Shown piece by piece: positions 1-64,000 of a stretch of DNA of 64,000 nucleotides. The stretch lies in assembly GCF_018618415.1 (NCBI RefSeq), contig NZ_JACSMA010000001.1, positions 930,001 to 994,000 of the forward strand, read 5' to 3'. Within the stretch, counting starts at the first letter, position 1. Each line of letters begins with the position of its first letter. The DNA is from Exiguobacterium sp. s146. Lineage in GTDB: Bacteria; Bacillota; Bacilli; Exiguobacteriales; Exiguobacteriaceae. A program made the position numbers and the translations under genes. A model generated the notes under the pieces. That model was given only the letters and a program-made list of their open reading frames with translations. It was not told the DNA's origin and did not search any database.

Positions 1-634
1 CGGCGACTGCTTCTTGACGCACTTGCGTTGCATTACAAATCTCGTTATGCACTTCGACGTGCGGATAGCGTGCTTGAATCATTTCAATTAAGGCCGAGAC
101 GTCCCATTGGCTCATCGTCGTCTGGTTCGTGACGAGGATTTTCGTCTCGTAGAGATGGGCCGGCAATGCCTCGAAATCTCGTTCATATTGTATGAGGTGG
201 ACTTTGCCCGGGGCGACGCCCATGGCACCTTCTGGTTCCGGGTGTCCATGTTTCCCGATATAGATGACCTCATAACCGACGGCCGTCTTTTCACGAATCA
301 AATCGTGCGTGACCAAAACGTCCGGGCACGAGGCGTCGACAATCGTCAATCCTTTCTCGATGGCACGTTTCCGCACGAGCGGCGAGATGCCGTGAGCGGT
401 AAAGACGACCGTTCCGCGGTCGATGGTCTCGAGTGCTTTCATGCGATCTTCGCCGTCGACCGTCTTGACGCCGAGGTCCTCGAACGCTTGGGTGACATGT
501 CGGTTATGGACGATCATGCCGAGTATATGGATGGGACGCGGTAAATCTGGGTTGGCCACAGCTTCGTTGGCGAGCTTCATGGCATCGACGACGCCGTAGC
601 AATATCCGCGTGGACTGATTTTTTTAACTTTCAT
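1..634 (-). CDS. ispH: 4-hydroxy-3-methylbut-2-enyl diphosphate reductase IspH (3' part cut by window edge)
   Basis: Last enzyme of the MEP isoprenoid pathway; a cytosolic 4Fe-4S protein that reduces HMBPP to IPP and DMAPP. The reverse strand reads [16 protein letters not shown], putting the first cluster cysteine at residue 12. A second cysteine sits in VDASCPDV and a third in HNEICNAT. The substrate-binding motifs [16 protein letters not shown] and NQTTMS are also present. An AAAGGAG ribosome site lies about 13 nt before the ATG at 634-632. About 211 codons are visible; the C-terminus lies beyond position 1. It matches B. subtilis yqfP in position, two genes from cshB. Confidence 0.95.
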
Positions 635-720
635 TTTGTAAGGAACGCTCCTTTCGCGATGCTTTCATACGTATTAGTCTAACATTGTTTCGAAAATACG
701 AAAAGAATTGCGTGTATTCA

Positions 721-729
721 TGCTATAAT
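721..729 (+). promoter_or_regulatory. Extended -10 promoter of the sensor kinase unit
   Basis: TGCTATAAT is a perfect TATAAT (724-729) with an upstream TG. No good -35 is visible at 17 nt, consistent with an extended -10 promoter. It lies 26 nt before the GTG start at 755, with AAAGGAGG at 741-748. Confidence 0.55.
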
Positions 730-754
730 CTTAAGGTTAGAAAGGAGGGACACC

Positions 755-2518
755 GTGGAACGCTTAAGAACATTGCTTGAAGTTCGAAAATCGTACTTCT
801 TTCAGATTACATTTATTATCTTCATTATACTAGGACTTGTCATCTCTTCACTAGCGTTCTCTGCCGATCGTGTGACGGTGTCCCGGGCGGAAGAGCTAGC
901 GAAAGAACAATTTGATTATGCGATTGACGGGAGTATCGAGAACTTGGAGACGCGACTCGGTAAACTGTATGAAGATTTGGTTTATCTCGGCGCCTACGTC
1001 GGAAACGAGACGTACATCGAAGAACGGATTCGTACCGGTTATTTGAATCAGCGCACGAGCTTCACTTCCATCTTTTATTACGATTTACAGGGCGACGCCT
1101 TTACCTGGTATTCGCAGCGTCAAGTGCCGGCCACGACGTTGAAGGCCGATGCGAAGTTCAAAGAAGTGCTCAACGGTGGGGGCAACGACTTGTTCATGAG
1201 CGAACCGATTTCTATCTCTGGAGACGTCGGGACGTTCTTATACGTACCGGTACTAGAGGATAACCGGTTGGTCGGAATGTTCGGTGGCAGCATCAGCGTG
1301 CTCAATTCCGATTTATATCGACGGATGCTCGAATCGGCGAACGACGATATGATTCTTTACTTGTTGAACGAGCGGGGCGAAGTGTTATCGACCTCATTCA
1401 ATCTCGTCACGGACGCGGAACGGCGTCTGTCCCGTTCGATTATCGAGGCGACGGACGACTATGCGGTGCGGACGGTGTTCAGCACCGAGGATGACGTCAT
1501 CATGTATGAACCGGACGCACGCGTCACCGGCTGGAGCGTCCTCGCCAAACATAGTACCGATTCCGTGTATGAGGCGGTCTATGCGACGCGTTGGCAATAT
1601 TTGATGATTACGCTCGTCACGTTCTTTTTAAGTATCATGGTCGGACTGCTCTTATCGAAGACGTTGACGAGTCCGCTCCTCGAGCTCGTGCAAAACATCA
1701 AGAAGCAGCAGTCGCTCGAACCGATTCAACTGGAACGGACCGGCTCCAAAGAAGTCGAGACGTTGCTTGATACGTACAACGACTATTCCCGCCGCATGGA
1801 GACGGCGCGGCGCGAACAGCTCAGCCAGCAACAACTGTTGCTCCAGCAAGAGAAGCTCGCCTCGCTCGGACAGCTGGCGGCCGGAATCGCTCATGAAATC
1901 CGGAACCCGCTCACACCGGTTCAAATCACGTTACAGATGGTGAAAGAAGGCCATAGTAGTCAAGAAATGCTCGACCTCGCCCTGTCGGAGCTCGACCGGG
2001 CCAACCATTTGATTACGACGATGCTCACGCTCGCCAAGCCGGACCAGGCGAAACTGCAGGAAGAGTGGCTCGATATGACGGAATTCGCGAACCGCCTCGA
2101 ATTTTTGCTCGACGCCGAATGTTATAAGCGGGTCACGAATTGGGAATTGAACGTCCCGAAAGACATGCCGCCGTTTTACTGCTCGAGCGATATGCTCATT
2201 CAAGTCCTTTACAACTTGTTCAAAAATGCGGTCGAAGCGGTCGATTCGAAAGGGGCCGCCGGGAATGTCACGGTCACGATTCAATTCACGGAGCGGGATT
2301 ACCGTTTCTTGATTAAGGATAACGGCATCGGCATGACTGAGTCCCAAGTCAAATCGGTCGGGTCGGCGTTTTACACGACGAAAGAGAATGGCAACGGCTT
2401 AGGTCTCTATATGATTCGCGAATACTTGAAAGCCGTGAACGGTGAAATGGAAATCGAGAGCGTTGAAGGAGAAGGTACGGCCATGATGATTAAAATCCCA
2501 AGGCGGTCGAACCCATGA
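755..2518 (+). CDS. Membrane sensor histidine kinase (dCache, HAMP-like, HisKA, HATPase)
   Basis: Predicted 587-residue sensor kinase that autophosphorylates and should pass phosphate to an unlinked response regulator. A first membrane helix spans about residues 15-37. An extracytoplasmic region of about 38-280 looks like a double-Cache sensor. The second helix is about 281-305, followed by a HAMP/coiled-coil linker to about 365. The H-box GIAHEIRNP places the phospho-accepting histidine at about 380. Near the end are the N-box (LFKNAVEAV), DNGIGM and GNGLGLYM of the ATPase domain. The GTG start is chosen from AAAGGAGG seven nt upstream. It overlaps the next gene by 4 nt. The ligand is unknown, and no response regulator gene is adjacent. 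Confidence 0.88.
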   Translation: MERLRTLLEVRKSYFFQITFIIFIILGLVISSLAFSADRVTVSRAEELAKEQFDYAIDGSIENLETRLGKLYEDLVYLGAYVGNETYIEERIRTGYLNQRTSFTSIFYYDLQGDAFTWYSQRQVPATTLKADAKFKEVLNGGGNDLFMSEPISISGDVGTFLYVPVLEDNRLVGMFGGSISVLNSDLYRRMLESANDDMILYLLNERGEVLSTSFNLVTDAERRLSRSIIEATDDYAVRTVFSTEDDVIMYEPDARVTGWSVLAKHSTDSVYEAVYATRWQYLMITLVTFFLSIMVGLLLSKTLTSPLLELVQNIKKQQSLEPIQLERTGSKEVETLLDTYNDYSRRMETARREQLSQQQLLLQQEKLASLGQLAAGIAHEIRNPLTPVQITLQMVKEGHSSQEMLDLALSELDRANHLITTMLTLAKPDQAKLQEEWLDMTEFANRLEFLLDAECYKRVTNWELNVPKDMPPFYCSSDMLIQVLYNLFKNAVEAVDSKGAAGNVTVTIQFTERDYRFLIKDNGIGMTESQVKSVGSAFYTTKENGNGLGLYMIREYLKAVNGEMEIESVEGEGTAMMIKIPRRSNP

Positions 2519-3453
2519 CGAAAGGATTCAAACATTACTGGTTATGGCTGCCTGTCGTTTGGGCATTCTCGATTTTATTGATCACATCGATTCAATTGCC
2601 GGAACGGACGAGCGAGAATAACGAAGTCGGTTTCGTCTTCGTCAGTGAGAAGCATGAACACGCCAATAAATTATTGGCTGCTTTCGTCCGCACGGCGAAT
2701 CAAAAAGGGTTCATCCCTGTCCCGACGACGAGTGAGGACTCACGGGTGCTTGAAAAAGAAAAATTGGACGCCTTGATTGATCGCGGGGTCGAAGCGATTT
2801 TCGTGACGACGCTCGACGAGGCGTTCATCCGTCCGTCACTCGAGCGTGCCGAACGGGAAGGAATCCCGATTATCGCGATTGATCGCATGATCGATCATGA
2901 GAGCGTATTGACGTCCGTCATGTCCGACAACGTCGAGATCGGCCGCATGGCGGCGAACCATATCGCCGCCCAACACACCGGGCTCGACCGTCCGATTCGA
3001 GTCGTCGAAGTGCGCGGGACGGCCAAGGTCCGCTCGACGATTGACCGGAGCCTCGGATTGACGGAATATGATAAGGCGAACGACAACCTTCAAGTCGTCG
3101 CCTCCATCACCGGCAACTATGATACGTTCCAAGCCGAGATTGAGATGTCACGCTGGCTCGAGGCCGACATCCCGTTCGATGCCGTCTTCTCGCATAACGA
3201 TGACAATACGTTCGGTGTCGTCCGTGCCCTCGAAAGTCATGGCCTCAGCGACAAAACACTCGTGTCGGTCGACGGGGTGACGGGGATTTATCCGCTCATT
3301 CATAACGGCAAAGTGAATGCGACGGTCGTCCAATCTCCGAACGAGATGATCGAGGTCGGATTCAAAGCGCTCGAACTCCATTTGAGCGGCAAGAAAATCG
3401 CACCACACTACTACACATCGAGCTATTTATATGAAGGGCTCGTAAAAGATTAA
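2515..3453 (+). CDS. Membrane-anchored periplasmic-binding-protein-like sensor (RbsB/LacI fold)
   Basis: A 312-residue protein with one N-terminal membrane segment (about residues 7-27) and an extracytoplasmic region of the type I sugar-binding fold. Supporting motifs are VGFVFVSEKHEHAN, IPIIAIDRMID, SDNVEIGRMAANHI, FDAVFSHNDD and VSVDGVTGIYPLI. There is no lipobox cysteine and no ABC permease or ATPase nearby, so a transport role is unlikely. Its ATG overlaps the kinase stop (ATGA), so the two are probably translated together. By analogy with binding-protein/kinase pairs such as XylFII-LytS, I infer that it presents a bound sugar to the kinase. The substrate is not predictable from sequence. 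Confidence 0.75.
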   Translation: MTKGFKHYWLWLPVVWAFSILLITSIQLPERTSENNEVGFVFVSEKHEHANKLLAAFVRTANQKGFIPVPTTSEDSRVLEKEKLDALIDRGVEAIFVTTLDEAFIRPSLERAEREGIPIIAIDRMIDHESVLTSVMSDNVEIGRMAANHIAAQHTGLDRPIRVVEVRGTAKVRSTIDRSLGLTEYDKANDNLQVVASITGNYDTFQAEIEMSRWLEADIPFDAVFSHNDDNTFGVVRALESHGLSDKTLVSVDGVTGIYPLIHNGKVNATVVQSPNEMIEVGFKALELHLSGKKIAPHYYTSSYLYEGLVKD

Positions 3454-3481
3454 TTGACAAATGATTAGATTCCGCTATGCT
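3454..3481 (+). promoter_or_regulatory. Sigma-A promoter of cshB
   Basis: TTGACA (3454-3459), 16-nt spacer, TATGCT (3476-3481), starting at the stop of the preceding gene. Transcription would begin near 3488. That excludes translation from any upstream codon and supports the TTG start at 3515. Confidence 0.7.
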
Positions 3482-3514
3482 AGGAAAAGTGGAAAGAAAC
3501 AGGAGGTGTATCGA

Positions 3515-4858
3515 TTGAACAGCTTCCAACAGTTCAAATTGTTACCGTTTATCGTCGATGCCTTGACAGAAAAGCGCATCACAGTACCGACGGACATTCA
3601 GGCCCGGATTATCCCGGCTGCCATGAATGGCCGCGATATCATTGGGAAATCACAAACCGGGACGGGGAAGACGCTTGCATTCCTCATACCTATTTTAGAA
3701 GCAATCGATCCGAAAGAAGAATCGGTCCAAGCCATCGTCGTCGCACCGACGCGCGAACTCGCTTGGCAGATTCACGAAGAGTTGAAAACACTCCTCGTCA
3801 AACAGCCGGACTATATTAAAACGAGTCTGATTGTCGGAGGAACTGACCGGGAACGACAAATCGACAAGATGAAAAACCCACCACAACTGATCATCGGGAC
3901 ACCAGGTCGTTTGCTCGACTTGATGAAAGTCCAAGCGTTATTCCCGCACAAAGTCACGCACTTCGTCGTCGATGAAGCTGACCAAATGCTCGACATGGGC
4001 TTCTTGCCTGAAGTCGACCGCATCGCGCAGGCGTTGCCGGAAAAACTTCAAACGATGGTCTTCTCAGCGACGATCCCTGAGAAGTTACAGCCGTTCTTGA
4101 AGAAATATTTGCACGATCCGCGCTACGCGGAAGCGAGTGAAGAGCATCGTGTCGTTCCGAAAATCAAGCATCACGTCATCCCGGTCCGTCACCGTGACCG
4201 TAAGGCGTTGACGGTCGAAATCGCTAAAACGATTAACCCGTTCGTCTGTCTCGTGTTCACGAACACAAAACAAGATGCAGATGAGTTGGAGACGTCGTTC
4301 CGCGAGGCGGGACTCAACGTCGGCACGCTTCACGGGGACATGCAAGCCCGTCGCCGTAAGCAAGCGATCAAAGACATCAACGACGCGAAATATCAGTTCG
4401 TGATTGCTACCGACTTGGCGGCGCGCGGTATTGATATCAAAGGTGTGTCGCATGTCATCAACTTCGGCATTCCGAAAGACCTCGACTTCTATACGCACCG
4501 TGTCGGCCGGACGGGCCGCGCTGGAGAGACGGGCGAAGCGTACACGTTGTATGAAGATCACGAGAACGGTCCGATCAATCGACTCGAAGAGCGTGGTTTC
4601 ACGTTCAAACATGTCGATGTGAAGAACGGTTCGCTCCAAGAGATTAAGACGCGCAAACGCCGCACGACCGACCGGAAGATGAAAGTCTCACAAACCGCTC
4701 ACAGCCGGATGGCGGGCGAAATCAAGAAGGCGAAGAAAAAAGTCAAGCCTGGTTACAAGAAGAAGTTCAAGTATAAATTGAAAGAGACGGCCTCACGTGA
4801 GCATATGCAGAGCCAACGTAAGGAACGTCGCGAAGTTCGTAAGAAGAACCGTCGCTAA
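3515..4858 (+). CDS. cshB: DEAD-box ATP-dependent RNA helicase CshB
   Basis: RNA helicase that unwinds short RNA duplexes during cold adaptation and RNA turnover. All motifs are present: SQTGTGKT (Walker lysine about residue 52), PTREL, TPGR, VDEADQML, SAT, LVFTNT, DLAARGID and HRVGRTGRAG. The last 70 residues form a strongly basic RNA-binding tail. The TTG start is set by AGGAGGT at 3501-3507 and by the promoter at 3454-3481. An in-frame ATG at 3461 lies upstream of the expected transcript start. It sits next to nfo as in B. subtilis (yqfR-yqfS). Length is 447 residues. Confidence 0.93.
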   Translation: MNSFQQFKLLPFIVDALTEKRITVPTDIQARIIPAAMNGRDIIGKSQTGTGKTLAFLIPILEAIDPKEESVQAIVVAPTRELAWQIHEELKTLLVKQPDYIKTSLIVGGTDRERQIDKMKNPPQLIIGTPGRLLDLMKVQALFPHKVTHFVVDEADQMLDMGFLPEVDRIAQALPEKLQTMVFSATIPEKLQPFLKKYLHDPRYAEASEEHRVVPKIKHHVIPVRHRDRKALTVEIAKTINPFVCLVFTNTKQDADELETSFREAGLNVGTLHGDMQARRRKQAIKDINDAKYQFVIATDLAARGIDIKGVSHVINFGIPKDLDFYTHRVGRTGRAGETGEAYTLYEDHENGPINRLEERGFTFKHVDVKNGSLQEIKTRKRRTTDRKMKVSQTAHSRMAGEIKKAKKKVKPGYKKKFKYKLKETASREHMQSQRKERREVRKKNRR

Positions 4859-4861
4859 GCA

Positions 4862-4899
4862 AAAGAAGAATCGACTTCGTGGAGTCGATTCTTCTTTTT
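4862..4899 (+). terminator. Terminator of cshB
   Basis: A 14-bp stem (AAGAAGAATCGACT with its complement), a 6-nt loop and a closing T-run. Confidence 0.85.
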
Positions 4900-4939
4900 G
4901 TGTACACTAAAGACAGATGAGAATGAAGGAGAAATGATT

Positions 4940-5842
4940 ATGTTAAAAATTGGTTCCCACGTTTCAGTTTCCGGTAAGAAGATGTTGCTCGCAGGTAGTG
5001 AAGAGGCTGTATCTTATGGTGCCAACACGATGATGGTGTATACGGGTGCGCCCCAAAACACACGTCGCAAGCCGATTGAAGACTTGAATATCGATGCGGC
5101 GCTGGCCCACATGGCGGCGCACGACATCGAGGAAATCGTCGTCCACGCCCCATACATCATCAACTTGGGCAATACGACGAAACCGGAGACGTTCGAACTC
5201 GCCGTGTCGTTCTTGGCCGCTGAGATTAAACGGGCCGAGGCGCTCCAAGTCGCCCGTCACGTCGTGCTCCATCCGGGTGCCCATGTCGGTGCCGGCGAAG
5301 ATGTCGGACTCGCCCGCATCATCGAAGGGTTGAACGAAGTGCTCACCGGCGATGAGACGGTCAAAATCGCGCTCGAGACGATGGCCGGCAAAGGCAGCGA
5401 GCTCGGCAAGACGTTCGAGGAGCTGGCGACGATCATCGATGGGGTGACACATAACGATCGCCTGTCGGTCTGCTTCGACACGTGTCACGTCCACGACGCA
5501 GGTTATGACCTCGTCGGCGATTTGGATGGTGTCATCGAACAATTCGACAGCATCGTCGGACTCGATCGTCTCGGTGTCATTCACGTCAACGATTCGAAGA
5601 ACGTCCGCGGCGCGAAGAAAGACCGGCATGAGAATATCGGGTACGGGGAGATCGGGTTTGATACGTTGAACCGCATCATCCATCATGAGGCGTTCACCCA
5701 CTTGCCTAAAATCTTAGAGACGCCATATATTCCAATCAGTGAGAAAACGAAAGTGGCACCGTATAAGCAAGAAATTGAGATGTTCCGAGCGAACCGCTTC
5801 GATGCTGAATGGCGCGAACAGTTCACGCTCTCGCACCAATAA
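4940..5842 (+). CDS. nfo: Endonuclease IV (AP endonuclease)
   Basis: Zinc-dependent apurinic/apyrimidinic endonuclease of base-excision repair. It cleaves 5' of abasic sites. The TIM-barrel metal ligands are carried by [33 protein letters not shown] and [21 protein letters not shown]. The ATG at 4940 is eight nt after AAGGAG and gives 300 residues, the family length; the in-frame ATG at 4934 is too close to that site. It is followed after one base by an uncharacterised HNH-like gene. Confidence 0.94.
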
Positions 5843-5843
5843 G

Positions 5844-6407
5844 ATGAGCCTCATTCGAATCGACCCGAACGTGTATGATGTCTGGTCCGCGCTCCCGACG
5901 TATTTTCAAGAAGCGAGCCCGTTTTATGTCGAGGGGCGGATTGACGAGGCCACGGCCTGGATTGAGATTGTCGGACACGGGATCGTGGCCGAAGTCGAGG
6001 TCATGCTCGTCGAGACGACAGAGCGCCCGTTCGACCGCTATTGGCGGACGGAAGCGGGGCCAGAGATGACAGCGTATAGCCTCGTCGACGTGATCGGCCT
6101 TGATTTTCATCACCCGTTCCTTCGAGCCGGGATGTATGAAGGAGATGCGGACGACGTCATCCGCACCAAATGGGAGCAAGGCTACCGCGTCCCTTCTGCG
6201 AAATGGACCCAAGACACGTATCGTGCGCACTTGACCGAGGAACAGGCGTTGTCCCAACTCGCCCCGACGACCGTCTGTGCAGCGTGCGGGGATGACTTGA
6301 ACCGTTTCGGCGCAATCGGGATTCAACTGATGGAGTATCATCTTGAAGCGGGGAACGGCACGTGGCTTTGTCCGACGTGTCACAAAGCAAAACATTACGA
6401 GATATAA
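5844..6407 (+). CDS. Uncharacterised protein with C-terminal HNH-like zinc motif
   Basis: A 187-residue protein I cannot assign to a named family. The C-terminal 45 residues contain CAAC, then MEYHL, then GNG, then CPTCHKAKH. This has the spacing of a treble-clef HNH nuclease (paired CxxC zinc ligands, histidine, asparagine, final histidine). The N-terminal 140 residues are acidic and mixed alpha/beta with no motif I recognise. The start overlaps no ribosome site: the nfo stop is TAA, then one base, then ATG. Expression is therefore probably coupled to nfo. A DNA repair or nuclease role is inference from motif and neighbour only. Confidence 0.7.
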   Translation: MSLIRIDPNVYDVWSALPTYFQEASPFYVEGRIDEATAWIEIVGHGIVAEVEVMLVETTERPFDRYWRTEAGPEMTAYSLVDVIGLDFHHPFLRAGMYEGDADDVIRTKWEQGYRVPSAKWTQDTYRAHLTEEQALSQLAPTTVCAACGDDLNRFGAIGIQLMEYHLEAGNGTWLCPTCHKAKHYEI

Positions 6408-6436
6408 AAAAACGAAGCCCGCAGGCTTCGTTTTTT
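6407..6436. terminator. Bidirectional terminator
   Basis: AACGAAGCC/GGCTTCGTT stem with CGCA loop, flanked by A-run and T-run. It serves the nfo unit on + and the XapX gene on -. Confidence 0.85.
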
Positions 6437-6439
6437 GCA

Positions 6440-6610
6440 TTAAAATGGCCAGTTCGCGAGTGCGAATTGATATACTTTCATCCCAAGAAACACGCCGAAG
6501 ATGCCGATGACGCCAGGTAAGACCGGCGGGGCAGGGAGCGGCAACTTCAAAGCGGTGAAAATCATGCCACAAATGAGACCAGCGAGCAATGACAATAGGA
6601 TTTCTTGCAT
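6440..6610 (-). CDS. XapX domain small membrane protein (DUF1427)
   Basis: A 56-residue, two-helix membrane protein beginning MQEILLSLLAGLICG and ending near LANWPF. The glycine-rich first helix and the PPVLPGVIGIFGVFLG segment are typical of the XapX family, whose function is not established. The ATG at 6610 is preceded by GGAGGA at a 7-nt spacing; the in-frame ATG five codons upstream overlaps that ribosome site. It has its own promoter and a possible catabolite (cre) site. Confidence 0.75.
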   Translation of the reverse strand: MQEILLSLLAGLICGMIFTALKLPLPAPPVLPGVIGIFGVFLGMKVYQFALANWPF

Positions 6611-6633
6611 GAATGATTCCTCCATAATCGAAA

Positions 6634-6647
6634 TGAAAACGCTTTAT
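6634..6647. promoter_or_regulatory. cre-like site before the XapX gene
   Basis: TGAAAACGCTTTAT is close to the CcpA consensus TGNAANCGNWNNCA, differing at the last two positions. It lies just downstream of the predicted start of transcription, where CcpA would repress. Confidence 0.4.
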
Positions 6648-6665
6648 TAACAGGTAACCGAACTT

Positions 6666-6694
6666 ATTATACAATGTTCATTCTCGTTTGAGAA
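6666..6694 (-). promoter_or_regulatory. Promoter of the XapX gene
   Basis: On the minus strand: TTCTCA (6694-6689), 17-nt spacer, perfect TATAAT (6671-6666). Confidence 0.55.
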
Positions 6695-6702
6695 GTCTAA
6701 CA

Positions 6703-8868
6703 TCAGTCATCTGTCATTTTCTCGTTTTCAGCCCGTAAGCGAAGGACTTCTCGCTCGGCCCAGTTCGAAGGTTCCCGTTCGAACACGCTCGGAATGTTGT
6801 TCCAGCGCCCCCCTGTATATTGGTGGATGATGATTTGAGATTGAATCCGTTCTTGTCCAGCTTCTTGTTTTAAGTAGACGTAACTGCCGTCGGCGCGCTG
6901 GATTCTGGCTTTCACGTTATCGACGAGTTGCAAGGCGAGCATGTCTTTAATGTACGATTTATGTCCCGCGTCAAGAATCGGGAAGAGAATCTCGATCCGT
7001 TTGCGCATGTTGCGGGTCATCCAATCGGCAGACGAGCAATACAAGTCTTCTTTTCCGTTTTGATAGAAGTAGAAGATGCGTGAATGCTCCAAATAGCGGT
7101 CGATGATGGAGATGACGCGAATATTTTCCGAGATGCCTTTAATGCCCGGACGTAGACAGCAGATGCCGCGGACGATTAAATCGATTTTGACGCCGGCCTG
7201 CGAGGCGTCGTATAGTTTCGTGATAATCGGTTTATCGGTGATCGAATTCATCTTGGCGACGATTCGACCGTTGCCGTACTTCTCGTGGAGCTTGATCTCG
7301 TCGTCAATCTTTTGAAGGAAGAAGTCGTGCATATCGTCCGGCGACGTCTCGAACTTATGCCACGACGGACGCTCTCCGTACCCGGACAGCCAGTTGAAGA
7401 AATTGGTCGCGTCCTCGGCGAGCTCTTCATTCGTCGTCAACAAGCCGATGTCGGTGTACAGTTTGGCCGTCGAGTCGTTATAGTTGCCGGTGCCGAGATG
7501 GACGAACCGTTGTAACACACCGCCTTCGAGAATGCGGACGACGAGCGTGATTTTCGAGTGGGTCTTTAACTCTTTATAGCCGTAAATGACGTGGGCGCCG
7601 GCCTTCTCGAGCTGCTTCGCCCATTGGATATTCTTCTCCTCATCGAACCGGGCCTTCAATTCGACGAGCACCGTCACTTGCTTCCCGCTCTCGGCCGCAT
7701 CGGTCAGCGCCTTGATGATCGGCGAGTCGCCGGAGACGCGATACAATGTCTGCTTGATGGCGAGCACGTTCGGGTCTTTGGCCGCCTGGGCGATGAAGCG
7801 GACGACCGGGTCGAACGAATGGTACGGATGATGGAGCAAGTAGTCTTTTTTCAATACCGCCTGGAATAAGTCCTTCCCCGGTTCGAGTCCTTCCGGGACG
7901 AACGGGATGAGCGTCTCGTTGATCATCTCGTCATATTCAATCCCGATTTTATTATAGACGCCGAACAAGAACGTCAAATCGATCGGTCCGTCGACGAGGA
8001 AGATGTCTCGGTCATGTAGGTCGAGCACGTCCTGGAGCATGAACAGCAACGCTTTACTGAGCGACCGTTGCTGGACCTCGAGCCGAATCGCGACCCCGTA
8101 TCGCCGTTTCTTTAACTCTTTCTCGATCTGTTTCAAGACGTCGCGGCTGCCTTCCTCATGGAACGGCATATCGGCGTTGCGCGTGATGCGGAACGGCATC
8201 GTCGACTCGACTTCGAACCCTTTGAACAGCGAGTCGATGAACTGGATAATGACGTCCTCGAGCAACATCAAGTCCGTATGTTCCTCATCGTCGGTCGGCA
8301 GTTCGAGATAACGTGGCAACACGGCCGGCACTTGGACGAGGGCGAGCCGTTTCTTGCCTTCATCGGTCGAGGCGATCTCGACGGCGATGTTGAGCGATTT
8401 CGACAACAGCATCGGGAACGGCCGATAGGCGTCGACGGCAATCGGTGTCAAAACGGGGAAGACGTGCGTCCGGAAATAGAGTTTGACGAACTCGAGTTGC
8501 GCCTTATTCAAATGTTTCGGCCGCAAGAAACGGACATTCTCCGCGGCGAGCTGTTTGAGGATCTTCTTATACGTCGCGTATTGAATCTCGACGAGTTCTT
8601 GCGCTTTAATCGAGATGGCTTTGATTTGTTGCTTCGGCGTCAGCCCGGCCTTGTCTTCGGGACGGTTGAAGCCGGCGAGCACCTCATCTTTCAATCCGCC
8701 GAAACGGACCATATAAAATTCGTCGAGGTTCGAACTGAAGATGCCAAGAAATTTCAGTCGTTCCATGAGCGGATTGCGTTCGTCCATCGCTTCCTGTAAG
8801 ACGCGCTCGTTGAAACTCAGCCAGCTGAGCTCACGGTTATTGAAATGTTCGGGTAAGTAGACGGTCAT
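6703..8868 (-). CDS. ppk: Polyphosphate kinase
   Basis: Reversibly polymerises the gamma-phosphate of ATP into polyphosphate. At 721 residues it has the usual PPK1 length. NRELSWLSFNERVL marks the N-terminal domain. FVHLGTGNYN carries the histidine that is autophosphorylated in the family. A second conserved C-terminal domain contains LYCSSADWMTRN. Its start overlaps the ppx stop by 4 nt (ATGA), making a ppx-ppk operon in which synthesis and degradation enzymes are co-translated. No terminator is obvious before the XapX promoter. These genes are not at this site in B. subtilis, so they are an insertion relative to that gene order. Confidence 0.95.
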   Translation of the reverse strand: MTVYLPEHFNNRELSWLSFNERVLQEAMDERNPLMERLKFLGIFSSNLDEFYMVRFGGLKDEVLAGFNRPEDKAGLTPKQQIKAISIKAQELVEIQYATYKKILKQLAAENVRFLRPKHLNKAQLEFVKLYFRTHVFPVLTPIAVDAYRPFPMLLSKSLNIAVEIASTDEGKKRLALVQVPAVLPRYLELPTDDEEHTDLMLLEDVIIQFIDSLFKGFEVESTMPFRITRNADMPFHEEGSRDVLKQIEKELKKRRYGVAIRLEVQQRSLSKALLFMLQDVLDLHDRDIFLVDGPIDLTFLFGVYNKIGIEYDEMINETLIPFVPEGLEPGKDLFQAVLKKDYLLHHPYHSFDPVVRFIAQAAKDPNVLAIKQTLYRVSGDSPIIKALTDAAESGKQVTVLVELKARFDEEKNIQWAKQLEKAGAHVIYGYKELKTHSKITLVVRILEGGVLQRFVHLGTGNYNDSTAKLYTDIGLLTTNEELAEDATNFFNWLSGYGERPSWHKFETSPDDMHDFFLQKIDDEIKLHEKYGNGRIVAKMNSITDKPIITKLYDASQAGVKIDLIVRGICCLRPGIKGISENIRVISIIDRYLEHSRIFYFYQNGKEDLYCSSADWMTRNMRKRIEILFPILDAGHKSYIKDMLALQLVDNVKARIQRADGSYVYLKQEAGQERIQSQIIIHQYTGGRWNNIPSVFEREPSNWAEREVLRLRAENEKMTDD

Positions 8869-10397
8869 GACTCTCTCTCCTCTACACGTAACTCGATCGG
8901 TTGGTCAATCGCACGTTCCAAATGTTTTTTATGGCGGATGCCGCGCTGTAGTTCAAAGCGCGGAGATGTGTGCGTATGAAGCGTCAAGACAAGACCTTCA
9001 TCGTTCGAGGATACCTCGACGTTCTCGACGACTTGACGTTCGGTCAAATCGAGCGCGTCGACGAGCTTGACGATTGAGCCGAGCAACTCTAGGCTCTTCA
9101 ACATCTTCGAGTCGAACCATTCGGGGAAGCCTTCGATATGTTGGTCAAGCAGACGCCTCGATTTATACGACGTCACCAAGGCGAGGGCGAGCCGGTCCTC
9201 GTTGTTCATCCCTTTAAAGTCGTTCGTCGTGATCAAGTGGAACGTGTGATCGCTCTTATTGTTATGGTCGATATATTCTCCAACATATGCGAGTCGGCAC
9301 GCGCCCTCTAAGAGTCCGGGTTCGAACGGTTTCGCTTTAATCGTCTTCGTCTCAATCAAACCGGTATAGATTTGGCGAGCCAGGTGAATCAAGTGTTGAT
9401 GCCGGACCAGATCGACGGCGTATTGTTTCTCGAAGTGACGGAAACTCTCTTCTTTGACGTCCTCGAAACGGACCCGATTATTTTCTGATAAGTAGTATTC
9501 ATAGAACAAGCCCTCGCGTAGCCCGTTATTGCTCATCATGAACTCAGGTACTTTCAAATAGCGGGCCAACTCATCGATGGCGGTCACGGCCGGGGCGATG
9601 ATGTCCATCCGGTCCTTCGACAAACCGTCGAGACGCCCGAGCTGTTTCGGCGACATGTGAATGAGTTCATCGACGACGTCATGGAGCCGGTCGGCCCCAA
9701 TCGTATATTGGTGAATCCCTTCGAGCGGGAACAAGGACAGCGATTGTTCGACCCGGACGAGGTTTCGGGCCGTCCCGCCGACACCGACGAGCGGGACGCC
9801 GTGCGGCTCGAGCCAATCAATCTCTTTAAACGACTTCTTCAAGAACGCCGTCAACTGTTTGCGTTCTTCTTTCGTGAGCGTGTCACCTTTCATGAAATCC
9901 TCGGTCAGCGTCACGGCCCCGAACGGGAAGCTGTGATAGAAGACGAGCTCACGGTCCTTAAAATAGGTCACTTCCATCGAACCACCGCCGATATCGACCG
10001 AATAGCCGTCCTCGATATACGTCGAGTTGATGATGGCCGAGTAGCCGTAAAACGCCTCTTCATAGTCACTCAACAACCGAATCTCCATACCGGTCGCTTG
10101 CCGGACTTCTTCTAAAATGGCCTCGGAATTGCTGGCGTTGCGGATGGCGGCCGTCGCGACGGGCAACACTTCTTTCACTTCGTGATGCACGTTCAAGCGA
10201 TGAAAGTGGTTCAGCGTCTCGATGAGCGCCTCGATGCCGGATTCGGACAGTTCATTGTCATCGGTGATATGGCTCGACAGCCGAGCCACTTCCTTCACGT
10301 TCAACCGTTCAAAATACTGGCCGTGGCCGTTCACTTCAAAAATGACGTTACGAATCGAGTTGGACCCGATATCGATGACTGCTAGTTTTTTCTCCAC
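8865..10397 (-). CDS. ppx: Exopolyphosphatase / GppA-family phosphatase
   Basis: Hydrolyses terminal phosphate from polyphosphate, and in some relatives pppGpp. The ASKHA ATPase fold shows VIDIGSNSIRNVIFE at the N-terminus, VDIGGGSMEVTYF near residue 140 and VGVGGTARNL near 210. A C-terminal HD-like helical region follows, with total length 510. The GTG start at 10397 follows an AGAGGGGG ribosome site. It is the first gene of the ppx-ppk operon and is divergent from the zinc operon across 188 nt. Confidence 0.92.
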   Translation of the reverse strand: MEKKLAVIDIGSNSIRNVIFEVNGHGQYFERLNVKEVARLSSHITDDNELSESGIEALIETLNHFHRLNVHHEVKEVLPVATAAIRNASNSEAILEEVRQATGMEIRLLSDYEEAFYGYSAIINSTYIEDGYSVDIGGGSMEVTYFKDRELVFYHSFPFGAVTLTEDFMKGDTLTKEERKQLTAFLKKSFKEIDWLEPHGVPLVGVGGTARNLVRVEQSLSLFPLEGIHQYTIGADRLHDVVDELIHMSPKQLGRLDGLSKDRMDIIAPAVTAIDELARYLKVPEFMMSNNGLREGLFYEYYLSENNRVRFEDVKEESFRHFEKQYAVDLVRHQHLIHLARQIYTGLIETKTIKAKPFEPGLLEGACRLAYVGEYIDHNNKSDHTFHLITTNDFKGMNNEDRLALALVTSYKSRRLLDQHIEGFPEWFDSKMLKSLELLGSIVKLVDALDLTERQVVENVEVSSNDEGLVLTLHTHTSPRFELQRGIRHKKHLERAIDQPIELRVEERES

Positions 10398-10499
10398 GGA
10401 AAAACCCCCTCTGCGTTATCTCTAGTGTACAACGAAGATCATCAAAATACATTCGGATTTCAGTTCGTGCGACGTCAATCGGCTCGCGTCGCCTCATAC

Positions 10500-10528
10500 T
10501 TGAAGCATGGACTGATATTCTGTATAAT
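10500..10528 (+). promoter_or_regulatory. Promoter of the zinc operon
   Basis: TTGAAG (10500-10505), 17-nt spacer, perfect TATAAT (10523-10528), 57 nt before the znuC ATG. Confidence 0.7.
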
Positions 10529-10544
10529 ACAGACGCCAAGCAAG

Positions 10545-10559
10545 TAGAAATGATTACGA
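10545..10559. promoter_or_regulatory. Zur box
   Basis: TAGAAATGATTACGA matches TCGTAATNATTACGA at 12 of 14 defined positions. It lies about 10 nt past the expected transcription start. Its position suits zinc-dependent repression by the Zur encoded in the same operon. Confidence 0.6.
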
Positions 10560-10585
10560 TTTATCACACGAGAGAAGGGTAGCTT

Positions 10586-11344
10586 ATGACGACATCCGTC
10601 GTAAAATTAAATCATGTTTCCTATCATTACGATGGGACCGCCGCGCTACAGGACGTGTCCATCGAGATTAAACAAGGCGACTTCGTCGCCGTCGTCGGGG
10701 AGAACGGGTCCGGCAAGTCGACGCTCATTCGGACGATTCTTGGCCTGTTATCGCCGCAAACCGGATCGGTCGAGCTGTTCGGACGTCCTCAAGGACAGTT
10801 TAAAGACAAGTCTCGTATCAGTTACGTTTCCCAAAAAGCCGCGTCCTTTAACTCAGGATTTCCGGTGACGGTCGAGGAAGTCGTCGCCATGGGCCGCTAT
10901 GGACGCCTCGGTCTATTCAAACGGTTGAACATCGAAGACAAGGCGGCCATCCAAAATGCGCTTGAGACGGTCAATATGTGGCAGTTCCGACATCGGAAGA
11001 TTGGTAGCCTGTCAGGCGGGCAGCAACAGCGCGTCTTTATCGCTCGAGCCATCGTCAATCAACCGGATTTGCTCATCTTGGATGAGCCGACGGTCGGGGT
11101 CGACCAAAAACATTTGCGCGACTTTTATGAGGTGCTCCATCTGTTACGCGAGCACACGTCATGCACGTTCATTCTCGTGACCCACGATTTGAACGTCGTC
11201 ACCGACCTCGTCACGAAAGTCGTCCATCTCGATCACGGCCGGATGGCGTGCAACTGTGGCTTAAAAGAATATAGTGAGCTCGGCGAATTGACGGCGATTA
11301 AGCCGTACCCGGTCAAAGTGCTCGTTCATGAAGGTACGTCATGA
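10586..11344 (+). CDS. znuC: Zinc ABC transporter ATP-binding protein
   Basis: Cytoplasmic ATPase of a zinc-uptake ABC importer (AdcC/ZurA family). Walker A is GENGSGKST (about residue 40), the signature is LSGGQQQR, Walker B is LLILDEPTVGVD and the H-loop is VTHD. Length is 252 residues. ATGA overlaps the permease start. The same order (ATPase, permease, Zur) occurs in Listeria zurAMR. No substrate-binding lipoprotein is encoded here, so it must be elsewhere. Manganese cannot be excluded from the ATPase alone; the Zur box and zur gene argue for zinc. Confidence 0.88.
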   Translation: MTTSVVKLNHVSYHYDGTAALQDVSIEIKQGDFVAVVGENGSGKSTLIRTILGLLSPQTGSVELFGRPQGQFKDKSRISYVSQKAASFNSGFPVTVEEVVAMGRYGRLGLFKRLNIEDKAAIQNALETVNMWQFRHRKIGSLSGGQQQRVFIARAIVNQPDLLILDEPTVGVDQKHLRDFYEVLHLLREHTSCTFILVTHDLNVVTDLVTKVVHLDHGRMACNCGLKEYSELGELTAIKPYPVKVLVHEGTS

Positions 11345-12204
11345 TTTCGGATCTGTTCACGTACAGCTTTTTACGTTATGCGTTCATCGCAGCCGTCGTC
11401 ATCGGGTTCACTGCGCCGCTCATCGGTTCGTTCGTCGTCGTCAGACGAATGAGCTTGATTGCCGACGCGTTGTCTCATATGACGCTTGCCGGAATCTCGT
11501 TCAGTCTGTTCCTCGGGCAGTATATTCTGCTGTTCAGCGACTTGAACCCACTCTACCTGGGGACCCTCGTCTCGGTCCTCGCCGCGCTCGGCCTCAATTG
11601 GCTCCGCGGAAAATACGTCCATTTTCAAGAGTTGTCGATTCCGATCATGATGTCGGCCGGGATGGGACTCAGTGCCATCTTCATCTCGTTATCGCGCGGA
11701 TTCTCGATTGATTTGTCGACGCTCCTGTTCGGATCGATTTCGGCGGTCAGTTTATCAGACATTTGGATGATTCTCGCTGTGGCGGGCATCACGTTGCTCG
11801 TCATCGTCGTATTTTATAAACAGCTGTTGTTCTTGTCGTTCGATGAAGAACAGGCGAAAGTGTCGGGTCTGCCGAGCACGATGCTCCACGTGTTGTTCAT
11901 GTTCGTCGTCGCGCTCGTGATTGCCGTCAGTATGCGGATCGTCGGTACGCTGCTCGTCTCGAGCCTGATCACATTGCCAGTCGCGGCCGCGCTCCGGTTC
12001 ACGAACAGCTTCAAACAGACGATTGTTTGGTCAATCGTGTTCGGGGAAGTCGCGACGATCGGCGGACTCGTCCTTGCCTATGAGCTCGACGTCGCCCCGG
12101 GTGGTGTCATCGTCTTGCTCGCCGTCATCATCTTAGCCGTCGTCATGTTGGCCGAACGACTCGGACTCGCTCGGAAGAAGGAGGTTCGTTATGAAGGAAA
12201 CTGA
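11341..12204 (+). CDS. znuB: Zinc ABC transporter permease
   Basis: ABC-3 family permease of 287 residues with about eight hydrophobic segments, for example AFIAAVVIGFTAPLIG, MILAVAGITLLVIVVF and GGVIVLLAVIILAVVML. The loop RRMSLIADALSHMTLAGIS is typical of the family. It starts inside the znuC stop and runs 14 nt into zur, so the three products are translationally linked. Confidence 0.88.
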   Translation: MISDLFTYSFLRYAFIAAVVIGFTAPLIGSFVVVRRMSLIADALSHMTLAGISFSLFLGQYILLFSDLNPLYLGTLVSVLAALGLNWLRGKYVHFQELSIPIMMSAGMGLSAIFISLSRGFSIDLSTLLFGSISAVSLSDIWMILAVAGITLLVIVVFYKQLLFLSFDEEQAKVSGLPSTMLHVLFMFVVALVIAVSMRIVGTLLVSSLITLPVAAALRFTNSFKQTIVWSIVFGEVATIGGLVLAYELDVAPGGVIVLLAVIILAVVMLAERLGLARKKEVRYEGN

Positions 12205-12601
12205 ACAATTGACCCGTCTGCAATCGTCGTCGCTCAAAGTGACACCGAAACGGATTGAGATGTTTGCCTTTCTCGCAGCTGAAGAGCGTTACGTCAGCGC
12301 CAAGGACGTCCTCGACTATATGCGGGCGAAACATCCGACGATGAGTTTTGACACGGTATACCGCAACTTGAAATCGTTCGCCGAGGAAGGGTTGCTCGAA
12401 GCGACCGAATTGAACGGAGAGAAGGCGTTCCGCGTCACATGTGGGTCGAATCATCATCATCACCATTTGATTTGCCGCGGTTGCGGCAAGACGAAGCTAC
12501 TCGAACTGTGCCCGATGCGCTTTGTCGAGACGCTCGATCCTGATTTTGAGGTCGTCGATCATAAATTTGAGATTTACGGGTATTGTAAACAATGTAAGTG
12601 A
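12191..12601 (+). CDS. zur: Fur-family zinc uptake regulator Zur
   Basis: A 136-residue repressor of zinc-uptake genes. The N-terminal winged helix (about 10-80) includes AKDVLDYMRAKHPTMSFDTVYRNLKSF. The dimerisation half has a five-histidine run before LICRGCGK. Two structural-zinc CxxC pairs are seen, CRGC and CKQC. An AAGGAGG ribosome site lies within znuB. Assignment as Zur rather than Fur or PerR rests on operon context and synteny with B. subtilis yqfV. Confidence 0.88.
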   Translation: MKETEQLTRLQSSSLKVTPKRIEMFAFLAAEERYVSAKDVLDYMRAKHPTMSFDTVYRNLKSFAEEGLLEATELNGEKAFRVTCGSNHHHHHLICRGCGKTKLLELCPMRFVETLDPDFEVVDHKFEIYGYCKQCK

Positions 12602-12605
12602 CGAG

Positions 12606-12633
12606 AAGGGATTGTGAATTCAATCCCTTTTTT
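12606..12633 (+). terminator. Terminator of the zinc operon
   Basis: AAGGGATTG stem, 6-nt loop, complement, then a T-run. Confidence 0.8.
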
Positions 12634-12659
12634 GTCGAATCGAGAGAGGGGGAGTCGAG

Positions 12660-14057
12660 ATGATTTACACCGCAGCCGAAATCAAACAGGCCGATGCGTC
12701 GGCACTTCACCAAGGGATGCCGGGCGACGTCTTAATGGAGCGGGCAGCTTCGGCCGTGGCGGCACGTCTGACCTTCCCAGCCCACTCGTCTGTCCTCGTC
12801 ATCTGCGGGGCTGGCAACAACGGTGGGGATGGCTGGGTCGTGGCCCGAGAATTGGTACAGCGAGGGTGTGACGTCTCCGTATATGCCCCGTTCGGTGAAC
12901 CGAAGTCACCGGAAGCGGGACGGCATGCGGCGTATGCGCGCCGGTTCGTCACCATCGTCGAGGAACCTCGAGACGCAGACTATATCGTCGATGCCTTGTT
13001 CGGGGTTGGATTTCACGGTCCGGTCACTGGAACAGCGAGAGATGTCATCACTTGGGTGCGTGCACAAGCGGCACCCGTTATGGCCATCGATGTACCGTCG
13101 GGTGTCCCGAGCGATGACGCGACGGGATTTGACGGTCATGCCGTCGAAGCGGAGACGACGTTTTCGCTACACGGTTATAAACGGAGTGCCTTTTTATCAC
13201 AGACGGCCCCGTATTACGGCACGGTCGAGGTAGTCGAGATTGGACTGCCCCACACGTCTGAATGGCGCGTCTTGACGGAGTCAGACTTTGACCGGGACTT
13301 ACTCGAGCGCGATCCATACGGACATAAGAATCGATACGGTCATGGTTGCTTGATTGGCGGGAGCCGTCATTTGATGGGAGCTCCGTTCTTAGCCGCCCGG
13401 GCAGCGCTGCGAACGGGAATCGGGTTGCTCGACCTCGCCATCCCGCCCGAAGCGCTCGTCATGGCGTCGAGTTTACCGGAGGCGATGTATTACACGATCG
13501 ATGAGTTACCGGACAAAGCATATGCGGCTACAGCAATTGGTCCGGGACTCGTCGACGACGAACGGTCGGACCGGTTATGGCGAACCGTCAGTCGTCAATC
13601 AAAACCACTCATCGTCGATGCGGGCGCTTTGACGACGAGTCATCTTGAGGCAGCGGGTCCACTCACGTTGACGCCGCATCCGGGGGAGTTCGCCCGCTTG
13701 ACGGGACTGTCTGTCGCCGAGATTGAAGCAGACCGGTTCCGGATCGCGTCGGACTTCGCCCGCCAACACAGGATTCACCTCATCTTAAAAGGGACGCATA
13801 CGCTCATCGTCAAACCGGACGGGACGGGAGCGGTCAATACGATTCAAGCCGAGGCCCTCTCGAAAGGAGGGAGCGGCGACGTGTTGACCGGCATGTTGCT
13901 CGCGCTATGGGCTCGGACGGACCGAATCGACACGGACCCGTCTCCGAACGAACAAGCCGTCCTGTGGCACGCCCTCGCGGCTCAAGCCGCGAGCCGGCAG
14001 ATGCATCCAGCGAGTGTCCTCGCAACGGACGTCATCGAAGCGATTGGACGCATATAA
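12660..14057 (+). CDS. nnrD: Bifunctional NAD(P)HX epimerase / dehydratase (YjeF)
   Basis: Repairs hydrated NADH and NADPH. The N-terminal half (about 1-205) is the epimerase, with CGAGNNGGDGWVVA, DYIVDALFGVG and AIDVPSGV. The C-terminal half (about 215-465) is the ADP-dependent dehydratase of ribokinase type, with TPHPGEFARL, LKGTHTLIV and KGGSGDVLTGM. It is the full-length fused form of 465 residues. The ATG follows GAGGGGGAG. It stands alone between two terminators. Confidence 0.93.
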   Translation: MIYTAAEIKQADASALHQGMPGDVLMERAASAVAARLTFPAHSSVLVICGAGNNGGDGWVVARELVQRGCDVSVYAPFGEPKSPEAGRHAAYARRFVTIVEEPRDADYIVDALFGVGFHGPVTGTARDVITWVRAQAAPVMAIDVPSGVPSDDATGFDGHAVEAETTFSLHGYKRSAFLSQTAPYYGTVEVVEIGLPHTSEWRVLTESDFDRDLLERDPYGHKNRYGHGCLIGGSRHLMGAPFLAARAALRTGIGLLDLAIPPEALVMASSLPEAMYYTIDELPDKAYAATAIGPGLVDDERSDRLWRTVSRQSKPLIVDAGALTTSHLEAAGPLTLTPHPGEFARLTGLSVAEIEADRFRIASDFARQHRIHLILKGTHTLIVKPDGTGAVNTIQAEALSKGGSGDVLTGMLLALWARTDRIDTDPSPNEQAVLWHALAAQAASRQMHPASVLATDVIEAIGRI

Positions 14058-14110
14058 AAAAGCCCCATACACAATGGATACTCTTATCCAACGTGTATGA
14101 GGCTTTTTTT
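14056..14110. terminator. Bidirectional terminator with nested hairpin
   Basis: AAAAAGCC and CATACAC pair with GTGTATG and GGCTTTTTTT. The loop contains a smaller GGATA/TATCC hairpin. It separates convergent nnrD and the YqfW gene; the latter's stop codon lies inside it. Confidence 0.8.
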
Positions 14111-14690
14111 AAATGGTGATGGACTTGGTCGTCTCGAAGTGATTGACGATGTGTTGCGCCTCGTTCCAAGACGAAATTCGTTTCACCCCGTCCGGTAACG
14201 GTTTGCGGTTATACGGCGCATCGAACAATAGGACCGGAATATTCGTCTGTTCATGGATCGAGATGGCGTTTTCGTAACGGTCCTCCATGAACAAGTCGAG
14301 CGCGAGCTGTTTGACGACGCCGACCTTGTCATGGCTCCCTGTCATGATGAGCGAATCGAGTGGGAGCTCATGTTGCCGAATCCACTCCTCGGTGACGGAG
14401 CGGACGGCTTCACTACGAGCTGTGACGTAATGGAGACGGTGTGCTTTTCGCATGTGCCAGAGAACGGCGTTCACTTCAGAGTGGGGAAGTGAGCGACGAT
14501 AAATCGCCTCCTCGTGGCCTTGCTCAATCATGAAGCGCCAAAATGCCTCTTGTGTCATATCTGTATACGTATGCAACTCATATTCGGTCGCCTGATGGTA
14601 ATCGATGGCGTACCCGAGTGCGTCGTTCATGTAATGAAAACAACTTTGCGGATCCGTGACGGTTCCGTCGATGTCTATTCCAATATGCAT
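14109..14690 (-). CDS. yqfW: HAD-family nucleotidase YqfW
   Basis: Predicted 193-residue HAD phosphatase of the 5'(3')-deoxyribonucleotidase (NT5C) type. Motif I is DIDGTVTD (nucleophile Asp near residue 6). Motif II is YVTAR. The DLFMEDRYENA segment supplies the late acidic residues. Position between zur and ispG matches B. subtilis yqfW. The substrate is untested here. AAGGAGGG precedes the ATG, and an extended -10 (TGGTACAAT on the minus strand, near 14719-14727) starts at the end of the ispG terminator. Confidence 0.82.
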   Translation of the reverse strand: MHIGIDIDGTVTDPQSCFHYMNDALGYAIDYHQATEYELHTYTDMTQEAFWRFMIEQGHEEAIYRRSLPHSEVNAVLWHMRKAHRLHYVTARSEAVRSVTEEWIRQHELPLDSLIMTGSHDKVGVVKQLALDLFMEDRYENAISIHEQTNIPVLLFDAPYNRKPLPDGVKRISSWNEAQHIVNHFETTKSITI

Positions 14691-14725
14691 GTTCGTCCCT
14701 CCTTGCTCATAACCCTTATTGTACC

Positions 14726-14755
14726 AAAAGCCCGCTCGGTTGCAACCGAGCGGGC
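14726..14755 (-). terminator. Terminator of ispG
   Basis: An 11-bp GC-rich stem (GCCCGCTCGGT and complement) with TGCA loop, followed by TTTT on the minus strand. Confidence 0.85.
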
Positions 14756-14761
14756 GAAGGA

Positions 14762-15883
14762 TTAGTTAGATTGGTTGGCGAGTTCTTGCTCCTCGAGTTC
14801 ACGAGCGGCAAGTTTCTCGGCGACGATGGCATCGATTTCTTTCTTCAATTCTTCGACCATCGTGGCTTCCGGGACTTTACGGATGATTTTTCCGTGACGG
14901 AACAGCAAACCTTCGTTACGGGCACCGGCGATACCGATATCGGCTTCACGGGCTTCACCCGGTCCGTTGACCGCGCAGCCGAGAACAGCGACTTTAATGT
15001 TGACGTTGATGTTCTGGATATACTCTTCTACTTCTTTCGCGATTGAAATCAAGTCGATTTCGATGCGTCCGCATGTCGGGCACGAGATGAGTGTCGCCGC
15101 GTTGGCCGCGAGACCGAACGATTTGAGTACTTCTTTGGCGACTTTGATTTCTTCGACTGGGTCGTCAGATAGCGAGACGCGGACCGTCGAACCGATACCG
15201 AGCGAAAGGATTGCCCCGAGACCGGCCGCTGACTTGAGTGATCCCGAGAAGAGCGGGCCCGATTCCGTAATTCCGACGTGGAGCGGGTAATCGAACGTCT
15301 TGGCCGCGAGCGTGTACGCTTCGAGGGCCAAGTTTACGTCAGACGCCTTGAGCGAGATGATCGTGTTATAGAAGCCGAGGTCTTCTAAGATTTTCACGTG
15401 GTGCATGGCACTCTCGACCATTCCTTGTGCCGTCGGATAACCGTACTTCTCAAGGAATTGCTTTTCGAGCGAGCCGGCGTTGACACCGATACGGATTGGG
15501 ATGCCTTTTGCTTTGGCGGCGTTGACGACCGCTTCAACTTTCTCACGACGACCGATGTTACCCGGGTTGATTCGAATCTTATCTACACCGCTCTCGATGG
15601 CTTTGAGCGCCAATTTATAATCGAAATGAATATCGACGACGAGCGGGATATTGATGCGGCTCTTGATTTCAGCGAGGGCATCGGCAGCGCGCTCGTCCGG
15701 GCAAGCGACACGGACGACTTGGCAGCCTGCTTCTTCGAGACGTAAAATCTCGGCGACGGTCGCTTCTACGTCATGCGTTTTTGTTGTCGTCATCGATTGG
15801 ATGACGACCTCATTCGATCCACCGATGATGAGGTTACCGACACGAATCGGACGAGTTAATGAACGATGCAAAATTTCTGACAT
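14762..15883 (-). CDS. ispG: 4-hydroxy-3-methylbut-2-en-1-yl diphosphate synthase IspG
   Basis: Penultimate MEP-pathway enzyme; a 4Fe-4S protein that converts MEcPP to HMBPP. The TIM-barrel part includes [28 protein letters not shown] and RINPGNIG. The C-terminal cluster domain has SCPTCGR and [11 protein letters not shown], giving three cysteines. Start is set at 15883 by AAGGAG about 9 nt upstream, giving 373 residues; an in-frame ATG at 15973 lacks a ribosome site and adds an unlikely extension. It is the second MEP gene in the window, as in B. subtilis yqfY. Confidence 0.94.
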
Positions 15884-16094
15884 ATACGTAATCTCCTTCT
15901 TTTGGAAAGGTTCCAATCGATTTAAGATGGTTGGTTTCCTTCTTATCATAACGAAATGTTTGTGAAAAAGCACCCAGCAAGCGCTTGCGAGATGTGCTCT
16001 GACGAAACGCTAACGTTATCTTAACAGATGCTTCATAATTTTCCACCGTCTACAGACCGATTTATGTACGCGGAAAATGGGATGACACTTGTTG

Positions 16095-16544
16095 TCAGGA
16101 ACGTGTCTTCTTGATTGGAGCTTGGAACAGCGGAACAATCAAGTACATGAGTAATAGAAGAATCCCGAACCAAGCCGCAGATGGTGCGATGTGATACAGA
16201 ACGACGAGGCTGACTGTCGGAATGAGCGACATCGCGACCGTATACGGCCAGGCTTGGCGATAGGCCCACATCTTCTTTGTACGCCATCTCGTGACGAGTT
16301 GGACGAGCAGGGCGCTTAGAGCGACGAGTCCCATATAGAAGAAGAAAATCGCAAAAGCATGTAAAAACAACCACATCGGCCAAAAGAAATCGGGTTGTAA
16401 CACGATGTAATCTAACACCGTTACCGTCAACGTCAACATCAAACTCGCCAACATATAGGCGTGGAGCGGGGCCAAACGAAGGCGAAGCGCCTGTTTTGAT
16501 GGGTAAAGGCTATGACGTACAAACTGAATCGTTGTCTTGAGCAT
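16095..16544 (-). CDS. Hypothetical four-helix membrane protein
   Basis: A 149-residue basic membrane protein with four hydrophobic segments (about 28-50, 55-82, 98-118 and 122-142). The start, MLKTTIQFVRHSLYPSK, faintly recalls the DUF1189 (YqgB) opening, and B. subtilis has yqgB near this position, but the protein is much shorter. I do not assign a function. TTGGAGTT before the ATG is a moderate ribosome site. The gene is divergent from the Na/Pi cotransporter. Confidence 0.6.
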   Translation of the reverse strand: MLKTTIQFVRHSLYPSKQALRLRLAPLHAYMLASLMLTLTVTVLDYIVLQPDFFWPMWLFLHAFAIFFFYMGLVALSALLVQLVTRWRTKKMWAYRQAWPYTVAMSLIPTVSLVVLYHIAPSAAWFGILLLLMYLIVPLFQAPIKKTRS

Positions 16545-16606
16545 AAACGGAACTCCAATCTGTTATAGTACAAACTCTAAAAAACAAACAAAAATCATAC
16601 AGTGGA

Positions 16607-16623
16607 TTAATAAAACCTTAACA
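16607..16623 (+). promoter_or_regulatory. Possible PHO box half (two repeats)
   Basis: TTAATA (16607-16612) and TTAACA (16618-16623) are 11 nt apart, as in PhoP direct repeats. Only two repeats are seen, so support is weak. They lie just upstream of the -35 of a phosphate transporter gene. Confidence 0.35.
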
Positions 16624-16632
16624 TTAAACCTG

Positions 16633-16662
16633 TTTACATCGACTGGGTGATGCGGGCATAAT
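16633..16662 (+). promoter_or_regulatory. Promoter of the Na/Pi cotransporter gene
   Basis: TTTACA (16633-16638), 18-nt spacer, CATAAT (16657-16662). Confidence 0.5.
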
Positions 16663-16724
16663 GAGTAGGGCATTAAAAACCAAGCAAACACAACTAACTT
16701 ACAATCAAAAGGAGTACAAAAATC

Positions 16725-18371
16725 GTGGAATACAATTTGCAAGAAATGTTATTCATGTTTTTTGGAGGATTAGGGATCTTCCTCTTCGGTATCAAATCGA
16801 TGGGAGACGGCCTCCAAAAGTCAGCAGGTAACCGCCTGCGTGACATCCTTGATAAGTATACATCGAATCCGTTCCTCGGAGTACTGGCAGGTATTATCGT
16901 AACGGTCTTAATTCAATCGTCGTCAGGTACGACCGTCATCACGGTCGGTCTCGTCAGCGCTGGCTTTATGACGCTCCGTCAAGCAATCGGCGTCATCATG
17001 GGTGCGAACATCGGGACGACGGTGACGGCATTCATCATCGGTTTCGACGTCGGCGCCTATGCGTTGCCGATTATCGCGATCGGTGCGATTCTCTTGTTCT
17101 TCTTCAAAAAAGAGAAGTTGCAACATTTGGGTCAAATTTTCTTCGGTTTCGGGATGCTCTTCTACGGTCTCGAACTCATGGGAAGCGGAATGAAGCCACT
17201 TCGTTCAAGCGAATATTTCATCGACTTGACGCAATCAATGAGTGACAACCCGTTCCTCGGTGTCATCGTCGGTACGGTCTTCACTGTCATCGTTCAATCG
17301 TCATCCGCAACAATCGGGATTCTACAAGAATTGTACGCCGGCGGATCAATCGACTTGGACGCGGCACTTCCGGTCCTCTTCGGAGACAACATCGGGACGA
17401 CGATCACAGCGGTACTCGCTTCAATCGGTGCCTCGGTCGCAGCCCGTCGTGCGGCAGCAGCCCACGTCATCTTTAACATTGTCGGGACGACCATCTTCAT
17501 GATTTTGTTGATTCCGTTCACACAATATATTTACTGGATCACAGACTTCTTAGCGATTGAAGACAAGATGCAAATCGCCTTCGCCCACGGGACGTTCAAC
17601 GTCGTCAATACGTTCATCCAGTTCTGGTTCATCGGAACGATTGCATGGATCGTGACGAAACTCGTACCAGGTGAAGATTCAATCGTCGATACGAAAGCGC
17701 AGCACTTGGATCCAATCTTCATCCAACAGTCACCATCAATCGCGGTTGAACAAGCGAAGTTTGAAGTCATCCGCATGGGTGATTTCGCGAAACTCGGACT
17801 TAATGAGGCGCGGAACTATATGGCGACCGGTGATAAGAAGCACGCTGAGAAGTCGGCGCATATCGAAGAAGCGCTCAACTCGCTCAACTCGAAAATCACG
17901 GATTATCTTGTGAAACTCGCCGCTGTCGATTTGACGGAGCAAGAATCACAAGAACACAAGACGCTCATGCACGCCATCAACGACATCGAGCGCATCGGTG
18001 ACCACGTCGAAAATATCATCGAGTTAATCGATTATAAGACAGCGACACGCGTCACGCTCTCAACTGACGCTCAAAAAGAATTGACGGAAATGTACGATTT
18101 GACACGTGCCACGCTTGAGAAGTCGCTCCAGACGCTCGCGAGTGGAGACATGGTCGAAGCCCGTCAAGTCATCGAAATGGAAGCGAAACTCGATATGCTC
18201 GAGCGACAATTCCGTAAAAACCACGTCGTCCGCTTGAATACAGGCGAATGTGACGGTCAAGCAGGTATGTTCTTCGTCGATATGCTCTCGAACTTGGAGC
18301 GAATCGGTGACCACGCAATGAACATCACAGAGATCACGCTTGAAGATGCTACAAACGAAGTAACGGTTTAA
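16725..18371 (+). CDS. Na/Pi cotransporter family protein with PhoU-like tail
   Basis: Predicted 548-residue sodium-phosphate symporter of the YjbB/NptA type. The membrane part (about 1-310) has the inverted-repeat signature twice: IVTVLIQSSSGTTV and VFTVIVQSSSATIG. From about 345 on, two PhoU-like helical bundles follow (HAINDIERIGDHVENI and SNLERIGDHAMNI). Start is GTG at 16725 with AAAGGAGT upstream. Direction of flux, import or export, is not clear from sequence. Confidence 0.88.
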   Translation: MEYNLQEMLFMFFGGLGIFLFGIKSMGDGLQKSAGNRLRDILDKYTSNPFLGVLAGIIVTVLIQSSSGTTVITVGLVSAGFMTLRQAIGVIMGANIGTTVTAFIIGFDVGAYALPIIAIGAILLFFFKKEKLQHLGQIFFGFGMLFYGLELMGSGMKPLRSSEYFIDLTQSMSDNPFLGVIVGTVFTVIVQSSSATIGILQELYAGGSIDLDAALPVLFGDNIGTTITAVLASIGASVAARRAAAAHVIFNIVGTTIFMILLIPFTQYIYWITDFLAIEDKMQIAFAHGTFNVVNTFIQFWFIGTIAWIVTKLVPGEDSIVDTKAQHLDPIFIQQSPSIAVEQAKFEVIRMGDFAKLGLNEARNYMATGDKKHAEKSAHIEEALNSLNSKITDYLVKLAAVDLTEQESQEHKTLMHAINDIERIGDHVENIIELIDYKTATRVTLSTDAQKELTEMYDLTRATLEKSLQTLASGDMVEARQVIEMEAKLDMLERQFRKNHVVRLNTGECDGQAGMFFVDMLSNLERIGDHAMNITEITLEDATNEVTV

Positions 18372-18383
18372 GCGATTACGTTT

Positions 18384-18416
18384 CCCTCCGGTTTAGACGA
18401 ACCGGAGGGATTTTTT
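18384..18416 (+). terminator. Terminator of the Na/Pi cotransporter gene
   Basis: CCCTCCGGTT stem with complement, 6-nt loop, then T-run. Confidence 0.85.
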
Positions 18417-18435
18417 GTCTGGTTGTGACTTTTGA

Positions 18436-18464
18436 TTGACAGTAAGGGGTTCATTCAGTATATT
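18436..18464 (+). promoter_or_regulatory. Promoter of the tRNA pair
   Basis: Perfect TTGACA (18436-18441), 17-nt spacer, TATATT (18459-18464), 19 nt before the first tRNA. Confidence 0.75.
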
Positions 18465-18482
18465 ATTACTGTATAACAACGT

Positions 18483-18559
18483 GGCGGTGTAGCTCAGCTG
18501 GCTAGAGCGTACGGTTCATACCCGTGAGGTCGTGGGTTCGACTCCCTCCGCCGCTACCA
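18483..18559 (+). tRNA. tRNA-Met (CAU), elongator type
   Basis: Cloverleaf of 77 nt with encoded CCA. Acceptor GGCGGTG/CGCCGCT has two G-U pairs. D stem is GCTC/GAGC, anticodon stem TACGG/CCGTG with loop TTCATAC (anticodon CAT), T stem GTGGG/CCCTC. The T stem has a T-T opposition at positions 50-64. The acceptor and anticodon arm resemble the elongator, not the initiator, which would have three G-C pairs in the anticodon stem. Confidence 0.9.
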
Positions 18560-18564
18560 ATAAA

Positions 18565-18638
18565 GGACCCTTAGCTCAGCTGGTTAGAGCAGACGGCTCA
18601 TAACCGTCCGGTCGTAGGTTCAAGTCCTACAGGGTCCA
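18565..18638 (+). tRNA. tRNA with CAU anticodon, probably tRNA-Ile2 (lysidine-modified)
   Basis: Cloverleaf of 74 nt: acceptor GGACCCT/AGGGTCC, D stem GCTC/GAGC, anticodon stem GACGG/CCGTC with loop CTCATAA, T stem GTAGG/CCTAC. No CCA is encoded. The body matches the minor isoleucine tRNA of Bacillus as I remember it, whose CAU wobble base is converted to lysidine by TilS to read AUA. A methionine identity cannot be fully excluded. It lies 5 nt after the first tRNA, so both share one transcript. Confidence 0.85.
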
Positions 18639-18645
18639 TTTTGTG

Positions 18646-18673
18646 AACAGCTTTCTGATGAAAGCTGTTTTTT
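18646..18673 (+). terminator. Terminator of the tRNA unit
   Basis: AACAGCTTT stem, CTGATG loop, complement, T-run. Confidence 0.8.
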
Positions 18674-18763
18674 GTTTTCAATTTTTGTTTTCAAATCCAA
18701 ACTCCTGGGTAAATATCCGTTAGCATTTTGTTTTTTGAAAAATATGAAATGAGGCGAAGCGAG

Positions 18764-20233
18764 ATGGAACGAAATCATACGATGATGCAATTTTTTGAAT
18801 GGCACGTCCCGGCTGACCAGAAACATTGGAAGCGATTGAAAGAACGAGCTTCTGAATTGAAGGAAGTCGGAATTACCGCATTGTGGTTGCCACCTGTCAC
18901 GAAAGGACAGAGCGACGAGGATACGGGGTATGGCGTGTACGATTTGTATGATTTAGGCGAGTTTGACCAAAAAGGAACGGTCGCGACCAAATACGGGACG
19001 AAACAAGAGTTGCTCGAGGCGACAAAGCACGCTCAAGAACTTGGCATGCAAGTCTACATGGACGTCGTCTTAAACCATAAAGCCGGGGCCGATGAGACGG
19101 AGAAGTTCGATGTACTCGAAGTCGACCCGGAAGATCGGACGAAAGTATTGTCGGAAGAACCGTTCGAGATTGAAGGATGGACCAAGTTCGATTTTGAAGG
19201 TCGAAACGAAAAATACTCGTCCTTTAAATGGAACTTCCATCACTTCAACGGGACAGACTATGACGCGGCGAACGATCACAGCGGTATCTTCTTTATCCTT
19301 GGTGAAAATAAGAAATGGAACGACAACGTCGACGACGAGTTTGGCGTGTATGACTATTTGATGTTCGCCAATATCGATTATCACCATCCAGAAGTGCGGG
19401 AAGAAGTACTGAGCTGGGGTAAATGGTTCATCGAAGAGACGCAGTGCGATGGGTTCCGACTCGATGCCATCAAACACATCAACTATGATTTCGTCAAAGA
19501 GTTCAGCCAGCAAATGAAAGCTGAAAAAGGCGACAACTTCTATTTGGTCGGCGAGTTCTGGAAGTCCGAGCTCGATGCCTGCCGTGAGTTCCTCGACAAC
19601 ATTGATTACCACGTCGACTTGTTCGATGTGCCGCTCCATTACAACTTGCAACGCGCCTCGACAGAAGGGGAATCGTTTGATATGCGGACGATCTTTGACG
19701 ATACGCTCGTCCAGTCCCACCCGCTCCATTCGGTGACGTTCGTCGACAACCACGACTCACAACCGGCGGAAGCGCTCGAGTCATGGGTCGAAGACTGGTT
19801 CAAACAAATCGCCTACGGTTTAATCTTGCTTCGCCAAGACGGTTACCCATGTGTGTTCTATGGTGACTACTATGGCATCAACGGACCGCACCCGGCCGAC
19901 GGGAAGAAAGTGGCCATCGATCCGCTCCTTTATGCACGTCGTGAAAAGGCATACGGACAACAGGACGACTACTTCGATGACGAACATGTCATCGGTTGGG
20001 TTCGTCACGGTGTCGAGGAGATCGAACGATCAGGTTGTGCCGTCCTCATCTCGAACAGTGAAGCGGCCGAAAAACAAATGTTCGTCGGCAAGCATCGTGC
20101 CGGTGAGAAATGGGTCGATTTGACGCAGACCGTCGATGAGGTCGTCGAGATTGATGAAGACGGGAATGGGGTATTTAAAGTATCGGCAGGTTCGATTTCG
20201 GTTTGGGCGTTGCCAGAACAAGACGTCGAATGA
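18764..20233 (+). CDS. Cytoplasmic alpha-amylase (GH13)
   Basis: Retaining alpha-1,4-glucan hydrolase of 489 residues. Conserved regions are DVVLNHK, GFRLDAIKH (catalytic Asp), VGEFW (acid/base Glu) and FVDNHDSQP (transition-state Asp). No signal peptide is seen: the protein starts MERNHTMMQFFEW, like the intracellular AmyA type, so its substrate should be internal glycogen or maltodextrin. The ATG at 18764 is preferred because the mature family begins there; in-frame ATGs at 18728 and 18749 lack good ribosome sites. GH57 and DUF4912 genes lie about 8 kb downstream. Confidence 0.9.
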   Translation: MERNHTMMQFFEWHVPADQKHWKRLKERASELKEVGITALWLPPVTKGQSDEDTGYGVYDLYDLGEFDQKGTVATKYGTKQELLEATKHAQELGMQVYMDVVLNHKAGADETEKFDVLEVDPEDRTKVLSEEPFEIEGWTKFDFEGRNEKYSSFKWNFHHFNGTDYDAANDHSGIFFILGENKKWNDNVDDEFGVYDYLMFANIDYHHPEVREEVLSWGKWFIEETQCDGFRLDAIKHINYDFVKEFSQQMKAEKGDNFYLVGEFWKSELDACREFLDNIDYHVDLFDVPLHYNLQRASTEGESFDMRTIFDDTLVQSHPLHSVTFVDNHDSQPAEALESWVEDWFKQIAYGLILLRQDGYPCVFYGDYYGINGPHPADGKKVAIDPLLYARREKAYGQQDDYFDDEHVIGWVRHGVEEIERSGCAVLISNSEAAEKQMFVGKHRAGEKWVDLTQTVDEVVEIDEDGNGVFKVSAGSISVWALPEQDVE

Positions 20234-20243
20234 AGCATTACAA

Positions 20244-20273
20244 TTGAGTCAGCCGTCACAAATCTGTTACATT
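20244..20273 (+). promoter_or_regulatory. Possible sodA promoter
   Basis: TTGAGT (20244-20249), then an extended -10 TGTTACATT ending at 20273 (18-nt spacer). No terminator separates the amylase from sodA, so read-through is also possible. Confidence 0.35.
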
Positions 20274-20317
20274 TAAAACGAACGTTGTTCAAACCAATTT
20301 TAAGGGGGATTTTAGTT

Positions 20318-20926
20318 ATGGCTAAATTTGAATTACCACAACTTGATTACGCATACGATGCACTTGAACCACACATTGACGCACGCACGATGGAAATCCA
20401 CCACACGAAACACCACAACACATACGTCACGAACGTAAACAATGCACTCGAAGGAAAAGACGTGAACTACTCTTCACTCGAAGAGTTGCTTCAAAATCTC
20501 GATTCACTTCCTGCTGACATTCAAACAGCGGTCCGCAACAACGGTGGCGGTCACTGGAACCACTCATTCTTCTGGAAATTGTTGAAGAAGAACGAGAACG
20601 GCGCTCCGACCGGCGAACTCGCTTCTGCCATCGACGAAGCGTTCGGCAGCTTCGACGCGTTCAAAGATGAGTTCACGAAAGCGGCGACAACTCGTTTCGG
20701 CTCTGGTTGGGCTTGGCTCGTCGTGAAAAACGGCAAGCTCGAAGTCACTTCGACACCAAACCAAGACTCACCGATCATGGAAGGCGTTCAGCCAATCCTC
20801 GGTCTCGACGTTTGGGAGCACGCGTACTACTTGAACTATCAAAACCGTCGCCCGGATTACATCCAAGCGTTCTTCCACGTCATCGACTGGGATTACGTCG
20901 CGAAGCTTTACGCAGACGCAAAATAA
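20318..20926 (+). CDS. sodA: Superoxide dismutase (Mn/Fe type)
   Basis: Converts superoxide to oxygen and hydrogen peroxide in the cytosol. Length is 202 residues. The metal ligands are in [13 protein letters not shown] (His), HWNHSFFW (His) and LDVWEHAYY (Asp and His). AAGGGGGA precedes the ATG at 20318. The gene sits just before pbpA, as in B. subtilis. Metal choice cannot be read with certainty; manganese is usual in this group. Confidence 0.95.
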
Positions 20927-20933
20927 TGACGTC

Positions 20934-20967
20934 ATCCCGAGATTCGATCGAATCTCGGGATTTTTTA
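20934..20967 (+). terminator. Terminator of sodA
   Basis: A long perfect palindrome (ATCCCGAGATTCG and its complement) ending in TTTTTT. Confidence 0.85.
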
Positions 20968-21092
20968 TACATTTCATTAATTTGTAAACAAATTATGATA
21001 TAGTGAAAATCGAGTCGAAAAATAGAAATAACTCCGACAAATATATGACCTATACTTATAGAAGAAAACGAATCAGAGAGGAGACAACTGAA

Positions 21093-23150
21093 TTGGCCAA
21101 AAACCGTGTGAAAGTGCCGAGAAAACGGCGCAACCACCTTCCGTTGCGATTGAACCTATTGTTCTTTATCGTCTTCATCCTATTTGCGACGCTCATTTTC
21201 CGTTTAGGAGTCGTTCAAATCGTCAACGGTGAGTTGATTGCCCGGGAAGTTCAAAAGACAGAATCAAGCAAAATCAAGTACGAGGTGCCGCGCGGGAAGA
21301 TTTATGACCGCAACGGCCAAGTGCTCGCCGACACGATTTCGAACTACTCGGTCATGTATCGCCGGTCGCAAGTGACGAAGACGGAAGAGCGGCTCGAAGT
21401 CGCCATCAAGCTCTCGGAGATTGTCGACGTGCCAGAGAAGGATCGCAAAGTGACGGAGCGGGACCGCAAGGATTATTGGATTGCCATCGATCCGGAGCGC
21501 TCGCAAGAACGGGTCCAAAACCTGTTGGCCGATTTATCGGAAGAGGAACGCGCTGCCTTGTCGAACCAAGACGTCGACCAGTTGTTGCTCGATTCGATCA
21601 CGGACGCGGAAATCACGTTTGATGATGCGACCGAGGAAATCATCGCCATCAAACACAATATGGAGTCGGGCTACGCGCTCGACCCGCAAGTCATTAAAAT
21701 CGGGGCGTCTCCAAAAGAGATGGCACTGATTGAAGAAAACTTGGAGTTGCTTCCTGGTGTCAGCGTCGAACCGTATTACCAACGGGATTATCCGTTCGGC
21801 GAGACGTTCCAAAGCTTCCTCGGAAGTTATCGTCAAATCCCGGCCGAGCAACGCGCCTCATATCAAGCGAAAGGCTACGGCTTGAACGATCGGGTCGGAA
21901 CGTCTTATCTCGAGCAACAGTATGAGGACGTGCTGCGCGGGACACCAGCCTATGACGTCTTCACGACGTATAAAGGGGAGCCGGTCGGAGAACCGACCCG
22001 CGTCAGCGGAAACCCAGGGAAAGATATCATCTTGTCGACGGACATCGAATTCCAAAAAGAAATCGATGAGATTTTGAAGAAAGCGATTCGAGCCGGCCGT
22101 TCGGGCAGCCCGCACTTTGACCGTGCCTTCGCCGTCGTCATGAACCCACAAACGGGTGAATTGCTCGCCCTCTCGGGACAAGAGCTCGACTATGAAACGA
22201 ACGAATTCAAAGACGTCTCGACCGGGACGGTCCTGCGGGCGAGTCAAATCGGCTCGACAATCAAGGGTGCGACGGTCGCGTTCGGACTTGAAGAAGAAGT
22301 CATCCAACCGGGTGAATATATTTATGACACGCCGATTCGCATCGGTTCGTCGCTCAAGTCGTCGTACCGGAATATGGGGAACATCAACGACCTGGATGCC
22401 CTCGCCTTGTCATCGAACATTTATATGTTCCAAATCGCCCTACGGCTCGCCGATTACTATTCGACCGGTCAAATCGTCGGGGAGAACGTGACCGAGGCGT
22501 TCAATACGATGGAACATTACTATAAACAGTTCGGACTCGGCATCGAGACAGGGATTGATCTCCCGTACGAATCAATCGGATTCCGGAGCGTCCCGGACCG
22601 TGTCACGCTCCTGATGGACATGTCGATCGGGCAGTTCATCTCGTACACGCCGATTCAGTTGGCACAGTATACGTCGACGCTCGCGAACGGCGGCTACCGC
22701 ATTCAACCGCATCTCTTGAAAGAAATCATCGAACCCGGCTCACTCGACGAGTCGAACAAGCAAGTCGTCAGCACGTTCCAACCGAACGCGCTCAATAAAG
22801 TCGACATTCGCGATGAATTTCTTCAACGGGCGCGTCAAGGATTCCGGCAAGGGGTCGAGAGCGGAACGTCGCGCATCCTCCAACAGACGGGAATCACGGC
22901 GGCCGGGAAGACTGGTACCGCTCAAGCGATCGCGGAAGGGCCAGATGGTCAGGCGAAGCGAAATGCGAACGGGGAACCGATTAAGACCCTCAACTCGAAC
23001 CACGTCGGCTGGGCACCATATGACGACCCGGAAATCGCCTGGGCCATCATCATGCCAGGCCTCGAGGCAGAAGGGATTAACACCCGTGTCGCGCACGATA
23101 TCATGAAGGCGTATTTTGATTTAGAAGACGTCCAAGCACAGATTCAGTAA
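21093..23150 (+). CDS. pbpA: Penicillin-binding protein 2 (class B transpeptidase)
   Basis: Membrane-anchored class B peptidoglycan transpeptidase of the PBP2 elongation type. A short basic cytosolic tail and one membrane helix (about residues 18-40) precede the dimerisation domain (EVPRGKIYDRNGQVLAD). The catalytic set is STIK (serine nucleophile), SSN and KTGT. The TTG start is chosen for AGGAG at 21079-21083, giving 685 residues and an N-terminus like B. subtilis PbpA. The in-frame upstream GTG at 21003 and ATG at 21045 have no ribosome site. It lies between sodA and pstS as in B. subtilis. Confidence 0.92.
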   Translation: MAKNRVKVPRKRRNHLPLRLNLLFFIVFILFATLIFRLGVVQIVNGELIAREVQKTESSKIKYEVPRGKIYDRNGQVLADTISNYSVMYRRSQVTKTEERLEVAIKLSEIVDVPEKDRKVTERDRKDYWIAIDPERSQERVQNLLADLSEEERAALSNQDVDQLLLDSITDAEITFDDATEEIIAIKHNMESGYALDPQVIKIGASPKEMALIEENLELLPGVSVEPYYQRDYPFGETFQSFLGSYRQIPAEQRASYQAKGYGLNDRVGTSYLEQQYEDVLRGTPAYDVFTTYKGEPVGEPTRVSGNPGKDIILSTDIEFQKEIDEILKKAIRAGRSGSPHFDRAFAVVMNPQTGELLALSGQELDYETNEFKDVSTGTVLRASQIGSTIKGATVAFGLEEEVIQPGEYIYDTPIRIGSSLKSSYRNMGNINDLDALALSSNIYMFQIALRLADYYSTGQIVGENVTEAFNTMEHYYKQFGLGIETGIDLPYESIGFRSVPDRVTLLMDMSIGQFISYTPIQLAQYTSTLANGGYRIQPHLLKEIIEPGSLDESNKQVVSTFQPNALNKVDIRDEFLQRARQGFRQGVESGTSRILQQTGITAAGKTGTAQAIAEGPDGQAKRNANGEPIKTLNSNHVGWAPYDDPEIAWAIIMPGLEAEGINTRVAHDIMKAYFDLEDVQAQIQ

Positions 23151-23177
23151 AGAAGTCACTTCGGTGGCTTCTTTTTT
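23150..23177 (+). terminator. Terminator of pbpA
   Basis: AAGAAGTCAC paired with GTGGCTTCTT, TTCG loop, T-run. Confidence 0.8.
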
Positions 23178-23182
23178 TCGTC

Positions 23183-23232
23183 TTTACAATTCTTTTACGT
23201 TCCGTTTATTTCTCGTTAATAGTAGTTTATTA
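23183..23232 (+). promoter_or_regulatory. PHO box (PhoP-binding direct repeats) of the pst operon
   Basis: Five hexamers repeat at exactly 11-nt steps: TTTACA (23183), TTTACG (23194), TTTATT (23205), TTAATA (23216) and TTATTA (23227). This is the PhoP arrangement known in B. subtilis (TTHACA-type repeats). It begins right after the pbpA terminator and ends 72 nt before the pstS start. It implies activation of pst by phosphate starvation. Confidence 0.75.
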
Positions 23233-23303
23233 GGATGTTAATTGTAGGACAGAACAACGAAGCCACAACACAAATCAAAGCAAACTCAAGGAGGACGTCA
23301 GAA

Positions 23304-24239
23304 ATGTCTTGGATGAAAAAATCAGCGTTAGTCGCTTCAATCACTTCGGTGGCCATTATCGGTGCAGCGTGTGGGAACAATGAAGAAGGTGGCGCAGCCG
23401 ACGGTGAAGGACTTTCAGGTAAAGTCGTCATGGACGGTTCGTCAACAGTCTTCCCAATCATGGAAGCCGTAGCCGAAGAATATTCAGCTGAACAGCCAGA
23501 CGTTGAAGTAACGGTAGGTGTCTCAGGTACAGGTGGCGGATTCAAGCGTTTCGTCACAGGCGAGACAGACTTCTCGAACGCATCACGTGAAATCAAGGAA
23601 GAAGAAGCGGCAGAAGCTGAGAAGAATGGTGTCGAGTACACGCAACTCGCTGTCGCCCTCGATGGTCTCTCGCTCGTCGTCAACCCAGAGAACGATTGGG
23701 CCCAAGATATCACAATCGACGAACTCAACAAGATGTGGACTGACCCTAACGTGAAGACATGGAAAGACGTCCGCTCGGACTGGCCGGACGAAGAAATCTC
23801 ATTCTTCTCACCAGGTAAAGACTCAGGAACGTTCGACTTCTTCAATGAAGCCGTCCTTGAAGACACGGACATTCGTGAAGACGCGCAATTGTCAGAAGAT
23901 GATAACGTCCTCGTGACAGGTGTCGCCGGTACGAAAGGTGCGATCGGATTCTTCGGTTATGCGTATTACATTGAAAACAAAGACACGTTACGTGCACTCA
24001 ACGTAGAAGGCATCGAACCGACGACTGATACGATCAACGATTTGTCTTACCCGCTCTCACGTGAGATTTACACATACGTGAACAACGCGTCATTGAAAGA
24101 CAAGCCACAAGTCGCTGACTACACACGCTTCTTGAACGAGAACGCAGCCGTTCTTGCGGAAGAAGTTGGATATGTCGGCATGGAACAAGCACGATACGAT
24201 GAGAACGCTGAAGTGATCGACGAGATTGCTGGCGAATAA
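23304..24239 (+). CDS. pstS: Phosphate-binding lipoprotein PstS
   Basis: Extracellular phosphate-binding component of the Pst importer. The signal peptide ends in a lipobox with Cys at about residue 23 (AIIGAAC). Phosphate-ligand loops are DGSSTVFPI, SGTGGGFKRF, DFSNASR and SPGKDSGTFDFF. AAGGAGG precedes the ATG at 23304, giving 311 residues; an in-frame ATG at 23235 lies inside the promoter region. It is the first gene of pstS-C-A-B-phoU. Confidence 0.94.
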   Translation: MSWMKKSALVASITSVAIIGAACGNNEEGGAADGEGLSGKVVMDGSSTVFPIMEAVAEEYSAEQPDVEVTVGVSGTGGGFKRFVTGETDFSNASREIKEEEAAEAEKNGVEYTQLAVALDGLSLVVNPENDWAQDITIDELNKMWTDPNVKTWKDVRSDWPDEEISFFSPGKDSGTFDFFNEAVLEDTDIREDAQLSEDDNVLVTGVAGTKGAIGFFGYAYYIENKDTLRALNVEGIEPTTDTINDLSYPLSREIYTYVNNASLKDKPQVADYTRFLNENAAVLAEEVGYVGMEQARYDENAEVIDEIAGE

Positions 24240-24252
24240 TAGCGCAGAAGGC

Positions 24253-24279
24253 AGAAGGTGAGAGTCGCTCTCGCCTTCT
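24253..24279 (+). other. Intercistronic hairpin between pstS and pstC
   Basis: A 12-bp stem (AGAAGGTGAGAG with CTCTCGCCTTCT) and 3-nt loop, without a T-run. It is probably a processing or 3'-protecting structure that allows more pstS than pstCAB product; this is inference. Confidence 0.6.
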
Positions 24280-24322
24280 CGCCGTGCTTTCTAGTATGAA
24301 GAGGTAGGGAGCGATACACGAG

Positions 24323-25267
24323 ATGAATCAACCAAACAAAGGGTTTTCAATTCGAGAGATGATTGAAACCAATAAGAAAAAGAAATATAGCACGACGAAC
24401 GTGTTTGATAAAATCATGCCGTTCTTATTATTCTTGAGCGCATTCGTTTCGGTCGTCACGACGGTCGGCATCGCGTTCACACTCGGGTTTGAACTGTTCA
24501 AGTTTTTCGAGCGCGTTCCGGTCGCCGAATTTTTAGGCTCGACTGAATGGTATCCGCTTAGTGCCGATCAACGGTTCGGCGTCTGGGCCCTCGTCATGGG
24601 GACGCTCCAGATTACCGTCATTGCCATGATTGTTGCTGTACCGCTTGGTTTGGCGTCAGCGATTTATTTGAGCGAATATGCGTCTGAACGGGCCCGTACG
24701 ATTTTGAAGCCGATTCTTGAAGTGCTCGCTGGTGTACCGACGATTGTCTTCGGATTCTTCGCCTTGTCGTTCGTCACACCAATCTTGCAAGCACTCATTC
24801 CTGGATTAAAGATTTATAACGCGCTTAGCCCAGGAATCGTCGTCGGCATCATGATCATTCCGATGATTGCTTCGATTTCGGAAGACGCGATGAGCGCCGT
24901 CCCGAAAAAGATTCGTGAAGGTGCGCTCGGCCTTGGCGCGACGCGTCTCGAAGTCGCCATCAAAGTCGTCATGCCAGCCGCGCTCTCAGGGATTATCGCC
25001 TCGATCGTCCTCGGGATGAGCCGCGCCATCGGTGAGACGATGATCGTGACAATCGCCGGTGGGTCGCAACCGAACTTCGAGTTCAACCCGCTGAACGCGA
25101 TTCAAACGATGACAGCGTATATCGTCCAAATCGCCAAAGGTGACGCAGGCTACGGGACAATCGAATACTACAGTATCTATGCGGTCGGTGCGCTATTGTT
25201 CGTCTTCACCCTAGTGATGAACTTGTTCGCGAACTGGGTGACGCGCCGCTTCAGAGAGGAGTACTAA
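24323..25267 (+). CDS. pstC: Phosphate ABC transporter permease PstC
   Basis: Inner-membrane permease of 314 residues with six expected helices and a basic N-terminal tail (TNKKKKYSTT). The EAA-like coupling loop is IREGALGLGATRLEVAIKVV. AGGTAGGGAG lies upstream of the ATG. The stop is separated from pstA by one base. Confidence 0.93.
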   Translation: MNQPNKGFSIREMIETNKKKKYSTTNVFDKIMPFLLFLSAFVSVVTTVGIAFTLGFELFKFFERVPVAEFLGSTEWYPLSADQRFGVWALVMGTLQITVIAMIVAVPLGLASAIYLSEYASERARTILKPILEVLAGVPTIVFGFFALSFVTPILQALIPGLKIYNALSPGIVVGIMIIPMIASISEDAMSAVPKKIREGALGLGATRLEVAIKVVMPAALSGIIASIVLGMSRAIGETMIVTIAGGSQPNFEFNPLNAIQTMTAYIVQIAKGDAGYGTIEYYSIYAVGALLFVFTLVMNLFANWVTRRFREEY

Positions 25268-25268
25268 T

Positions 25269-26180
25269 ATGGCATTGCCGAACAGTGAGTTCAAGAATAC
25301 GAAGAACTTGATGGACCGTGCTTCCGTTTCACAACGGATCCAGCGCCGTCTTCAATTAAATGAAATTTTTAAGTACGTCTTTTTAGCAGGTCTCGTCTTT
25401 GCCCTGCTCGTCCTATCGACGTTGATTTATGACGTCGTCTCGAAAGGTGGCGGCTGGGTGAACTTGGACTTCCTCCGCAACTTCCCATCCCGTCGCCCGG
25501 AACAGGCCGGTCTCTATCCAGCCTTGATCGGGACGTTATGGTTGATGTTCCTCATCGTGCCGATGGTGTTCATCGTCGGTGTCGGTGCCGCCATCTATTT
25601 AGAAGAGTACGCACCAAAAAACCGAGTCACGTCATTTATCGAGGTGAATATCTCGAACTTGGCCGGCGTCCCGTCAATCGTCTTCGGATTGCTCGGGTTG
25701 ACGATTTTCGTTCGCGTCATGGAACTCGGGAACTCGATTATGGCGGGTGCGTTGACACTTGGATTGATGAGTCTTCCTATCGTCATCGTCGCGTCGCAAG
25801 AAGCGCTTCGTTCCGTCAAGATGGAATTGCGCCACGCGTCGCTCGCACTCGGAGCCTCGAAGTGGCAGACGACGTTCAACGTCGTCTTGCCGTCGGCGAT
25901 TCCAGGGATTATCACCGGAATCATCTTGGCCGTATCACGTGCCATCGGGGAGACGGCCCCATTGATTATGGTCGGAGCGGCGACGTTCATTTCGACGACG
26001 CCGAGCAGTGTCTTCTCAGACTTCACGGCGCTCCCGATTCAAATCTACAACTGGACGAGCCGTCCGCAAGCTGAATTCCAAAACCTAGCAGCTGCCGGAA
26101 TCATTGTCTTGATGACGATGTTGATCATCATGAACTCGGCTGCCATCTATATCCGTAACAAGTACACGAATCGACATTAA
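25269..26180 (+). CDS. pstA: Phosphate ABC transporter permease PstA
   Basis: Second permease, 303 residues, six expected membrane helices. The coupling loop is RHASLALGASKWQTTFNVVL, and SRAIGETAPLIMVGAA is typical of PstA. Its ribosome site AGAGGAGT overlaps the end of pstC, so translation is coupled. Confidence 0.93.
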   Translation: MALPNSEFKNTKNLMDRASVSQRIQRRLQLNEIFKYVFLAGLVFALLVLSTLIYDVVSKGGGWVNLDFLRNFPSRRPEQAGLYPALIGTLWLMFLIVPMVFIVGVGAAIYLEEYAPKNRVTSFIEVNISNLAGVPSIVFGLLGLTIFVRVMELGNSIMAGALTLGLMSLPIVIVASQEALRSVKMELRHASLALGASKWQTTFNVVLPSAIPGIITGIILAVSRAIGETAPLIMVGAATFISTTPSSVFSDFTALPIQIYNWTSRPQAEFQNLAAAGIIVLMTMLIIMNSAAIYIRNKYTNRH

Positions 26181-26211
26181 GTCGTAGCAGGTAACGAGGA
26201 GGACTCTCGAG

Positions 26212-27045
26212 ATGATGAAACAAATAGAACTCAAAGGAGATCATGAAGTGAATACAACGACAACTCAACCGAACGAAACGGTGATGCAAAAAGACAGTGC
26301 CTATGTCGTGAACAACTTGAACTTATGGTATGGCGACGATCAGGCGTTGATCGACGTCAACCTCGATATCAAGAAGAACGAAGTGACGGCCATCATCGGT
26401 CCGTCGGGTTGTGGGAAGTCGACGTTCATCAAGACGTTGAACCGGATGGTCGAGCTCGTGCCGTCTGTCCGTACGAATGGTGAAATCTTGTATCATGGCC
26501 GCAACATCTTCGACCGCGATTATAAAGTCGAAGATCTTCGGACATCGGTCGGCATGGTGTTCCAACAACCGAACCCGTTCCCGAAATCGGTATATGACAA
26601 CGTGGCGTACGGACCGCGGACGCACGGCATTAAAAACAAAAAAGTGCTTGATGAGATTGTCGAACGCTCGCTTCGCGGCGCTGCCATCTGGGATGAAGTG
26701 AAAGATCGCTTGAACGAGAACGCGTATGGCCTCTCGGGTGGACAGCAGCAACGTCTCTGTATCGCCCGGACACTTGCCATCGAACCGGACGTCATCCTCA
26801 TGGATGAGCCGACATCAGCACTTGACCCGATTTCGACGCTTAAAGTCGAAGAGCTCGTTCAAGAGTTGAAAGAGCAGTATTCGATTATCATCGTTACACA
26901 CAACATGCAGCAAGCGGCCCGTGTCTCGGATAAGACAGCGTTCTTCTTGAACGGAGAAGTCGTCGAATTCGATGCGACTGACAAAATCTTCTCGAATCCA
27001 ACGGACAAACGGACTGAAGACTATATTTCTGGCCGGTTCGGTTAA
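26212..27045 (+). CDS. pstB: Phosphate ABC transporter ATP-binding protein PstB
   Basis: ATPase of the Pst importer, 277 residues. Walker A is GPSGCGKST, the signature [13 protein letters not shown], Walker [13 protein letters not shown] and the H-loop VTHNMQ. Two starts are possible: ATG at 26212 after GAGGAGGA, or a GTG about 12 codons later after AAAGGAG; I keep the first. There is a single pstB, whereas B. subtilis has two. Confidence 0.93.
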
Positions 27046-27060
27046 GAAGGGGAGACAATC

Positions 27061-27723
27061 ATGGCACAAAATCGCACATTTTTTGATACGAAGTTAAACG
27101 AATTAGAAGACAAGGTCGTTCGCTTGGCGAATTTGACGATGCGTCAGACGGCCACGGCCATCGAAGTACTTGAGAAACGCGACCTCGTGCTCGCCCAGAC
27201 GGTCATCGACAATGACAACGAACTCGATGAACTCGAGCTTGAAATCAATGACGAGGCGATCCTATTGATAGCGAAACAACAACCGGTCGCGACCGACTTG
27301 CGCCGCTTAATCGTGACGATGAAATCGGCGACCGACCTTGAGCGGATCGCAGATTATGCGACGAATATCGCCAAAGCCGTCGCGCGCATCGAGCACGTGC
27401 CATACGTGTTAGACATCAAGCCGCTCAAACAGATGGCCGAACAGTTGATTGACATGCTCGAGCTGGCGACGCGTGCTTACCGAAAAGGCGAGGTCAGCCG
27501 AGTCCGTGACTTGAACGAGATGGATAAAGTCATCGACGACTTGAACTTGCAAACGATTAAACAATATATGGGGTCTGTGCCGACGATGGCTGTCGGCACG
27601 AACGACGTCTATGAGTTTTCGAACATCGCCCGCTATTTAGAACGCATGGGTGATCACGTGACGAATTTCGGAGAACACCTCATTTTCCTCGAAAAAGGGA
27701 AACATTATGATTTAAACCAGTAA
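27061..27723 (+). CDS. phoU: Phosphate signalling protein PhoU
   Basis: A 220-residue all-helical protein with two three-helix bundles, each with a metal-binding motif (TDLERIADYATNIAK and RYLERMGDHVTNFGE). It restrains Pst activity and PhoR signalling when phosphate is plentiful. It is the last gene of the operon, followed by a strong terminator. B. subtilis lacks phoU at this site, so the operon here has the wider bacterial arrangement. Confidence 0.93.
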   Translation: MAQNRTFFDTKLNELEDKVVRLANLTMRQTATAIEVLEKRDLVLAQTVIDNDNELDELELEINDEAILLIAKQQPVATDLRRLIVTMKSATDLERIADYATNIAKAVARIEHVPYVLDIKPLKQMAEQLIDMLELATRAYRKGEVSRVRDLNEMDKVIDDLNLQTIKQYMGSVPTMAVGTNDVYEFSNIARYLERMGDHVTNFGEHLIFLEKGKHYDLNQ

Positions 27724-27731
27724 GAAGAGTG

Positions 27732-27769
27732 GTAAAGAACAACAGACCAGTTGTTCTTTACTTTTTTTT
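27732..27769 (+). terminator. Terminator of the pst operon
   Basis: GTAAAGAACAAC and its perfect complement, AGACCA loop, eight Ts. Confidence 0.9.
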
Positions 27770-27841
27770 GTGCAGGAATTCACGGGTTGGAGGCGAATAG
27801 TAGAACACATGGATTTTTTTTAGGAAGGGAGCCACCTATAG

Positions 27842-28612
27842 ATGGAAGAGAAAATCGTTTCCTTGAAGCAACAAGGACTAACGTTAAAACAGATTGCAGA
27901 ACAATTAGACATGCCAATCGGGAAAGTGCAGTACGCTTGGCGTAAATGGCGTTCCCAACACGGCGAACCGGCCAAACCGGTCGCCGCCGCTTCAAAACGA
28001 AAGACCGAAGGGAAGAAAGCAATGACTCCGAAACCGAAGCAAGTACCCGCCTCATCTGGGAAGCAGGTCGCTTCGACGCTGCAACACGAGCTGCCAGTCC
28101 AATCACCACTGTTAGATAAAGGCCTAGGCGGGTTCTGGAAGCTTCCAGACCGCTATGATCAAGATTTGATGCATGCGGTCGTCCAATCGCCGAACGCCGT
28201 CTACGTCTTTTGGGAAGTGTCAGACAGCGTCAAAGAGACGTTGTCGATGCAGTTCATGCGTCCGTGGGAAGATTTGCCGAAGGCGTTCCGAATCCTTGAC
28301 ATCACCTTGCTCGATTATGCGAGCGGTCATGCGAACCGGTCGTATACGTTCGAATTGCCAGAGATGACGAACAGTTGGTTCGTTCGACCACTCGATCCGA
28401 ACACGACATATGTGTTCGAGTTTGGGATTCGGACGATGGAAGGGGAATTCCTTCCGTTGCTCGCATCTTCACCGATTGACACGCCACGTGCGGAGCCAGC
28501 CGGCCATGGTCGTTTCGCTGAACCGGTACGACGTTGGCAATATGGAGAAGTCGAGTCTCCAGAACTGCTCGACACGCTACCTAAATATTCTGCATACCGA
28601 TTCGTGCGCTGA
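27842..28612 (+). CDS. DUF4912 protein with N-terminal HTH-like segment
   Basis: A 256-residue cytoplasmic protein of unknown function. Residues about 1-38 look like a helix-turn-helix (KQQGLTLKQIAEQLDMPIGK). Residues 40-80 form a lysine/proline-rich linker. The remainder is the DUF4912 domain, with YVFWEVSD and TYVFEFGIRT. AAGGGAG precedes the ATG. It lies 14 nt before the GH57 gene and probably shares its mRNA. DUF4912 genes often neighbour GH57/glycosyltransferase genes in my recollection, which suggests a carbohydrate-related regulator or scaffold. That role is inference. Confidence 0.75.
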   Translation: MEEKIVSLKQQGLTLKQIAEQLDMPIGKVQYAWRKWRSQHGEPAKPVAAASKRKTEGKKAMTPKPKQVPASSGKQVASTLQHELPVQSPLLDKGLGGFWKLPDRYDQDLMHAVVQSPNAVYVFWEVSDSVKETLSMQFMRPWEDLPKAFRILDITLLDYASGHANRSYTFELPEMTNSWFVRPLDPNTTYVFEFGIRTMEGEFLPLLASSPIDTPRAEPAGHGRFAEPVRRWQYGEVESPELLDTLPKYSAYRFVR

Positions 28613-28626
28613 GGAGGATTTATTTG

Positions 28627-30828
28627 ATGAAACCAGGTTATTTTTCACTCGTCCTTCATGCCCACCTTCCGTACGTGCGACATGAAGAGAAACACCGCTT
28701 AGAAGAGAGATGGGTGTATGAAGCCATCTCCGAGACATATATCCCGATTCTGTGGCAAGTCGACCGTCTACAGCGACCGCTCCATTGGACGGTCAGTATC
28801 TCACCGCCCGTCGTCGAGATGCTCGCCGACCCGCTCGTCCAGGACCGTTACGTGGAACATTTGGATGAGATGCTCGAATTGATTGACATCGAGCTCGCCG
28901 AAGGACGAAGCGAACCGGAAGTCGAGACGCTCCATTTTTATCGTCAGCGCTACAACGATTTGAAAACAACGTTCTTGCATTGGGAGAAAAACTTGAACCA
29001 TGCGTTCCGTACATATCGTGAGCAAGGGTTCATCGATATGGTCACATGTACGGCGACCCACGGCTTCAATCCGCATTTGTTCACAGAGCAGGCCGCCCGC
29101 GCGGAAATCCGTACCGGGTTGAACTGTTTCGAACGTCATTACGGGTTCCGCCCGACCGGGATTTGGTTGCCGGAGTGTGCCTATACGCCGGGTGTCGACC
29201 GCATCTTATACGAGGAAGGCATCCGTTATACGTTCGTCGATGAGCACGCCTTGCTCGATGCCGACCCGACGCCGGACAAAGGCATTGGCGCACCGGTCTA
29301 CTCGCCGCACGGCGTCGCCTTGTTCCCGCGTGACCAAATCATCTCCGGGAAGATTTGGAGCTCGATGATCGGGTACCCTGGTCATCCTGACTATCGCGAG
29401 TTTTATCGCGACCTCGCCTATGATCGTGATTGGGCGTATATCGAAAAGTTCATGCACCCGGAAGGGATTCGTTTCGATACCGGCCTGAAGATGCACCGTA
29501 TCACGGGCGACACGGATGAGAAAGACTTTTACGTCCGCGCTTGGGCCGAGCATCAAATCGACAACCACGCCCTCGATTTCGCTCAGACGCTCGAAGGCCA
29601 TCTCGAGGCCCATGGTGGACAAACGTTCCCGCCGTTCCTTGTGACGGCGCCGTTCGATGCCGAGTTGTTCGGACATTGGTGGTTTGAAGGACCTGAATTC
29701 CTCGGCAAAGTCGCCGAACGGCTCGAAGAGTTCGGCATCGAGACGATCACGCCGGCGTTGTTCCTCGAGCGCCATTTCCAAGACCTCGAGACGGTCCATG
29801 TCTCGATGAACACGTGGGGGCGCAAAGGGTATGGGGATGTGTGGATTAACGAGCGCAACGAATGGATGCTCCGTCACTTGCACATGATGGAGACACAGCT
29901 CGTCAAAGACGTGGCCGACTATCGTCACGCCTCACCGCTCGTCGACCGGGCGCTCATCCAACTCGTGCGACATTACGTCCTCGCCGTATCGAGTGACTGG
30001 GCCTTCATCCTCGACGGCCAGACGACGGCCCAATACGCGGCCGAACGTTTCCGTGAGCATACACGCCTGTTCGCCGAGCTCGAAACGGCACTGTATCAGG
30101 ACAAGTTGTCGGAAGAACTGCTCGCCGACCATTATCGCGCCTATCCGTTCCTAGATGATGTGGACATTGACATCGACACGTTCCTGTCTCCGCACGATTA
30201 TTATGTGACCGAGGAACGCGGCAGTGAAGGCGAGGCGATTCTCGTCTTGACGCCAGAATATACGGGCAACGTCGTCGGTGACCTCGGACGCCGTGTCATC
30301 GACGAAGTCGAAGCGCGGGCGGCGGAAGGCGAGACGGTGTACGTCTTGACTCCGTTCAAGGAAGGGTTACCGGAGTATGAACGTCACAACCACGTACACG
30401 TCTATCGGGTCCGCCTGACGAGCCCATTCTTGGAACACGTGATGAACCAGGTCGCGGCCCAAAACGTGGCGTACGTCAAACTCGTGCATGAACTAGTTAC
30501 CAAAGTCGCATTCAAAGTGATCCATCAATTTGATTGGATGACAATTCCTGCGGCACGTTCGCTTGCGAAAGCACTACAAGTTCCGTTATACTCAACTATG
30601 TTGTCCTTTGAAACGACCCGCAATCCGCACGGACACGGCGGTTTGTTCGACGCAATCCATCGAATCGAGAACAGCGTCCTCGCTGAAGCCGATACGGTGT
30701 ATATCTGCGAACAACTATCGACCGAGGAAGTCGGAATGCGCTATGCGATTGGCGATAACGTAAAAACCTGCCTGCCGCTCGATGCTTCGCCATACGGGCA
30801 AAAACGTTTGAAAAAGAACACGAAATAA
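28627..30828 (+). CDS. GH57 (DUF1957) glucan branching enzyme fused to the N-terminal half of a GT4-type glycosyltransferase
   Basis: A 733-residue fusion. Residues about 1-520 are a GH57 alpha-1,4-glucan branching enzyme (SLVLHAHLPYVRH; LPECAYTPG with the nucleophile Glu; DAELFGHWWFEGPEF with the second catalytic Asp). From about 535 the sequence becomes a glycogen-synthase-like GT-B acceptor lobe: LVLTPEYTGNVVGDLG, HQFDWMTIPAARSLAKAL, IHRIENSVLAEADTVYIC. It then stops. The nucleotide-sugar lobe with its E-x7-E motif is missing and does not resume in any frame before rpmG. The last 350 nt look less GC-rich than the rest. ATG at 28627 is chosen over an adjacent TTG. Confidence 0.82.
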   Translation: MKPGYFSLVLHAHLPYVRHEEKHRLEERWVYEAISETYIPILWQVDRLQRPLHWTVSISPPVVEMLADPLVQDRYVEHLDEMLELIDIELAEGRSEPEVETLHFYRQRYNDLKTTFLHWEKNLNHAFRTYREQGFIDMVTCTATHGFNPHLFTEQAARAEIRTGLNCFERHYGFRPTGIWLPECAYTPGVDRILYEEGIRYTFVDEHALLDADPTPDKGIGAPVYSPHGVALFPRDQIISGKIWSSMIGYPGHPDYREFYRDLAYDRDWAYIEKFMHPEGIRFDTGLKMHRITGDTDEKDFYVRAWAEHQIDNHALDFAQTLEGHLEAHGGQTFPPFLVTAPFDAELFGHWWFEGPEFLGKVAERLEEFGIETITPALFLERHFQDLETVHVSMNTWGRKGYGDVWINERNEWMLRHLHMMETQLVKDVADYRHASPLVDRALIQLVRHYVLAVSSDWAFILDGQTTAQYAAERFREHTRLFAELETALYQDKLSEELLADHYRAYPFLDDVDIDIDTFLSPHDYYVTEERGSEGEAILVLTPEYTGNVVGDLGRRVIDEVEARAAEGETVYVLTPFKEGLPEYERHNHVHVYRVRLTSPFLEHVMNQVAAQNVAYVKLVHELVTKVAFKVIHQFDWMTIPAARSLAKALQVPLYSTMLSFETTRNPHGHGGLFDAIHRIENSVLAEADTVYICEQLSTEEVGMRYAIGDNVKTCLPLDASPYGQKRLKKNTK

Positions 30829-30927
30829 CCTTGCTTTTTCAAATAAAAATTGGTAGGATAATTGAGTATGCTTAGACTGTAAAGCAAAAGCACTTGATAC
30901 AACATTAGTAAGATGGGAGTGAAAGAA

Positions 30928-31077
30928 ATGCGCGTTAAAATCACACTAGCTTGCACAGAAACAGGCGATCGCACGTACATCACGAAGAAAAACAAACGTA
31001 ACAACCCAGAGCGCCTCGAATTGCGCAAATACAACCCACGTCTCCGTCGTCACACGCTTTACCGCGAAGTGAAATAA
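30928..31077 (+). CDS. rpmG: 50S ribosomal protein L33, zinc-independent form
   Basis: A 49-residue ribosomal protein: [20 protein letters not shown] near the start and [11 protein letters not shown] at the end. Only one cysteine (residue 9) is present, so the two CxxC zinc pairs of the classic form are lost. This is the C-minus paralogue that does not need zinc. The ATG follows GGGAG about 10 nt upstream. Position next to yqgN agrees with Bacillus gene order. Confidence 0.92.
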
Positions 31078-31084
31078 TGAGACT

Positions 31085-31113
31085 GGCCGTCACTCATGTG
31101 GCGGCCTTTTTTT
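31085..31113 (+). terminator. Terminator of rpmG
   Basis: GGCCGTCAC paired with GTGGCGGCC, TCAT loop, seven Ts. Confidence 0.85.
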
Positions 31114-31131
31114 GAACAAGGGGGAATTGAA

Positions 31132-31686
31132 GTGATTGAAAAGAAACAACTTCGGCAAGACGTTCATCGTCGAATTCGTGAGCTCGGCGATCGGTCGGAC
31201 CGGGACCGCGTCATGATACATACATTGACCGAACTGAAGGCATGGCGAGAAGCGGATACGGTCGCCGTCACGCTCGCCCTCGATTTAGAGATTGATACGT
31301 TACCGCTCATCCGATTGGCTTGGCAGGCAGGAAAATCAGTGTTCGTGCCGAAAGTTACGAATCAGGGGCTCACGTTCCATGAGATTCATTCGCTTGAAGA
31401 TCTCGAGCCGGGCGTCATGAACATACTAGAACCCACGACTGAAGCGACGACGCGCATGATTGACGTCTGTATCGTCCCTGGCCGTGTGTTTGACCGAGCC
31501 GGCTATCGCATCGGATGGGGAGGTGGCTATTATGACCGCTACCTCGCCACATACAATGGGACGACCATCGCATTGGCCTATGACGTCCAACTGCTCGATG
31601 AGATTCCGATTGAGCCACACGACATTCCTGTCGAATTCATCGTGACGGAAAGGGAAACGATTTTATGTTCGCCATCTTCGTTGTAA
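31132..31686 (+). CDS. yqgN: 5-formyltetrahydrofolate cyclo-ligase
   Basis: ATP-dependent conversion of 5-formyl-THF to 5,10-methenyl-THF, a salvage step in folate one-carbon metabolism. Length is 184 residues. The family signature is FDRAGYRIGWGGGYYDRYL near the C-terminus; basic residues KKQLRQDVHRRI open the protein. GTG at 31132 is chosen because AAGGGGG lies about 8 nt upstream; an earlier in-frame ATG at 31096 is inside the rpmG terminator. It overlaps the DUF92 gene by 22 nt. Confidence 0.9.
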   Translation: MIEKKQLRQDVHRRIRELGDRSDRDRVMIHTLTELKAWREADTVAVTLALDLEIDTLPLIRLAWQAGKSVFVPKVTNQGLTFHEIHSLEDLEPGVMNILEPTTEATTRMIDVCIVPGRVFDRAGYRIGWGGGYYDRYLATYNGTTIALAYDVQLLDEIPIEPHDIPVEFIVTERETILCSPSSL

Positions 31687-32435
31687 CATGCATGGTGGCC
31701 TTTGCGGGCTATCGATTGCACTCCTTGACTCGCTCCGGTGCCGTCTTGACGGTCGTGACGGGGACGGTCATCGGCTACGGCTTCGGTTGGTTCGGGCTGT
31801 ATTTACTCGGTGTCTTCTTCTCGACATCGTCGCTCGCCTCGAAATATCGTGCCCGGGACAAGGCGCCCATCGATGAGATTGTTGAAAAATCGGGTCCCCG
31901 TGATTTCGTCCAAGTGCTCGCCAACGGAGGCATCGGCATGGTGACGGCGTTCGGGATGGTACTTCTCCCGAACGACGCCTGGTTATTCGCCTATATCGCC
32001 TCGATTGCCGCGGCGACGAGCGATACGTGGGGATCCGAGTTCGGGGTGCTCGCCAAGCGCAAGCCGCGCTCGATTCGGACGTTCCGTGAAGTCGAACCGG
32101 GAACGAGCGGTGGCGTGTCGGTGTTCGGAACGATCATGTCGATCGTCGGGGCCACGGTCATCATCGTCGCCTCGCTTCCGTTTATCGAAATCGACGTGAC
32201 GTTCGTGCTCGTCTTGATCGCCCTCGGATTGAGCGGCAGCGTCGTCGATACGCTGTTAGGGGCCACGGTGCAACGCAAATACCGATGCCGAGTGTGCGGC
32301 AAGTTGACCGAGAAGAAGGTGCATCACCGTGAGCCGACGGTCTATGTGTCGGGCTGGCGTTTTCTCGGCAATGACGCCGTCAACTTCTTGTCAATCGCCG
32401 CGGCCGCGACGATTAGTTTCCTCTTGTTACGATGA
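31665..32435 (+). CDS. DUF92 integral membrane protein
   Basis: A 256-residue membrane protein of the DUF92/TMEM19 family with about six hydrophobic segments. Recognisable parts are LTRSGAVLTVVTGTVIGYG, SLASKYR, ATSDTWGSEFGVL and GTSGGVSVFGT. A cytosolic CRVCGK loop near residue 207 is a small metal-like motif. A plant relative is phytyl-phosphate kinase; whether this protein is a prenyl kinase is unknown. It starts inside the folate gene, so expression is coupled. Confidence 0.82.
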   Translation: MFAIFVVTCMVAFAGYRLHSLTRSGAVLTVVTGTVIGYGFGWFGLYLLGVFFSTSSLASKYRARDKAPIDEIVEKSGPRDFVQVLANGGIGMVTAFGMVLLPNDAWLFAYIASIAAATSDTWGSEFGVLAKRKPRSIRTFREVEPGTSGGVSVFGTIMSIVGATVIIVASLPFIEIDVTFVLVLIALGLSGSVVDTLLGATVQRKYRCRVCGKLTEKKVHHREPTVYVSGWRFLGNDAVNFLSIAAAATISFLLLR

Positions 32436-32468
32436 GGGTAGTACAGAAAATGTAGATGTTTCAAATGA

Positions 32469-32486
32469 ATGTGAATTTTGTCACAA
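32469..32486. promoter_or_regulatory. Rex-like operator 1
   Basis: ATGTGAATTTTGTCACAA fits TTGTGAANNNNTTCACAA with two mismatches. It lies 57 nt upstream of a second such site. The core TGTGA-N6-TCACA would also fit an Fnr/Crp-family protein. Confidence 0.5.
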
Positions 32487-32497
32487 TATCGCCAAAG

Positions 32498-32511
32498 TGA
32501 AAACGGTTTCC
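32498..32511. promoter_or_regulatory. cre site (CcpA) before ldh
   Basis: TGAAAACGGTTTCC fits TGNAANCGNWNNCA except at the last base. It lies between the two Rex-like sites, upstream of the promoter, where CcpA often activates. Confidence 0.5.
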
Positions 32512-32525
32512 TTAGTAGTGAGTGT

Positions 32526-32553
32526 TTGTGAATGATGTTACAATCTTTATGTA
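32526..32553 (+). promoter_or_regulatory. ldh promoter with overlapping Rex operator 2
   Basis: TTGTGAATGATGTTACAA (32526-32543) matches the Rex consensus at all but two defined positions. Its left end doubles as a -35 (TTGTGA), with TATGTA at 32548-32553 after 16 nt. Binding of Rex at low NADH would block transcription. Confidence 0.65.
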
Positions 32554-32604
32554 ACAGACATAACAAAAACATGAAACAGATTGTTCGAAGGGTGGAGAAT
32601 CAAT

Positions 32605-33561
32605 ATGGAAACATTAAATCATGCCAAAGTAACACGGGTCGCGCTCGTCGGGGCCGGAGCGGTCGGTGCCAGCTTTGCGTATCAATTGACAACAGCCAGT
32701 CTTTGCGAGGAACTCGTCATTATCGACATCAACAAATCGAAAGCGGAAGGCGAAGCGATGGACTTGAACCACGGCGTCTCGTTCGCCTCTTCACCGATGC
32801 GCGTCTGGGCAGGGGACTATACGGACTGTGGTGCAGCAGATATCGTCGTCATCACTGCCGGTGCTCCGCAAAAGCCGGGTGAGACGCGCCTCGATCTCGT
32901 CGAGAAAAACGCCAAAATCATGAAATCGATGATTGGGGACATCATGGCATCTGGATTCGACGGGATTATCATCATCGCCTCGAACCCGGTCGATATCATG
33001 ACGCACTTGGCCTGGAAATACTCCGGTCTACCGAAGCACCGTGTGTTCGGCTCAGGAACGGTACTCGATACGTCACGTCTCCGTTATATGCTCGGCGACT
33101 ACTTCAACGTCGACCCACGCAACTGCCACGCCTACATCATGGGTGAGCACGGGGACACGGAATTTGCAGCCTGGAGCAACGCCCGCATTTACGGAAAATC
33201 GGTCGAACAGTTGCTTGAAGAGAACGATGAGTACACATGGGAAGACCTCGAAGACATTTACGTCAACGTCCGTGACGCGGCCTACCACATCATCGAGCGG
33301 AAAGGCGCGACCTATTACGCCATCGGTCTCGGTCTGCTCCGTCTCGTCAAAGCCGTGCTCCGTAACGAGAACACGTTGTTGACGGTCGGCGCACACTTGG
33401 ATGGGGAATACGGCTTGAACGATATCCACATCGGCGTACCGGCGATCATCAACCGTCAAGGCGTCCGTCAAGTCGTGGAGATCGAGTTGTCAGACGAAGA
33501 AAAACAAAAGATGCATCATTCGGCAGACGTGTTAATGAAAACGATGCAACCTGTCCTATAA
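32605..33561 (+). CDS. ldh: L-lactate dehydrogenase
   Basis: Reduces pyruvate to lactate with NADH, regenerating NAD during fermentation. Rossmann motif is [20 protein letters not shown] carries the specificity Gln and the mobile-loop Arg. The catalytic His is in [11 protein letters not shown]. Length is 318 residues. The ATG at 32605 is preceded by GGGTGGAG; an in-frame ATG at 32581 has no ribosome site. A redox and carbon switch is indicated by two Rex-like boxes and a cre site. Confidence 0.94.
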
Positions 33562-33582
33562 GCATATCGCTCGTTCCATCCT

Positions 33583-33617
33583 GACCGTAGTCGGCTTCCG
33601 CCACTACGGTTTTTTTG
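33583..33617 (+). terminator. Terminator of ldh
   Basis: ACCGTAGT and its complement around an 11-nt loop, then seven Ts. Confidence 0.75.
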
Positions 33618-33715
33618 TGAACAAAAGGATGAAAGGGGAAGATTGGGGCGAGGCTCGATTTTGTTCTCACGGCTAAATTCCTTTAGAATGAAGGTATAGA
33701 AGGAGGTGAGCCAAG

Positions 33716-34768
33716 ATGACAGAACCAGCTTGTTTTTGGGAAGATGTGTATCGTGCCGTTGAAGCAGGAGGGCGCATCGAAAGCGTCTTGGAGCCGTCGC
33801 GTGCACTTTTGTTGTTCGATACGAAAGCGGGGGACGTCTATCACCTCTACATACGGACGGACAAGGCGTGGGCGAACCATGTCGCCATGGACGTCGAGGA
33901 GGTCATGAATTCGTTTCGGTTGGCCCGCATCGGCCGCGAGAAGCTGCATGTGCACATTTATGGTGACCCGCTCGTCGATGAGGAGCGGCTGTCGTCGCTC
34001 ACGTTCCCGATTGCGGCGAAAGTGAAGCTCGAGATGCGGCCGTGCACCGAGACGGAAACGTCGTATCGCCCGCGTGCCGTCGCCCTCGACCAACAGCGGA
34101 AGAACGAACTGAAGCAACGGTTCGCCTTTGGGAAGCCGCAGTTCGTCTATGCGCTCATGTTCGTGACGTTCCTCGTCATGTGGTTCGCCGAATCGATTGG
34201 CTCGACGCTCAATCCGAACACGCTCATCCGCTTCGGCGCGAAAGTGAATCCGCTCATCGATGAAGGGGAATGGTGGCGTCTGATCACCCCGATGTTCCTC
34301 CATATCGGTTGGTTCCATTTTGTCATCAATATGTTCGCGCTTTGGTCACTCGGCCCGCTCGTGGAACGGATGTATGGGTCGATGCGTTTCGCCACCATTT
34401 ATCTGTTGGCGGGTGTCATCGCCACGGTCGCCTCATATGCGTTCAGCGAAGCCATCTCGGCCGGGGCATCAGGGGCGTTGTTCGGGCTTGTCGGGGCACT
34501 GCTCTATTTCGGACTCCGTGACCGCTCCTTATTTATGAAGACGCTCGGTCCTCCGCTGTTTATTATGTTAGGATTGAATGTAGGACTCGCTTTCGTCCTT
34601 GGCGCTAGTTTGGACCATTCCGCACACGCGGGTGGACTCGTCGGGGGCTTTCTGATGGCGGGAGTGGTCGGCTTACCGGATGAACACGTGAAGAAGCGGC
34701 GCCTGCTATTTGCGGGATTCGCGCTCGTGGCGTCCGGCGCATTATTTTGGCTCGGCTACAATCGATGA
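33716..34768 (+). CDS. gluP: Rhomboid family intramembrane serine protease
   Basis: A 350-residue membrane protease. A cytosolic N-terminal domain (about 1-140) resembles that of B. subtilis YqgP. The rhomboid core has HIGWFHFVINMFALW, catalytic Ser in GASGALFGLVGALLYF and catalytic His in DHSAHAGGLVGGF. The C-terminal TPR region of the roughly 500-residue B. subtilis protein is missing. AGAAGGAGG precedes the ATG. It heads a three-gene unit with an M42 peptidase and yqgQ. Confidence 0.9.
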   Translation: MTEPACFWEDVYRAVEAGGRIESVLEPSRALLLFDTKAGDVYHLYIRTDKAWANHVAMDVEEVMNSFRLARIGREKLHVHIYGDPLVDEERLSSLTFPIAAKVKLEMRPCTETETSYRPRAVALDQQRKNELKQRFAFGKPQFVYALMFVTFLVMWFAESIGSTLNPNTLIRFGAKVNPLIDEGEWWRLITPMFLHIGWFHFVINMFALWSLGPLVERMYGSMRFATIYLLAGVIATVASYAFSEAISAGASGALFGLVGALLYFGLRDRSLFMKTLGPPLFIMLGLNVGLAFVLGASLDHSAHAGGLVGGFLMAGVVGLPDEHVKKRRLLFAGFALVASGALFWLGYNR

Positions 34769-34783
34769 CAAAGGAGTAAGGCT

Positions 34784-35806
34784 ATGATTGAAACGTTGAA
34801 GCAATTGGTTGAAATTCCAAGTCCGTCCGGGATGACGGACGAGGCGATCGGATTCGTCGAACAAGAACTTATGGCGCTCGGAATCCCTACGAAACGCTTG
34901 AACAAGGGGGCACTTCTGGCGACGTTTGAAGGGGCATCGGAGCGGGCGCGTCTGTTGACGGCCCATGTCGATACGCTCGGGGCGATGGTGAAAGAGATAT
35001 TGCCGAGCGGCCGCTTGCGGTTGACGCAGGTCGGCGGCTACGCCTGGACCGCAATCGAAGGAGAGAACTGTTTGGTGCATGCTGAGACGGGTGCACCGAT
35101 TGAAGGGACGATTCTCATTCATCAATCGAGCGTCCATGTCTATAAAGACACGAACGGCGCCGAGCGGACGGCGGCCAATATCGAGGTACGTTTGGACGCT
35201 GACGTCCATTCAGCCGAAGACGTACGGACCCTCGGGATCGAGGTCGGGGACTTCGTCTCGTTCGACCCGCGCTTCCGTCAGACTGATGCCGGTTATATCA
35301 AGTCGCGTCACCTCGATGACAAGGCATCCGTTGCCATCTTGCTCGATTTGGCGAAAGATTTGGCCGAGGCGGAATTGCCGCACCCGGTCCATTATTTGAT
35401 TTCGAACTATGAAGAGGTCGGATTTGGTGGAAATGCCGGAATCCCGGAAGCGGTGACCGAGTATATCGCCGTCGATATGGGGGCGCTCGGGGACGGGCAA
35501 CATTCGGACGAATACACGGTCTCGATTTGCGCGAAAGATTCGTCTGGTCCGTATGACCTCGGATTGCGCCGTCAATTCACGGCACTATGCCGGGAACATG
35601 ACATCGCTTATAAAGTCGATATCTATCCGTATTATGGATCGGACGCCTCGGCGGCGATCGGGGCCGGTTACGACGTGCGCCACGCGCTCGTTGGGCCTGG
35701 CATCGAGTCGAGCCACAGCTATGAGCGGACGCATCTCAAATCGCTCGAAGCGACACGGGAACTGCTGTACCGTTACGTGCTCACAGCGATGGTGGACGGA
35801 CGATGA
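34784..35806 (+). CDS. M42 family metallo-aminopeptidase
   Basis: A 340-residue dinuclear-metal peptidase of the M42 (YsdC/FrvX, glutamyl aminopeptidase) family, cytosolic and usually dodecameric. Metal ligands are in TAHVDTLGAMV, HLDDKASVAI, SNYEEVGFGG (general-base Glu), AVDMGALG and SSHSYERTH. It lies 15 nt after gluP and overlaps yqgQ by 4 nt. It is inserted relative to the B. subtilis yqgP-yqgQ-glcK order. Confidence 0.9.
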   Translation: MIETLKQLVEIPSPSGMTDEAIGFVEQELMALGIPTKRLNKGALLATFEGASERARLLTAHVDTLGAMVKEILPSGRLRLTQVGGYAWTAIEGENCLVHAETGAPIEGTILIHQSSVHVYKDTNGAERTAANIEVRLDADVHSAEDVRTLGIEVGDFVSFDPRFRQTDAGYIKSRHLDDKASVAILLDLAKDLAEAELPHPVHYLISNYEEVGFGGNAGIPEAVTEYIAVDMGALGDGQHSDEYTVSICAKDSSGPYDLGLRRQFTALCREHDIAYKVDIYPYYGSDASAAIGAGYDVRHALVGPGIESSHSYERTHLKSLEATRELLYRYVLTAMVDGR

Positions 35807-35997
35807 AAAATTTTTATGACGTCCAGCAATTTTTGAAGTCGTTCGGCACAATCATTTATATCGGAGAACGCGATGCCGAGATCGGGCTCATGATGATGGA
35901 ACTCGATGAGTTGCATGCGGGCGGGATGATTGAACAACGGGAGTATGACACGGCCAAAATCATTTTGACCCACGAATTGAAAAATTCAAGAGATTGA
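35803..35997 (+). CDS. yqgQ: YqgQ family protein (DUF910)
   Basis: A 64-residue small helical protein. FYDVQQFLKSFGTIIYIG is nearly the same as the opening of B. subtilis YqgQ as I recall it. Function is unknown; it may bind nucleic acid. ATGA overlaps the upstream stop. A terminator separates it from glcK. Confidence 0.85.
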   Translation: MKNFYDVQQFLKSFGTIIYIGERDAEIGLMMMELDELHAGGMIEQREYDTAKIILTHELKNSRD

Positions 35998-36002
35998 CAG
36001 AA

Positions 36003-36036
36003 AAACCCCTAGTGCAAAGGTTTGCACTAGGGGTTT
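36003..36036 (+). terminator. Terminator of the gluP unit
   Basis: A 16-bp perfect stem (AAACCCCTAGTGCAAA and complement) with a GG loop. The following T-tract is short, so it may be a partial terminator. Confidence 0.7.
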
Positions 36037-36090
36037 ATTAGTGTAAACTATGGGATGAAAGCGATTTAATCGAGACGAGGAGTGGAACAT

Positions 36091-37053
36091 ATGAAGTGGT
36101 TATTAGGAATCGACATTGGTGGAACGACGGTGAAGATGGCCGTCCTTGATATGAACGGGATTATTTCTGACAAGTGGGAGATTACGACGGATATTCGTGA
36201 GAACGGGGTACATATTCCGACCGATATCGCCGCTTCATTCGAAGCCTACTTAGAAACGTCGGGCAAAGCAAAACAAGATTTCGCAGGTGCGGGCATCGGG
36301 GCGCCAGGCTACATCAATTTTTCCGAAGGGGTCGTCGAATATTCGCCGAACATCGGGTGGAAAAACTTTGCGCTCGTCAGCGAATTCGAGAAAGCGGTCG
36401 GCTTGCCGGCCGTCTTAGAGAACGACGCCAACGCTGCCGCACTCGGTGAGATGTGGAAAGGAGCGGGCGAAGGCGCGTCTGAACTGCTCGCCATCACACT
36501 CGGCACGGGAGTAGGTGGCGGTGTCATCACGAACGGAAGCATCGTCCACGGGGCTGCCGGCATGGCTGGGGAAATCGGTCATATCACGGTCGAACGCGAT
36601 GAAACGAAAGCGGTCATGTGTGGCTGTGGCCGCAAAGGCTGTATCGAGACGATCGCCTCGGCGACCGGTGTCGCCCGACTGGCGCTACAGAAGCGTAAAG
36701 ACCGGACGACCTCGTTGAACGAGCTGAAAGAAGTGACGGCACGCGACGTGTTCGAGGCGTATAAAGCGAACGATGCCGTCGCGACAGAGGTCGTGAACGA
36801 GATGACCGAATATCTCGGATTGACGATTTCGAATATCGCCAACACGTTGAACCCGAAGATGATCGTCATCGGCGGCGGCGTCTCGAAAGCGCGTGAAGCG
36901 CTCCTTGAGCCGCTCGACGAACAGTTCAAACGGTTCGCCCTCGAACGAGTCTATACGTCGACCGCGTTTAAAATCGCGGAACTCGAGAACGACGCGGGAG
37001 TCATCGGTTGTGCGTGGCTCGCCCGGAAACACTTTATCCCGACTCGTGTATAA
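36091..37053 (+). CDS. glcK: Glucokinase (ROK family)
   Basis: ATP-dependent phosphorylation of glucose, 320 residues. The ATP site is GIDIGGTTVK, the sugar site includes NDANAAALGE, GTGVGGG follows, and the ROK zinc motif is CGCGRKGCIE. The ATG at 36091 has GAGGAG at an 8-nt distance; a GTG nine nt earlier overlaps that site. Position after yqgQ matches B. subtilis. It could phosphorylate glucose freed by the alpha-amylase. Confidence 0.93.
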   Translation: MKWLLGIDIGGTTVKMAVLDMNGIISDKWEITTDIRENGVHIPTDIAASFEAYLETSGKAKQDFAGAGIGAPGYINFSEGVVEYSPNIGWKNFALVSEFEKAVGLPAVLENDANAAALGEMWKGAGEGASELLAITLGTGVGGGVITNGSIVHGAAGMAGEIGHITVERDETKAVMCGCGRKGCIETIASATGVARLALQKRKDRTTSLNELKEVTARDVFEAYKANDAVATEVVNEMTEYLGLTISNIANTLNPKMIVIGGGVSKAREALLEPLDEQFKRFALERVYTSTAFKIAELENDAGVIGCAWLARKHFIPTRV

Positions 37054-37065
37054 CGTTTGTCCATG

Positions 37066-37097
37066 CACGCCTGCGTTTTTGTTGCAGGCGTGTTTTT
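37066..37097 (+). terminator. Terminator of glcK
   Basis: CACGCCTGC paired with GCAGGCGTG around a 9-nt loop, then TTTTT. Confidence 0.8.
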
Positions 37098-37189
37098 CAT
37101 TTGGAACGGGTATGGGATAATGTAAAATTTGTAATGACGGAGTTGATTTTTTGTTAAAAAAGGGGTAAGATTTGGACTTGATACCGGAC

Positions 37190-37215
37190 TGTTATCTTAC
37201 GTGAAATAGATAACA
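37190..37215. promoter_or_regulatory. Inverted repeat upstream of the LTA synthase gene
   Basis: TGTTATCT and AGATAACA, 8 bp each, separated by 10 nt. No T-run follows. It lies 80 nt before the start and could be an operator for an unidentified regulator. The 242-nt intergenic stretch shows no other clear element. Confidence 0.4.
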
Positions 37216-37295
37216 AGTCGATTGGACTTATATAAAAATAGGGGCACCGAGTCTGTAGAGCTCGTCGCCCGTTGAACAGAGGAGGAGGCCGTCAG

Positions 37296-39212
37296 ATGAA
37301 GTCATCTCAGAGCTTCTCGAAGCTTACTATGCGACTGAATGATACGGTCCGCGCTTCGTTTCATGAATATCGGTTATTCTGGATTTTCTCGTTATTGCTT
37401 TGGACGAAGACGTACGTAGTTTACCAATTTTTCTTCAATATCCCGATTGAAAACACCGCGCAAGCATTCATCTTGCTGATCAGCCCGATCAGCTCCACGC
37501 TATTCCTATTCGCGTTCAGTTTCTTCTTTAAAGGAAATAAGCAGAAATGGGTCTTGTACATGCTGTATGCGGCAGCATCGTTCATCTTGTTTGCGGATGC
37601 GGTCTATTACCGCGAGTTCACCGACTACTTGACGATGCCGGTCATCTTGCAACCGTCGAACATGGAGACGTTGTCGACATCGTTCACGTCACTGTTGGAA
37701 TGGAAAGATTTGATCATCCTCGGGGACGTGCTCGTCTTGCCGTTTATCCTCTGGCGGATCAATGCGACAGCGACGGCCGCCTCTCATCGGAGAGCGCTCG
37801 TGACGTTCGCGACGGCCGTCGTCGTGTTCTTGTTCAACTTGTCGCTCGCTGAAACGGAGCGTCCGGAACTGTTGACGCGTTCGTTCGACCGGGAACTGTT
37901 GGTCAAAAATATCGGGACGTTCAACTTCCACGTCTACGATGCCATGCTACAAACGAAGACGTCGGCCCAGAAGGCGATGGCGGACGGGTCAGAACTCGCA
38001 AAAATCGAGAAGTATACCCGTCAACACTACGCGGCACCGAACCCTGACTACTTCGGGAAGTATAAAGGTAAAAACGTGGTCGTCGTCTCGTTCGAGTCGG
38101 CCCAAAACTTCACGCACAACATGAAGGCTCCAAACGGCGAGTACATCACGCCGAACTTGAACAAACTGATTGAAGAATCCCACTACTGGCCGAACTATTA
38201 CCATACGGTCGGCCAAGGGAAGACGTCAGATGCCGAGTTCGCACTTGACAACTCGCTATACGGACTCCCGCGCGGTGCCGTTTACTTCACGAACGCCGAT
38301 AACAAGTATCAGGCGCTCCCTGAATTGATTAAGGAAGATAACTATTACTCGGCCGTATTCCATGCGAACAACAAATCGTTCTGGAACCGGGACTTGATGT
38401 ATAAAAACATCGGCGTCGACCAGTTCTTCGATGAGAAGAGCTATGACCTTGGCAATCCCGAGGACATGACGGAATGGGGACTGCTCGATGACAGCTTCTT
38501 CGAACAGTCGATTCCGATGCTCGAGGAGCTGCCGGAACCGTTCTACGCGAAGTTCATCACGCTCACGAACCACTTCCCGTACACGATGCCGAGCGAGGAC
38601 TACGAGCTCGTGCCGAAATTCGAGACGAGCTCGACGACGCTCAACAACTTCCCGCAAGCGCTCGCGTACCAAGACTACGCGCTCGGCTTGTTCATTGACG
38701 AGTTGAAGGCGAACGGCATGTGGGACGACACGATCTTCGTCGTCTATGGCGACCATTACGGCATCTCGACGAACCATAACGACGCGATGGCCGATTTGCT
38801 CGGCAAAGACGAGTTGACACCATACGATGTCGCCAAGCTCCAAGCGGTCCCATTCGCAGTTCATTTGCCGGGACAAGACAAGGGTGAAGTGCACGAGACG
38901 ATCGGCAGTCATGTCGACATGAAGCCGACAATCTTGCACTTGCTCGGAATCGACACGTCGAACACGGTCGGTTTCGGAAGCGACTTGTTCTCAGAAGAAC
39001 GGACGAGCCGCGCCATCTTCCGGGATGGCACCGTCATCACCGACGAATACGTGTGGACGCAGTCGACATGTTATGACGCCTCGAGCGGTGAAGCCGTCGA
39101 GGACGTCTCACTCTGTGGGCCGGATAGTGCGGAAGCAGAGAAGATTCTCCAAATGAACGATGACTTGATTTACTCCGATTTGCTCCGCTTTAAAGAGCAG
39201 ACCGAACAATAA
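37296..39212 (+). CDS. Lipoteichoic acid synthase family protein (LtaS/YqgS)
   Basis: A 638-residue polytopic enzyme with five N-terminal membrane helices and an extracellular sulfatase-like domain that adds glycerol-phosphate from phosphatidylglycerol. Catalytic and metal motifs are SFESAQNF (Glu), GQGKTSDAEFALDNSL (Thr nucleophile), LTNHFPY and VYGDHYGIS. The SAQKAMADG segment after the last helix may be the signal-peptidase cleavage site. AGGAGGAGG precedes the ATG at 37296. Synteny after glcK points to the yqgS paralogue. Confidence 0.92.
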   Translation: MKSSQSFSKLTMRLNDTVRASFHEYRLFWIFSLLLWTKTYVVYQFFFNIPIENTAQAFILLISPISSTLFLFAFSFFFKGNKQKWVLYMLYAAASFILFADAVYYREFTDYLTMPVILQPSNMETLSTSFTSLLEWKDLIILGDVLVLPFILWRINATATAASHRRALVTFATAVVVFLFNLSLAETERPELLTRSFDRELLVKNIGTFNFHVYDAMLQTKTSAQKAMADGSELAKIEKYTRQHYAAPNPDYFGKYKGKNVVVVSFESAQNFTHNMKAPNGEYITPNLNKLIEESHYWPNYYHTVGQGKTSDAEFALDNSLYGLPRGAVYFTNADNKYQALPELIKEDNYYSAVFHANNKSFWNRDLMYKNIGVDQFFDEKSYDLGNPEDMTEWGLLDDSFFEQSIPMLEELPEPFYAKFITLTNHFPYTMPSEDYELVPKFETSSTTLNNFPQALAYQDYALGLFIDELKANGMWDDTIFVVYGDHYGISTNHNDAMADLLGKDELTPYDVAKLQAVPFAVHLPGQDKGEVHETIGSHVDMKPTILHLLGIDTSNTVGFGSDLFSEERTSRAIFRDGTVITDEYVWTQSTCYDASSGEAVEDVSLCGPDSAEAEKILQMNDDLIYSDLLRFKEQTEQ

Positions 39213-39260
39213 CAAAACAAGCGCCGTTCCGGTTTCGTCGGGACGGCGCTTGTTTTGTTA
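39212..39260 (+). terminator. Terminator of the LTA synthase gene
   Basis: A long stem (ACAAAACAAGCGCCGT with complement) overlapping the stop codon, ending in TTGTTTTGTT. It can work on both strands. Confidence 0.75.
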
Positions 39261-39262
39261 TA

Positions 39263-39288
39263 CAAAAAAAGACGACCAGAGTCGTCTT
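39263..39288 (-). terminator. Terminator of the DUF2759 gene
   Basis: On the minus strand AAGACGAC pairs with GTCGTCTT, followed by seven Ts. Confidence 0.8.
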
Positions 39289-39296
39289 GGTGCTCA

Positions 39297-39476
39297 TTAA
39301 CCTGGAATTCCACCGTAAATCAATGTCGCGACGCCGAAAAATCCGAAAACGAGTACAGTGATCGCGGCGAAAGCAAGTGGAAAGAATTGGCGCTTCTTAA
39401 ACGAACGGGCCATTCCCCAGATTGCAACGAGTGCAACGATGAGCGAGATCCATCCAAATGGTTCATACAAATGCAT
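39297..39476 (-). CDS. yqgW: DUF2759 small membrane protein (YqgW-like)
   Basis: A 59-residue protein with two hydrophobic segments: a first helix after MHLYEPFGWISLIVAL, the basic turn RSFKKRQFF, and a second helix around VLVFGFFGVATLIYG. Size, topology and synteny fit B. subtilis YqgW. AAAGGGGGA stands 8 nt before the ATG. The function is unknown. Confidence 0.75.
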   Translation of the reverse strand: MHLYEPFGWISLIVALVAIWGMARSFKKRQFFPLAFAAITVLVFGFFGVATLIYGGIPG

Positions 39477-39633
39477 GACGAGTTCCCCCTTTATTATACG
39501 TCATGAAATTCATAAAAATTTCACTGAAATATCATTATTATTTTATCCGATAATGTAGACGCTGTCGAGAAAAGAAAGCCTCCGCTACAATTTTGCCACA
39601 ATATCGATTAGAATGATGGGGGAGGTGTTCTGG

Positions 39634-40254
39634 ATGAACATAGTAAGAATCACATCGGGCCTGGCCCAAGAGAACGGCTACGTGCTCGAAAAAGAAGGCA
39701 CGGTCCTGATTGTCGACCCGGGCACGGACGACCCGAAATTCTTTGAGGCGGTGGACCGATTCGGAGTCTTGCACGCTATTCTGTTGACGCACGCCCACTT
39801 TGACCACATCGGGGGAATCGACGCTTTGCGCGATCGTTACAACGTCCCGGTCTATGTCCATGAAGCGGAACGGACGTGGCTGATGGACGACGAGAAGAAC
39901 GGGGCGGCGAAGTTTCATCTGCCGAGTTCGGCGATGCGACCGGCCGAACGGGTCTATCAAGGCAAGACGCTTGAGATCGGTGCGTTCACCATCGAGTTGC
40001 ACCACACGCCTGGCCATTCACCGGGAAGTGTCACGCTCCACATCCCGACCGAACGTGTCGCCTTTTGTGGGGATTTGATTTTCAAACAGTCTGTCGGGCG
40101 TACCGATTTATACGGGGGCGACCAGGCGACGTTGCTCGGATCGATCGATCGGATGCGCCAACTGTTGCCGGGGGAGACGGTGCTCTATTCAGGTCATGGA
40201 CCGAAGACGACGCTCGAGGCCGAGATTCGGTCGAACCCGTTTTTCGACAGATAA
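39634..40254 (+). CDS. yqgX: Metallo-beta-lactamase fold hydrolase YqgX (glyoxalase II-like)
   Basis: A 206-residue cytosolic metallohydrolase. The dinuclear zinc motif is THAHFDHIGG; further ligands are in HTPGHSPGS, AFCGDLIF and YSGHGPKT. The short form lacks the C-terminal substrate-binding region of classic glyoxalase II. Start is set at 39634 by GGGGGAGGTG upstream. It lies in the same place as yqgX in B. subtilis. Confidence 0.88.
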   Translation: MNIVRITSGLAQENGYVLEKEGTVLIVDPGTDDPKFFEAVDRFGVLHAILLTHAHFDHIGGIDALRDRYNVPVYVHEAERTWLMDDEKNGAAKFHLPSSAMRPAERVYQGKTLEIGAFTIELHHTPGHSPGSVTLHIPTERVAFCGDLIFKQSVGRTDLYGGDQATLLGSIDRMRQLLPGETVLYSGHGPKTTLEAEIRSNPFFDR

Positions 40255-40255
40255 G

Positions 40256-40293
40256 CAAAAAAAGATTGTCTCACGAGGAGACAATCTTTTTTT
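40256..40293. terminator. Bidirectional terminator
   Basis: AAAAAGATTGTCTC and its complement around ACGAG, with A-run and T-run on the two sides. It separates convergent yqgX and the DUF2626 gene. Confidence 0.85.
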
Positions 40294-40555
40294 ACATTTG
40301 GAAGTTACTCCAATACGTGAAGACGACGAAGAAGACAGTCAAATACGCGCCGAACACGTATACATACGTTTTTTCAGTAAGTTTCAAGTAGCCTAGTGCG
40401 ACGAAGAAAATAGTTTGAGCTAAAAAGACAAGACCCATTACGACGAAGTCACCACTATGTTCGCTACTGCTTTGATCTCCACCGAGTGCGCCTACGAAAG
40501 CAAGCGCCGCGATCAACCCAGTCCAAAAGCCTAGGACACGGAACATTCTCGCCAT
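40292..40555 (-). CDS. yqgY: DUF2626 membrane protein (YqgY-like)
   Basis: An 87-residue protein with three hydrophobic segments. It opens MARMFRVLGFWTGLIAAL and ends with YVFGAYLTVFFVVFTYWS, both like B. subtilis YqgY. A polar loop (GGDQSSSEHSGD) between helices one and two is longer than I recall in that protein. GGGGGGATT precedes the ATG. Function is unknown. Confidence 0.8.
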   Translation of the reverse strand: MARMFRVLGFWTGLIAALAFVGALGGDQSSSEHSGDFVVMGLVFLAQTIFFVALGYLKLTEKTYVYVFGAYLTVFFVVFTYWSNFQM

Positions 40556-40679
40556 GTTAATCCCCCCATACGTGCATTATTCCATTCTCATTCACTATTT
40601 TACCAACACATTCAGAAAAATGCTATGAAAACGTGTGAATTGAGCAAAATAATCGTGAAAAATATGTGAAATAACGACG

Positions 40680-40730
40680 TTGTACAAAGTTGTACAAAAA
40701 AATAAAAAAACTTGTACAAACTATGTACAA
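40680..40730. repeat. Four phased TTGTACAA palindromes
   Basis: TTGTACAA at 40680, 40690 and 40712, and ATGTACAA at 40723. Starts are 10, 22 and 11 nt apart, so all face the same side of the helix. The last copy overlaps the -35 of the next gene. They look like an operator array; the regulator is unknown. Confidence 0.7.
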
Positions 40731-40752
40731 AACGGGTATAAGGTTGTATAAT
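40724..40752 (+). promoter_or_regulatory. Promoter of the Spx/MgsR-like gene
   Basis: TGTACA (40724-40729) as weak -35, 17-nt spacer, perfect TATAAT (40747-40752). Confidence 0.55.
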
Positions 40753-40804
40753 CAACTTACACACATCGAACGAATCGTTCCACACATTATGAGGAGGTAT
40801 TGAA

Positions 40805-41191
40805 ATGGCAAATGAATTGATGTTCTACACGTACCCGAGTTGTACTTCATGCCGTAAGACGAAAGCATTTTTACAGGAGCAGCACCTTGAGGTTAGCGAG
40901 CGCCATATCTTCCGCAACGCCCCAACCGTGGACGAATTGAAGACATTATTGGCACTGAGCGAAAACGGAGTCGACTCGCTTCTCGCGACGAGAAGCCAAG
41001 CGTTCAAGCAACTAGATATCGACGTCGAAGATTTGAAGTTGAGCGAGTTGCTCAAATTGATGAGCGAAAATCCAAAACTGTTGAAACGTCCGATTCTGAC
41101 GGACGGCAACGAAGTCATTGTCGGCTATGACAAGGCGACAATCGAGGCGTATGCCCGCCGTTTCGAATCGACAACTGCAAACGTTTCCTGA
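40805..41191 (+). CDS. Spx/MgsR-family (ArsC-like) regulator
   Basis: A 128-residue thioredoxin-fold protein with the redox pair CTSC at about residues 13-16 and the RPIL motif near 94. Spx-family members bind the alpha-subunit C-terminal domain of RNA polymerase and turn on stress genes; arsenate reductases share the fold. Synteny with yqgZ suggests MgsR. ATGAGGAGG precedes the start. It lies directly before comG with only a terminator between, and has an unusual operator array upstream. Confidence 0.82.
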   Translation: MANELMFYTYPSCTSCRKTKAFLQEQHLEVSERHIFRNAPTVDELKTLLALSENGVDSLLATRSQAFKQLDIDVEDLKLSELLKLMSENPKLLKRPILTDGNEVIVGYDKATIEAYARRFESTTANVS

Positions 41192-41194
41192 CAC

Positions 41195-41226
41195 AAGTCC
41201 ACTTTCCAACGAGTGGGCTTTTTTTT
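41195..41226 (+). terminator. Terminator before comGA
   Basis: GTCCACT paired with AGTGGGC around an 8-nt loop, then eight Ts. The 7-bp stem is modest, so read-through into comG is possible. A weak TTTCCA-17-TATGCT (41203-41231) overlaps it. Confidence 0.7.
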
Positions 41227-41249
41227 ATGCTCTTATTGAGGTGGCGGAG

Positions 41250-42056
41250 ATGATACGAATGATTGAGCAAGTGATGAAGGCGGCACGTACGTTGCAGGCG
41301 AGTGATGTCCATTTCATGCCTTTAGGGGACGAGGTGGTGATTCAAGTGCGGCACGGCGCACACTTACAACGGTTAGAGTCGATGACACGTACGGACTATG
41401 AACGATTGACCTTACATATGAAGTATTGGTGCTCGCTGACGGAAACGGATCACCGTGTGCCCCAGTCCGGTATGTACGTCGGATCAGACGAGGCGATCCG
41501 GGTCACCTTCCTACCATCGTTCGATCGGACGCTCATGTCGTGGCGGCTTCCGAACGCCTCGTTCCATTTAGCCGAATTATTAGATGATAACGACGTCCGC
41601 CGGTTCAAAGAATGGTCCGACTTGCGGCAAGGCCTGCTCTTGATCGGCGGCGCGACCGGAGCGGGCAAGACGACCGTCCTGTATGCATTCTTACAAAGTT
41701 TGGTCGGTCGTCGCATCGTCACCATCGAGAATCCTCCAGAGAAGCAAGTGCCGGGTGTGATTCAACTCGAGGTCAATCCGAAAGCGGGACTCGATCATCG
41801 CACGTTGCTGAAAGAGACGCTCCGGGCCGACCCGGATGTGATCGTCATCGGAGAGGTTCGGACGAGTGAGGAGTTGCGGGTCGCACATGATGCAGCACTC
41901 AGCGGCCATATGACGATTGCGACGTTCCATACGGCGAGTGTCGCCGATGGTGAACGTCGGCTTGAACAGCTCAGCGGAAAGATGGAAGTCGCGCGGCATT
42001 GGTGCATCCTGCATCGGGAAGACGAGGTGAGCTGTACATGGTCCGAGACCAATTGA
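41250..42056 (+). CDS. comGA: Competence pilus assembly ATPase ComGA
   Basis: GspE/PilB-type hexameric ATPase that drives the transformation pseudopilus. Walker A is GGATGAGKTT, the Asp/Walker B part is DPDVIVIGEVRTSEEL, and the His box is AALSGHMTIATFHT. At 268 residues it is shorter than B. subtilis ComGA (about 356). ATG at 41250 follows GAGGTGG; further in-frame codons upstream run back into the Spx-like gene. It overlaps comGB by 19 nt. Confidence 0.9.
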   Translation: MIRMIEQVMKAARTLQASDVHFMPLGDEVVIQVRHGAHLQRLESMTRTDYERLTLHMKYWCSLTETDHRVPQSGMYVGSDEAIRVTFLPSFDRTLMSWRLPNASFHLAELLDDNDVRRFKEWSDLRQGLLLIGGATGAGKTTVLYAFLQSLVGRRIVTIENPPEKQVPGVIQLEVNPKAGLDHRTLLKETLRADPDVIVIGEVRTSEELRVAHDAALSGHMTIATFHTASVADGERRLEQLSGKMEVARHWCILHREDEVSCTWSETN

Positions 42057-43015
42057 GCAAGGAACTGGCCATCATTCGTCGCTTCCTCAGGCTCCAGTCA
42101 CGTGGCGTCGGGTTGAAGAAGACGCTCGAGACACTCGAACTGCATGAACGAGGGAAAATGAAACAAATCATCCGGGAGATGCGACAGCAACTCGAGGCGG
42201 GCCATCCGCTCGCCGACGTGTTCGAGGGACTCGTCAGCGACCCGAGGATGCGAGAAATGCTCGTCACGGCCGAACGAGGCCATCATTTTTTGGAGGGACT
42301 TGAGCAAGTGCTCGTCTTATCGACGATGCGTCGCAATCTGAAGCAGGAGCTCGGGCAGTTGGCACGGTACCCACTCGTCATTTTGACGATGCTACTCGGA
42401 CTCGGGGCGATTTATGCCTTATATATCTTCCCGAAACTGTTGACGATGGTGGACGTCGAGACGCTTGATGGGTTGAACGCGATTCTTCTATCACGCTGGT
42501 TCTTCCCGGGTCTGTTCGTCGGACTGCTCGTGACCGGGGCTGGCCTCTACTGGAACGGTCGACAAGGGCGGCTCATCCCTCTCCGTGTCGTCGAACGAGG
42601 CAGGCGGCTGTATGTGACATACTTGTTCGTCAGCGAGTTGGCCTTGTTGAGTGAAGGGCAGGGCTCGGTCCGCCAAATCATCGAACGGCTGGGGCGAGGT
42701 GACGGGGAAGTGGCGAGTATCGCGAGACGGATGCATGAGCGCATGTCGAACGGGTGTGAACTCGAGGCGGCGGCACGGCAAGAGCGTTTGCTCGAGCATG
42801 AGGTCGTCAGTCTGTTCGGCGTCGGGACGGTGAGCGGGGAGCTCGGGTTGATTATGATGATTCATCGGGATCTCGTGTTCGAAGAGATGGAGCTGTATTG
42901 GAAACAACTGATTGCCAAGGCCGAACCGATGTTATACGGATTTTTGACGGTGATGGTCACGATGATCTTTTATACGATTTATTTGCCGGTCAAACTAATC
43001 ATGTCTCAACTATGA
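42038..43015 (+). CDS. comGB: Competence pilus membrane platform ComGB
   Basis: GspF/PilC-type inner-membrane protein, 325 residues, with two T2SF domains. Membrane segments include PLVILTMLLGLGAIYALYIF, FFPGLFVGLLVTGAGLYW and a final FLTVMVTMIFYTIYLPV. GAGGTGAG precedes the ATG at 42038, inside comGA. It recruits ComGA to pseudopilin export. Confidence 0.9.
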   Translation: MVRDQLSKELAIIRRFLRLQSRGVGLKKTLETLELHERGKMKQIIREMRQQLEAGHPLADVFEGLVSDPRMREMLVTAERGHHFLEGLEQVLVLSTMRRNLKQELGQLARYPLVILTMLLGLGAIYALYIFPKLLTMVDVETLDGLNAILLSRWFFPGLFVGLLVTGAGLYWNGRQGRLIPLRVVERGRRLYVTYLFVSELALLSEGQGSVRQIIERLGRGDGEVASIARRMHERMSNGCELEAAARQERLLEHEVVSLFGVGTVSGELGLIMMIHRDLVFEEMELYWKQLIAKAEPMLYGFLTVMVTMIFYTIYLPVKLIMSQL

Positions 43016-43032
43016 CAAGGAGGAATCTGATT

Positions 43033-43344
43033 ATGACACGCTTCAAATCAGAACAAGGATTTACGCTCGTCGAAATGGCCGCCGTCTTGTTGATTATCTC
43101 GGTGTTGCTCTTGCTTCTCGTCCCGTCGATGTCCGATGGGAAGTCGCGGGCGGACAGCGTCAGTTGCGAAGGCAGTGTGCGCATCGTCGAGTCCGAAATC
43201 AATTTGTATTACGCGGAGCACAAAAAGTACCCTGAAACGTTAGCGGCCATCGATCGTGCCTCGGCCGATGATGCGCTCGAGTACAGTTGTCAGTCACTCG
43301 TGTATACGTATGCGCCGACAACCGGTACGTTGACGAAACAGTGA
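43033..43344 (+). CDS. comGC: Major competence pseudopilin ComGC
   Basis: Major pseudopilin, 103 residues. The type IV leader SEQG is cut before FTLVEMAAVLLIISVLLL, with the conserved Glu at mature position 5. AAGGAGGA precedes the ATG. Two cysteines (SCEG and YSCQS) could form an intramolecular disulfide. It overlaps comGD by 4 nt (GTGA). Confidence 0.92.
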   Translation: MTRFKSEQGFTLVEMAAVLLIISVLLLLLVPSMSDGKSRADSVSCEGSVRIVESEINLYYAEHKKYPETLAAIDRASADDALEYSCQSLVYTYAPTTGTLTKQ

Positions 43345-43778
43345 GGCAGGGCGGTTATACGTTGATCGAGACGGCGGCCGTGCTTGTCATCTTGGCACTC
43401 CTGCTCCTCATGGCGACACCGGTCGTCCGTTCGATGGACCGGTTAGCGCTATTCGATTTCACGGAGGCGCTCGTGAGTGATATCGCCGAAGTGGGACAAG
43501 CGCCCTACGTCGCGACCGATGCTTCATGTGTGCCGCGGCTGCGTTGGTACATAAAAGAACGGCGCTATCAAATCGCTTGCGGGACGACGCCAATCGTGTC
43601 CCGCGTGGTGCCGGACGGGGTCGACATGAGTCTGCCGACCAATGGTGAAATCATCTTCTCACGCACAGCGGCCACATATGCGGGCCAGTGGAAATTCTAT
43701 TCAGGAACGACGATGGTGACGCTGAAATTCAGGATGGGGACATACGAACCGGAGGTGCTGCGCGTTGATGGGAAATGA
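43341..43778 (+). CDS. comGD: Minor pseudopilin ComGD
   Basis: Minor pseudopilin, 145 residues, GTG start overlapping the comGC stop. A very short leader (MRQGG) is followed by YTLIETAAVLVILALLLLM, with Glu at mature position 5. The rest is a soluble globular domain with two cysteines. It overlaps comGE by 11 nt. Confidence 0.85.
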   Translation: MRQGGYTLIETAAVLVILALLLLMATPVVRSMDRLALFDFTEALVSDIAEVGQAPYVATDASCVPRLRWYIKERRYQIACGTTPIVSRVVPDGVDMSLPTNGEIIFSRTAATYAGQWKFYSGTTMVTLKFRMGTYEPEVLRVDGK

Positions 43779-44001
43779 GCAAGGGGTCACGTTTTGGGAG
43801 ATTTGCCTCAGTCTGGCGCTCTTGCTGGCATGGATCGGTGTCGTTGCCCCGTTCATCGAGGCGGCGACGGAACGGGTCGAACGCCTCGAGACGACCGTCC
43901 GCACGTATGAACGACTCCAAGGGGAGGTGTTGCGCGATGCCGCGAATCCGAGCGGACGTCAAGCGGTCTGTGACGGCGACCTTTGCCTGCCGACGCTTTG
44001 A
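43768..44001 (+). CDS. comGE: Minor pseudopilin ComGE
   Basis: A 77-residue pilin-like protein: MGNEQG leader, then VTFWEICLSLALLLAWIGVV with Glu at mature position 5. An adjacent in-frame TTG at 43765 has the better spacing to GGAGGTG, so the exact start is open. Assignment as ComGE rests on order. It overlaps comGF by 65 nt. Confidence 0.75.
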   Translation: MGNEQGVTFWEICLSLALLLAWIGVVAPFIEAATERVERLETTVRTYERLQGEVLRDAANPSGRQAVCDGDLCLPTL

Positions 44002-44419
44002 TTCGGGCTTCACGTTGCTCGAAGTGAGCTTCACATTGTTGTTAATCCCGCTGTTCATCGGGCTGACGGTCCACTTTCTCGTCCTCGGACAAGCTCTTTA
44101 TGAACAACCTCGGGAGAAGGTTCAGACGACACCGCAACTGATGGTGCGGAAACTGTTCGAGAGCCGAGATTGCGAGATCGTGTCGGGCCGTCTCGTCGGT
44201 ACGCACGTGCGAACGGACGGGACGACGTGGTCGTGGACGCTCAAACAGATCGACCGGAACTTGGTCATGGTCGGAGACGGGGGAGGGAATTTGTTATTTT
44301 TAAGAGGAATCGAGGCGTATCGGGTCGAACCGGTAGGAGAAGGTTTTCAAATCCAATGGACCGATTCGACCGGACCGCGCGAGAAAAACGTGATGTGCAT
44401 GCGAGCGGTTACTTTGTGA
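43937..44419 (+). CDS. comGF: Minor pseudopilin ComGF
   Basis: A 160-residue pilin-like protein. The basic leader (MPRIRADVKRSV...DSG) ends before FTLLEVSFTLLLIPLFIGL. GGGGAGGTG lies about 8 nt before ATG 43937, inside comGE. A GTG at 43970 would give a shorter leader and overlap. The 65-nt overlap with comGE is longer than usual for this operon. Confidence 0.78.
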   Translation: MPRIRADVKRSVTATFACRRFDSGFTLLEVSFTLLLIPLFIGLTVHFLVLGQALYEQPREKVQTTPQLMVRKLFESRDCEIVSGRLVGTHVRTDGTTWSWTLKQIDRNLVMVGDGGGNLLFLRGIEAYRVEPVGEGFQIQWTDSTGPREKNVMCMRAVTL

Positions 44420-44697
44420 TGTCGACGTTAATCATATTGACGTGGTTACTCGGCGGAGCGATGTTTTGGTATACTGATATCGAACGCAGCACCAAACAAT
44501 TGGCGCTCGACGCTTTGGCAATCCGCTTTGAGGCGCATGTGATGGTGGCGGAACGGACGTGCGGATCGACCACAGTGACGTTGACGAAACCGACCGGAAC
44601 AATCCAATGCCGTCCGCTCGGCACCGGGACGGTCGAGGTCGACATCCGCCTGCAGACCGGTGAACGACATAAAGAGGTGATTTATTTCGATGAGTAA
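44356..44697 (+). CDS. comGG: Minor pseudopilin-like ComGG
   Basis: A 113-residue product from ATG 44356, with AGGAGAAGG 12 nt upstream inside comGF. This start gives a basic leader ending HASG and a hydrophobic YFVMSTLIILTWLLGG, a pilin-like pattern without the position-5 Glu, as in B. subtilis ComGG. Alternatives are GTG 44395 and ATG 44419 (92 residues, coupled by TGATG); the latter would remove the leader. Assignment follows order, just before aroK. Confidence 0.62.
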   Translation: MDRFDRTAREKRDVHASGYFVMSTLIILTWLLGGAMFWYTDIERSTKQLALDALAIRFEAHVMVAERTCGSTTVTLTKPTGTIQCRPLGTGTVEVDIRLQTGERHKEVIYFDE

Positions 44698-45175
44698 ACC
44701 GTTTTACATCATTGGATTTATGGGTACAGGTAAATCAAGCTTAAAACAATATCTTGAGAAATCGAATCACGTCATCGATTTGGACGAGCTGTTTGAAACA
44801 CATACCGGAATCGACATCCCATCCTACTTTGACCGTTATGGCGAAACGGCGTTTCGGCTCCAAGAGAGCCGGCTGTTACAACACGCACGCGCTGACTATA
44901 TCGTGACGGGCGGAGGGATTGTCGAACGGGAAGCGAATATGGAGTGGATGCGAGGACAAGGTATCATCATCGCGCTCGACTTGCCGTTTGAGGTATGTTG
45001 GGAGCGCATCAAAGACTCGGACCGTCCACTCGTTCGCAACGGGAAAGTGGCCGTTCGCGCGTTGTATGAACGGCGCCGGCCGCTCTATGCACGCGCTGAT
45101 CACGTGCTTGACGCTTCGCTCAGCACGGAGGCCATCGCCCATACATTGGACCAGTTGAAAGGGGTAGAAGGATGA
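44690..45175 (+). CDS. aroK: Shikimate kinase
   Basis: Phosphorylates shikimate at O3 in the common aromatic pathway. Length is 161 residues. P-loop is GFMGTGKSS, shikimate contacts are in IDLDE, GETAFRLQE and TGGG, and the lid has DRPLV with ERRRPLY. It overlaps comGG by 8 nt, so it is expressed with the comG operon, as in B. subtilis order. AGAGGTG is the ribosome site. Confidence 0.9.
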   Translation: MSKPFYIIGFMGTGKSSLKQYLEKSNHVIDLDELFETHTGIDIPSYFDRYGETAFRLQESRLLQHARADYIVTGGGIVEREANMEWMRGQGIIIALDLPFEVCWERIKDSDRPLVRNGKVAVRALYERRRPLYARADHVLDASLSTEAIAHTLDQLKGVEG

Positions 45176-45510
45176 TTTGGATTAATCTTGGAATTATCGT
45201 GCTCGCGCTTGTCGGGCTCGGCTTGTATGGCTTCTTCTTGTATCGTAATAAAATGAAGACGGACCTTCGTCGCGTGAAGCGCTTGACGGAGCGGTTCCAA
45301 ATCCGTGCCGACGTCATCCAAGGACTCGTCAACGAGATTAAACAGCACGTGGATACGGTCAATGCATCGGTGAAACAGATGAAGGCCTATTCGGTGAAAG
45401 TGAAGGACGAGACGATGGAACTGAAACAGGCGACCGTCGGCTTGACGAAAGAAATTAAGCGGACCGCTGGAATCGAACGCCCAGACGTTTCCACTGAGAC
45501 CAAAATATGA
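45172..45510 (+). CDS. Membrane-anchored coiled-coil protein (DUF948-like)
   Basis: A 112-residue protein with one N-terminal membrane helix (about 3-24) and a long helical, charged tail rich in K, V and E heptads (about 28-100). It resembles DUF948/YtxG-like proteins in design, but I cannot confirm the family. ATGA overlaps the aroK stop. It is the last gene before the terminator. Confidence 0.6.
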   Translation: MIWINLGIIVLALVGLGLYGFFLYRNKMKTDLRRVKRLTERFQIRADVIQGLVNEIKQHVDTVNASVKQMKAYSVKVKDETMELKQATVGLTKEIKRTAGIERPDVSTETKI

Positions 45511-45516
45511 AATAAT

Positions 45517-45555
45517 GAGGATGAAAACGTTTTCGTTTTCCATCCTCTTTATTTT
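45517..45555 (+). terminator. Terminator of the comG-aroK unit
   Basis: GAGGATGAAAACG pairs with CGTTTTCCATCCTC (one bulge), TTTT loop, T-rich tail. Confidence 0.8.
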
Positions 45556-45657
45556 TGCCCATTTTTGCTAGGCAGAGTCACAAAAAATTGATAAAGTGGA
45601 ATAGAAAACGAAATATTTCACGAAATACATTATTTACGTTCGGGATTGGGGGATAAT

Positions 45658-46731
45658 ATGGAGAAAGTATCGTTGAAACGTACGCCTTTATATGATTTGA
45701 TTTCCGTGAAGGCGAAGATGGTGGATTTTGCGGGGTTTGAGATGCCGATCATGTTCTCGTCGATTAAAGAAGAGCATCAAGCGGTTCGCAACGAGGTAGG
45801 GATGTTCGATGTGTCACACATGGGGGAGATTCGCATCGAGGGACCAGATGCGCTCGAGAACGTGCAACGTCTCGTCACGAACGATGTGTCAAAATTGCAG
45901 ATTGGTCAGGCGCAATATAATTTGTTCTGTCTGCCGAACGGTGGTGTCGTCGACGATTTACTCGTCTATCGACTTGATGAGGACGCATTTTGGCTCGTCG
46001 TCAACGCTTCGAATATCGACAAAGACGTGGCGCATGTCCGTGCATATGTCACAGGAGACGTCACGGTGACGGATGAGTCGGACGGCTACGGTCAAATCGC
46101 CATTCAAGGACCGATGGCTGAACAAGTGCTCGGCCGTTTGACGGATTTGCCGTTGGCCGACATCAAGTTTTTCCGGTTCATGACCGGTGACGTGGCCGGT
46201 GTGTCGACGATCGTCTCACGCAGCGGTTATACGGGGGAGGACGGGTTTGAGTTGTACGCCCGCGCCGAAGACGTGGCCGCCATCTGGTCAGCGTTGGAAG
46301 CCGAAGGCGTGACGCCGTGCGGTCTCGGCTCGCGTGATACGCTTCGCTTTGAGGCATGTCTCCCGCTCTATGGGCACGAACTCGATGAGACGGTCACTCC
46401 GTTCGAGGCGAACTTGAACTTTGCCGTCAAACTCGACACCGATTTCATCGGCAAGGATGCCCTCGTGAAACAAAAAGAAGACATCCCGCGCCGTTTAATC
46501 GGCTTGCGCCTGCTTGGACGCGGCATCGCCCGACAAGGTGCGACGGTCGAAGTGGACGGCGAGACGATTGGCGTTGTCACGACTGGTACGATGCCACCGA
46601 CGGTGAACGAATCAATCGCCTGGGCGCGCGTCGACCGCCGTTTCGCGGAAGCGACACACTTTATCGTTGAAGTTCGGGGTAAAAAAATAGAAGCCGAACG
46701 TGTACCGACACCGTTTTACAAACGTAAATGA
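45658..46731 (+). CDS. gcvT: Aminomethyltransferase (glycine cleavage T protein)
   Basis: T protein of the glycine cleavage system, 357 residues. It transfers the aminomethyl carbon from lipoyl-GcvH to tetrahydrofolate and frees ammonia. Motifs are MVDFAGFEMPI, FDVSHMGEI, NDVSKLQIGQAQYNL and SRSGYTGEDGFEL. GGGGGA precedes ATG 45658. The usual Bacillus glycine riboswitch is not seen in the 147 nt upstream. Confidence 0.94.
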   Translation: MEKVSLKRTPLYDLISVKAKMVDFAGFEMPIMFSSIKEEHQAVRNEVGMFDVSHMGEIRIEGPDALENVQRLVTNDVSKLQIGQAQYNLFCLPNGGVVDDLLVYRLDEDAFWLVVNASNIDKDVAHVRAYVTGDVTVTDESDGYGQIAIQGPMAEQVLGRLTDLPLADIKFFRFMTGDVAGVSTIVSRSGYTGEDGFELYARAEDVAAIWSALEAEGVTPCGLGSRDTLRFEACLPLYGHELDETVTPFEANLNFAVKLDTDFIGKDALVKQKEDIPRRLIGLRLLGRGIARQGATVEVDGETIGVVTTGTMPPTVNESIAWARVDRRFAEATHFIVEVRGKKIEAERVPTPFYKRK

Positions 46732-46747
46732 TACAGGGGGATTCAGA

Positions 46748-48094
46748 ATGAACAGAATGGAGTTTCGTTATTTACCGATGACAGAGCAAGATGAGCGTGA
46801 CATGTTGCAGACGATTGGCGTCGAGTCGATTGAGAACCTACTCGAGGACATTCCGGCATCGCTTCGGGAGACGGCTTCTTTGGCCGCAATCGGTGCTCCG
46901 CTTCCGGAAGTTGACCTCGTTCGTCACATGACGAAGCTGGCCGAGAAGAACGTGCACACGAAATCGACTCCGAGTTTCCTCGGGGCCGGCATGTACGATC
47001 ACCTCTCACCGAGCGTCATGAACCATATGCTGCTCCGTTCCGAGTTCTATACAGCCTATACGCCGTATCAGCCAGAAATCTCGCAAGGTGAACTTCAAGC
47101 GATGTTTGAGTTCCAGACGATGATTTGCGAATTGACGGGGATGGACGTGGCCAACTCGTCGATGTATGACGGCATCACGGCACTCGCCGAAGCGACGTAT
47201 CTGGCGAGTGCCCATACGAAGAAAAAGCGGGTCGTCGTATCGGGAGCGGTCCATCCGGAAGCGCAGGATGTCATCCGCACATACGCCGGTGGGCCGGGCC
47301 TCACAGTCGAATATACGGACGTGAACGCCGGGGTGACCGACTTGGCTGACATCGATTTGATGGACGCCTCTTGCCTCGTCGTTCAATATCCAAACTTCTA
47401 TGGTCGCGTCGAAGACTTGGCCGCCCTCGCGAAAGCAGCGCATGACGCCGGCGCGCTGTTTGTCGTGTCGAGCAATCCGCTCGCGCTCGGGATTTTGGAG
47501 TCGCCAGGTGCGCTCGGCGCCGACATCACGGTCGGTGACGCCCAGCCATTCGGGATTCCGCAAAGTTTCGGCGGTCCTTCATGTGGATACTTCGCCGTCA
47601 AACAAGCACTCATGCGTAAACTGCCGGGTCGACTCGTCGGTCAAACGGTCGATGAGGACGGGAAGCGTGGTTTCGTCTTGACGCTACAGGCCCGTGAACA
47701 ACACATCCGTCGTGACAAGGCGACGTCCAACATCTGCTCGAACCAAGCGCTCAATGCGCTCGCGGCGTCGATTACCATGTCAGCTCTTGGAAAATACGGA
47801 ATTCGTGACATGGCCGTCCGTAATATTCAAACGGCCCATTACATGAAGGAAGCACTCAAGACGGCCGGTTATACGGTAGTCGATGAAGGCCCGATGTTCA
47901 ATGAGTTCGTCGTCGACTTCGGGGTTGATGCGGGTCTCGTGTCGCGTCATCTGCTTGACAACGGCATCATCGGCGGCTTACCGCTCGGCGCATATGACTC
48001 TGAGCGCCAGACGCACATGTTGCTCTGCGCGACAGAGCTACGGACGAAAGAAGAAATCGATTTATTTGTTGAAGTGGTTGGGGGGATGAACTGA
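46748..48094 (+). CDS. gcvPA: Glycine dehydrogenase (decarboxylating) subunit 1
   Basis: N-terminal half of the split P protein, 448 residues; with GcvPB it decarboxylates glycine and loads Gcv[16 protein letters not shown] and [14 protein letters not shown] are family segments, and GGPSCGYFA lies in the PLP domain. GGGGGA precedes ATG 46748. The stop overlaps the gcvPB start by one base (TGATG). Confidence 0.94.
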
Positions 48095-49569
48095 TGCAAC
48101 ACGAACAAACGTTAATTTTCGAAGTGTCACGTCCTGGACGGACCGGCTATAACTTGCCGACACCGACCGTGCCAGAAGTCGATTTGGAGACGCTCTTACC
48201 GGCGTCGATGATTCGTCAAGAAGCGGCCGAACTTCCGGAAGTGTCTGAGTTGGATGTCGTGCGCCACTATACGTCGTTGTCGACACGCAACCACGGCGTC
48301 GATTCGGGCTTCTATCCGCTCGGCTCGTGTACGATGAAGTATAACCCGAAAGTGAATGAAGATATGGCCCGCCTCCCTGGCTTCGCCCATATCCATCCGT
48401 TGCAACCGGTCGAGTCGATTCAAGGTGCGCTCGAGCTCATGGTCGACCTGCAAGAACAGCTTGCCGAGATCACGGGCATGGATGAAGTGACGCTTCAACC
48501 GGCAGCCGGGGCCCACGGGGAATGGACCGGTCTCATGCTGATAAAGGCGTTCCACCATCACAACGGCGATATGGGACGGACGAAAGTGCTCGTGCCGGAT
48601 TCGGCGCACGGGACGAACCCGGCCTCGGCCGTCGTCGCCGGTTTCGAGACGGTGACCGTCAAATCGGATGAGCGTGGACTCGTCGATTTGGAAGATTTGA
48701 AGTCGAAAGTCGGGGCCGACACGGCAGCGCTCATGCTGACGAACCCGAACACGCTCGGTTTGTTCGAAGCTGATATTTTGGAAATCGCCAAAGTCGTCCA
48801 CGAGGCCGGCGGGAAGCTCTATTACGACGGAGCCAACTCGAATGCGATTTTAGGGATCGCCCGTCCTGGGGATATGGGCTTCGACGTCGTCCACTTGAAC
48901 TTGCATAAGACGTTCACTGGCCCTCACGGCGGTGGCGGCCCAGGATCTGGACCGGTCGGAGTGAAACGCGATTTGATTCCGTACTTGCCGACGCCGATCG
49001 CGCGCCGTGCCGAATCGGGCTTCACGCTCGATTACGACCGTCCGCAATCGATTGGACGTATTAAACCGTTCTATGGCAATTTCGGCATCAACGTCCGTGC
49101 CTATAGTTACATTAAGACGATGGGGGCGGAAGGGTTGACGCGCGTCTCGCGCGAAGCGGTACTGAACGCCAACTATATGTTCGCCCGCTTGAAAGACGCG
49201 TTCGACGTCCCGTACGATACGTTCTGCAAGCACGAGTTCGTCCTGTCTGGTAAGCGTCAGAAGGCGCTCGGCGTGCGTACGCTCGACATCGCCAAACGCC
49301 TGCTCGATTTCGGCTACCACCCGCCGACGATTTACTTCCCGCTCAACGTCGAGGAGTGCATCATGGTCGAACCGACGGAGACGGAATCGAAAGAGACGCT
49401 CGACGCGTTCTGCGACGCGATGCTCCAAATTGTTAAAGAGGCAGAAGAAAATCCGGAAATCGTTCAAACGGCCCCGCATACGACGGTCGTCAAGCGACTC
49501 GACGAGACGCTCGCCGCTCGGAAACCGGTACTTAAATACGAACGACGTCAACCGTCGTCCATCAACTGA
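48094..49569 (+). CDS. gcvPB: Glycine dehydrogenase (decarboxylating) subunit 2
   Basis: C-terminal half of the P protein, 491 residues, carrying the PLP lysine in [31 protein letters not shown] and GAHGEWTGL are typical. It is coupled to gcvPA, and gcvH is not in this window. Confidence 0.95.
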
Positions 49570-49574
49570 ATCTG

Positions 49575-49604
49575 ACCCGTTCGCTTATGGCGAGCGGGTT
49601 TTTT
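49575..49604 (+). terminator. Terminator of the gcv operon
   Basis: CCCGTTCGC pairs with GCGAGCGGG, TTATG loop, six Ts. Confidence 0.8.
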
Positions 49605-49609
49605 GGTAC

Positions 49610-49645
49610 AAAAAACGCCCATCTCCGCTGAAAGGGAGAGGGCGT
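49610..49645 (-). terminator. Terminator of yqhL
   Basis: On the minus strand CGCCCTCTCC pairs with GGAGATGGGCG around an 8-nt loop, then a T-run. Confidence 0.75.
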
Positions 49646-49655
49646 AGTGAGCGGG

Positions 49656-50036
49656 TCAGTCCTTTTTGACTTTCCCTTTCCAGTTTTTGAAGCCGCCATC
49701 GAGCATGTAGATGTCCGTATACCCATTTTTCATGAGCAACTTGGCCGCTTGGTTCGTACGTGATTTGCCTTGGCAATACATGAGGATCGGTTGATCTTTG
49801 CGAAGCTCTTTCATGCGCAGTTTCATTTGTCCGACCGGGATGTTGCGGGCGCCGACGATGTGGCCTCCCTTATACTCGTTCGGTTCACGGACGTCGATCA
49901 ATTGACCTTTACGGAGCGACGCACGAAATTCTTCTTGCTTCATTTTCTTCAAACCGCGAGCCGGCAAGAAACGCCAGACGATGTATGCGATGAGCGCAGC
50001 CCAGAGGATGATGACGAGGATAGTTTCGATTCCCAT
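49656..50036 (-). CDS. yqhL: Membrane-anchored rhodanese domain protein YqhL
   Basis: A 126-residue protein: one N-terminal helix (about 4-24) and one rhodanese domain with IDVREPNEYKGGHI and the active-site loop MYCQGKSRT, whose Cys would carry a persulfide. GGGAGAA precedes the ATG. It follows gcvPB in reverse orientation as in B. subtilis. Substrate unknown. Confidence 0.88.
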   Translation of the reverse strand: MGIETILVIILWAALIAYIVWRFLPARGLKKMKQEEFRASLRKGQLIDVREPNEYKGGHIVGARNIPVGQMKLRMKELRKDQPILMYCQGKSRTNQAAKLLMKNGYTDIYMLDGGFKNWKGKVKKD

Positions 50037-50200
50037 TGATGTTCTCCCTTTCTCTATTAAGTTTCACCAACATCCATTATAAAGAATATAAGGTCACGAG
50101 ACAATGATTGACTGATGGATTTCCCCGTTCTGCTTTCGGTTTGCAAGTCGTTGCGTTAAAATAGAGGTTGCAGAACGGAACATAAGGGGAGGCCACGCCC

Positions 50201-50629
50201 ATGCCGACACCGAGTATGGAAGATTACTTAGAACGAATTTATTTGCTGATGGTCGAGAAAGGATACGCCCGCGTGTCCGATATCGCCGAACATTTAGGGG
50301 TGCATCCCTCCTCTGTCACGAAAATGGTGCAAAAGCTCGACCGGGAAGACTATCTGATTTATGAGAAATATAGAGGTCTCATGCTGACGAACAAAGGTCA
50401 AAAAATCGGGAAACGGCTCGTCGAACGGCATGCGATGCTCGAGTCATTCCTGCGCTTGATTGGCGTCGATGAGGCACACGTGTACGAGGACGTCGAAGGG
50501 ATTGAGCATCACTTAAGTTCAAATACGCTCGACTGCATGACCCAATTCGTCGAATTTTTCGAAGACAAGCCGGAACTGATGGCGCAGTTTCGCGCATTTC
50601 AAGAGCTGAACCGCACGGAAGACGAATGA
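50201..50629 (+). CDS. mntR: Manganese-responsive regulator MntR
   Basis: DtxR-family repressor of manganese uptake, 142 residues. The winged helix spans about 1-70 ([20 protein letters not shown]). Metal ligands expected in MntR are visible: Asp8, Glu11, His in VERHAML and the EGIEHH cluster. AGGGGAGG precedes the ATG. The lipM gene that lies between yqhL and mntR in B. subtilis is absent. Confidence 0.93.
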
Positions 50630-50640
50630 AACTAACAGAC

Positions 50641-50675
50641 CGCTACCGATGAAACCAATCGGTAGCGTTTTTTTT
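50641..50675 (+). terminator. Terminator of mntR
   Basis: A 10-bp perfect stem (CGCTACCGAT and complement), GAAACCA loop, eight Ts. Confidence 0.9.
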
Positions 50676-50806
50676 GACTTTAGTATAGTTAAAACCGAAC
50701 GTTCACTAATTGAATGTCATGAAAAGTCTGTTTTTTAACTGGATTTATGATAGAATGGGTGCTGGTAAGAATTATAAGGGGGTGGCGGCGAACAATCGCC
50801 GGCAAT

Positions 50807-51334
50807 ATGGATATTCAAATCAAAGGGAAACTGTTTGACGAAGCACAAATCAAACAACGTGTGGCGGAACTCGCTCAACAAATCGAATGCGATGCGGCCG
50901 GGACACCGATCGTCCTCGTGGCCGTCTTGAAAGGGTCGCTCGTCTTCGCAGCCGATTTGATGCGCGAAATGACAGGCAGTGTCCAACTCGACACGGTCGC
51001 GACGTCGTCGTACGGAAAGAAATCGGTTTCGAGCGGGAACGTCCAACTCCGTAAAGATTTAGATCTTGATGTCGAAGGGAAATATGTCGTCATCATCGAG
51101 GACATCATCGATACGGGACAGACGCTCAAGTTCTTATGCCAGCATATGACGTTGCATCAACCGGGAGAATTGAAGATTTGTACGTTGCTCGATAAACCGG
51201 CCCGCCGGCTCGTCACGTTGGATGCGGACTATGTCGGTTTCGAGATTCCAGATGAGTTCGTCATCGGGTATGGCATCGATTACGCCGAACAGTATCGCAA
51301 TCTGCCGTATATCGGCTTCGTCGAGACAGACTAA
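50807..51334 (+). CDS. hpt: Hypoxanthine phosphoribosyltransferase
   Basis: Purine salvage enzyme, 175 residues, that joins hypoxanthine or guanine to PRPP. The PRPP loop is VVIIEDIIDTGQTL; LVAVLKGSLVFAADL and YGIDYAEQYRNLPYIG complete the family pattern. ATG 50807 fits the family N-terminus, but the nearest strong ribosome site (AAGGGGGTGG) is more than 20 nt upstream. A small hairpin (GGCGA-ACAA-TCGCC) lies between them. The gene is not at this site in B. subtilis and could be a second copy. Confidence 0.88.
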   Translation: MDIQIKGKLFDEAQIKQRVAELAQQIECDAAGTPIVLVAVLKGSLVFAADLMREMTGSVQLDTVATSSYGKKSVSSGNVQLRKDLDLDVEGKYVVIIEDIIDTGQTLKFLCQHMTLHQPGELKICTLLDKPARRLVTLDADYVGFEIPDEFVIGYGIDYAEQYRNLPYIGFVETD

Positions 51335-51372
51335 AAAAATGAACCAGGCCGCATGTGGCCTGGTTCATTTTT
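51333..51372. terminator. Bidirectional terminator
   Basis: AATGAACCAGGCC with complement, GCATGT loop, A-run and T-run at the ends; separates hpt and yqhP. Confidence 0.85.
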
Positions 51373-51785
51373 CACATATTGGCTTTCTTTTTCTTCTTGC
51401 CTTTCTTGCCTTCGATGACGGTCAAGTGAGGGGCGTCACCGCGATGCGTCGAGCGGGTCGGACGCTTCGACAGTTTCGTCACGTTCGAACTGGGCTTCAC
51501 TTTCTTTTTGGCGGCAGTGGACGGTTTGACTTTTGGATTCGTACCCGGACGTTGCATCCGTTTTTTCGAGGCTTGGGCGGTCTTGCGGTAACGCATATCC
51601 TCGGCCGAGATTTTCGGCGCCATGAACACCCGATAAATCACGTAGAAGATCAACCCGAAAATTCCGATGAAGAGCAACTGCCTGAACAATCGACCAGGGT
51701 CGGTCGCGAGCATATGTCCGACACCGATGAAGCCTAAGATGAACACGATCGTGGCTGCGGTCGAGCCGATTCTTTGTCTGATCAT
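51372..51785 (-). CDS. yqhP: YqhP / SA1362 family membrane protein
   Basis: A 137-residue protein with two hydrophobic helices (about 9-26 and 34-54) and a very basic cytosolic tail that ends in KKGKKKKKANM. This pattern and position beside yqhQ match YqhP. GGAGGAAA precedes the ATG. Function unknown; the tail may bind RNA or phospholipid. Confidence 0.75.
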   Translation of the reverse strand: MIRQRIGSTAATIVFILGFIGVGHMLATDPGRLFRQLLFIGIFGLIFYVIYRVFMAPKISAEDMRYRKTAQASKKRMQRPGTNPKVKPSTAAKKKVKPSSNVTKLSKRPTRSTHRGDAPHLTVIEGKKGKKKKKANM

Positions 51786-51801
51786 GGTGCTTTCCTCCTC
51801 T

Positions 51802-52746
51802 TTATCCCTCTCTTTGCACGTCCGGTTGACCTAGTTCTGAACGTTCCCATGTCTCGAACGCCTCGATGGCGACACGGATTTGTTCGTCATTCGGTTCGCG
51901 CGTCGTCAACAATTGTAAAGACAATCCAGGCTTGCCGAGAACGGATAAGAAGCGATGTTCGCGGAAGCGGTTTGTGAACTGGAGCACCTCGAACGAGATG
52001 CCGATGACCACTGGCAACAAGGCGATGCGGCTGACGAGTCGGACCCAGAGCGGGTCGATCGGGACGATCATGTAAACGCCGATGCCGACGAAAACGGTGA
52101 ATAAGATGAAGCTCGATCCACATCGGTAGTGAAGGCGCGAGCTCGCCCGAACGTTCTCGACGGTGATCGGTCGTCCGGATTCATAACAGTTAATCACCTT
52201 ATGCTCGGCCCCGTGATATTGGAACACGCGCCGGATGAGCGGCGTTAAGGAAATCAAATAGAGGTAACTGAGCAACAATACTAATTTTATTCCCCCTTCG
52301 AGGAGGTTTTGAATCACATGACCGGACAATGCGGGCACGCTTTGGAACATGGCGGCAAGAAGGGCGGGGGTGACATTGAAAATCAGCTTGCCGAATACGT
52401 ATGAGATGACGCCGACGATGGCGATCATGACGACCATCAAGATGTTCTGTTTTTTCTCTTCCGGTTTTGTTGCTTCGTCCTCACTCGGATCGACGTCATA
52501 GCGATCGCTCGCGAACGTCATATGGGCCGAACCGTTTTTGAGCGATTCGTAGAGTGCGACCACACCGCGCAGGAATGGGACTTTTTTTAGCGATTGGACC
52601 CATGGGACGAGAATCCGGGGTTGCTGGAACGTCTCGATGGATCCGTCTTTCCGTCGAATCGCCGAAGCGCTCTCGGCGCGTCCTTGAAACATGACGCCTT
52701 CCACGAGCGCCTGGCCGCCGACGGGAATCAATGGTTTAGTTTTCAT
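51802..52746 (-). CDS. yqhQ: YqhQ family membrane protein (DUF1385)
   Basis: A 314-residue membrane protein. The N-terminal segment GGQALVEGVMFQG and the motif FQYHGAEHKVINCYE are the DUF1385 signatures. Four or five helices span about 100-270. GAGGAAA precedes ATG 52746; an in-frame ATG at 52797 has none. It precedes yqhP on the same strand by 16 nt. Function is not established. Confidence 0.87.
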   Translation of the reverse strand: MKTKPLIPVGGQALVEGVMFQGRAESASAIRRKDGSIETFQQPRILVPWVQSLKKVPFLRGVVALYESLKNGSAHMTFASDRYDVDPSEDEATKPEEKKQNILMVVMIAIVGVISYVFGKLIFNVTPALLAAMFQSVPALSGHVIQNLLEGGIKLVLLLSYLYLISLTPLIRRVFQYHGAEHKVINCYESGRPITVENVRASSRLHYRCGSSFILFTVFVGIGVYMIVPIDPLWVRLVSRIALLPVVIGISFEVLQFTNRFREHRFLSVLGKPGLSLQLLTTREPNDEQIRVAIEAFETWERSELGQPDVQREG

Positions 52747-52825
52747 GTCATTTCCTCGATTCCTACAGTTATATAGTTGAATTATACCGTGATTCACGTA
52801 AAAAACGAAACATCACGAACGTCGA

Positions 52826-52856
52826 TTGTCGCACGAACCGTTAAATTTGTTACAAT
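52826..52856 (+). promoter_or_regulatory. Promoter of aroQ
   Basis: Extended -10 TGTTACAAT ending at 52856, with a TTGTCG at 52826-52831 (19-nt spacer). Confidence 0.5.
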
Positions 52857-52888
52857 AGAGGCGACTTGACGAACAGGGGGGAAGACTT

Positions 52889-53326
52889 GTGCATATACTC
52901 GTCTTAAATGGACCGAATTTGAATCTGCTCGGGAAGCGGGAACCGGACGTATACGGGGACGTCTCGTTGAAGGGATTGACGGCGGAACTCTTGCTCGCCG
53001 CCCCGGAGGATGTTCAGTTGACGTTCGTCCAATCTAACCATGAAGGCGAACTGATCGACGCGCTCCATGAAGCGTACGATTATGCGGGGGTCATCTTCAA
53101 CGCGGGGGCGTACACACATACGTCGATTGCGCTCCGGGATGCCATCGCCGCCATCAAGGCCCCGGTCGTCGAAGTACATATTTCGAACGTGCATGCACGG
53201 GAGTCGTTTCGTCATGAATCGAAACTTGCCGCCGTCTGTCTCGGTGTCATCAGCGGTTTCGGTTTGACGAGCTATACGCTCGCGTTGCAGGCATTGCTCG
53301 CACATTGGAGGAATCGACATGATTGA
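52889..53326 (+). CDS. aroQ: 3-dehydroquinate dehydratase, type II
   Basis: Third step of the shikimate pathway, 145 residues, dodecameric family. LVLNGPNLNLLGKREPDVYG holds the catalytic Arg and Tyr; NAGAYTHTS, EVHISNVHARE and FRHES complete the site. GTG start with GGGGGGAAG upstream. It overlaps pepQ by 8 nt. Confidence 0.94.
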   Translation: MHILVLNGPNLNLLGKREPDVYGDVSLKGLTAELLLAAPEDVQLTFVQSNHEGELIDALHEAYDYAGVIFNAGAYTHTSIALRDAIAAIKAPVVEVHISNVHARESFRHESKLAAVCLGVISGFGLTSYTLALQALLAHWRNRHD

Positions 53327-54389
53327 ACGGGTCAACAAACTGCAAGCTCAGCTAGAAGCGAACGGCATCGACGGATTGCTCGTGACGAAACGGGAGAACA
53401 TCCGCTACTTATCTGGTTTCACCGGGTCGAGCGGTGTCCTCGTCATCACGGCACAGTCGGCAAGCTTCATCACCGATTTCCGCTACACGGAACAAGCTGC
53501 GAGCCAAGTGAAGGGCTTCGACATCATCGAGCATAAGACGTCGCTCATCAAGTCGGTCGCAGACGTCGTGACGGAGCAAGCGGTGAAGCGCCTCGGCATC
53601 GAACAAGATGACATGACGGTCGGTCAGTTCCGGACGTATGAAAAAGAAGTCGCAGCCGAGCTCGTCGAAACGTCAGGAATCGTTGAAAAGCTACGCTTGA
53701 TTAAGGATGAGTCAGAGATTAAGATAATGAAGGAAGCCGCGGCGATTGCGGACGCGGCGTTTACGCACATCCAAACGTTCATCCGTCCAGGGCGGACCGA
53801 AAAAGAAGTCGCGAATGAATTGGAAATGTTCATGAGGGCCCAAGGCGCGGACTCATCTTCATTCGATATGATCGTCGCGTCAGGGCACCGCTCGGCATTG
53901 CCGCACGGTGTGGCGAGCGACAAGGTCATCGAGGCCGGTGAGCTCGTGACACTCGATTTCGGTGCTTACTATCAAGGGTACTGCTCGGACATCACACGTA
54001 CGCTCGCCATCGGGGATATCTCGGACGAGTTGCGCACGATTTACGATACGGTGCTCCGGGCTCAACTCGCAGGTGTCGAGGGCACGAAAGCCGGCATCAC
54101 AGGAATCGAGGCGGACGCGTTAACACGTGACGTCATCAAAGAAGCGGGCTACGGTGAATACTTCGGACATTCGACAGGACATGGTCTCGGCATGGAAGTG
54201 CATGAGGCGCCAGGATTGTCGTTCCGTTCGGAGACGGTACTCGAGCCGGGGATGGTCGTCACGATTGAACCAGGGATTTACATCGCCGGTGTCGGCGGTT
54301 GCCGCATCGAGGATGACGTGGTCGTCACGGAGACAGGAAACATCCGTCTCACGCAGTCGCCAAAAGAGTTAATTACGATTGAGGCTTGA
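53319..54389 (+). CDS. pepQ: Xaa-Pro aminopeptidase/dipeptidase (M24)
   Basis: Cytosolic metallopeptidase for proline-containing peptides, 356 residues. The creatinase N-domain (about 1-125) precedes the pita-bread domain. Metal ligands are in LDFGAYYQGYCSDITRT, STGHGLGMEVHE, TIEPGIY and IEDDVVVT. It lies between aroQ and efp as yqhT does in B. subtilis. Confidence 0.9.
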   Translation: MIERVNKLQAQLEANGIDGLLVTKRENIRYLSGFTGSSGVLVITAQSASFITDFRYTEQAASQVKGFDIIEHKTSLIKSVADVVTEQAVKRLGIEQDDMTVGQFRTYEKEVAAELVETSGIVEKLRLIKDESEIKIMKEAAAIADAAFTHIQTFIRPGRTEKEVANELEMFMRAQGADSSSFDMIVASGHRSALPHGVASDKVIEAGELVTLDFGAYYQGYCSDITRTLAIGDISDELRTIYDTVLRAQLAGVEGTKAGITGIEADALTRDVIKEAGYGEYFGHSTGHGLGMEVHEAPGLSFRSETVLEPGMVVTIEPGIYIAGVGGCRIEDDVVVTETGNIRLTQSPKELITIEA

Positions 54390-54418
54390 GCTTCAGCTCA
54401 TTTTAGGAGGAAATCAAT

Positions 54419-54985
54419 ATGGTATCAGTGAACGATTTAAAAACAGGCTTAACGGTCAAGACGTCTGACGGTTCGATTTGGCAAGTCATCGAGTTCCAAC
54501 ACGTCAAGCCAGGTAAAGGCGCGGCCTTCGTCCGCACGAAAATGCGTAACTTGCGCACGGGTGCGATTCAAGAGACGACGTTCCGTGGCGGCGAGCGCAT
54601 CGAGCGCGCGCACATCGAGCGGAAACGCATGCAGTACCTCTATCCGATGGGCGACACGTACGTGTTCATGGACACGGAGTCGTATGAACAGCTCGAATTG
54701 ACGGGCGAGCAAGTGAAAGCGGCGCTCCCGTACATGCTCGAGAACATGGAAGTGAGTATCGCGGACTATGACGGCGAGATTCTCGGTATCGAGCTCCCGA
54801 CGACGGTCGTCTTGACGATTGTCGAAGCCGATCCAGGCGTCAAAGGCGACACGGCATCGAACGTGAAGAAAAACGCGACGGTCGAAACAGGCCACATCAT
54901 TCAAGTGCCGCTCTTCATCGAGCCAGGCGAAAAAGTAACGGTCGACACGCGCACAGGCGAGTTCACAGGCCGCTATAACGGGTAA
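54419..54985 (+). CDS. efp: Elongation factor P
   Basis: Relieves ribosomes stalled at proline runs. The KOW-like N-domain has [13 protein letters not shown] with the tip lysine at about residue 32; two OB domains follow. Length is 188 residues. TTAGGAGGAAA is a strong ribosome site. In B. subtilis the spoIIIA operon follows; here a terminator and accB follow at once. Confidence 0.95.
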
Positions 54986-54991
54986 ACCAAG

Positions 54992-55024
54992 AGGTGTCCA
55001 TTCTTCGGAATGGGCCCTTTTTTT
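54992..55024 (+). terminator. Terminator of efp
   Basis: GTCCATTC pairs with GAATGGGC, TTCG loop, long T-run. Confidence 0.75.
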
Positions 55025-55028
55025 GTCG

Positions 55029-55057
55029 TTGCATTCACTGGTCTGACCAGTTATAGT
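55029..55057 (+). promoter_or_regulatory. accBC promoter with palindrome in its spacer
   Basis: TTGCAT (55029-55034), 17-nt spacer, TATAGT (55052-55057). The spacer holds a perfect 7+1+7 inverted repeat, ACTGGTCTGACCAGT (55037-55051). Confidence 0.6.
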
Positions 55058-55067
55058 AGAGTAGAGA

Positions 55068-55084
55068 TTAGTACCAGGTATAAA
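55068..55084. promoter_or_regulatory. FapR-like operator before accB
   Basis: TTAGTACCAGGTATAAA agrees with the FapR palindrome TTAGTACCTGNTACTAA at most positions. It begins a few bases after the expected transcription start, the usual place for FapR. Confidence 0.55.
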
Positions 55085-55098
55085 CAGGGGGTTATTTC

Positions 55099-55554
55099 AT
55101 GCAAATCGAACACATTAAAGAGCTGATCACATTACTCGATCAGACGTCCGTTCACGAGATGGAACTCGAGACGCCGGAGTTTAAACTTTCATTGAAAAAA
55201 GAAGCGGCCCCACAATTCGCCGCTACTCATACACCAATCGTGCACGCGGCCCCGGTCGCAGCACCTGCGCCTGTCACCGAGACAGAACAAGAATCGGCAC
55301 CGACACCTGCGCCGAGCAACTTGCGCACGATCACATCACCGATGGTCGGGACGTTCTATTCGCGCCCGGCGCCGGACAAAGACGCTTACGTTCAAGTCGG
55401 CGACCGTGTCGAAGCCGGACAAGTCGTCTGTATTTTAGAAGCGATGAAACTGTTCAACGATGTCGAGACGGAAATCAGCGGGGAGATCGTCGAGATCCTC
55501 GTCGCAGATGGCGATTTAGTCGAATACGGCCAAGCGCTCTTCAGCGTGAAGTGA
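55099..55554 (+). CDS. accB: Biotin carboxyl carrier protein of acetyl-CoA carboxylase
   Basis: Carries biotin in the first step of fatty acid synthesis, 151 residues. A short N-terminal region, an Ala/Pro-rich linker (about 35-75) and the biotinyl domain follow; the biotin lysine is in [19 protein letters not shown] precedes the ATG. It lies 7 nt from accC. Confidence 0.95.
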
Positions 55555-55561
55555 GGTATTT

Positions 55562-56905
55562 ATGAAACTACTCATTGCCAACCGTGGAGAGATTGCGGTC
55601 CGCATCATTCGGGCCGCGAAAGAGTTGAATATCCCGACGGTCGCCGTCTTCTCGGAAGCAGACCGCGAGGCGTTACACGTCCGTCTGGCCGATGAGGCGT
55701 ACTGCATCGGGCCGAACCCGTCGAAAGACTCCTATTTGAATATCCCGAACATCCTATCGGTCGCGTGCGCGGTCGATGCGACGATGATTCACCCAGGGTA
55801 TGGTTTCTTGGCCGAGAATGCCGAGTTCGCCGAGATGAGCGAGGCGTGCGGCATCCAATTTGTCGGACCGAGCAGCTATGCGATTCGGAAGATGGGCATC
55901 AAGGACGAGGCGAAACGAACGATGATCGAGTCGGGCGTTCCGGTCGTCCCGGGCTCGAGCGGAGTCGTCACCGATGAGGAAGCAATCGAACTCGCCCGTG
56001 AAATCGGATATCCGGTCATCATCAAGGCGACGGCCGGAGGCGGCGGACGTGGAATCCGGGTCGCTTTCGACGAGTCCGAGCTCGTGAAAGGGCTCACCGA
56101 CACGCGGAAAGAAGCAAAGCAGGCGTTCGGCAACGGTGACGTCTATTTGGAAAAATATATCGAGTCGTTCCGCCACGTCGAGGTGCAAGTGCTCGCCGAT
56201 CAATACGGCAACGTCATCCATCTCGGGGAGCGGGACTGTACGATTCAGCGCCGGATGCAGAAGTTGGTCGAGGAAGCACCGTCTCCAGTCATCGATGAGA
56301 CGACCCGTCAAGCGATGGGCGACGCGGCCGTGAAAGCGGCGAAAGCGATTCAGTATTCGGGTGCGGGTACGATCGAGTTCATCTACGTGCCGGAATCGAA
56401 CGAGTTTTATTTCATGGAGATGAACACGCGGATTCAGGTCGAACATCCGGTAACCGAAATGATTACCGGCTTCGACCTCGTCCAAGCGCAACTCGAAGTC
56501 GCGCTCGGGCATCCGCTGGCCATCAGCCAATCGGATATCACGTTCGGCGGCCACTCGATCGAGTGCCGCATAAACGCGGAAGACCCGTTTGCGGATTTCC
56601 GTCCGATGGCCGGAAAAATCGATCAGTATATCGTTCCTGGCGGCATGGGCGTCCGGGTCGACAGCGGTCTCTATGCCGGTGCCGTCATCCCGCCGTTCTA
56701 TGATTCGATGGTGGCGAAACTGATTGTTCATGCGCCGACGCGGGAAGAGGCGATTGCGAAGATGCTTCGCGCCCTCGACGAGTTCACGGTATCGGGCATC
56801 CACACGACGATTCCGTTCCATCAACAAGTCATGGCCCACGAGCGTTTCCGGACGGGTGCGTTCGACACGAAATTTGTCGAAAAAGAAATGACGCTCACAA
56901 AATGA
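55562..56905 (+). CDS. accC: Acetyl-CoA carboxylase biotin carboxylase
   Basis: ATP-grasp biotin carboxylase, 447 residues. [20 protein letters not shown] opens the protein. [15 protein letters not shown] is the glycine-rich lid, [13 protein letters not shown] and [14 protein letters not shown] are the catalytic and metal segments. Operon with accB. Confidence 0.96.
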
Positions 56906-56910
56906 GCTTG

Positions 56911-56950
56911 ACCAGGAAGCCCGAACATTATTTGGGCTTCCTGGTTTTTT
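56911..56950 (+). terminator. Terminator of accBC
   Basis: ACCAGGAAGCCC with complement around a loop of about 11 nt, six Ts. Confidence 0.85.
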
Positions 56951-56977
56951 GTACTGAATTTATGGAGGCTTTATGCT
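56949..56977 (+). promoter_or_regulatory. Possible nusB promoter
   Basis: TTGTAC (56949-56954), 17-nt spacer, TATGCT (56972-56977). Moderate match only. Confidence 0.35.
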
Positions 56978-57017
56978 AAACTATCACAATGAAAGCATGC
57001 AAAAGGAGAGTATCTGA

Positions 57018-57401
57018 ATGAAACGTCATGAAGCACGGGAAAAAGCGATTCAAACGCTTTTTCAAATCGAAGTATCAAAACTTGAGGTAGACGAGGCCAT
57101 CGAATTTGCCCTCGATGGCATGGATTCGGATCCATTCTACGAACAACTCGTCGTTGAGACGTTAGAAAAGAAAGACGAGATTGATGAATTGCTCATCGAG
57201 AACTTGAAAAACTGGAGACTCGACCGTCTCGGAAATGTCGAGCGGACGATTCTCCGCATGGCGACGTACGAATTGCTCTACGTCGAGACGATTCCGGACA
57301 AAGTGACGATCAACGAGGCGGTCGAACTCGCCAAATCGTTCGCCGATGAAGAAGCGGCCAAGCTCGTCAACGGCGTGCTCGGCAATATCATCAAAGCGTA
57401 A
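57018..57401 (+). CDS. nusB: Transcription antitermination protein NusB
   Basis: All-helical RNA-binding factor, 127 residues, that binds boxA with NusE (S10) for rRNA antitermination. REKAIQTLFQIEVS at the N-terminus and LRMATYELLYVETIPDKV with INEAVELAKSFADEEA are characteristic. AAAGGAGAG precedes the ATG. Confidence 0.93.
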   Translation: MKRHEAREKAIQTLFQIEVSKLEVDEAIEFALDGMDSDPFYEQLVVETLEKKDEIDELLIENLKNWRLDRLGNVERTILRMATYELLYVETIPDKVTINEAVELAKSFADEEAAKLVNGVLGNIIKA

Positions 57402-57488
57402 GCGAAGACAAGCATACGGTCTGTTAAACAAATAGAGAAGACACCACACCAACTACAGAGAAACCTAAGACAACGGGGGATGAGAGAG

Positions 57489-58325
57489 ATGGCAGTAGTG
57501 ATCGACGGGAAACAAATCGCAGCATCATATCGGGAGACGTTGAAAGAACGGGTCAGTGCGTTACGCGCACGAGGTATCGTACCGAAATTGAAAGTCATTT
57601 TGATTGGGGATGATCCGGCGAGCCACAGCTACGTCCGGGGAAAAGAACGGGCGGCGGCTGAAATCGGCATCGATTCGCAAGTGATTCGCTTCGATGACAC
57701 GATTTCAGAACGGGAAGTGCTCGAACTGATTGATTCGATGAACGCGGACGACGCGTTGCACGGCATTCTCGTGCAGTTGCCGTTACCGAAGCATATCGAT
57801 GAGAATCGCGTCATCATGCGCATCTCACCGGACAAAGACGTGGATGGGTTCCATCCGACGAACGTTGGGAAGATGATGCTCGGTCTCGAGACACTATTGC
57901 CATGTACACCACACGGGATTCTGCACCTCGTCAAGACGCAGACCGACTTGGTCGGCAAGCACGTCGTCGTCGTCGGTCGCAGCCAAATCGTCGGGAAACC
58001 GGTCGGGATGCTGTTCTTGAACGAATCCGCCACCGTGACCTACTGTCATTCGAAGACGGATGACCTCGGGGCGATGACACGTCAGGCCGATATTTTGATT
58101 GTCGCCGTCGGTCGGGCCGGTCTCGTCACAGCGGACATGATCAAACCTGGGGCAATCGTCATCGATGTCGGTGTCAACCGCGTCAACGGCCGTCTCGTCG
58201 GGGATGTCGACTTTTCCGGTGTTCGTGATGTCGCGAGTGCCATCACGCCTGTTCCGGGTGGTGTCGGCCCGATGACGATTACGATGCTCATGCATAATAC
58301 GGTCGAGGTCGCCTCTCGTGGCTAA
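57489..58325 (+). CDS. folD: Methylenetetrahydrofolate dehydrogenase/cyclohydrolase
   Basis: Bifunctional folate enzyme, 278 residues. GILVQLPLPKHI, the DKDVDGFHPTNVG loop, VVVGRSQIVGKPVGM (NADP site) and TPVPGGVGPMT are all present. ATG 57489 is preferred over ATG 57480, which sits on the CGGGGG ribosome site. It overlaps xseA by 8 nt. It works with the glycine cleavage genes in one-carbon supply. Confidence 0.94.
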   Translation: MAVVIDGKQIAASYRETLKERVSALRARGIVPKLKVILIGDDPASHSYVRGKERAAAEIGIDSQVIRFDDTISEREVLELIDSMNADDALHGILVQLPLPKHIDENRVIMRISPDKDVDGFHPTNVGKMMLGLETLLPCTPHGILHLVKTQTDLVGKHVVVVGRSQIVGKPVGMLFLNESATVTYCHSKTDDLGAMTRQADILIVAVGRAGLVTADMIKPGAIVIDVGVNRVNGRLVGDVDFSGVRDVASAITPVPGGVGPMTITMLMHNTVEVASRG

Positions 58326-59667
58326 TCCGATTCAAGTTTCCGAAGTCGTCCACTACGTGAAGCGCCAGCTCGACGATGACCCGATTCTGCAACAACTTGC
58401 CGTCATCGGCGAAATCTCGAACTTCAAACGGTACGCTTCCGGGCACTGTTATTTCACCCTCAAAGACGAATCCTCTCGGATGAAGGCGGTTATGTTCTCG
58501 CGTGACGCTCGGACACTCAATTTTGAACCAAAAGACGGGATGAACGTGATCGTCGTCGCCCGTGTGACGATGTACGAGTCGACCGGTGACATCCAGCTGT
58601 ACGTCGAACTGATGCGACAGGACGGCATCGGGATGTTGTTCGAACGCTATGAGGCGCGAAAACGCGAACTCGAGGCGAAGGGGTGGTTCGCAGCAGAACG
58701 GAAACGTCCACTGCCGGCTTTCCCGGAGCGAATCGGGATTGTCACCTCGCCGAAAGGTGCGGCCCTTCACGATATCGCCACGACACTTAGACGACGTGCG
58801 CCGCACGTGGCCATCACGTTCGCGCCCGTCGCCGTCCAAGGCGATCAATCTGCCCCGCAAGTGGCGAGCGCGATTCGGTGGATGAACGAACGGACCGATT
58901 GCGACGTATTGATCGTCGGCCGTGGTGGCGGGTCAATCGAAGAGTTATGGGCGTTCAACGAGGACGTCGTCGTCGAGGCGATTTATGAATCCAGGATTCC
59001 TGTCATCTCGGCCGTCGGGCACGAGACCGATTTCACGTTGGCTGACTTTGTCGCCGACGTGCGGGCCGCGACGCCGACAGCGGCTGCGGAACTCGCAACA
59101 GCGACGATCGAGGCGCAACGAAAAGACGTCGAGCGGTTATCGTCCCAGTTGACCCGGACCGTCACGAATCAGATGTCGTCGATTCGGGAACGGCTCGGTC
59201 GGGCGACGAACAGTTACGGTTTGAAGTCGCCCCGTTTCACGCTCACCCAAAAACGGGAGCGGTTCGAACAAGCCGAGATTCGGCTCGAGCAAGGTGTCAC
59301 GAAGCAAGTGACGCATGCCAAACACCGCCTTGCCCAGTCCCGACAACAGCTCGATGTCAGGAAGCTGGCGCAGACGCTTCATCGCAACGATGAGACACAC
59401 CGTCAACTCGACGGTCGCCTGAAGCGCATTCGGCCACTCGAACGACCGGCGGACCGCTTCGCAGCTCAAGTCGGCCGCTTGAACGCGGTCAGCCCGCTCG
59501 CCGTGCTCGCTCGGGGCTATACGTTCATCGAGCAGGACGGGACGTACGTGAAAGATGTCAAACAACTACATGACGGCCTGGTCACGATCCGATTTCGGGA
59601 TGGCCACGCCGTTGCGGAAGTGAAGGAGAGACATGATGGCGAAACAACCAGCAGAACAGACGTTTGA
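58318..59667 (+). CDS. xseA: Exodeoxyribonuclease VII large subunit
   Basis: Large subunit of the single-strand exonuclease, 449 residues. An OB domain (about 1-100; VIGEISNFKRYASGHCYFTLKD), the catalytic core (RIGIVTSPKGAA, VLIVGRGGGSIEELWAFN, SAVGHETDFTLADFVAD) and a long helical tail. GTG start inside folD. It overlaps xseB by 32 nt. Confidence 0.94.
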   Translation: MANPIQVSEVVHYVKRQLDDDPILQQLAVIGEISNFKRYASGHCYFTLKDESSRMKAVMFSRDARTLNFEPKDGMNVIVVARVTMYESTGDIQLYVELMRQDGIGMLFERYEARKRELEAKGWFAAERKRPLPAFPERIGIVTSPKGAALHDIATTLRRRAPHVAITFAPVAVQGDQSAPQVASAIRWMNERTDCDVLIVGRGGGSIEELWAFNEDVVVEAIYESRIPVISAVGHETDFTLADFVADVRAATPTAAAELATATIEAQRKDVERLSSQLTRTVTNQMSSIRERLGRATNSYGLKSPRFTLTQKRERFEQAEIRLEQGVTKQVTHAKHRLAQSRQQLDVRKLAQTLHRNDETHRQLDGRLKRIRPLERPADRFAAQVGRLNAVSPLAVLARGYTFIEQDGTYVKDVKQLHDGLVTIRFRDGHAVAEVKERHDGETTSRTDV

Positions 59668-59866
59668 AGCGGCGCTCGCCCGCCTCGAGGAAATCGTGAC
59701 GCAACTCGAGACGGGAGAAGTCGCCCTTGAAGAGGCGATGACGCTCTATGAGGAAGGGGTCCGCTTGTCGGCACTTTGTCAGACGAAGTTGACGGCAGCG
59801 GAACAGAAGATGGATGAGATTCTCGAACTCGACGGAACTCTCCGTGAAAAGGGTGGCACCGTATGA
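59636..59866 (+). CDS. xseB: Exodeoxyribonuclease VII small subunit
   Basis: A 76-residue helical hairpin that binds the XseA tail: FEAALARLEEIVTQLETGE and LEEAMTLYEEGVRL. Start ATG 59636, six nt past AGGAGA; the adjacent ATG 59633 is also possible. Overlaps both neighbours. Confidence 0.92.
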   Translation: MAKQPAEQTFEAALARLEEIVTQLETGEVALEEAMTLYEEGVRLSALCQTKLTAAEQKMDEILELDGTLREKGGTV

Positions 59867-60741
59867 GTGCGCACGTCTATCTCCAAGAGTGGAAACAGGA
59901 AGTCGAGACGGCGACACGCCGTCTTATCGGTGAGGCGTCGATGCCGGAACGTTTATTCCAGTCGATGATGTACTCACTCGAGGCAGGCGGGAAACGGATT
60001 CGTCCGGCTCTCCTTTATGCCGTCCTCGATACATACGGCCGTCCGCGGGCGCTCGGTCATGAAGCGGCCGTCGCCCTCGAGATGGTCCACACGTACTCCC
60101 TCATCCATGACGACCTTCCGGCGATGGATGATGACGACGTCAGGCGTGGCCGTCCGACGAATCACCGCCAGTTCGATGAGGCGACCGCGATTCTTGCGGG
60201 TGACGCCTTGTTGACGGACGCGTTCCGAATCTTGGCTCAGGCGGAACTCGAACCGGCGAAGAGCGTCGCGCTTATCGCCCGCTTCAGTGAAGCGGCAGGC
60301 AGCGCCGGCATGGTCGGGGGGCAGCTCGATGACATGCTCGCCGAAAAACGTACTGGAGTGTCGCTGTCGACTTTGCAATCGATTCATGAGCGGAAGACGG
60401 GGGCACTCCTCGTCTACGCCCTTGAAGCGGGTGCGATTTTGGCGGACGCCCCGGTAGCAGACCGGCAGGCGCTCGTTCGCTTCGGGAAACATCTCGGGGT
60501 CGCCTTCCAAATCCAAGACGATATTTTGGACGTCGAAGGAGACGAGGCGCTCATCGGCAAGCGGGTCGGTTCGGACGAAGGCAACGATAAAGCGACGTAC
60601 CCGAAGCTGCTCGGTCTCGATGGGGCGAAGCAAGCGCTCGAACGGGAAGTCACGGGAAGTGAGGCCGCATTGGCTGAACTATCGGTCGAGGCCCCGCGTT
60701 TACGAGAGCTTCTCGACTTCGTCGTACAGCGCAATCATTAA
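59863..60741 (+). CDS. ispA: Farnesyl diphosphate synthase (short-chain prenyl transferase)
   Basis: Condenses IPP with DMAPP and GPP, 292 residues. First Asp-rich motif DDLPAMDDDD preceded by YSLIH, second QDDILDVEGD, and GGKRIRP near residue 45. ATGA overlaps xseB. Product length (geranyl to farnesyl) is inferred from synteny with B. subtilis yqiD. Confidence 0.92.
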   Translation: MSAHVYLQEWKQEVETATRRLIGEASMPERLFQSMMYSLEAGGKRIRPALLYAVLDTYGRPRALGHEAAVALEMVHTYSLIHDDLPAMDDDDVRRGRPTNHRQFDEATAILAGDALLTDAFRILAQAELEPAKSVALIARFSEAAGSAGMVGGQLDDMLAEKRTGVSLSTLQSIHERKTGALLVYALEAGAILADAPVADRQALVRFGKHLGVAFQIQDDILDVEGDEALIGKRVGSDEGNDKATYPKLLGLDGAKQALEREVTGSEAALAELSVEAPRLRELLDFVVQRNH

Positions 60742-60745
60742 TCTC

Positions 60746-60783
60746 GGTGACACGATGAGCACATCGTGTCACCTTTGTTTTTG
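60746..60783 (+). terminator. Terminator of the nusB-ispA region
   Basis: A 12-bp perfect stem (GGTGACACGATG and complement), AGCA loop, interrupted T-run. Confidence 0.8.
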
Positions 60784-60864
60784 TGAATGTATAGCATCTA
60801 TGGACACATTCTTGTAAAATGTAAGGTACGAATCAGTAATAAGATAGGAGAAAGGATGGTCATC

Positions 60865-62757
60865 ATGGACTTGACATCCATTCAAGACCCGTCATTTTTA
60901 AAAAGGATGTCGGTGCCCGAGTTAGAAGCACTCGGCGCGGACATCAGACGGTTTTTGATTGAAAAATTGGCTGAAACGGGAGGGCACTTGGGACCAAACC
61001 TAGGGGTTGTCGAATTGACGCTTGCCTTGCACCGTGTATTTGACAGTCCGAAAGACCAACTCGTATGGGATGTAGGGCATCAAGCCTACGTCCACAAAAT
61101 TTTGACAGGCCGGACGAGCCAGTTCGACACACTCCGCCAATACAACGGCTTATGTGGGTTCCCGAAGCGTTGTGAGAGCGATCACGACGTCTGGGAGACG
61201 GGCCACAGCTCGACGTCCTTATCGGCCGCGATGGGAATCGCTATCGCGAACGAATTGAAAGGCCGCACGAACGACCGGGCCATCGCCATCATCGGGGACG
61301 GGGCGCTCACTGGGGGGATGGCGCTCGAAGCACTGAACCATATCGGCGCCGAAAAACAAAACGTCATCGTCATCTTGAACGACAATGAGATGTCAATCGC
61401 GCCGAACGTCGGTGCGATGCACAACATGCTCGGCCGGATGCGCTCGTCTCGTAAACTGAAACACGCCCGTGAGGAAGTCGAGACGCTCATCAAACACATC
61501 CCGATCGTCGGCAATTCGCTCGAACGGAGCGGGGAACGCGTGAAGGATATGCTGAAATCAGCGCTCATCCCGGGGACGTTCTTCGAAGAGCTCGGCTTCA
61601 CGTACTTCGGACCGACAGACGGTCATGATTTACGCGATCTGCTCGAGACGCTCGAGTACGCCAAGAAAATCGATGGGCCGGTCATCGTCCACGTCATCAC
61701 GAAAAAAGGGAAGGGCTATCGCCCGGCCGAACTCGATGGTGTTGGCACGTGGCACGGTCTCGGACCGTATAAAATCGAGTCTGGCGAAGTCATCAAAGGC
61801 AAGGTCAAAGGACCGAGCTATTCGAAGGTCGTCGCGGAGACGATTACGAAAGTCGCCGAGACGGACGAGCGCGTGACACTCATCACACCAGCGATGAGCG
61901 TCGGCTCGAAACTCGATTGCTTCAACAAGCAATTCCCAGAGCGGATGTTTGACGTCGGCATCGCCGAACAGCATGCGGTCACATTGGCCGGGGGACAAGC
62001 GACACAAGGCTTGAAGCCGGTCGTCTCGATTTATTCGACGTTCTTCCAACGTGCCTATGATCAGCTCGTGCACGACATTTGCCGTCAAAACTTGAACGTC
62101 GTCTTCACGATTGACCGTTCTGGTCTCGTCGGAGCGGACGGGGAGACGCATCAAGGGGTATTCGATATCGCCTTTATGCGTCACGTGCCGAACATTCGCA
62201 TCTTGATGGCGAAAGATGAGGACGAATTGCAACATCTCGTCTATTCGGCCTTGAAGTATGACGACGGTCCGATTGCCGTCCGGTTCCCGCGTGGGGAGGG
62301 AATCGGCACACCGATGAGCGAGACCCTCCGCGAATTACCGCTCGATGTGTGGGAGACGGTCGCAGATGGGACGGACGTCGCCATCTTGACGTTCGGTCCG
62401 CAAGTGCAAGACGCGCTCGAAGTGCGCGCCCTGCTTGAAGGTCAAGTGAGCGTCCGCGTCATCAACGCCCGGACGATCAAGCCGCTCGACGATGCCATGC
62501 TCTCCGCTTTATATGCGGAAGGCATCCCGCTCGTCACGTTAGAGGAAGCGGCACTCGCCGGCGGATTCGGCAGCAGTGTGCTCGAACATGCGAGCGATGC
62601 CGGCCAGTTCCCGCGCGTGCTCCGACTCGGCATTCCGGACCGCTATATCGAACACGGCGGCGTCAATCAGCTGCTCGAAGAAATCGGGCTCCGTCCGACG
62701 CAAATCGCTGACTCGGTTCAGCAGTTCGTTCAAGTGACAAATCGACAGAATGTGTGA
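60865..62757 (+). CDS. dxs: 1-deoxy-D-xylulose-5-phosphate synthase
   Basis: First MEP-pathway enzyme, thiamine-diphosphate dependent, 630 residues. [15 protein letters not shown] with a following [10 protein letters not shown] is the ThDP/Mg motif; [15 protein letters not shown] has the catalytic Glu. Start is ATG 60865 ([13 protein letters not shown], the family opening); ATG 60856 is nearly as likely. The window holds four isoprenoid genes: ispH, ispG, ispA and dxs. Confidence 0.95.
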
Positions 62758-62763
62758 GGAACT

Positions 62764-63585
62764 ATGGAAAAACGAAAGAAAACTAGATTAGATGTGCTCC
62801 TCGTCGACCGCGGTTTAGCGGAGACGAGAGAGAAGGCGAAGCGGTCGGTCATGGCCGGGCTCGTCTATAGCGGGACCGAGCGGCTCGATAAGGCCGGCGA
62901 CAAAGTGTTCGACGACATCCCGCTCGAAGTGAAAGGCCAGGTGTTGCCATACGTCGGACGGGGCGGACTGAAGCTTGAAAAAGCGCTCCAAGTCTTCCCG
63001 TTCGATGTGGCGGGTAACATCGGTATCGATATCGGCTCATCGACAGGCGGGTTCACTGATTGTGCGCTCCAAAACGGGGCCACGCAGATGTATGCGGTCG
63101 ATGTCGGCTATAACCAGTTGGCATGGAAGCTTCGGAGCGACGACCGCGTCGTCGTCATGGAGCGGATGAACTTCCGCCATGCGACCGCGGACCAGTTCCC
63201 GGTGGCGCCGGATTTCGCGACAATCGATGTCTCGTTCATTTCGCTCCGGCTCATGATTCCGCCGCTGAAGACGATTTTGAAGCCGGGCGGTATCGTCATG
63301 GCGCTCGTCAAGCCGCAATTTGAGGCCGGGAAGGCCGATGTCGGCAAAAAAGGCATCGTCCGGGATCGGGCCATACATGAACGGGTCGTCGACGACATGG
63401 TCCGTTACTTCGCCTCGGAAGGGTTCGAAGTCGCGGGACTCGATTTTTCACCAATCACGGGTGGGGATGGGAATATCGAATTCTTGTTATTCGCCCGTTT
63501 CACAGGTGTCGGCAGTGTCGACCCTGCCATCGACGTGGACGCGGTCATCGACGCCGCCCACGCACAATTGAAGAAGAACGCTTGA
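62764..63585 (+). CDS. yqxC: TlyA-family rRNA methyltransferase / hemolysin-like protein
   Basis: A 273-residue protein: S4 RNA-binding domain (about 1-65; RLDVLLVDRGLAETREKAKR) plus an FtsJ-like SAM methyltransferase (GIDIGSSTGGFTDC, VSFISL, LVKPQFEAG). TlyA relatives 2'-O-methylate rRNA; the hemolysin label is historical. It lies 6 nt after dxs, as yqxC does. Confidence 0.9.
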   Translation: MEKRKKTRLDVLLVDRGLAETREKAKRSVMAGLVYSGTERLDKAGDKVFDDIPLEVKGQVLPYVGRGGLKLEKALQVFPFDVAGNIGIDIGSSTGGFTDCALQNGATQMYAVDVGYNQLAWKLRSDDRVVVMERMNFRHATADQFPVAPDFATIDVSFISLRLMIPPLKTILKPGGIVMALVKPQFEAGKADVGKKGIVRDRAIHERVVDDMVRYFASEGFEVAGLDFSPITGGDGNIEFLLFARFTGVGSVDPAIDVDAVIDAAHAQLKKNA

Positions 63586-63613
63586 GCTGCAGACGTTTCG
63601 TCTGCAGCTTTTT
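63585..63613 (+). terminator. Terminator of dxs-yqxC
   Basis: An 11-bp perfect stem (AGCTGCAGACG and complement), TTT loop, five Ts; overlaps the stop. Confidence 0.85.
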
Positions 63614-63726
63614 CATGCGTGGATGCGACCGACTGGGGAAATCATCCTGCGAATGCTAGACCTTTTTTCGACAATACTTTAGAATGATACTGAGTATGTG
63701 AAACAACAAATGAGGTGTCAGCGAGT

Positions 63727-64000
63727 ATGAATAAAGGACAGCGTTTGATTAAAATTCGAGAAATCGTGACAAACCGTGAAATCGAGACGCAAGACGAGCT
63801 CGTCGACGAGCTGCATCGCTCTGGATATCCAGTGACCCAGGCAACGGTGTCACGGGACATTAAAGAGCTCCATCTCGTCAAAGTACCGCTCAATGACGGC
63901 CGCTATAAATATAGTCTGCCGGCCGATCAGCGCTTTAACCCGTACGGCAAAATGAAGCGGATTCTCGGTGACAGCTTCGTCTCGGTCGACTCGGCCCAAA
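63727..64000 (+). CDS. argR: Arginine repressor ArgR/AhrC (cut by window end)
   Basis: Arginine-sensing regulator of arginine synthesis and breakdown. The visible 91 residues hold the winged-helix DNA-binding domain: [37 protein letters not shown] and the [11 protein letters not shown] linker. The hexamerising arginine-binding domain lies beyond the window. GAGGTG stands about 10 nt before ATG 63727. Order tlyA-argR matches B. subtilis yqxC-ahrC. Confidence 0.94.

Follow-up and report, generated by a model that had tools for sequence, protein, structure and literature searches.

The window, the whole 64,000-nucleotide stretch of the Exiguobacterium sp. s146 genome that was analysed, carries on its forward strand (28627-30828) a gene for a GH57-type protein of 733 amino acids, which begins with ATG and has an AGGAGG sequence upstream at 28612-28617. 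All other features of the window described below lie on the same strand. The preceding gene (27842-28612) encodes a protein with an HTH-like start and a DUF4912 domain, and is a conserved partner of the GH57 gene. The next gene is rpmG (30928-31077), encoding ribosomal protein L33, which begins 99 nt past the stop codon and is preceded by a 25-nt block (30850-30874) that is kept in all 38 genomes of the Exiguobacteriaceae and possibly serves as the promoter or leader of rpmG.

The protein has the two domains of a GH57 glycogen branching enzyme in sequence, both above their Pfam cut-offs: the GH57 catalytic domain (residues 8-318, 28648-29580; PF03065, E 1.8e-45) and BE_C, the C-terminal domain of GH57 branching enzymes (residues 417-515, 29875-30171; PF09210, E 1.8e-20). 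Its closest relative by sequence in the PDB is 2b5d, which we take to be the GH57 protein of Thermotoga maritima, and the alignment of the two spans residues 5-501. E183 (29173-29175), presumably the GH57 nucleophile, and D344 (29656-29658), presumably the second catalytic residue, sit in the motifs WLPEC and PFDAELFGHWW, respectively; both are invariant in the 38 family proteins, and D344 also in the 26 other rows counted. In domains and in the two catalytic residues the protein thus resembles the GH57 branching enzymes of T. maritima (2b5d), Thermococcus/Pyrococcus and Thermus, and we predict that it has branching activity. The NCBIfam equivalog models for the Thermococcales and Thermus enzymes give 285.5 bits against a cut-off of 1000 and 248.9 against 920, placing the protein outside those two narrow types. 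The chains of solved GH57 branching enzymes are 520-568 residues long, leaving no room for a glycosyltransferase lobe, unlike the 733-residue protein described here.

The additional length is accounted for by a short linker and by a tail, approximately residues 536-720 (30232-30786), that Pfam, alignment, profile comparison and a model of the tail all assign to the acceptor (N) lobe of a GT4-like GT-B transferase. The first-pass annotation had read the protein as a GH57 branching enzyme joined to only the acceptor half of such a transferase, with the donor lobe missing and no reading frame continuing it, and both statements hold up. The Pfam family Glyco_trans_4_4 matches residues 554-694 (32.1 bits, cut-off 29.7) and Glyco_transf_4 falls below its cut-off (23.3 bits, cut-off 28.5), while a Pfam search of the 733-residue protein finds no Glycos_transf_1 C-lobe. 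In hhalign, a profile built from 23 of the 38 family tails aligns at 99.6% with one made from the N-lobes of 22 full-length GH57-GT4 fusions (E 1.2e-24 over 176 columns); against the C-lobes of 18 of these fusions it reaches 1.1%, which is no match. By alignment, the end of the tail coincides with the hinge between the two transferase lobes. No C-lobe lies downstream of the GH57 gene, where rpmG is found instead, and the nine places at which PF00534 matches the genome do not include the GH57 locus.

Structure prediction, which the annotation had suggested as a check, points the same way. The AlphaFold model of the tail is weak (mean pLDDT 57, pTM 0.61). The structures most similar to it are nevertheless GT-B transferases, which it matches in their acceptor lobes, with MshA at Z 18.2 (rmsd 3.0 over 183 residues), sucrose-phosphate synthase also at Z 18.2, GlgM at Z 16.2 and Pyrococcus GlgA at Z 15.6; Foldseek with the same weak model gives E 4.9e-08. 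The matches include 6ldq, whose title points to a shortened sucrose-phosphate synthase comprising residues 27-220 and 406-426; this suggests that a lobe of this kind is able to fold by itself. A search of the PDB sequences with the tail profile returned no transferase and seven matches at chance level. The model of the full-length protein (mean pLDDT 48.8, from an alignment that lacked diversity) is of no use for the contact between domains, and with the tail model weak as well, the interface cannot be read from either.

The tail retains degenerate remnants of two transferase motifs, recognised by alignment with full-length fusions: the WEFPPxxVGGL loop at residues 541-554 (30247-30288) and HAHDW at residues 633-637 (30523-30537). 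The motifs singled out by the first-pass annotation sit at residues 541-554, 633-650 and 677-694. As a GT4 protein, then, it has the acceptor lobe; the donor lobe is missing, and the WEFPP-VGGL and HAHDW signature is retained only in part, in one of the two genera of the family (genus 1). One protein of the other (genus 2) scores 22.6 bits against a Pfam transferase cut-off of 28.5. On its domain architecture we identify the protein as a GH57 alpha-1,4-glucan branching enzyme with a GT4-like acceptor lobe as its tail. According to the weak model, the tail shares the acceptor-lobe fold of the GT4/GT5 glucan synthases, from which it differs in being a half only, without the donor lobe and most of the signature residues. 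We found no description of a half-lobe GH57 protein in the open-access literature, as judged by titles and abstracts.

The half form is present as a single copy of 726-733 residues in all 38 Exiguobacteriaceae genomes (19 in each of the two genera), including one, G023, in which the gene is 60% identical. All 38 proteins end at the lobe hinge, at nearly the same place, and the distance from the stop codon to the start of rpmG is 99-120 nt in every genome. A recent truncation, an assembly error or a frameshift in Exiguobacterium sp. s146 would not account for an end common to 38 genomes, and we reject this explanation, the chance of which is negligible.

Outside the family, 75 genomes of a draw of 398 Bacilli genomes match the protein at E < 1e-90, and 15 further genomes match weakly. 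In 73 of the 75 (counted by eye, and including G077, in which the frame is shifted in the donor lobe) the match is near-complete and lies in an open frame of 884-1127 aa, long enough for a full GH57-GT4 fusion. Of the two others, G050 has its match split over two frames (613 and 374 aa), and G052 has a frame of 514 aa, without room for a transferase. We extracted 23 of the 73 sequences, and the donor lobe is in frame in 22 of them, the exception being that of G077 (locus L078). The full-length rows bear the WEFPPxxVGGL and HAHDW motifs, and Pfam finds Glycos_transf_1 in both fusions checked (L045 and L046). The first-pass annotation had proposed comparing end points among related strains, and had held that close relatives with an intact C-lobe would mean a recent truncation or a sequencing error. 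Such relatives do exist outside the family, but none of the 38 genomes within it has an intact C-lobe, which indicates an old loss and no error.

The phylogeny of the enzyme portion agrees with an old loss. In a tree of the GH57 and BE_C domains (14 of the 38 half rows and 26 of the 27 outgroup rows, L074 being left out; midpoint root), the half forms of both genera make up one clade with 100/100 support, inside a group, also supported at 100/100, with four full-length rows: L045, L046, L047 and L064, the last on a long branch. The position of the half form as one clade among full-length fusions indicates that the donor lobe was lost a single time. The three nearest fusions are 42-47% identical to the half protein. 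Full-length fusions such as L045, L046 and L047 likewise have a DUF4912 gene upstream; they differ from the Exiguobacteriaceae form in having a donor lobe, HAHDW, VGGL and a nucleotidyltransferase gene downstream. Gene order is shared with the near full-length loci on one side or the other, as pst, phoU and DUF4912 upstream or the region of 5-formyltetrahydrofolate ligase downstream. Tree and gene order together identify the half protein as an ortholog of the full-length GH57-GT4 fusions. The known proteins closest to the transferase part of these fusions include the glgA_Coryne model TIGR02149, GlgM (6tvp) and Pyrococcus GlgA (2bis), with scores under the NCBIfam cut-offs.

The nucleotidyltransferase homolog follows the fusion on the same strand in 23 of the 27 outgroup loci (L045-L056, L058-L064, L073, L076, L078 and L079), including the four nearest full-length ones, and was not found downstream in the remaining four (L057, L074, L075 and L077). 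It is often fused to a phosphohexomutase domain (Pfam was run on four loci), and the gap between it and the fusion is at most about 264 nt, except at L063, where the fusion is split. At L047 and L064, rpmG lies some 120-130 nt past the nucleotidyltransferase. The best-scoring matches to it in the 38 family genomes are just 28-36% identical, GlgC among these, and its ortholog therefore seems to be absent from the family. NCBIfam models of several kinds match the nucleotidyltransferase, all under cut-off; the lost downstream gene probably made a sugar nucleotide.

As the nucleotidyltransferase gene and the donor lobe are gone from the same place, both could have been removed by one deletion running from the hinge to the rpmG leader. 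We envisage an ancestral bifunctional GH57-GT4 fusion followed downstream by a gene for a sugar-1-phosphate nucleotidyltransferase. In the family's common ancestor, a single event, the simplest being a deletion reaching from the lobe hinge of the transferase to just before rpmG, would have removed both the donor-binding lobe and that gene. The orphaned acceptor lobe would then have lost most of its transferase residues while keeping its fold.

The composition of the tail does not call for a different history. The first-pass annotation had noticed that the last 350 nt of the gene are lower in GC than the rest, which is correct (0.480 versus 0.564), and had taken this as a hint of separate origin. 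However, 16% of the window's stretches of that length have a GC content as low, the step is absent or weak and inconsistent in low-GC relatives, and the tail is homologous to, and collinear with, the N-lobe of the fusion itself; a foreign origin is accordingly rejected. Close to the stop codon, the fall in GC may be due in part to the approach to the conserved block before rpmG. In the region of 30742-30928, the last 28 codons of the gene show low synonymous divergence (dS 0.17-0.20, compared with 0.45-0.94 elsewhere), and in five loci with an earlier stop (L010-L013 and L017) similar DNA still follows. The low-dS gene end and the 25-nt block are perhaps the promoter or leader of rpmG and the DNA upstream of it. 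Guessed promoter hexamers for rpmG were unsupported by a scan, and we therefore call the element a conserved block only. The sequence GAAAAAGAACG at the gene end was likewise discarded as a conserved DNA element, being present in just 27 of the 38 genomes. Searches near the GH57 gene found no known RNA families and no tandem repeats.

As a transferase, the retained lobe is probably dead. Across 22 full-length rows (the 27 outgroup loci minus L063, L073, L074, L075 and L078), 43 N-lobe positions are conserved at 95% or more, and nine of them are kept in both genera; the corresponding figure for the GH57 and BE_C domains is 88 of 95. W543, P546 and P547 are lost in all 38 proteins. In nearly all genus-2 rows a deletion has removed the VGGL loop, which genus 1 keeps in part (Gly552 in 8 of 19). 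In HAHDW, the second histidine is replaced by phenylalanine in every protein, while Asp636 and Trp637 are kept in all genus-1 rows and lost in genus 2.

The substitution in HAHDW also bears on whether the acceptor lobe could still be active with a donor lobe supplied in trans. PMC8993221 describes a GT-B enzyme formed by Alg14 and Alg13. In eukaryotes these are two polypeptides, the lobes being separate chains, and the pair provides a precedent for a split transferase. In the Exiguobacteriaceae, in contrast, the lobe is part of a branching enzyme and shows signs of being catalytically dead. No orphan C-lobe that could be its partner appears among the matches listed: every frame among the listed family matches is at least 362 aa long, and the nine PF00534 matches of the s146 genome itself lie in frames of 375-803 aa. 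On these matches, a split enzyme is very improbable.

As a protein domain, in contrast, the lobe is probably alive, its sequence bearing the marks of purifying selection in both genera. The dN/dS ratio over residues 536-705 is 0.055 in genus 1 and 0.060 in genus 2, compared with 0.032 and 0.017 for the GH57 domain (24 pairs in genus 1 and 32 in genus 2, of 171 each, at an overall dS of 0.05-1.0; 22 and 20 pairs for the linker). None of the 38 proteins, judged by length, has a stop before residue 700, where a rough neutral bound would have about 100 nonsense events per genus, a figure good to an order of magnitude only as the distances are saturated; length variation is confined to the last 6-7 codons. 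The hallmarks of a pseudogene, a dN/dS near 1 and stops scattered through the tail, are thus lacking. Between the genera, the tail is 33% identical and the GH57 domain 74%, whereas the same two parts differ little in full-length fusions (51% and 48% identity, 23 rows). The tail thus diverges much faster than the enzyme part, which argues that constraint on it has been relaxed, not released. The first-pass annotation had offered two options, a half domain kept as a glucan-binding module or a decayed bifunctional enzyme, and each is partly borne out: descent from a fusion and the loss of most of the signature agree with decay, yet the lobe is under purifying selection.

The lobe may be ballast without a function of its own, its fold maintained by selection just because removal would expose or destabilise the fused BE_C surface; the few transferase residues left (9 of 43) and the faster divergence of the tail between genera would fit this. 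We consider it unlikely in view of the constraint within both genera (dN/dS of about 0.06), the finding that a stop has removed the tail in none of the 38 genomes from the two genera, and three derived residues, Y572, Q608 and F635, that are invariant in both. The reading that we prefer, with a probability of roughly 0.6, is that the protein is the sole branching enzyme of the family, derived from a once-truncated fusion, and that its catalytically dead lobe is kept as a structural or glucan-binding accessory module. In such a non-catalytic role the lobe would most likely pack on and stabilise BE_C, hold glucan near the GH57 active site, or both. More tentatively, the acceptor lobe could have become a module that guides glucan or couples the enzyme to GlgA, so that the family's only branching enzyme would depend on a fossil half-enzyme.

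The part of the preferred reading that concerns the sole branching enzyme draws on the distribution of glycogen genes. In the 398-genome draw, 170 genomes score over cut-off for the glycogen synthase GlgA (TIGR02095) and 130 for the GH13 branching enzyme GlgB (TIGR01515), the 130 all lying within the 170 (overlaps between GlgA and GlgB were counted by eye). The Exiguobacteriaceae have GlgA over cut-off in 38 of 38 genomes and GlgB in none. GlgA without GlgB occurs in 40 genomes, namely the 38 Exiguobacteriaceae, G311 and G130, every one of which carries a gene of the GH57 branching type. In the s146 genome, a stretch of 15 kb around glgA, at C2:717000-732000, contains genes resembling glgC, glgD, glgA and glgP (GlgA by profile, the others by eye), and no glgB was found in it. 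The presence of GlgA and of the GH57 gene in all 38 genomes, together with the lack of any GlgB over cut-off, makes the GH57 protein a likely glycogen-branching enzyme, and probably the only one of the Exiguobacteriaceae, acting beside the GT5 synthase GlgA. In published work, PMC2615787 states that the branching enzyme is missing from E. sibiricum 255-15, which may store an unbranched polymer; the occurrence of the GH57 gene in all 38 family genomes searched speaks against that statement. GH57 was counted in 186 of 187 Exiguobacterium strains in PMC13233415, which lists it as starch-degrading.

Among the 73 genomes with full-length fusions, 65 score below cut-off for both GlgA and GlgB, and the other eight have GlgA, six of these also GlgB. 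The contrast in GlgA between half-type and full-length genomes is strong by Fisher's test (p 3e-22), but because the half type is a single clade this counts one event many times. The presence of GlgA fits a redundancy of the lost transferase half. GlgA alone does not force the loss, since the full fusion persists in the near relative G311, which has GlgA but no GlgB.

A further possibility is that the lobe is a docking domain that recruits GlgA, GlgP or the DUF4912 protein and thereby couples elongation to branching. The presence of GlgA in all 38 genomes is compatible with this, as is the DUF4912 gene, which adjoins the GH57 gene in all 38 family genomes and lies upstream in 23 of the 27 outgroup loci. 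However, DUF4912 accompanies the full-length fusions too and so leaves the half lobe unexplained; we give docking a slimmer chance still than ballast, and continue to favor the accessory module, structural or glucan-binding. A role of DUF4912 in the handling of glucan is a guess. By eye, DUF4912 is present in 70 of the 73 genomes with full-length fusions.

A GH57 protein and a GT4 protein are also associated in mycobacteria, where the GH57 protein Rv3031 is paired with the GT4 protein Rv3032 and the two are separate, complete genes; by this description the system is set apart from the fused half lobe of the Exiguobacteriaceae. Rv3031 is presented in PMC6629080 as a branching-type protein with a proposed role in lipopolysaccharide synthesis. 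In the Exiguobacteriaceae, a bifunctional enzyme would have lost one activity through the removal of exactly one lobe, along with a neighbor that probably made the donor, while the other lobe stayed under selection, and the case lets one ask directly what purpose half of a GT-B fold can serve.

Two observations concern the full-length fusions themselves. With the nucleotidyltransferase that follows it in 23 of 27 loci, the GH57-GT4 fusion is perhaps a self-contained module for making the donor, elongating and branching, and this candidate module is found mostly in the genomes without GlgA and GlgB noted above. The fusions at L063 (G050; split into 613 and 374 aa) and L078 (G077; 884 aa, with a shift of frame in the donor lobe) look broken inside the transferase part, and may represent either decay under way or assembly errors.
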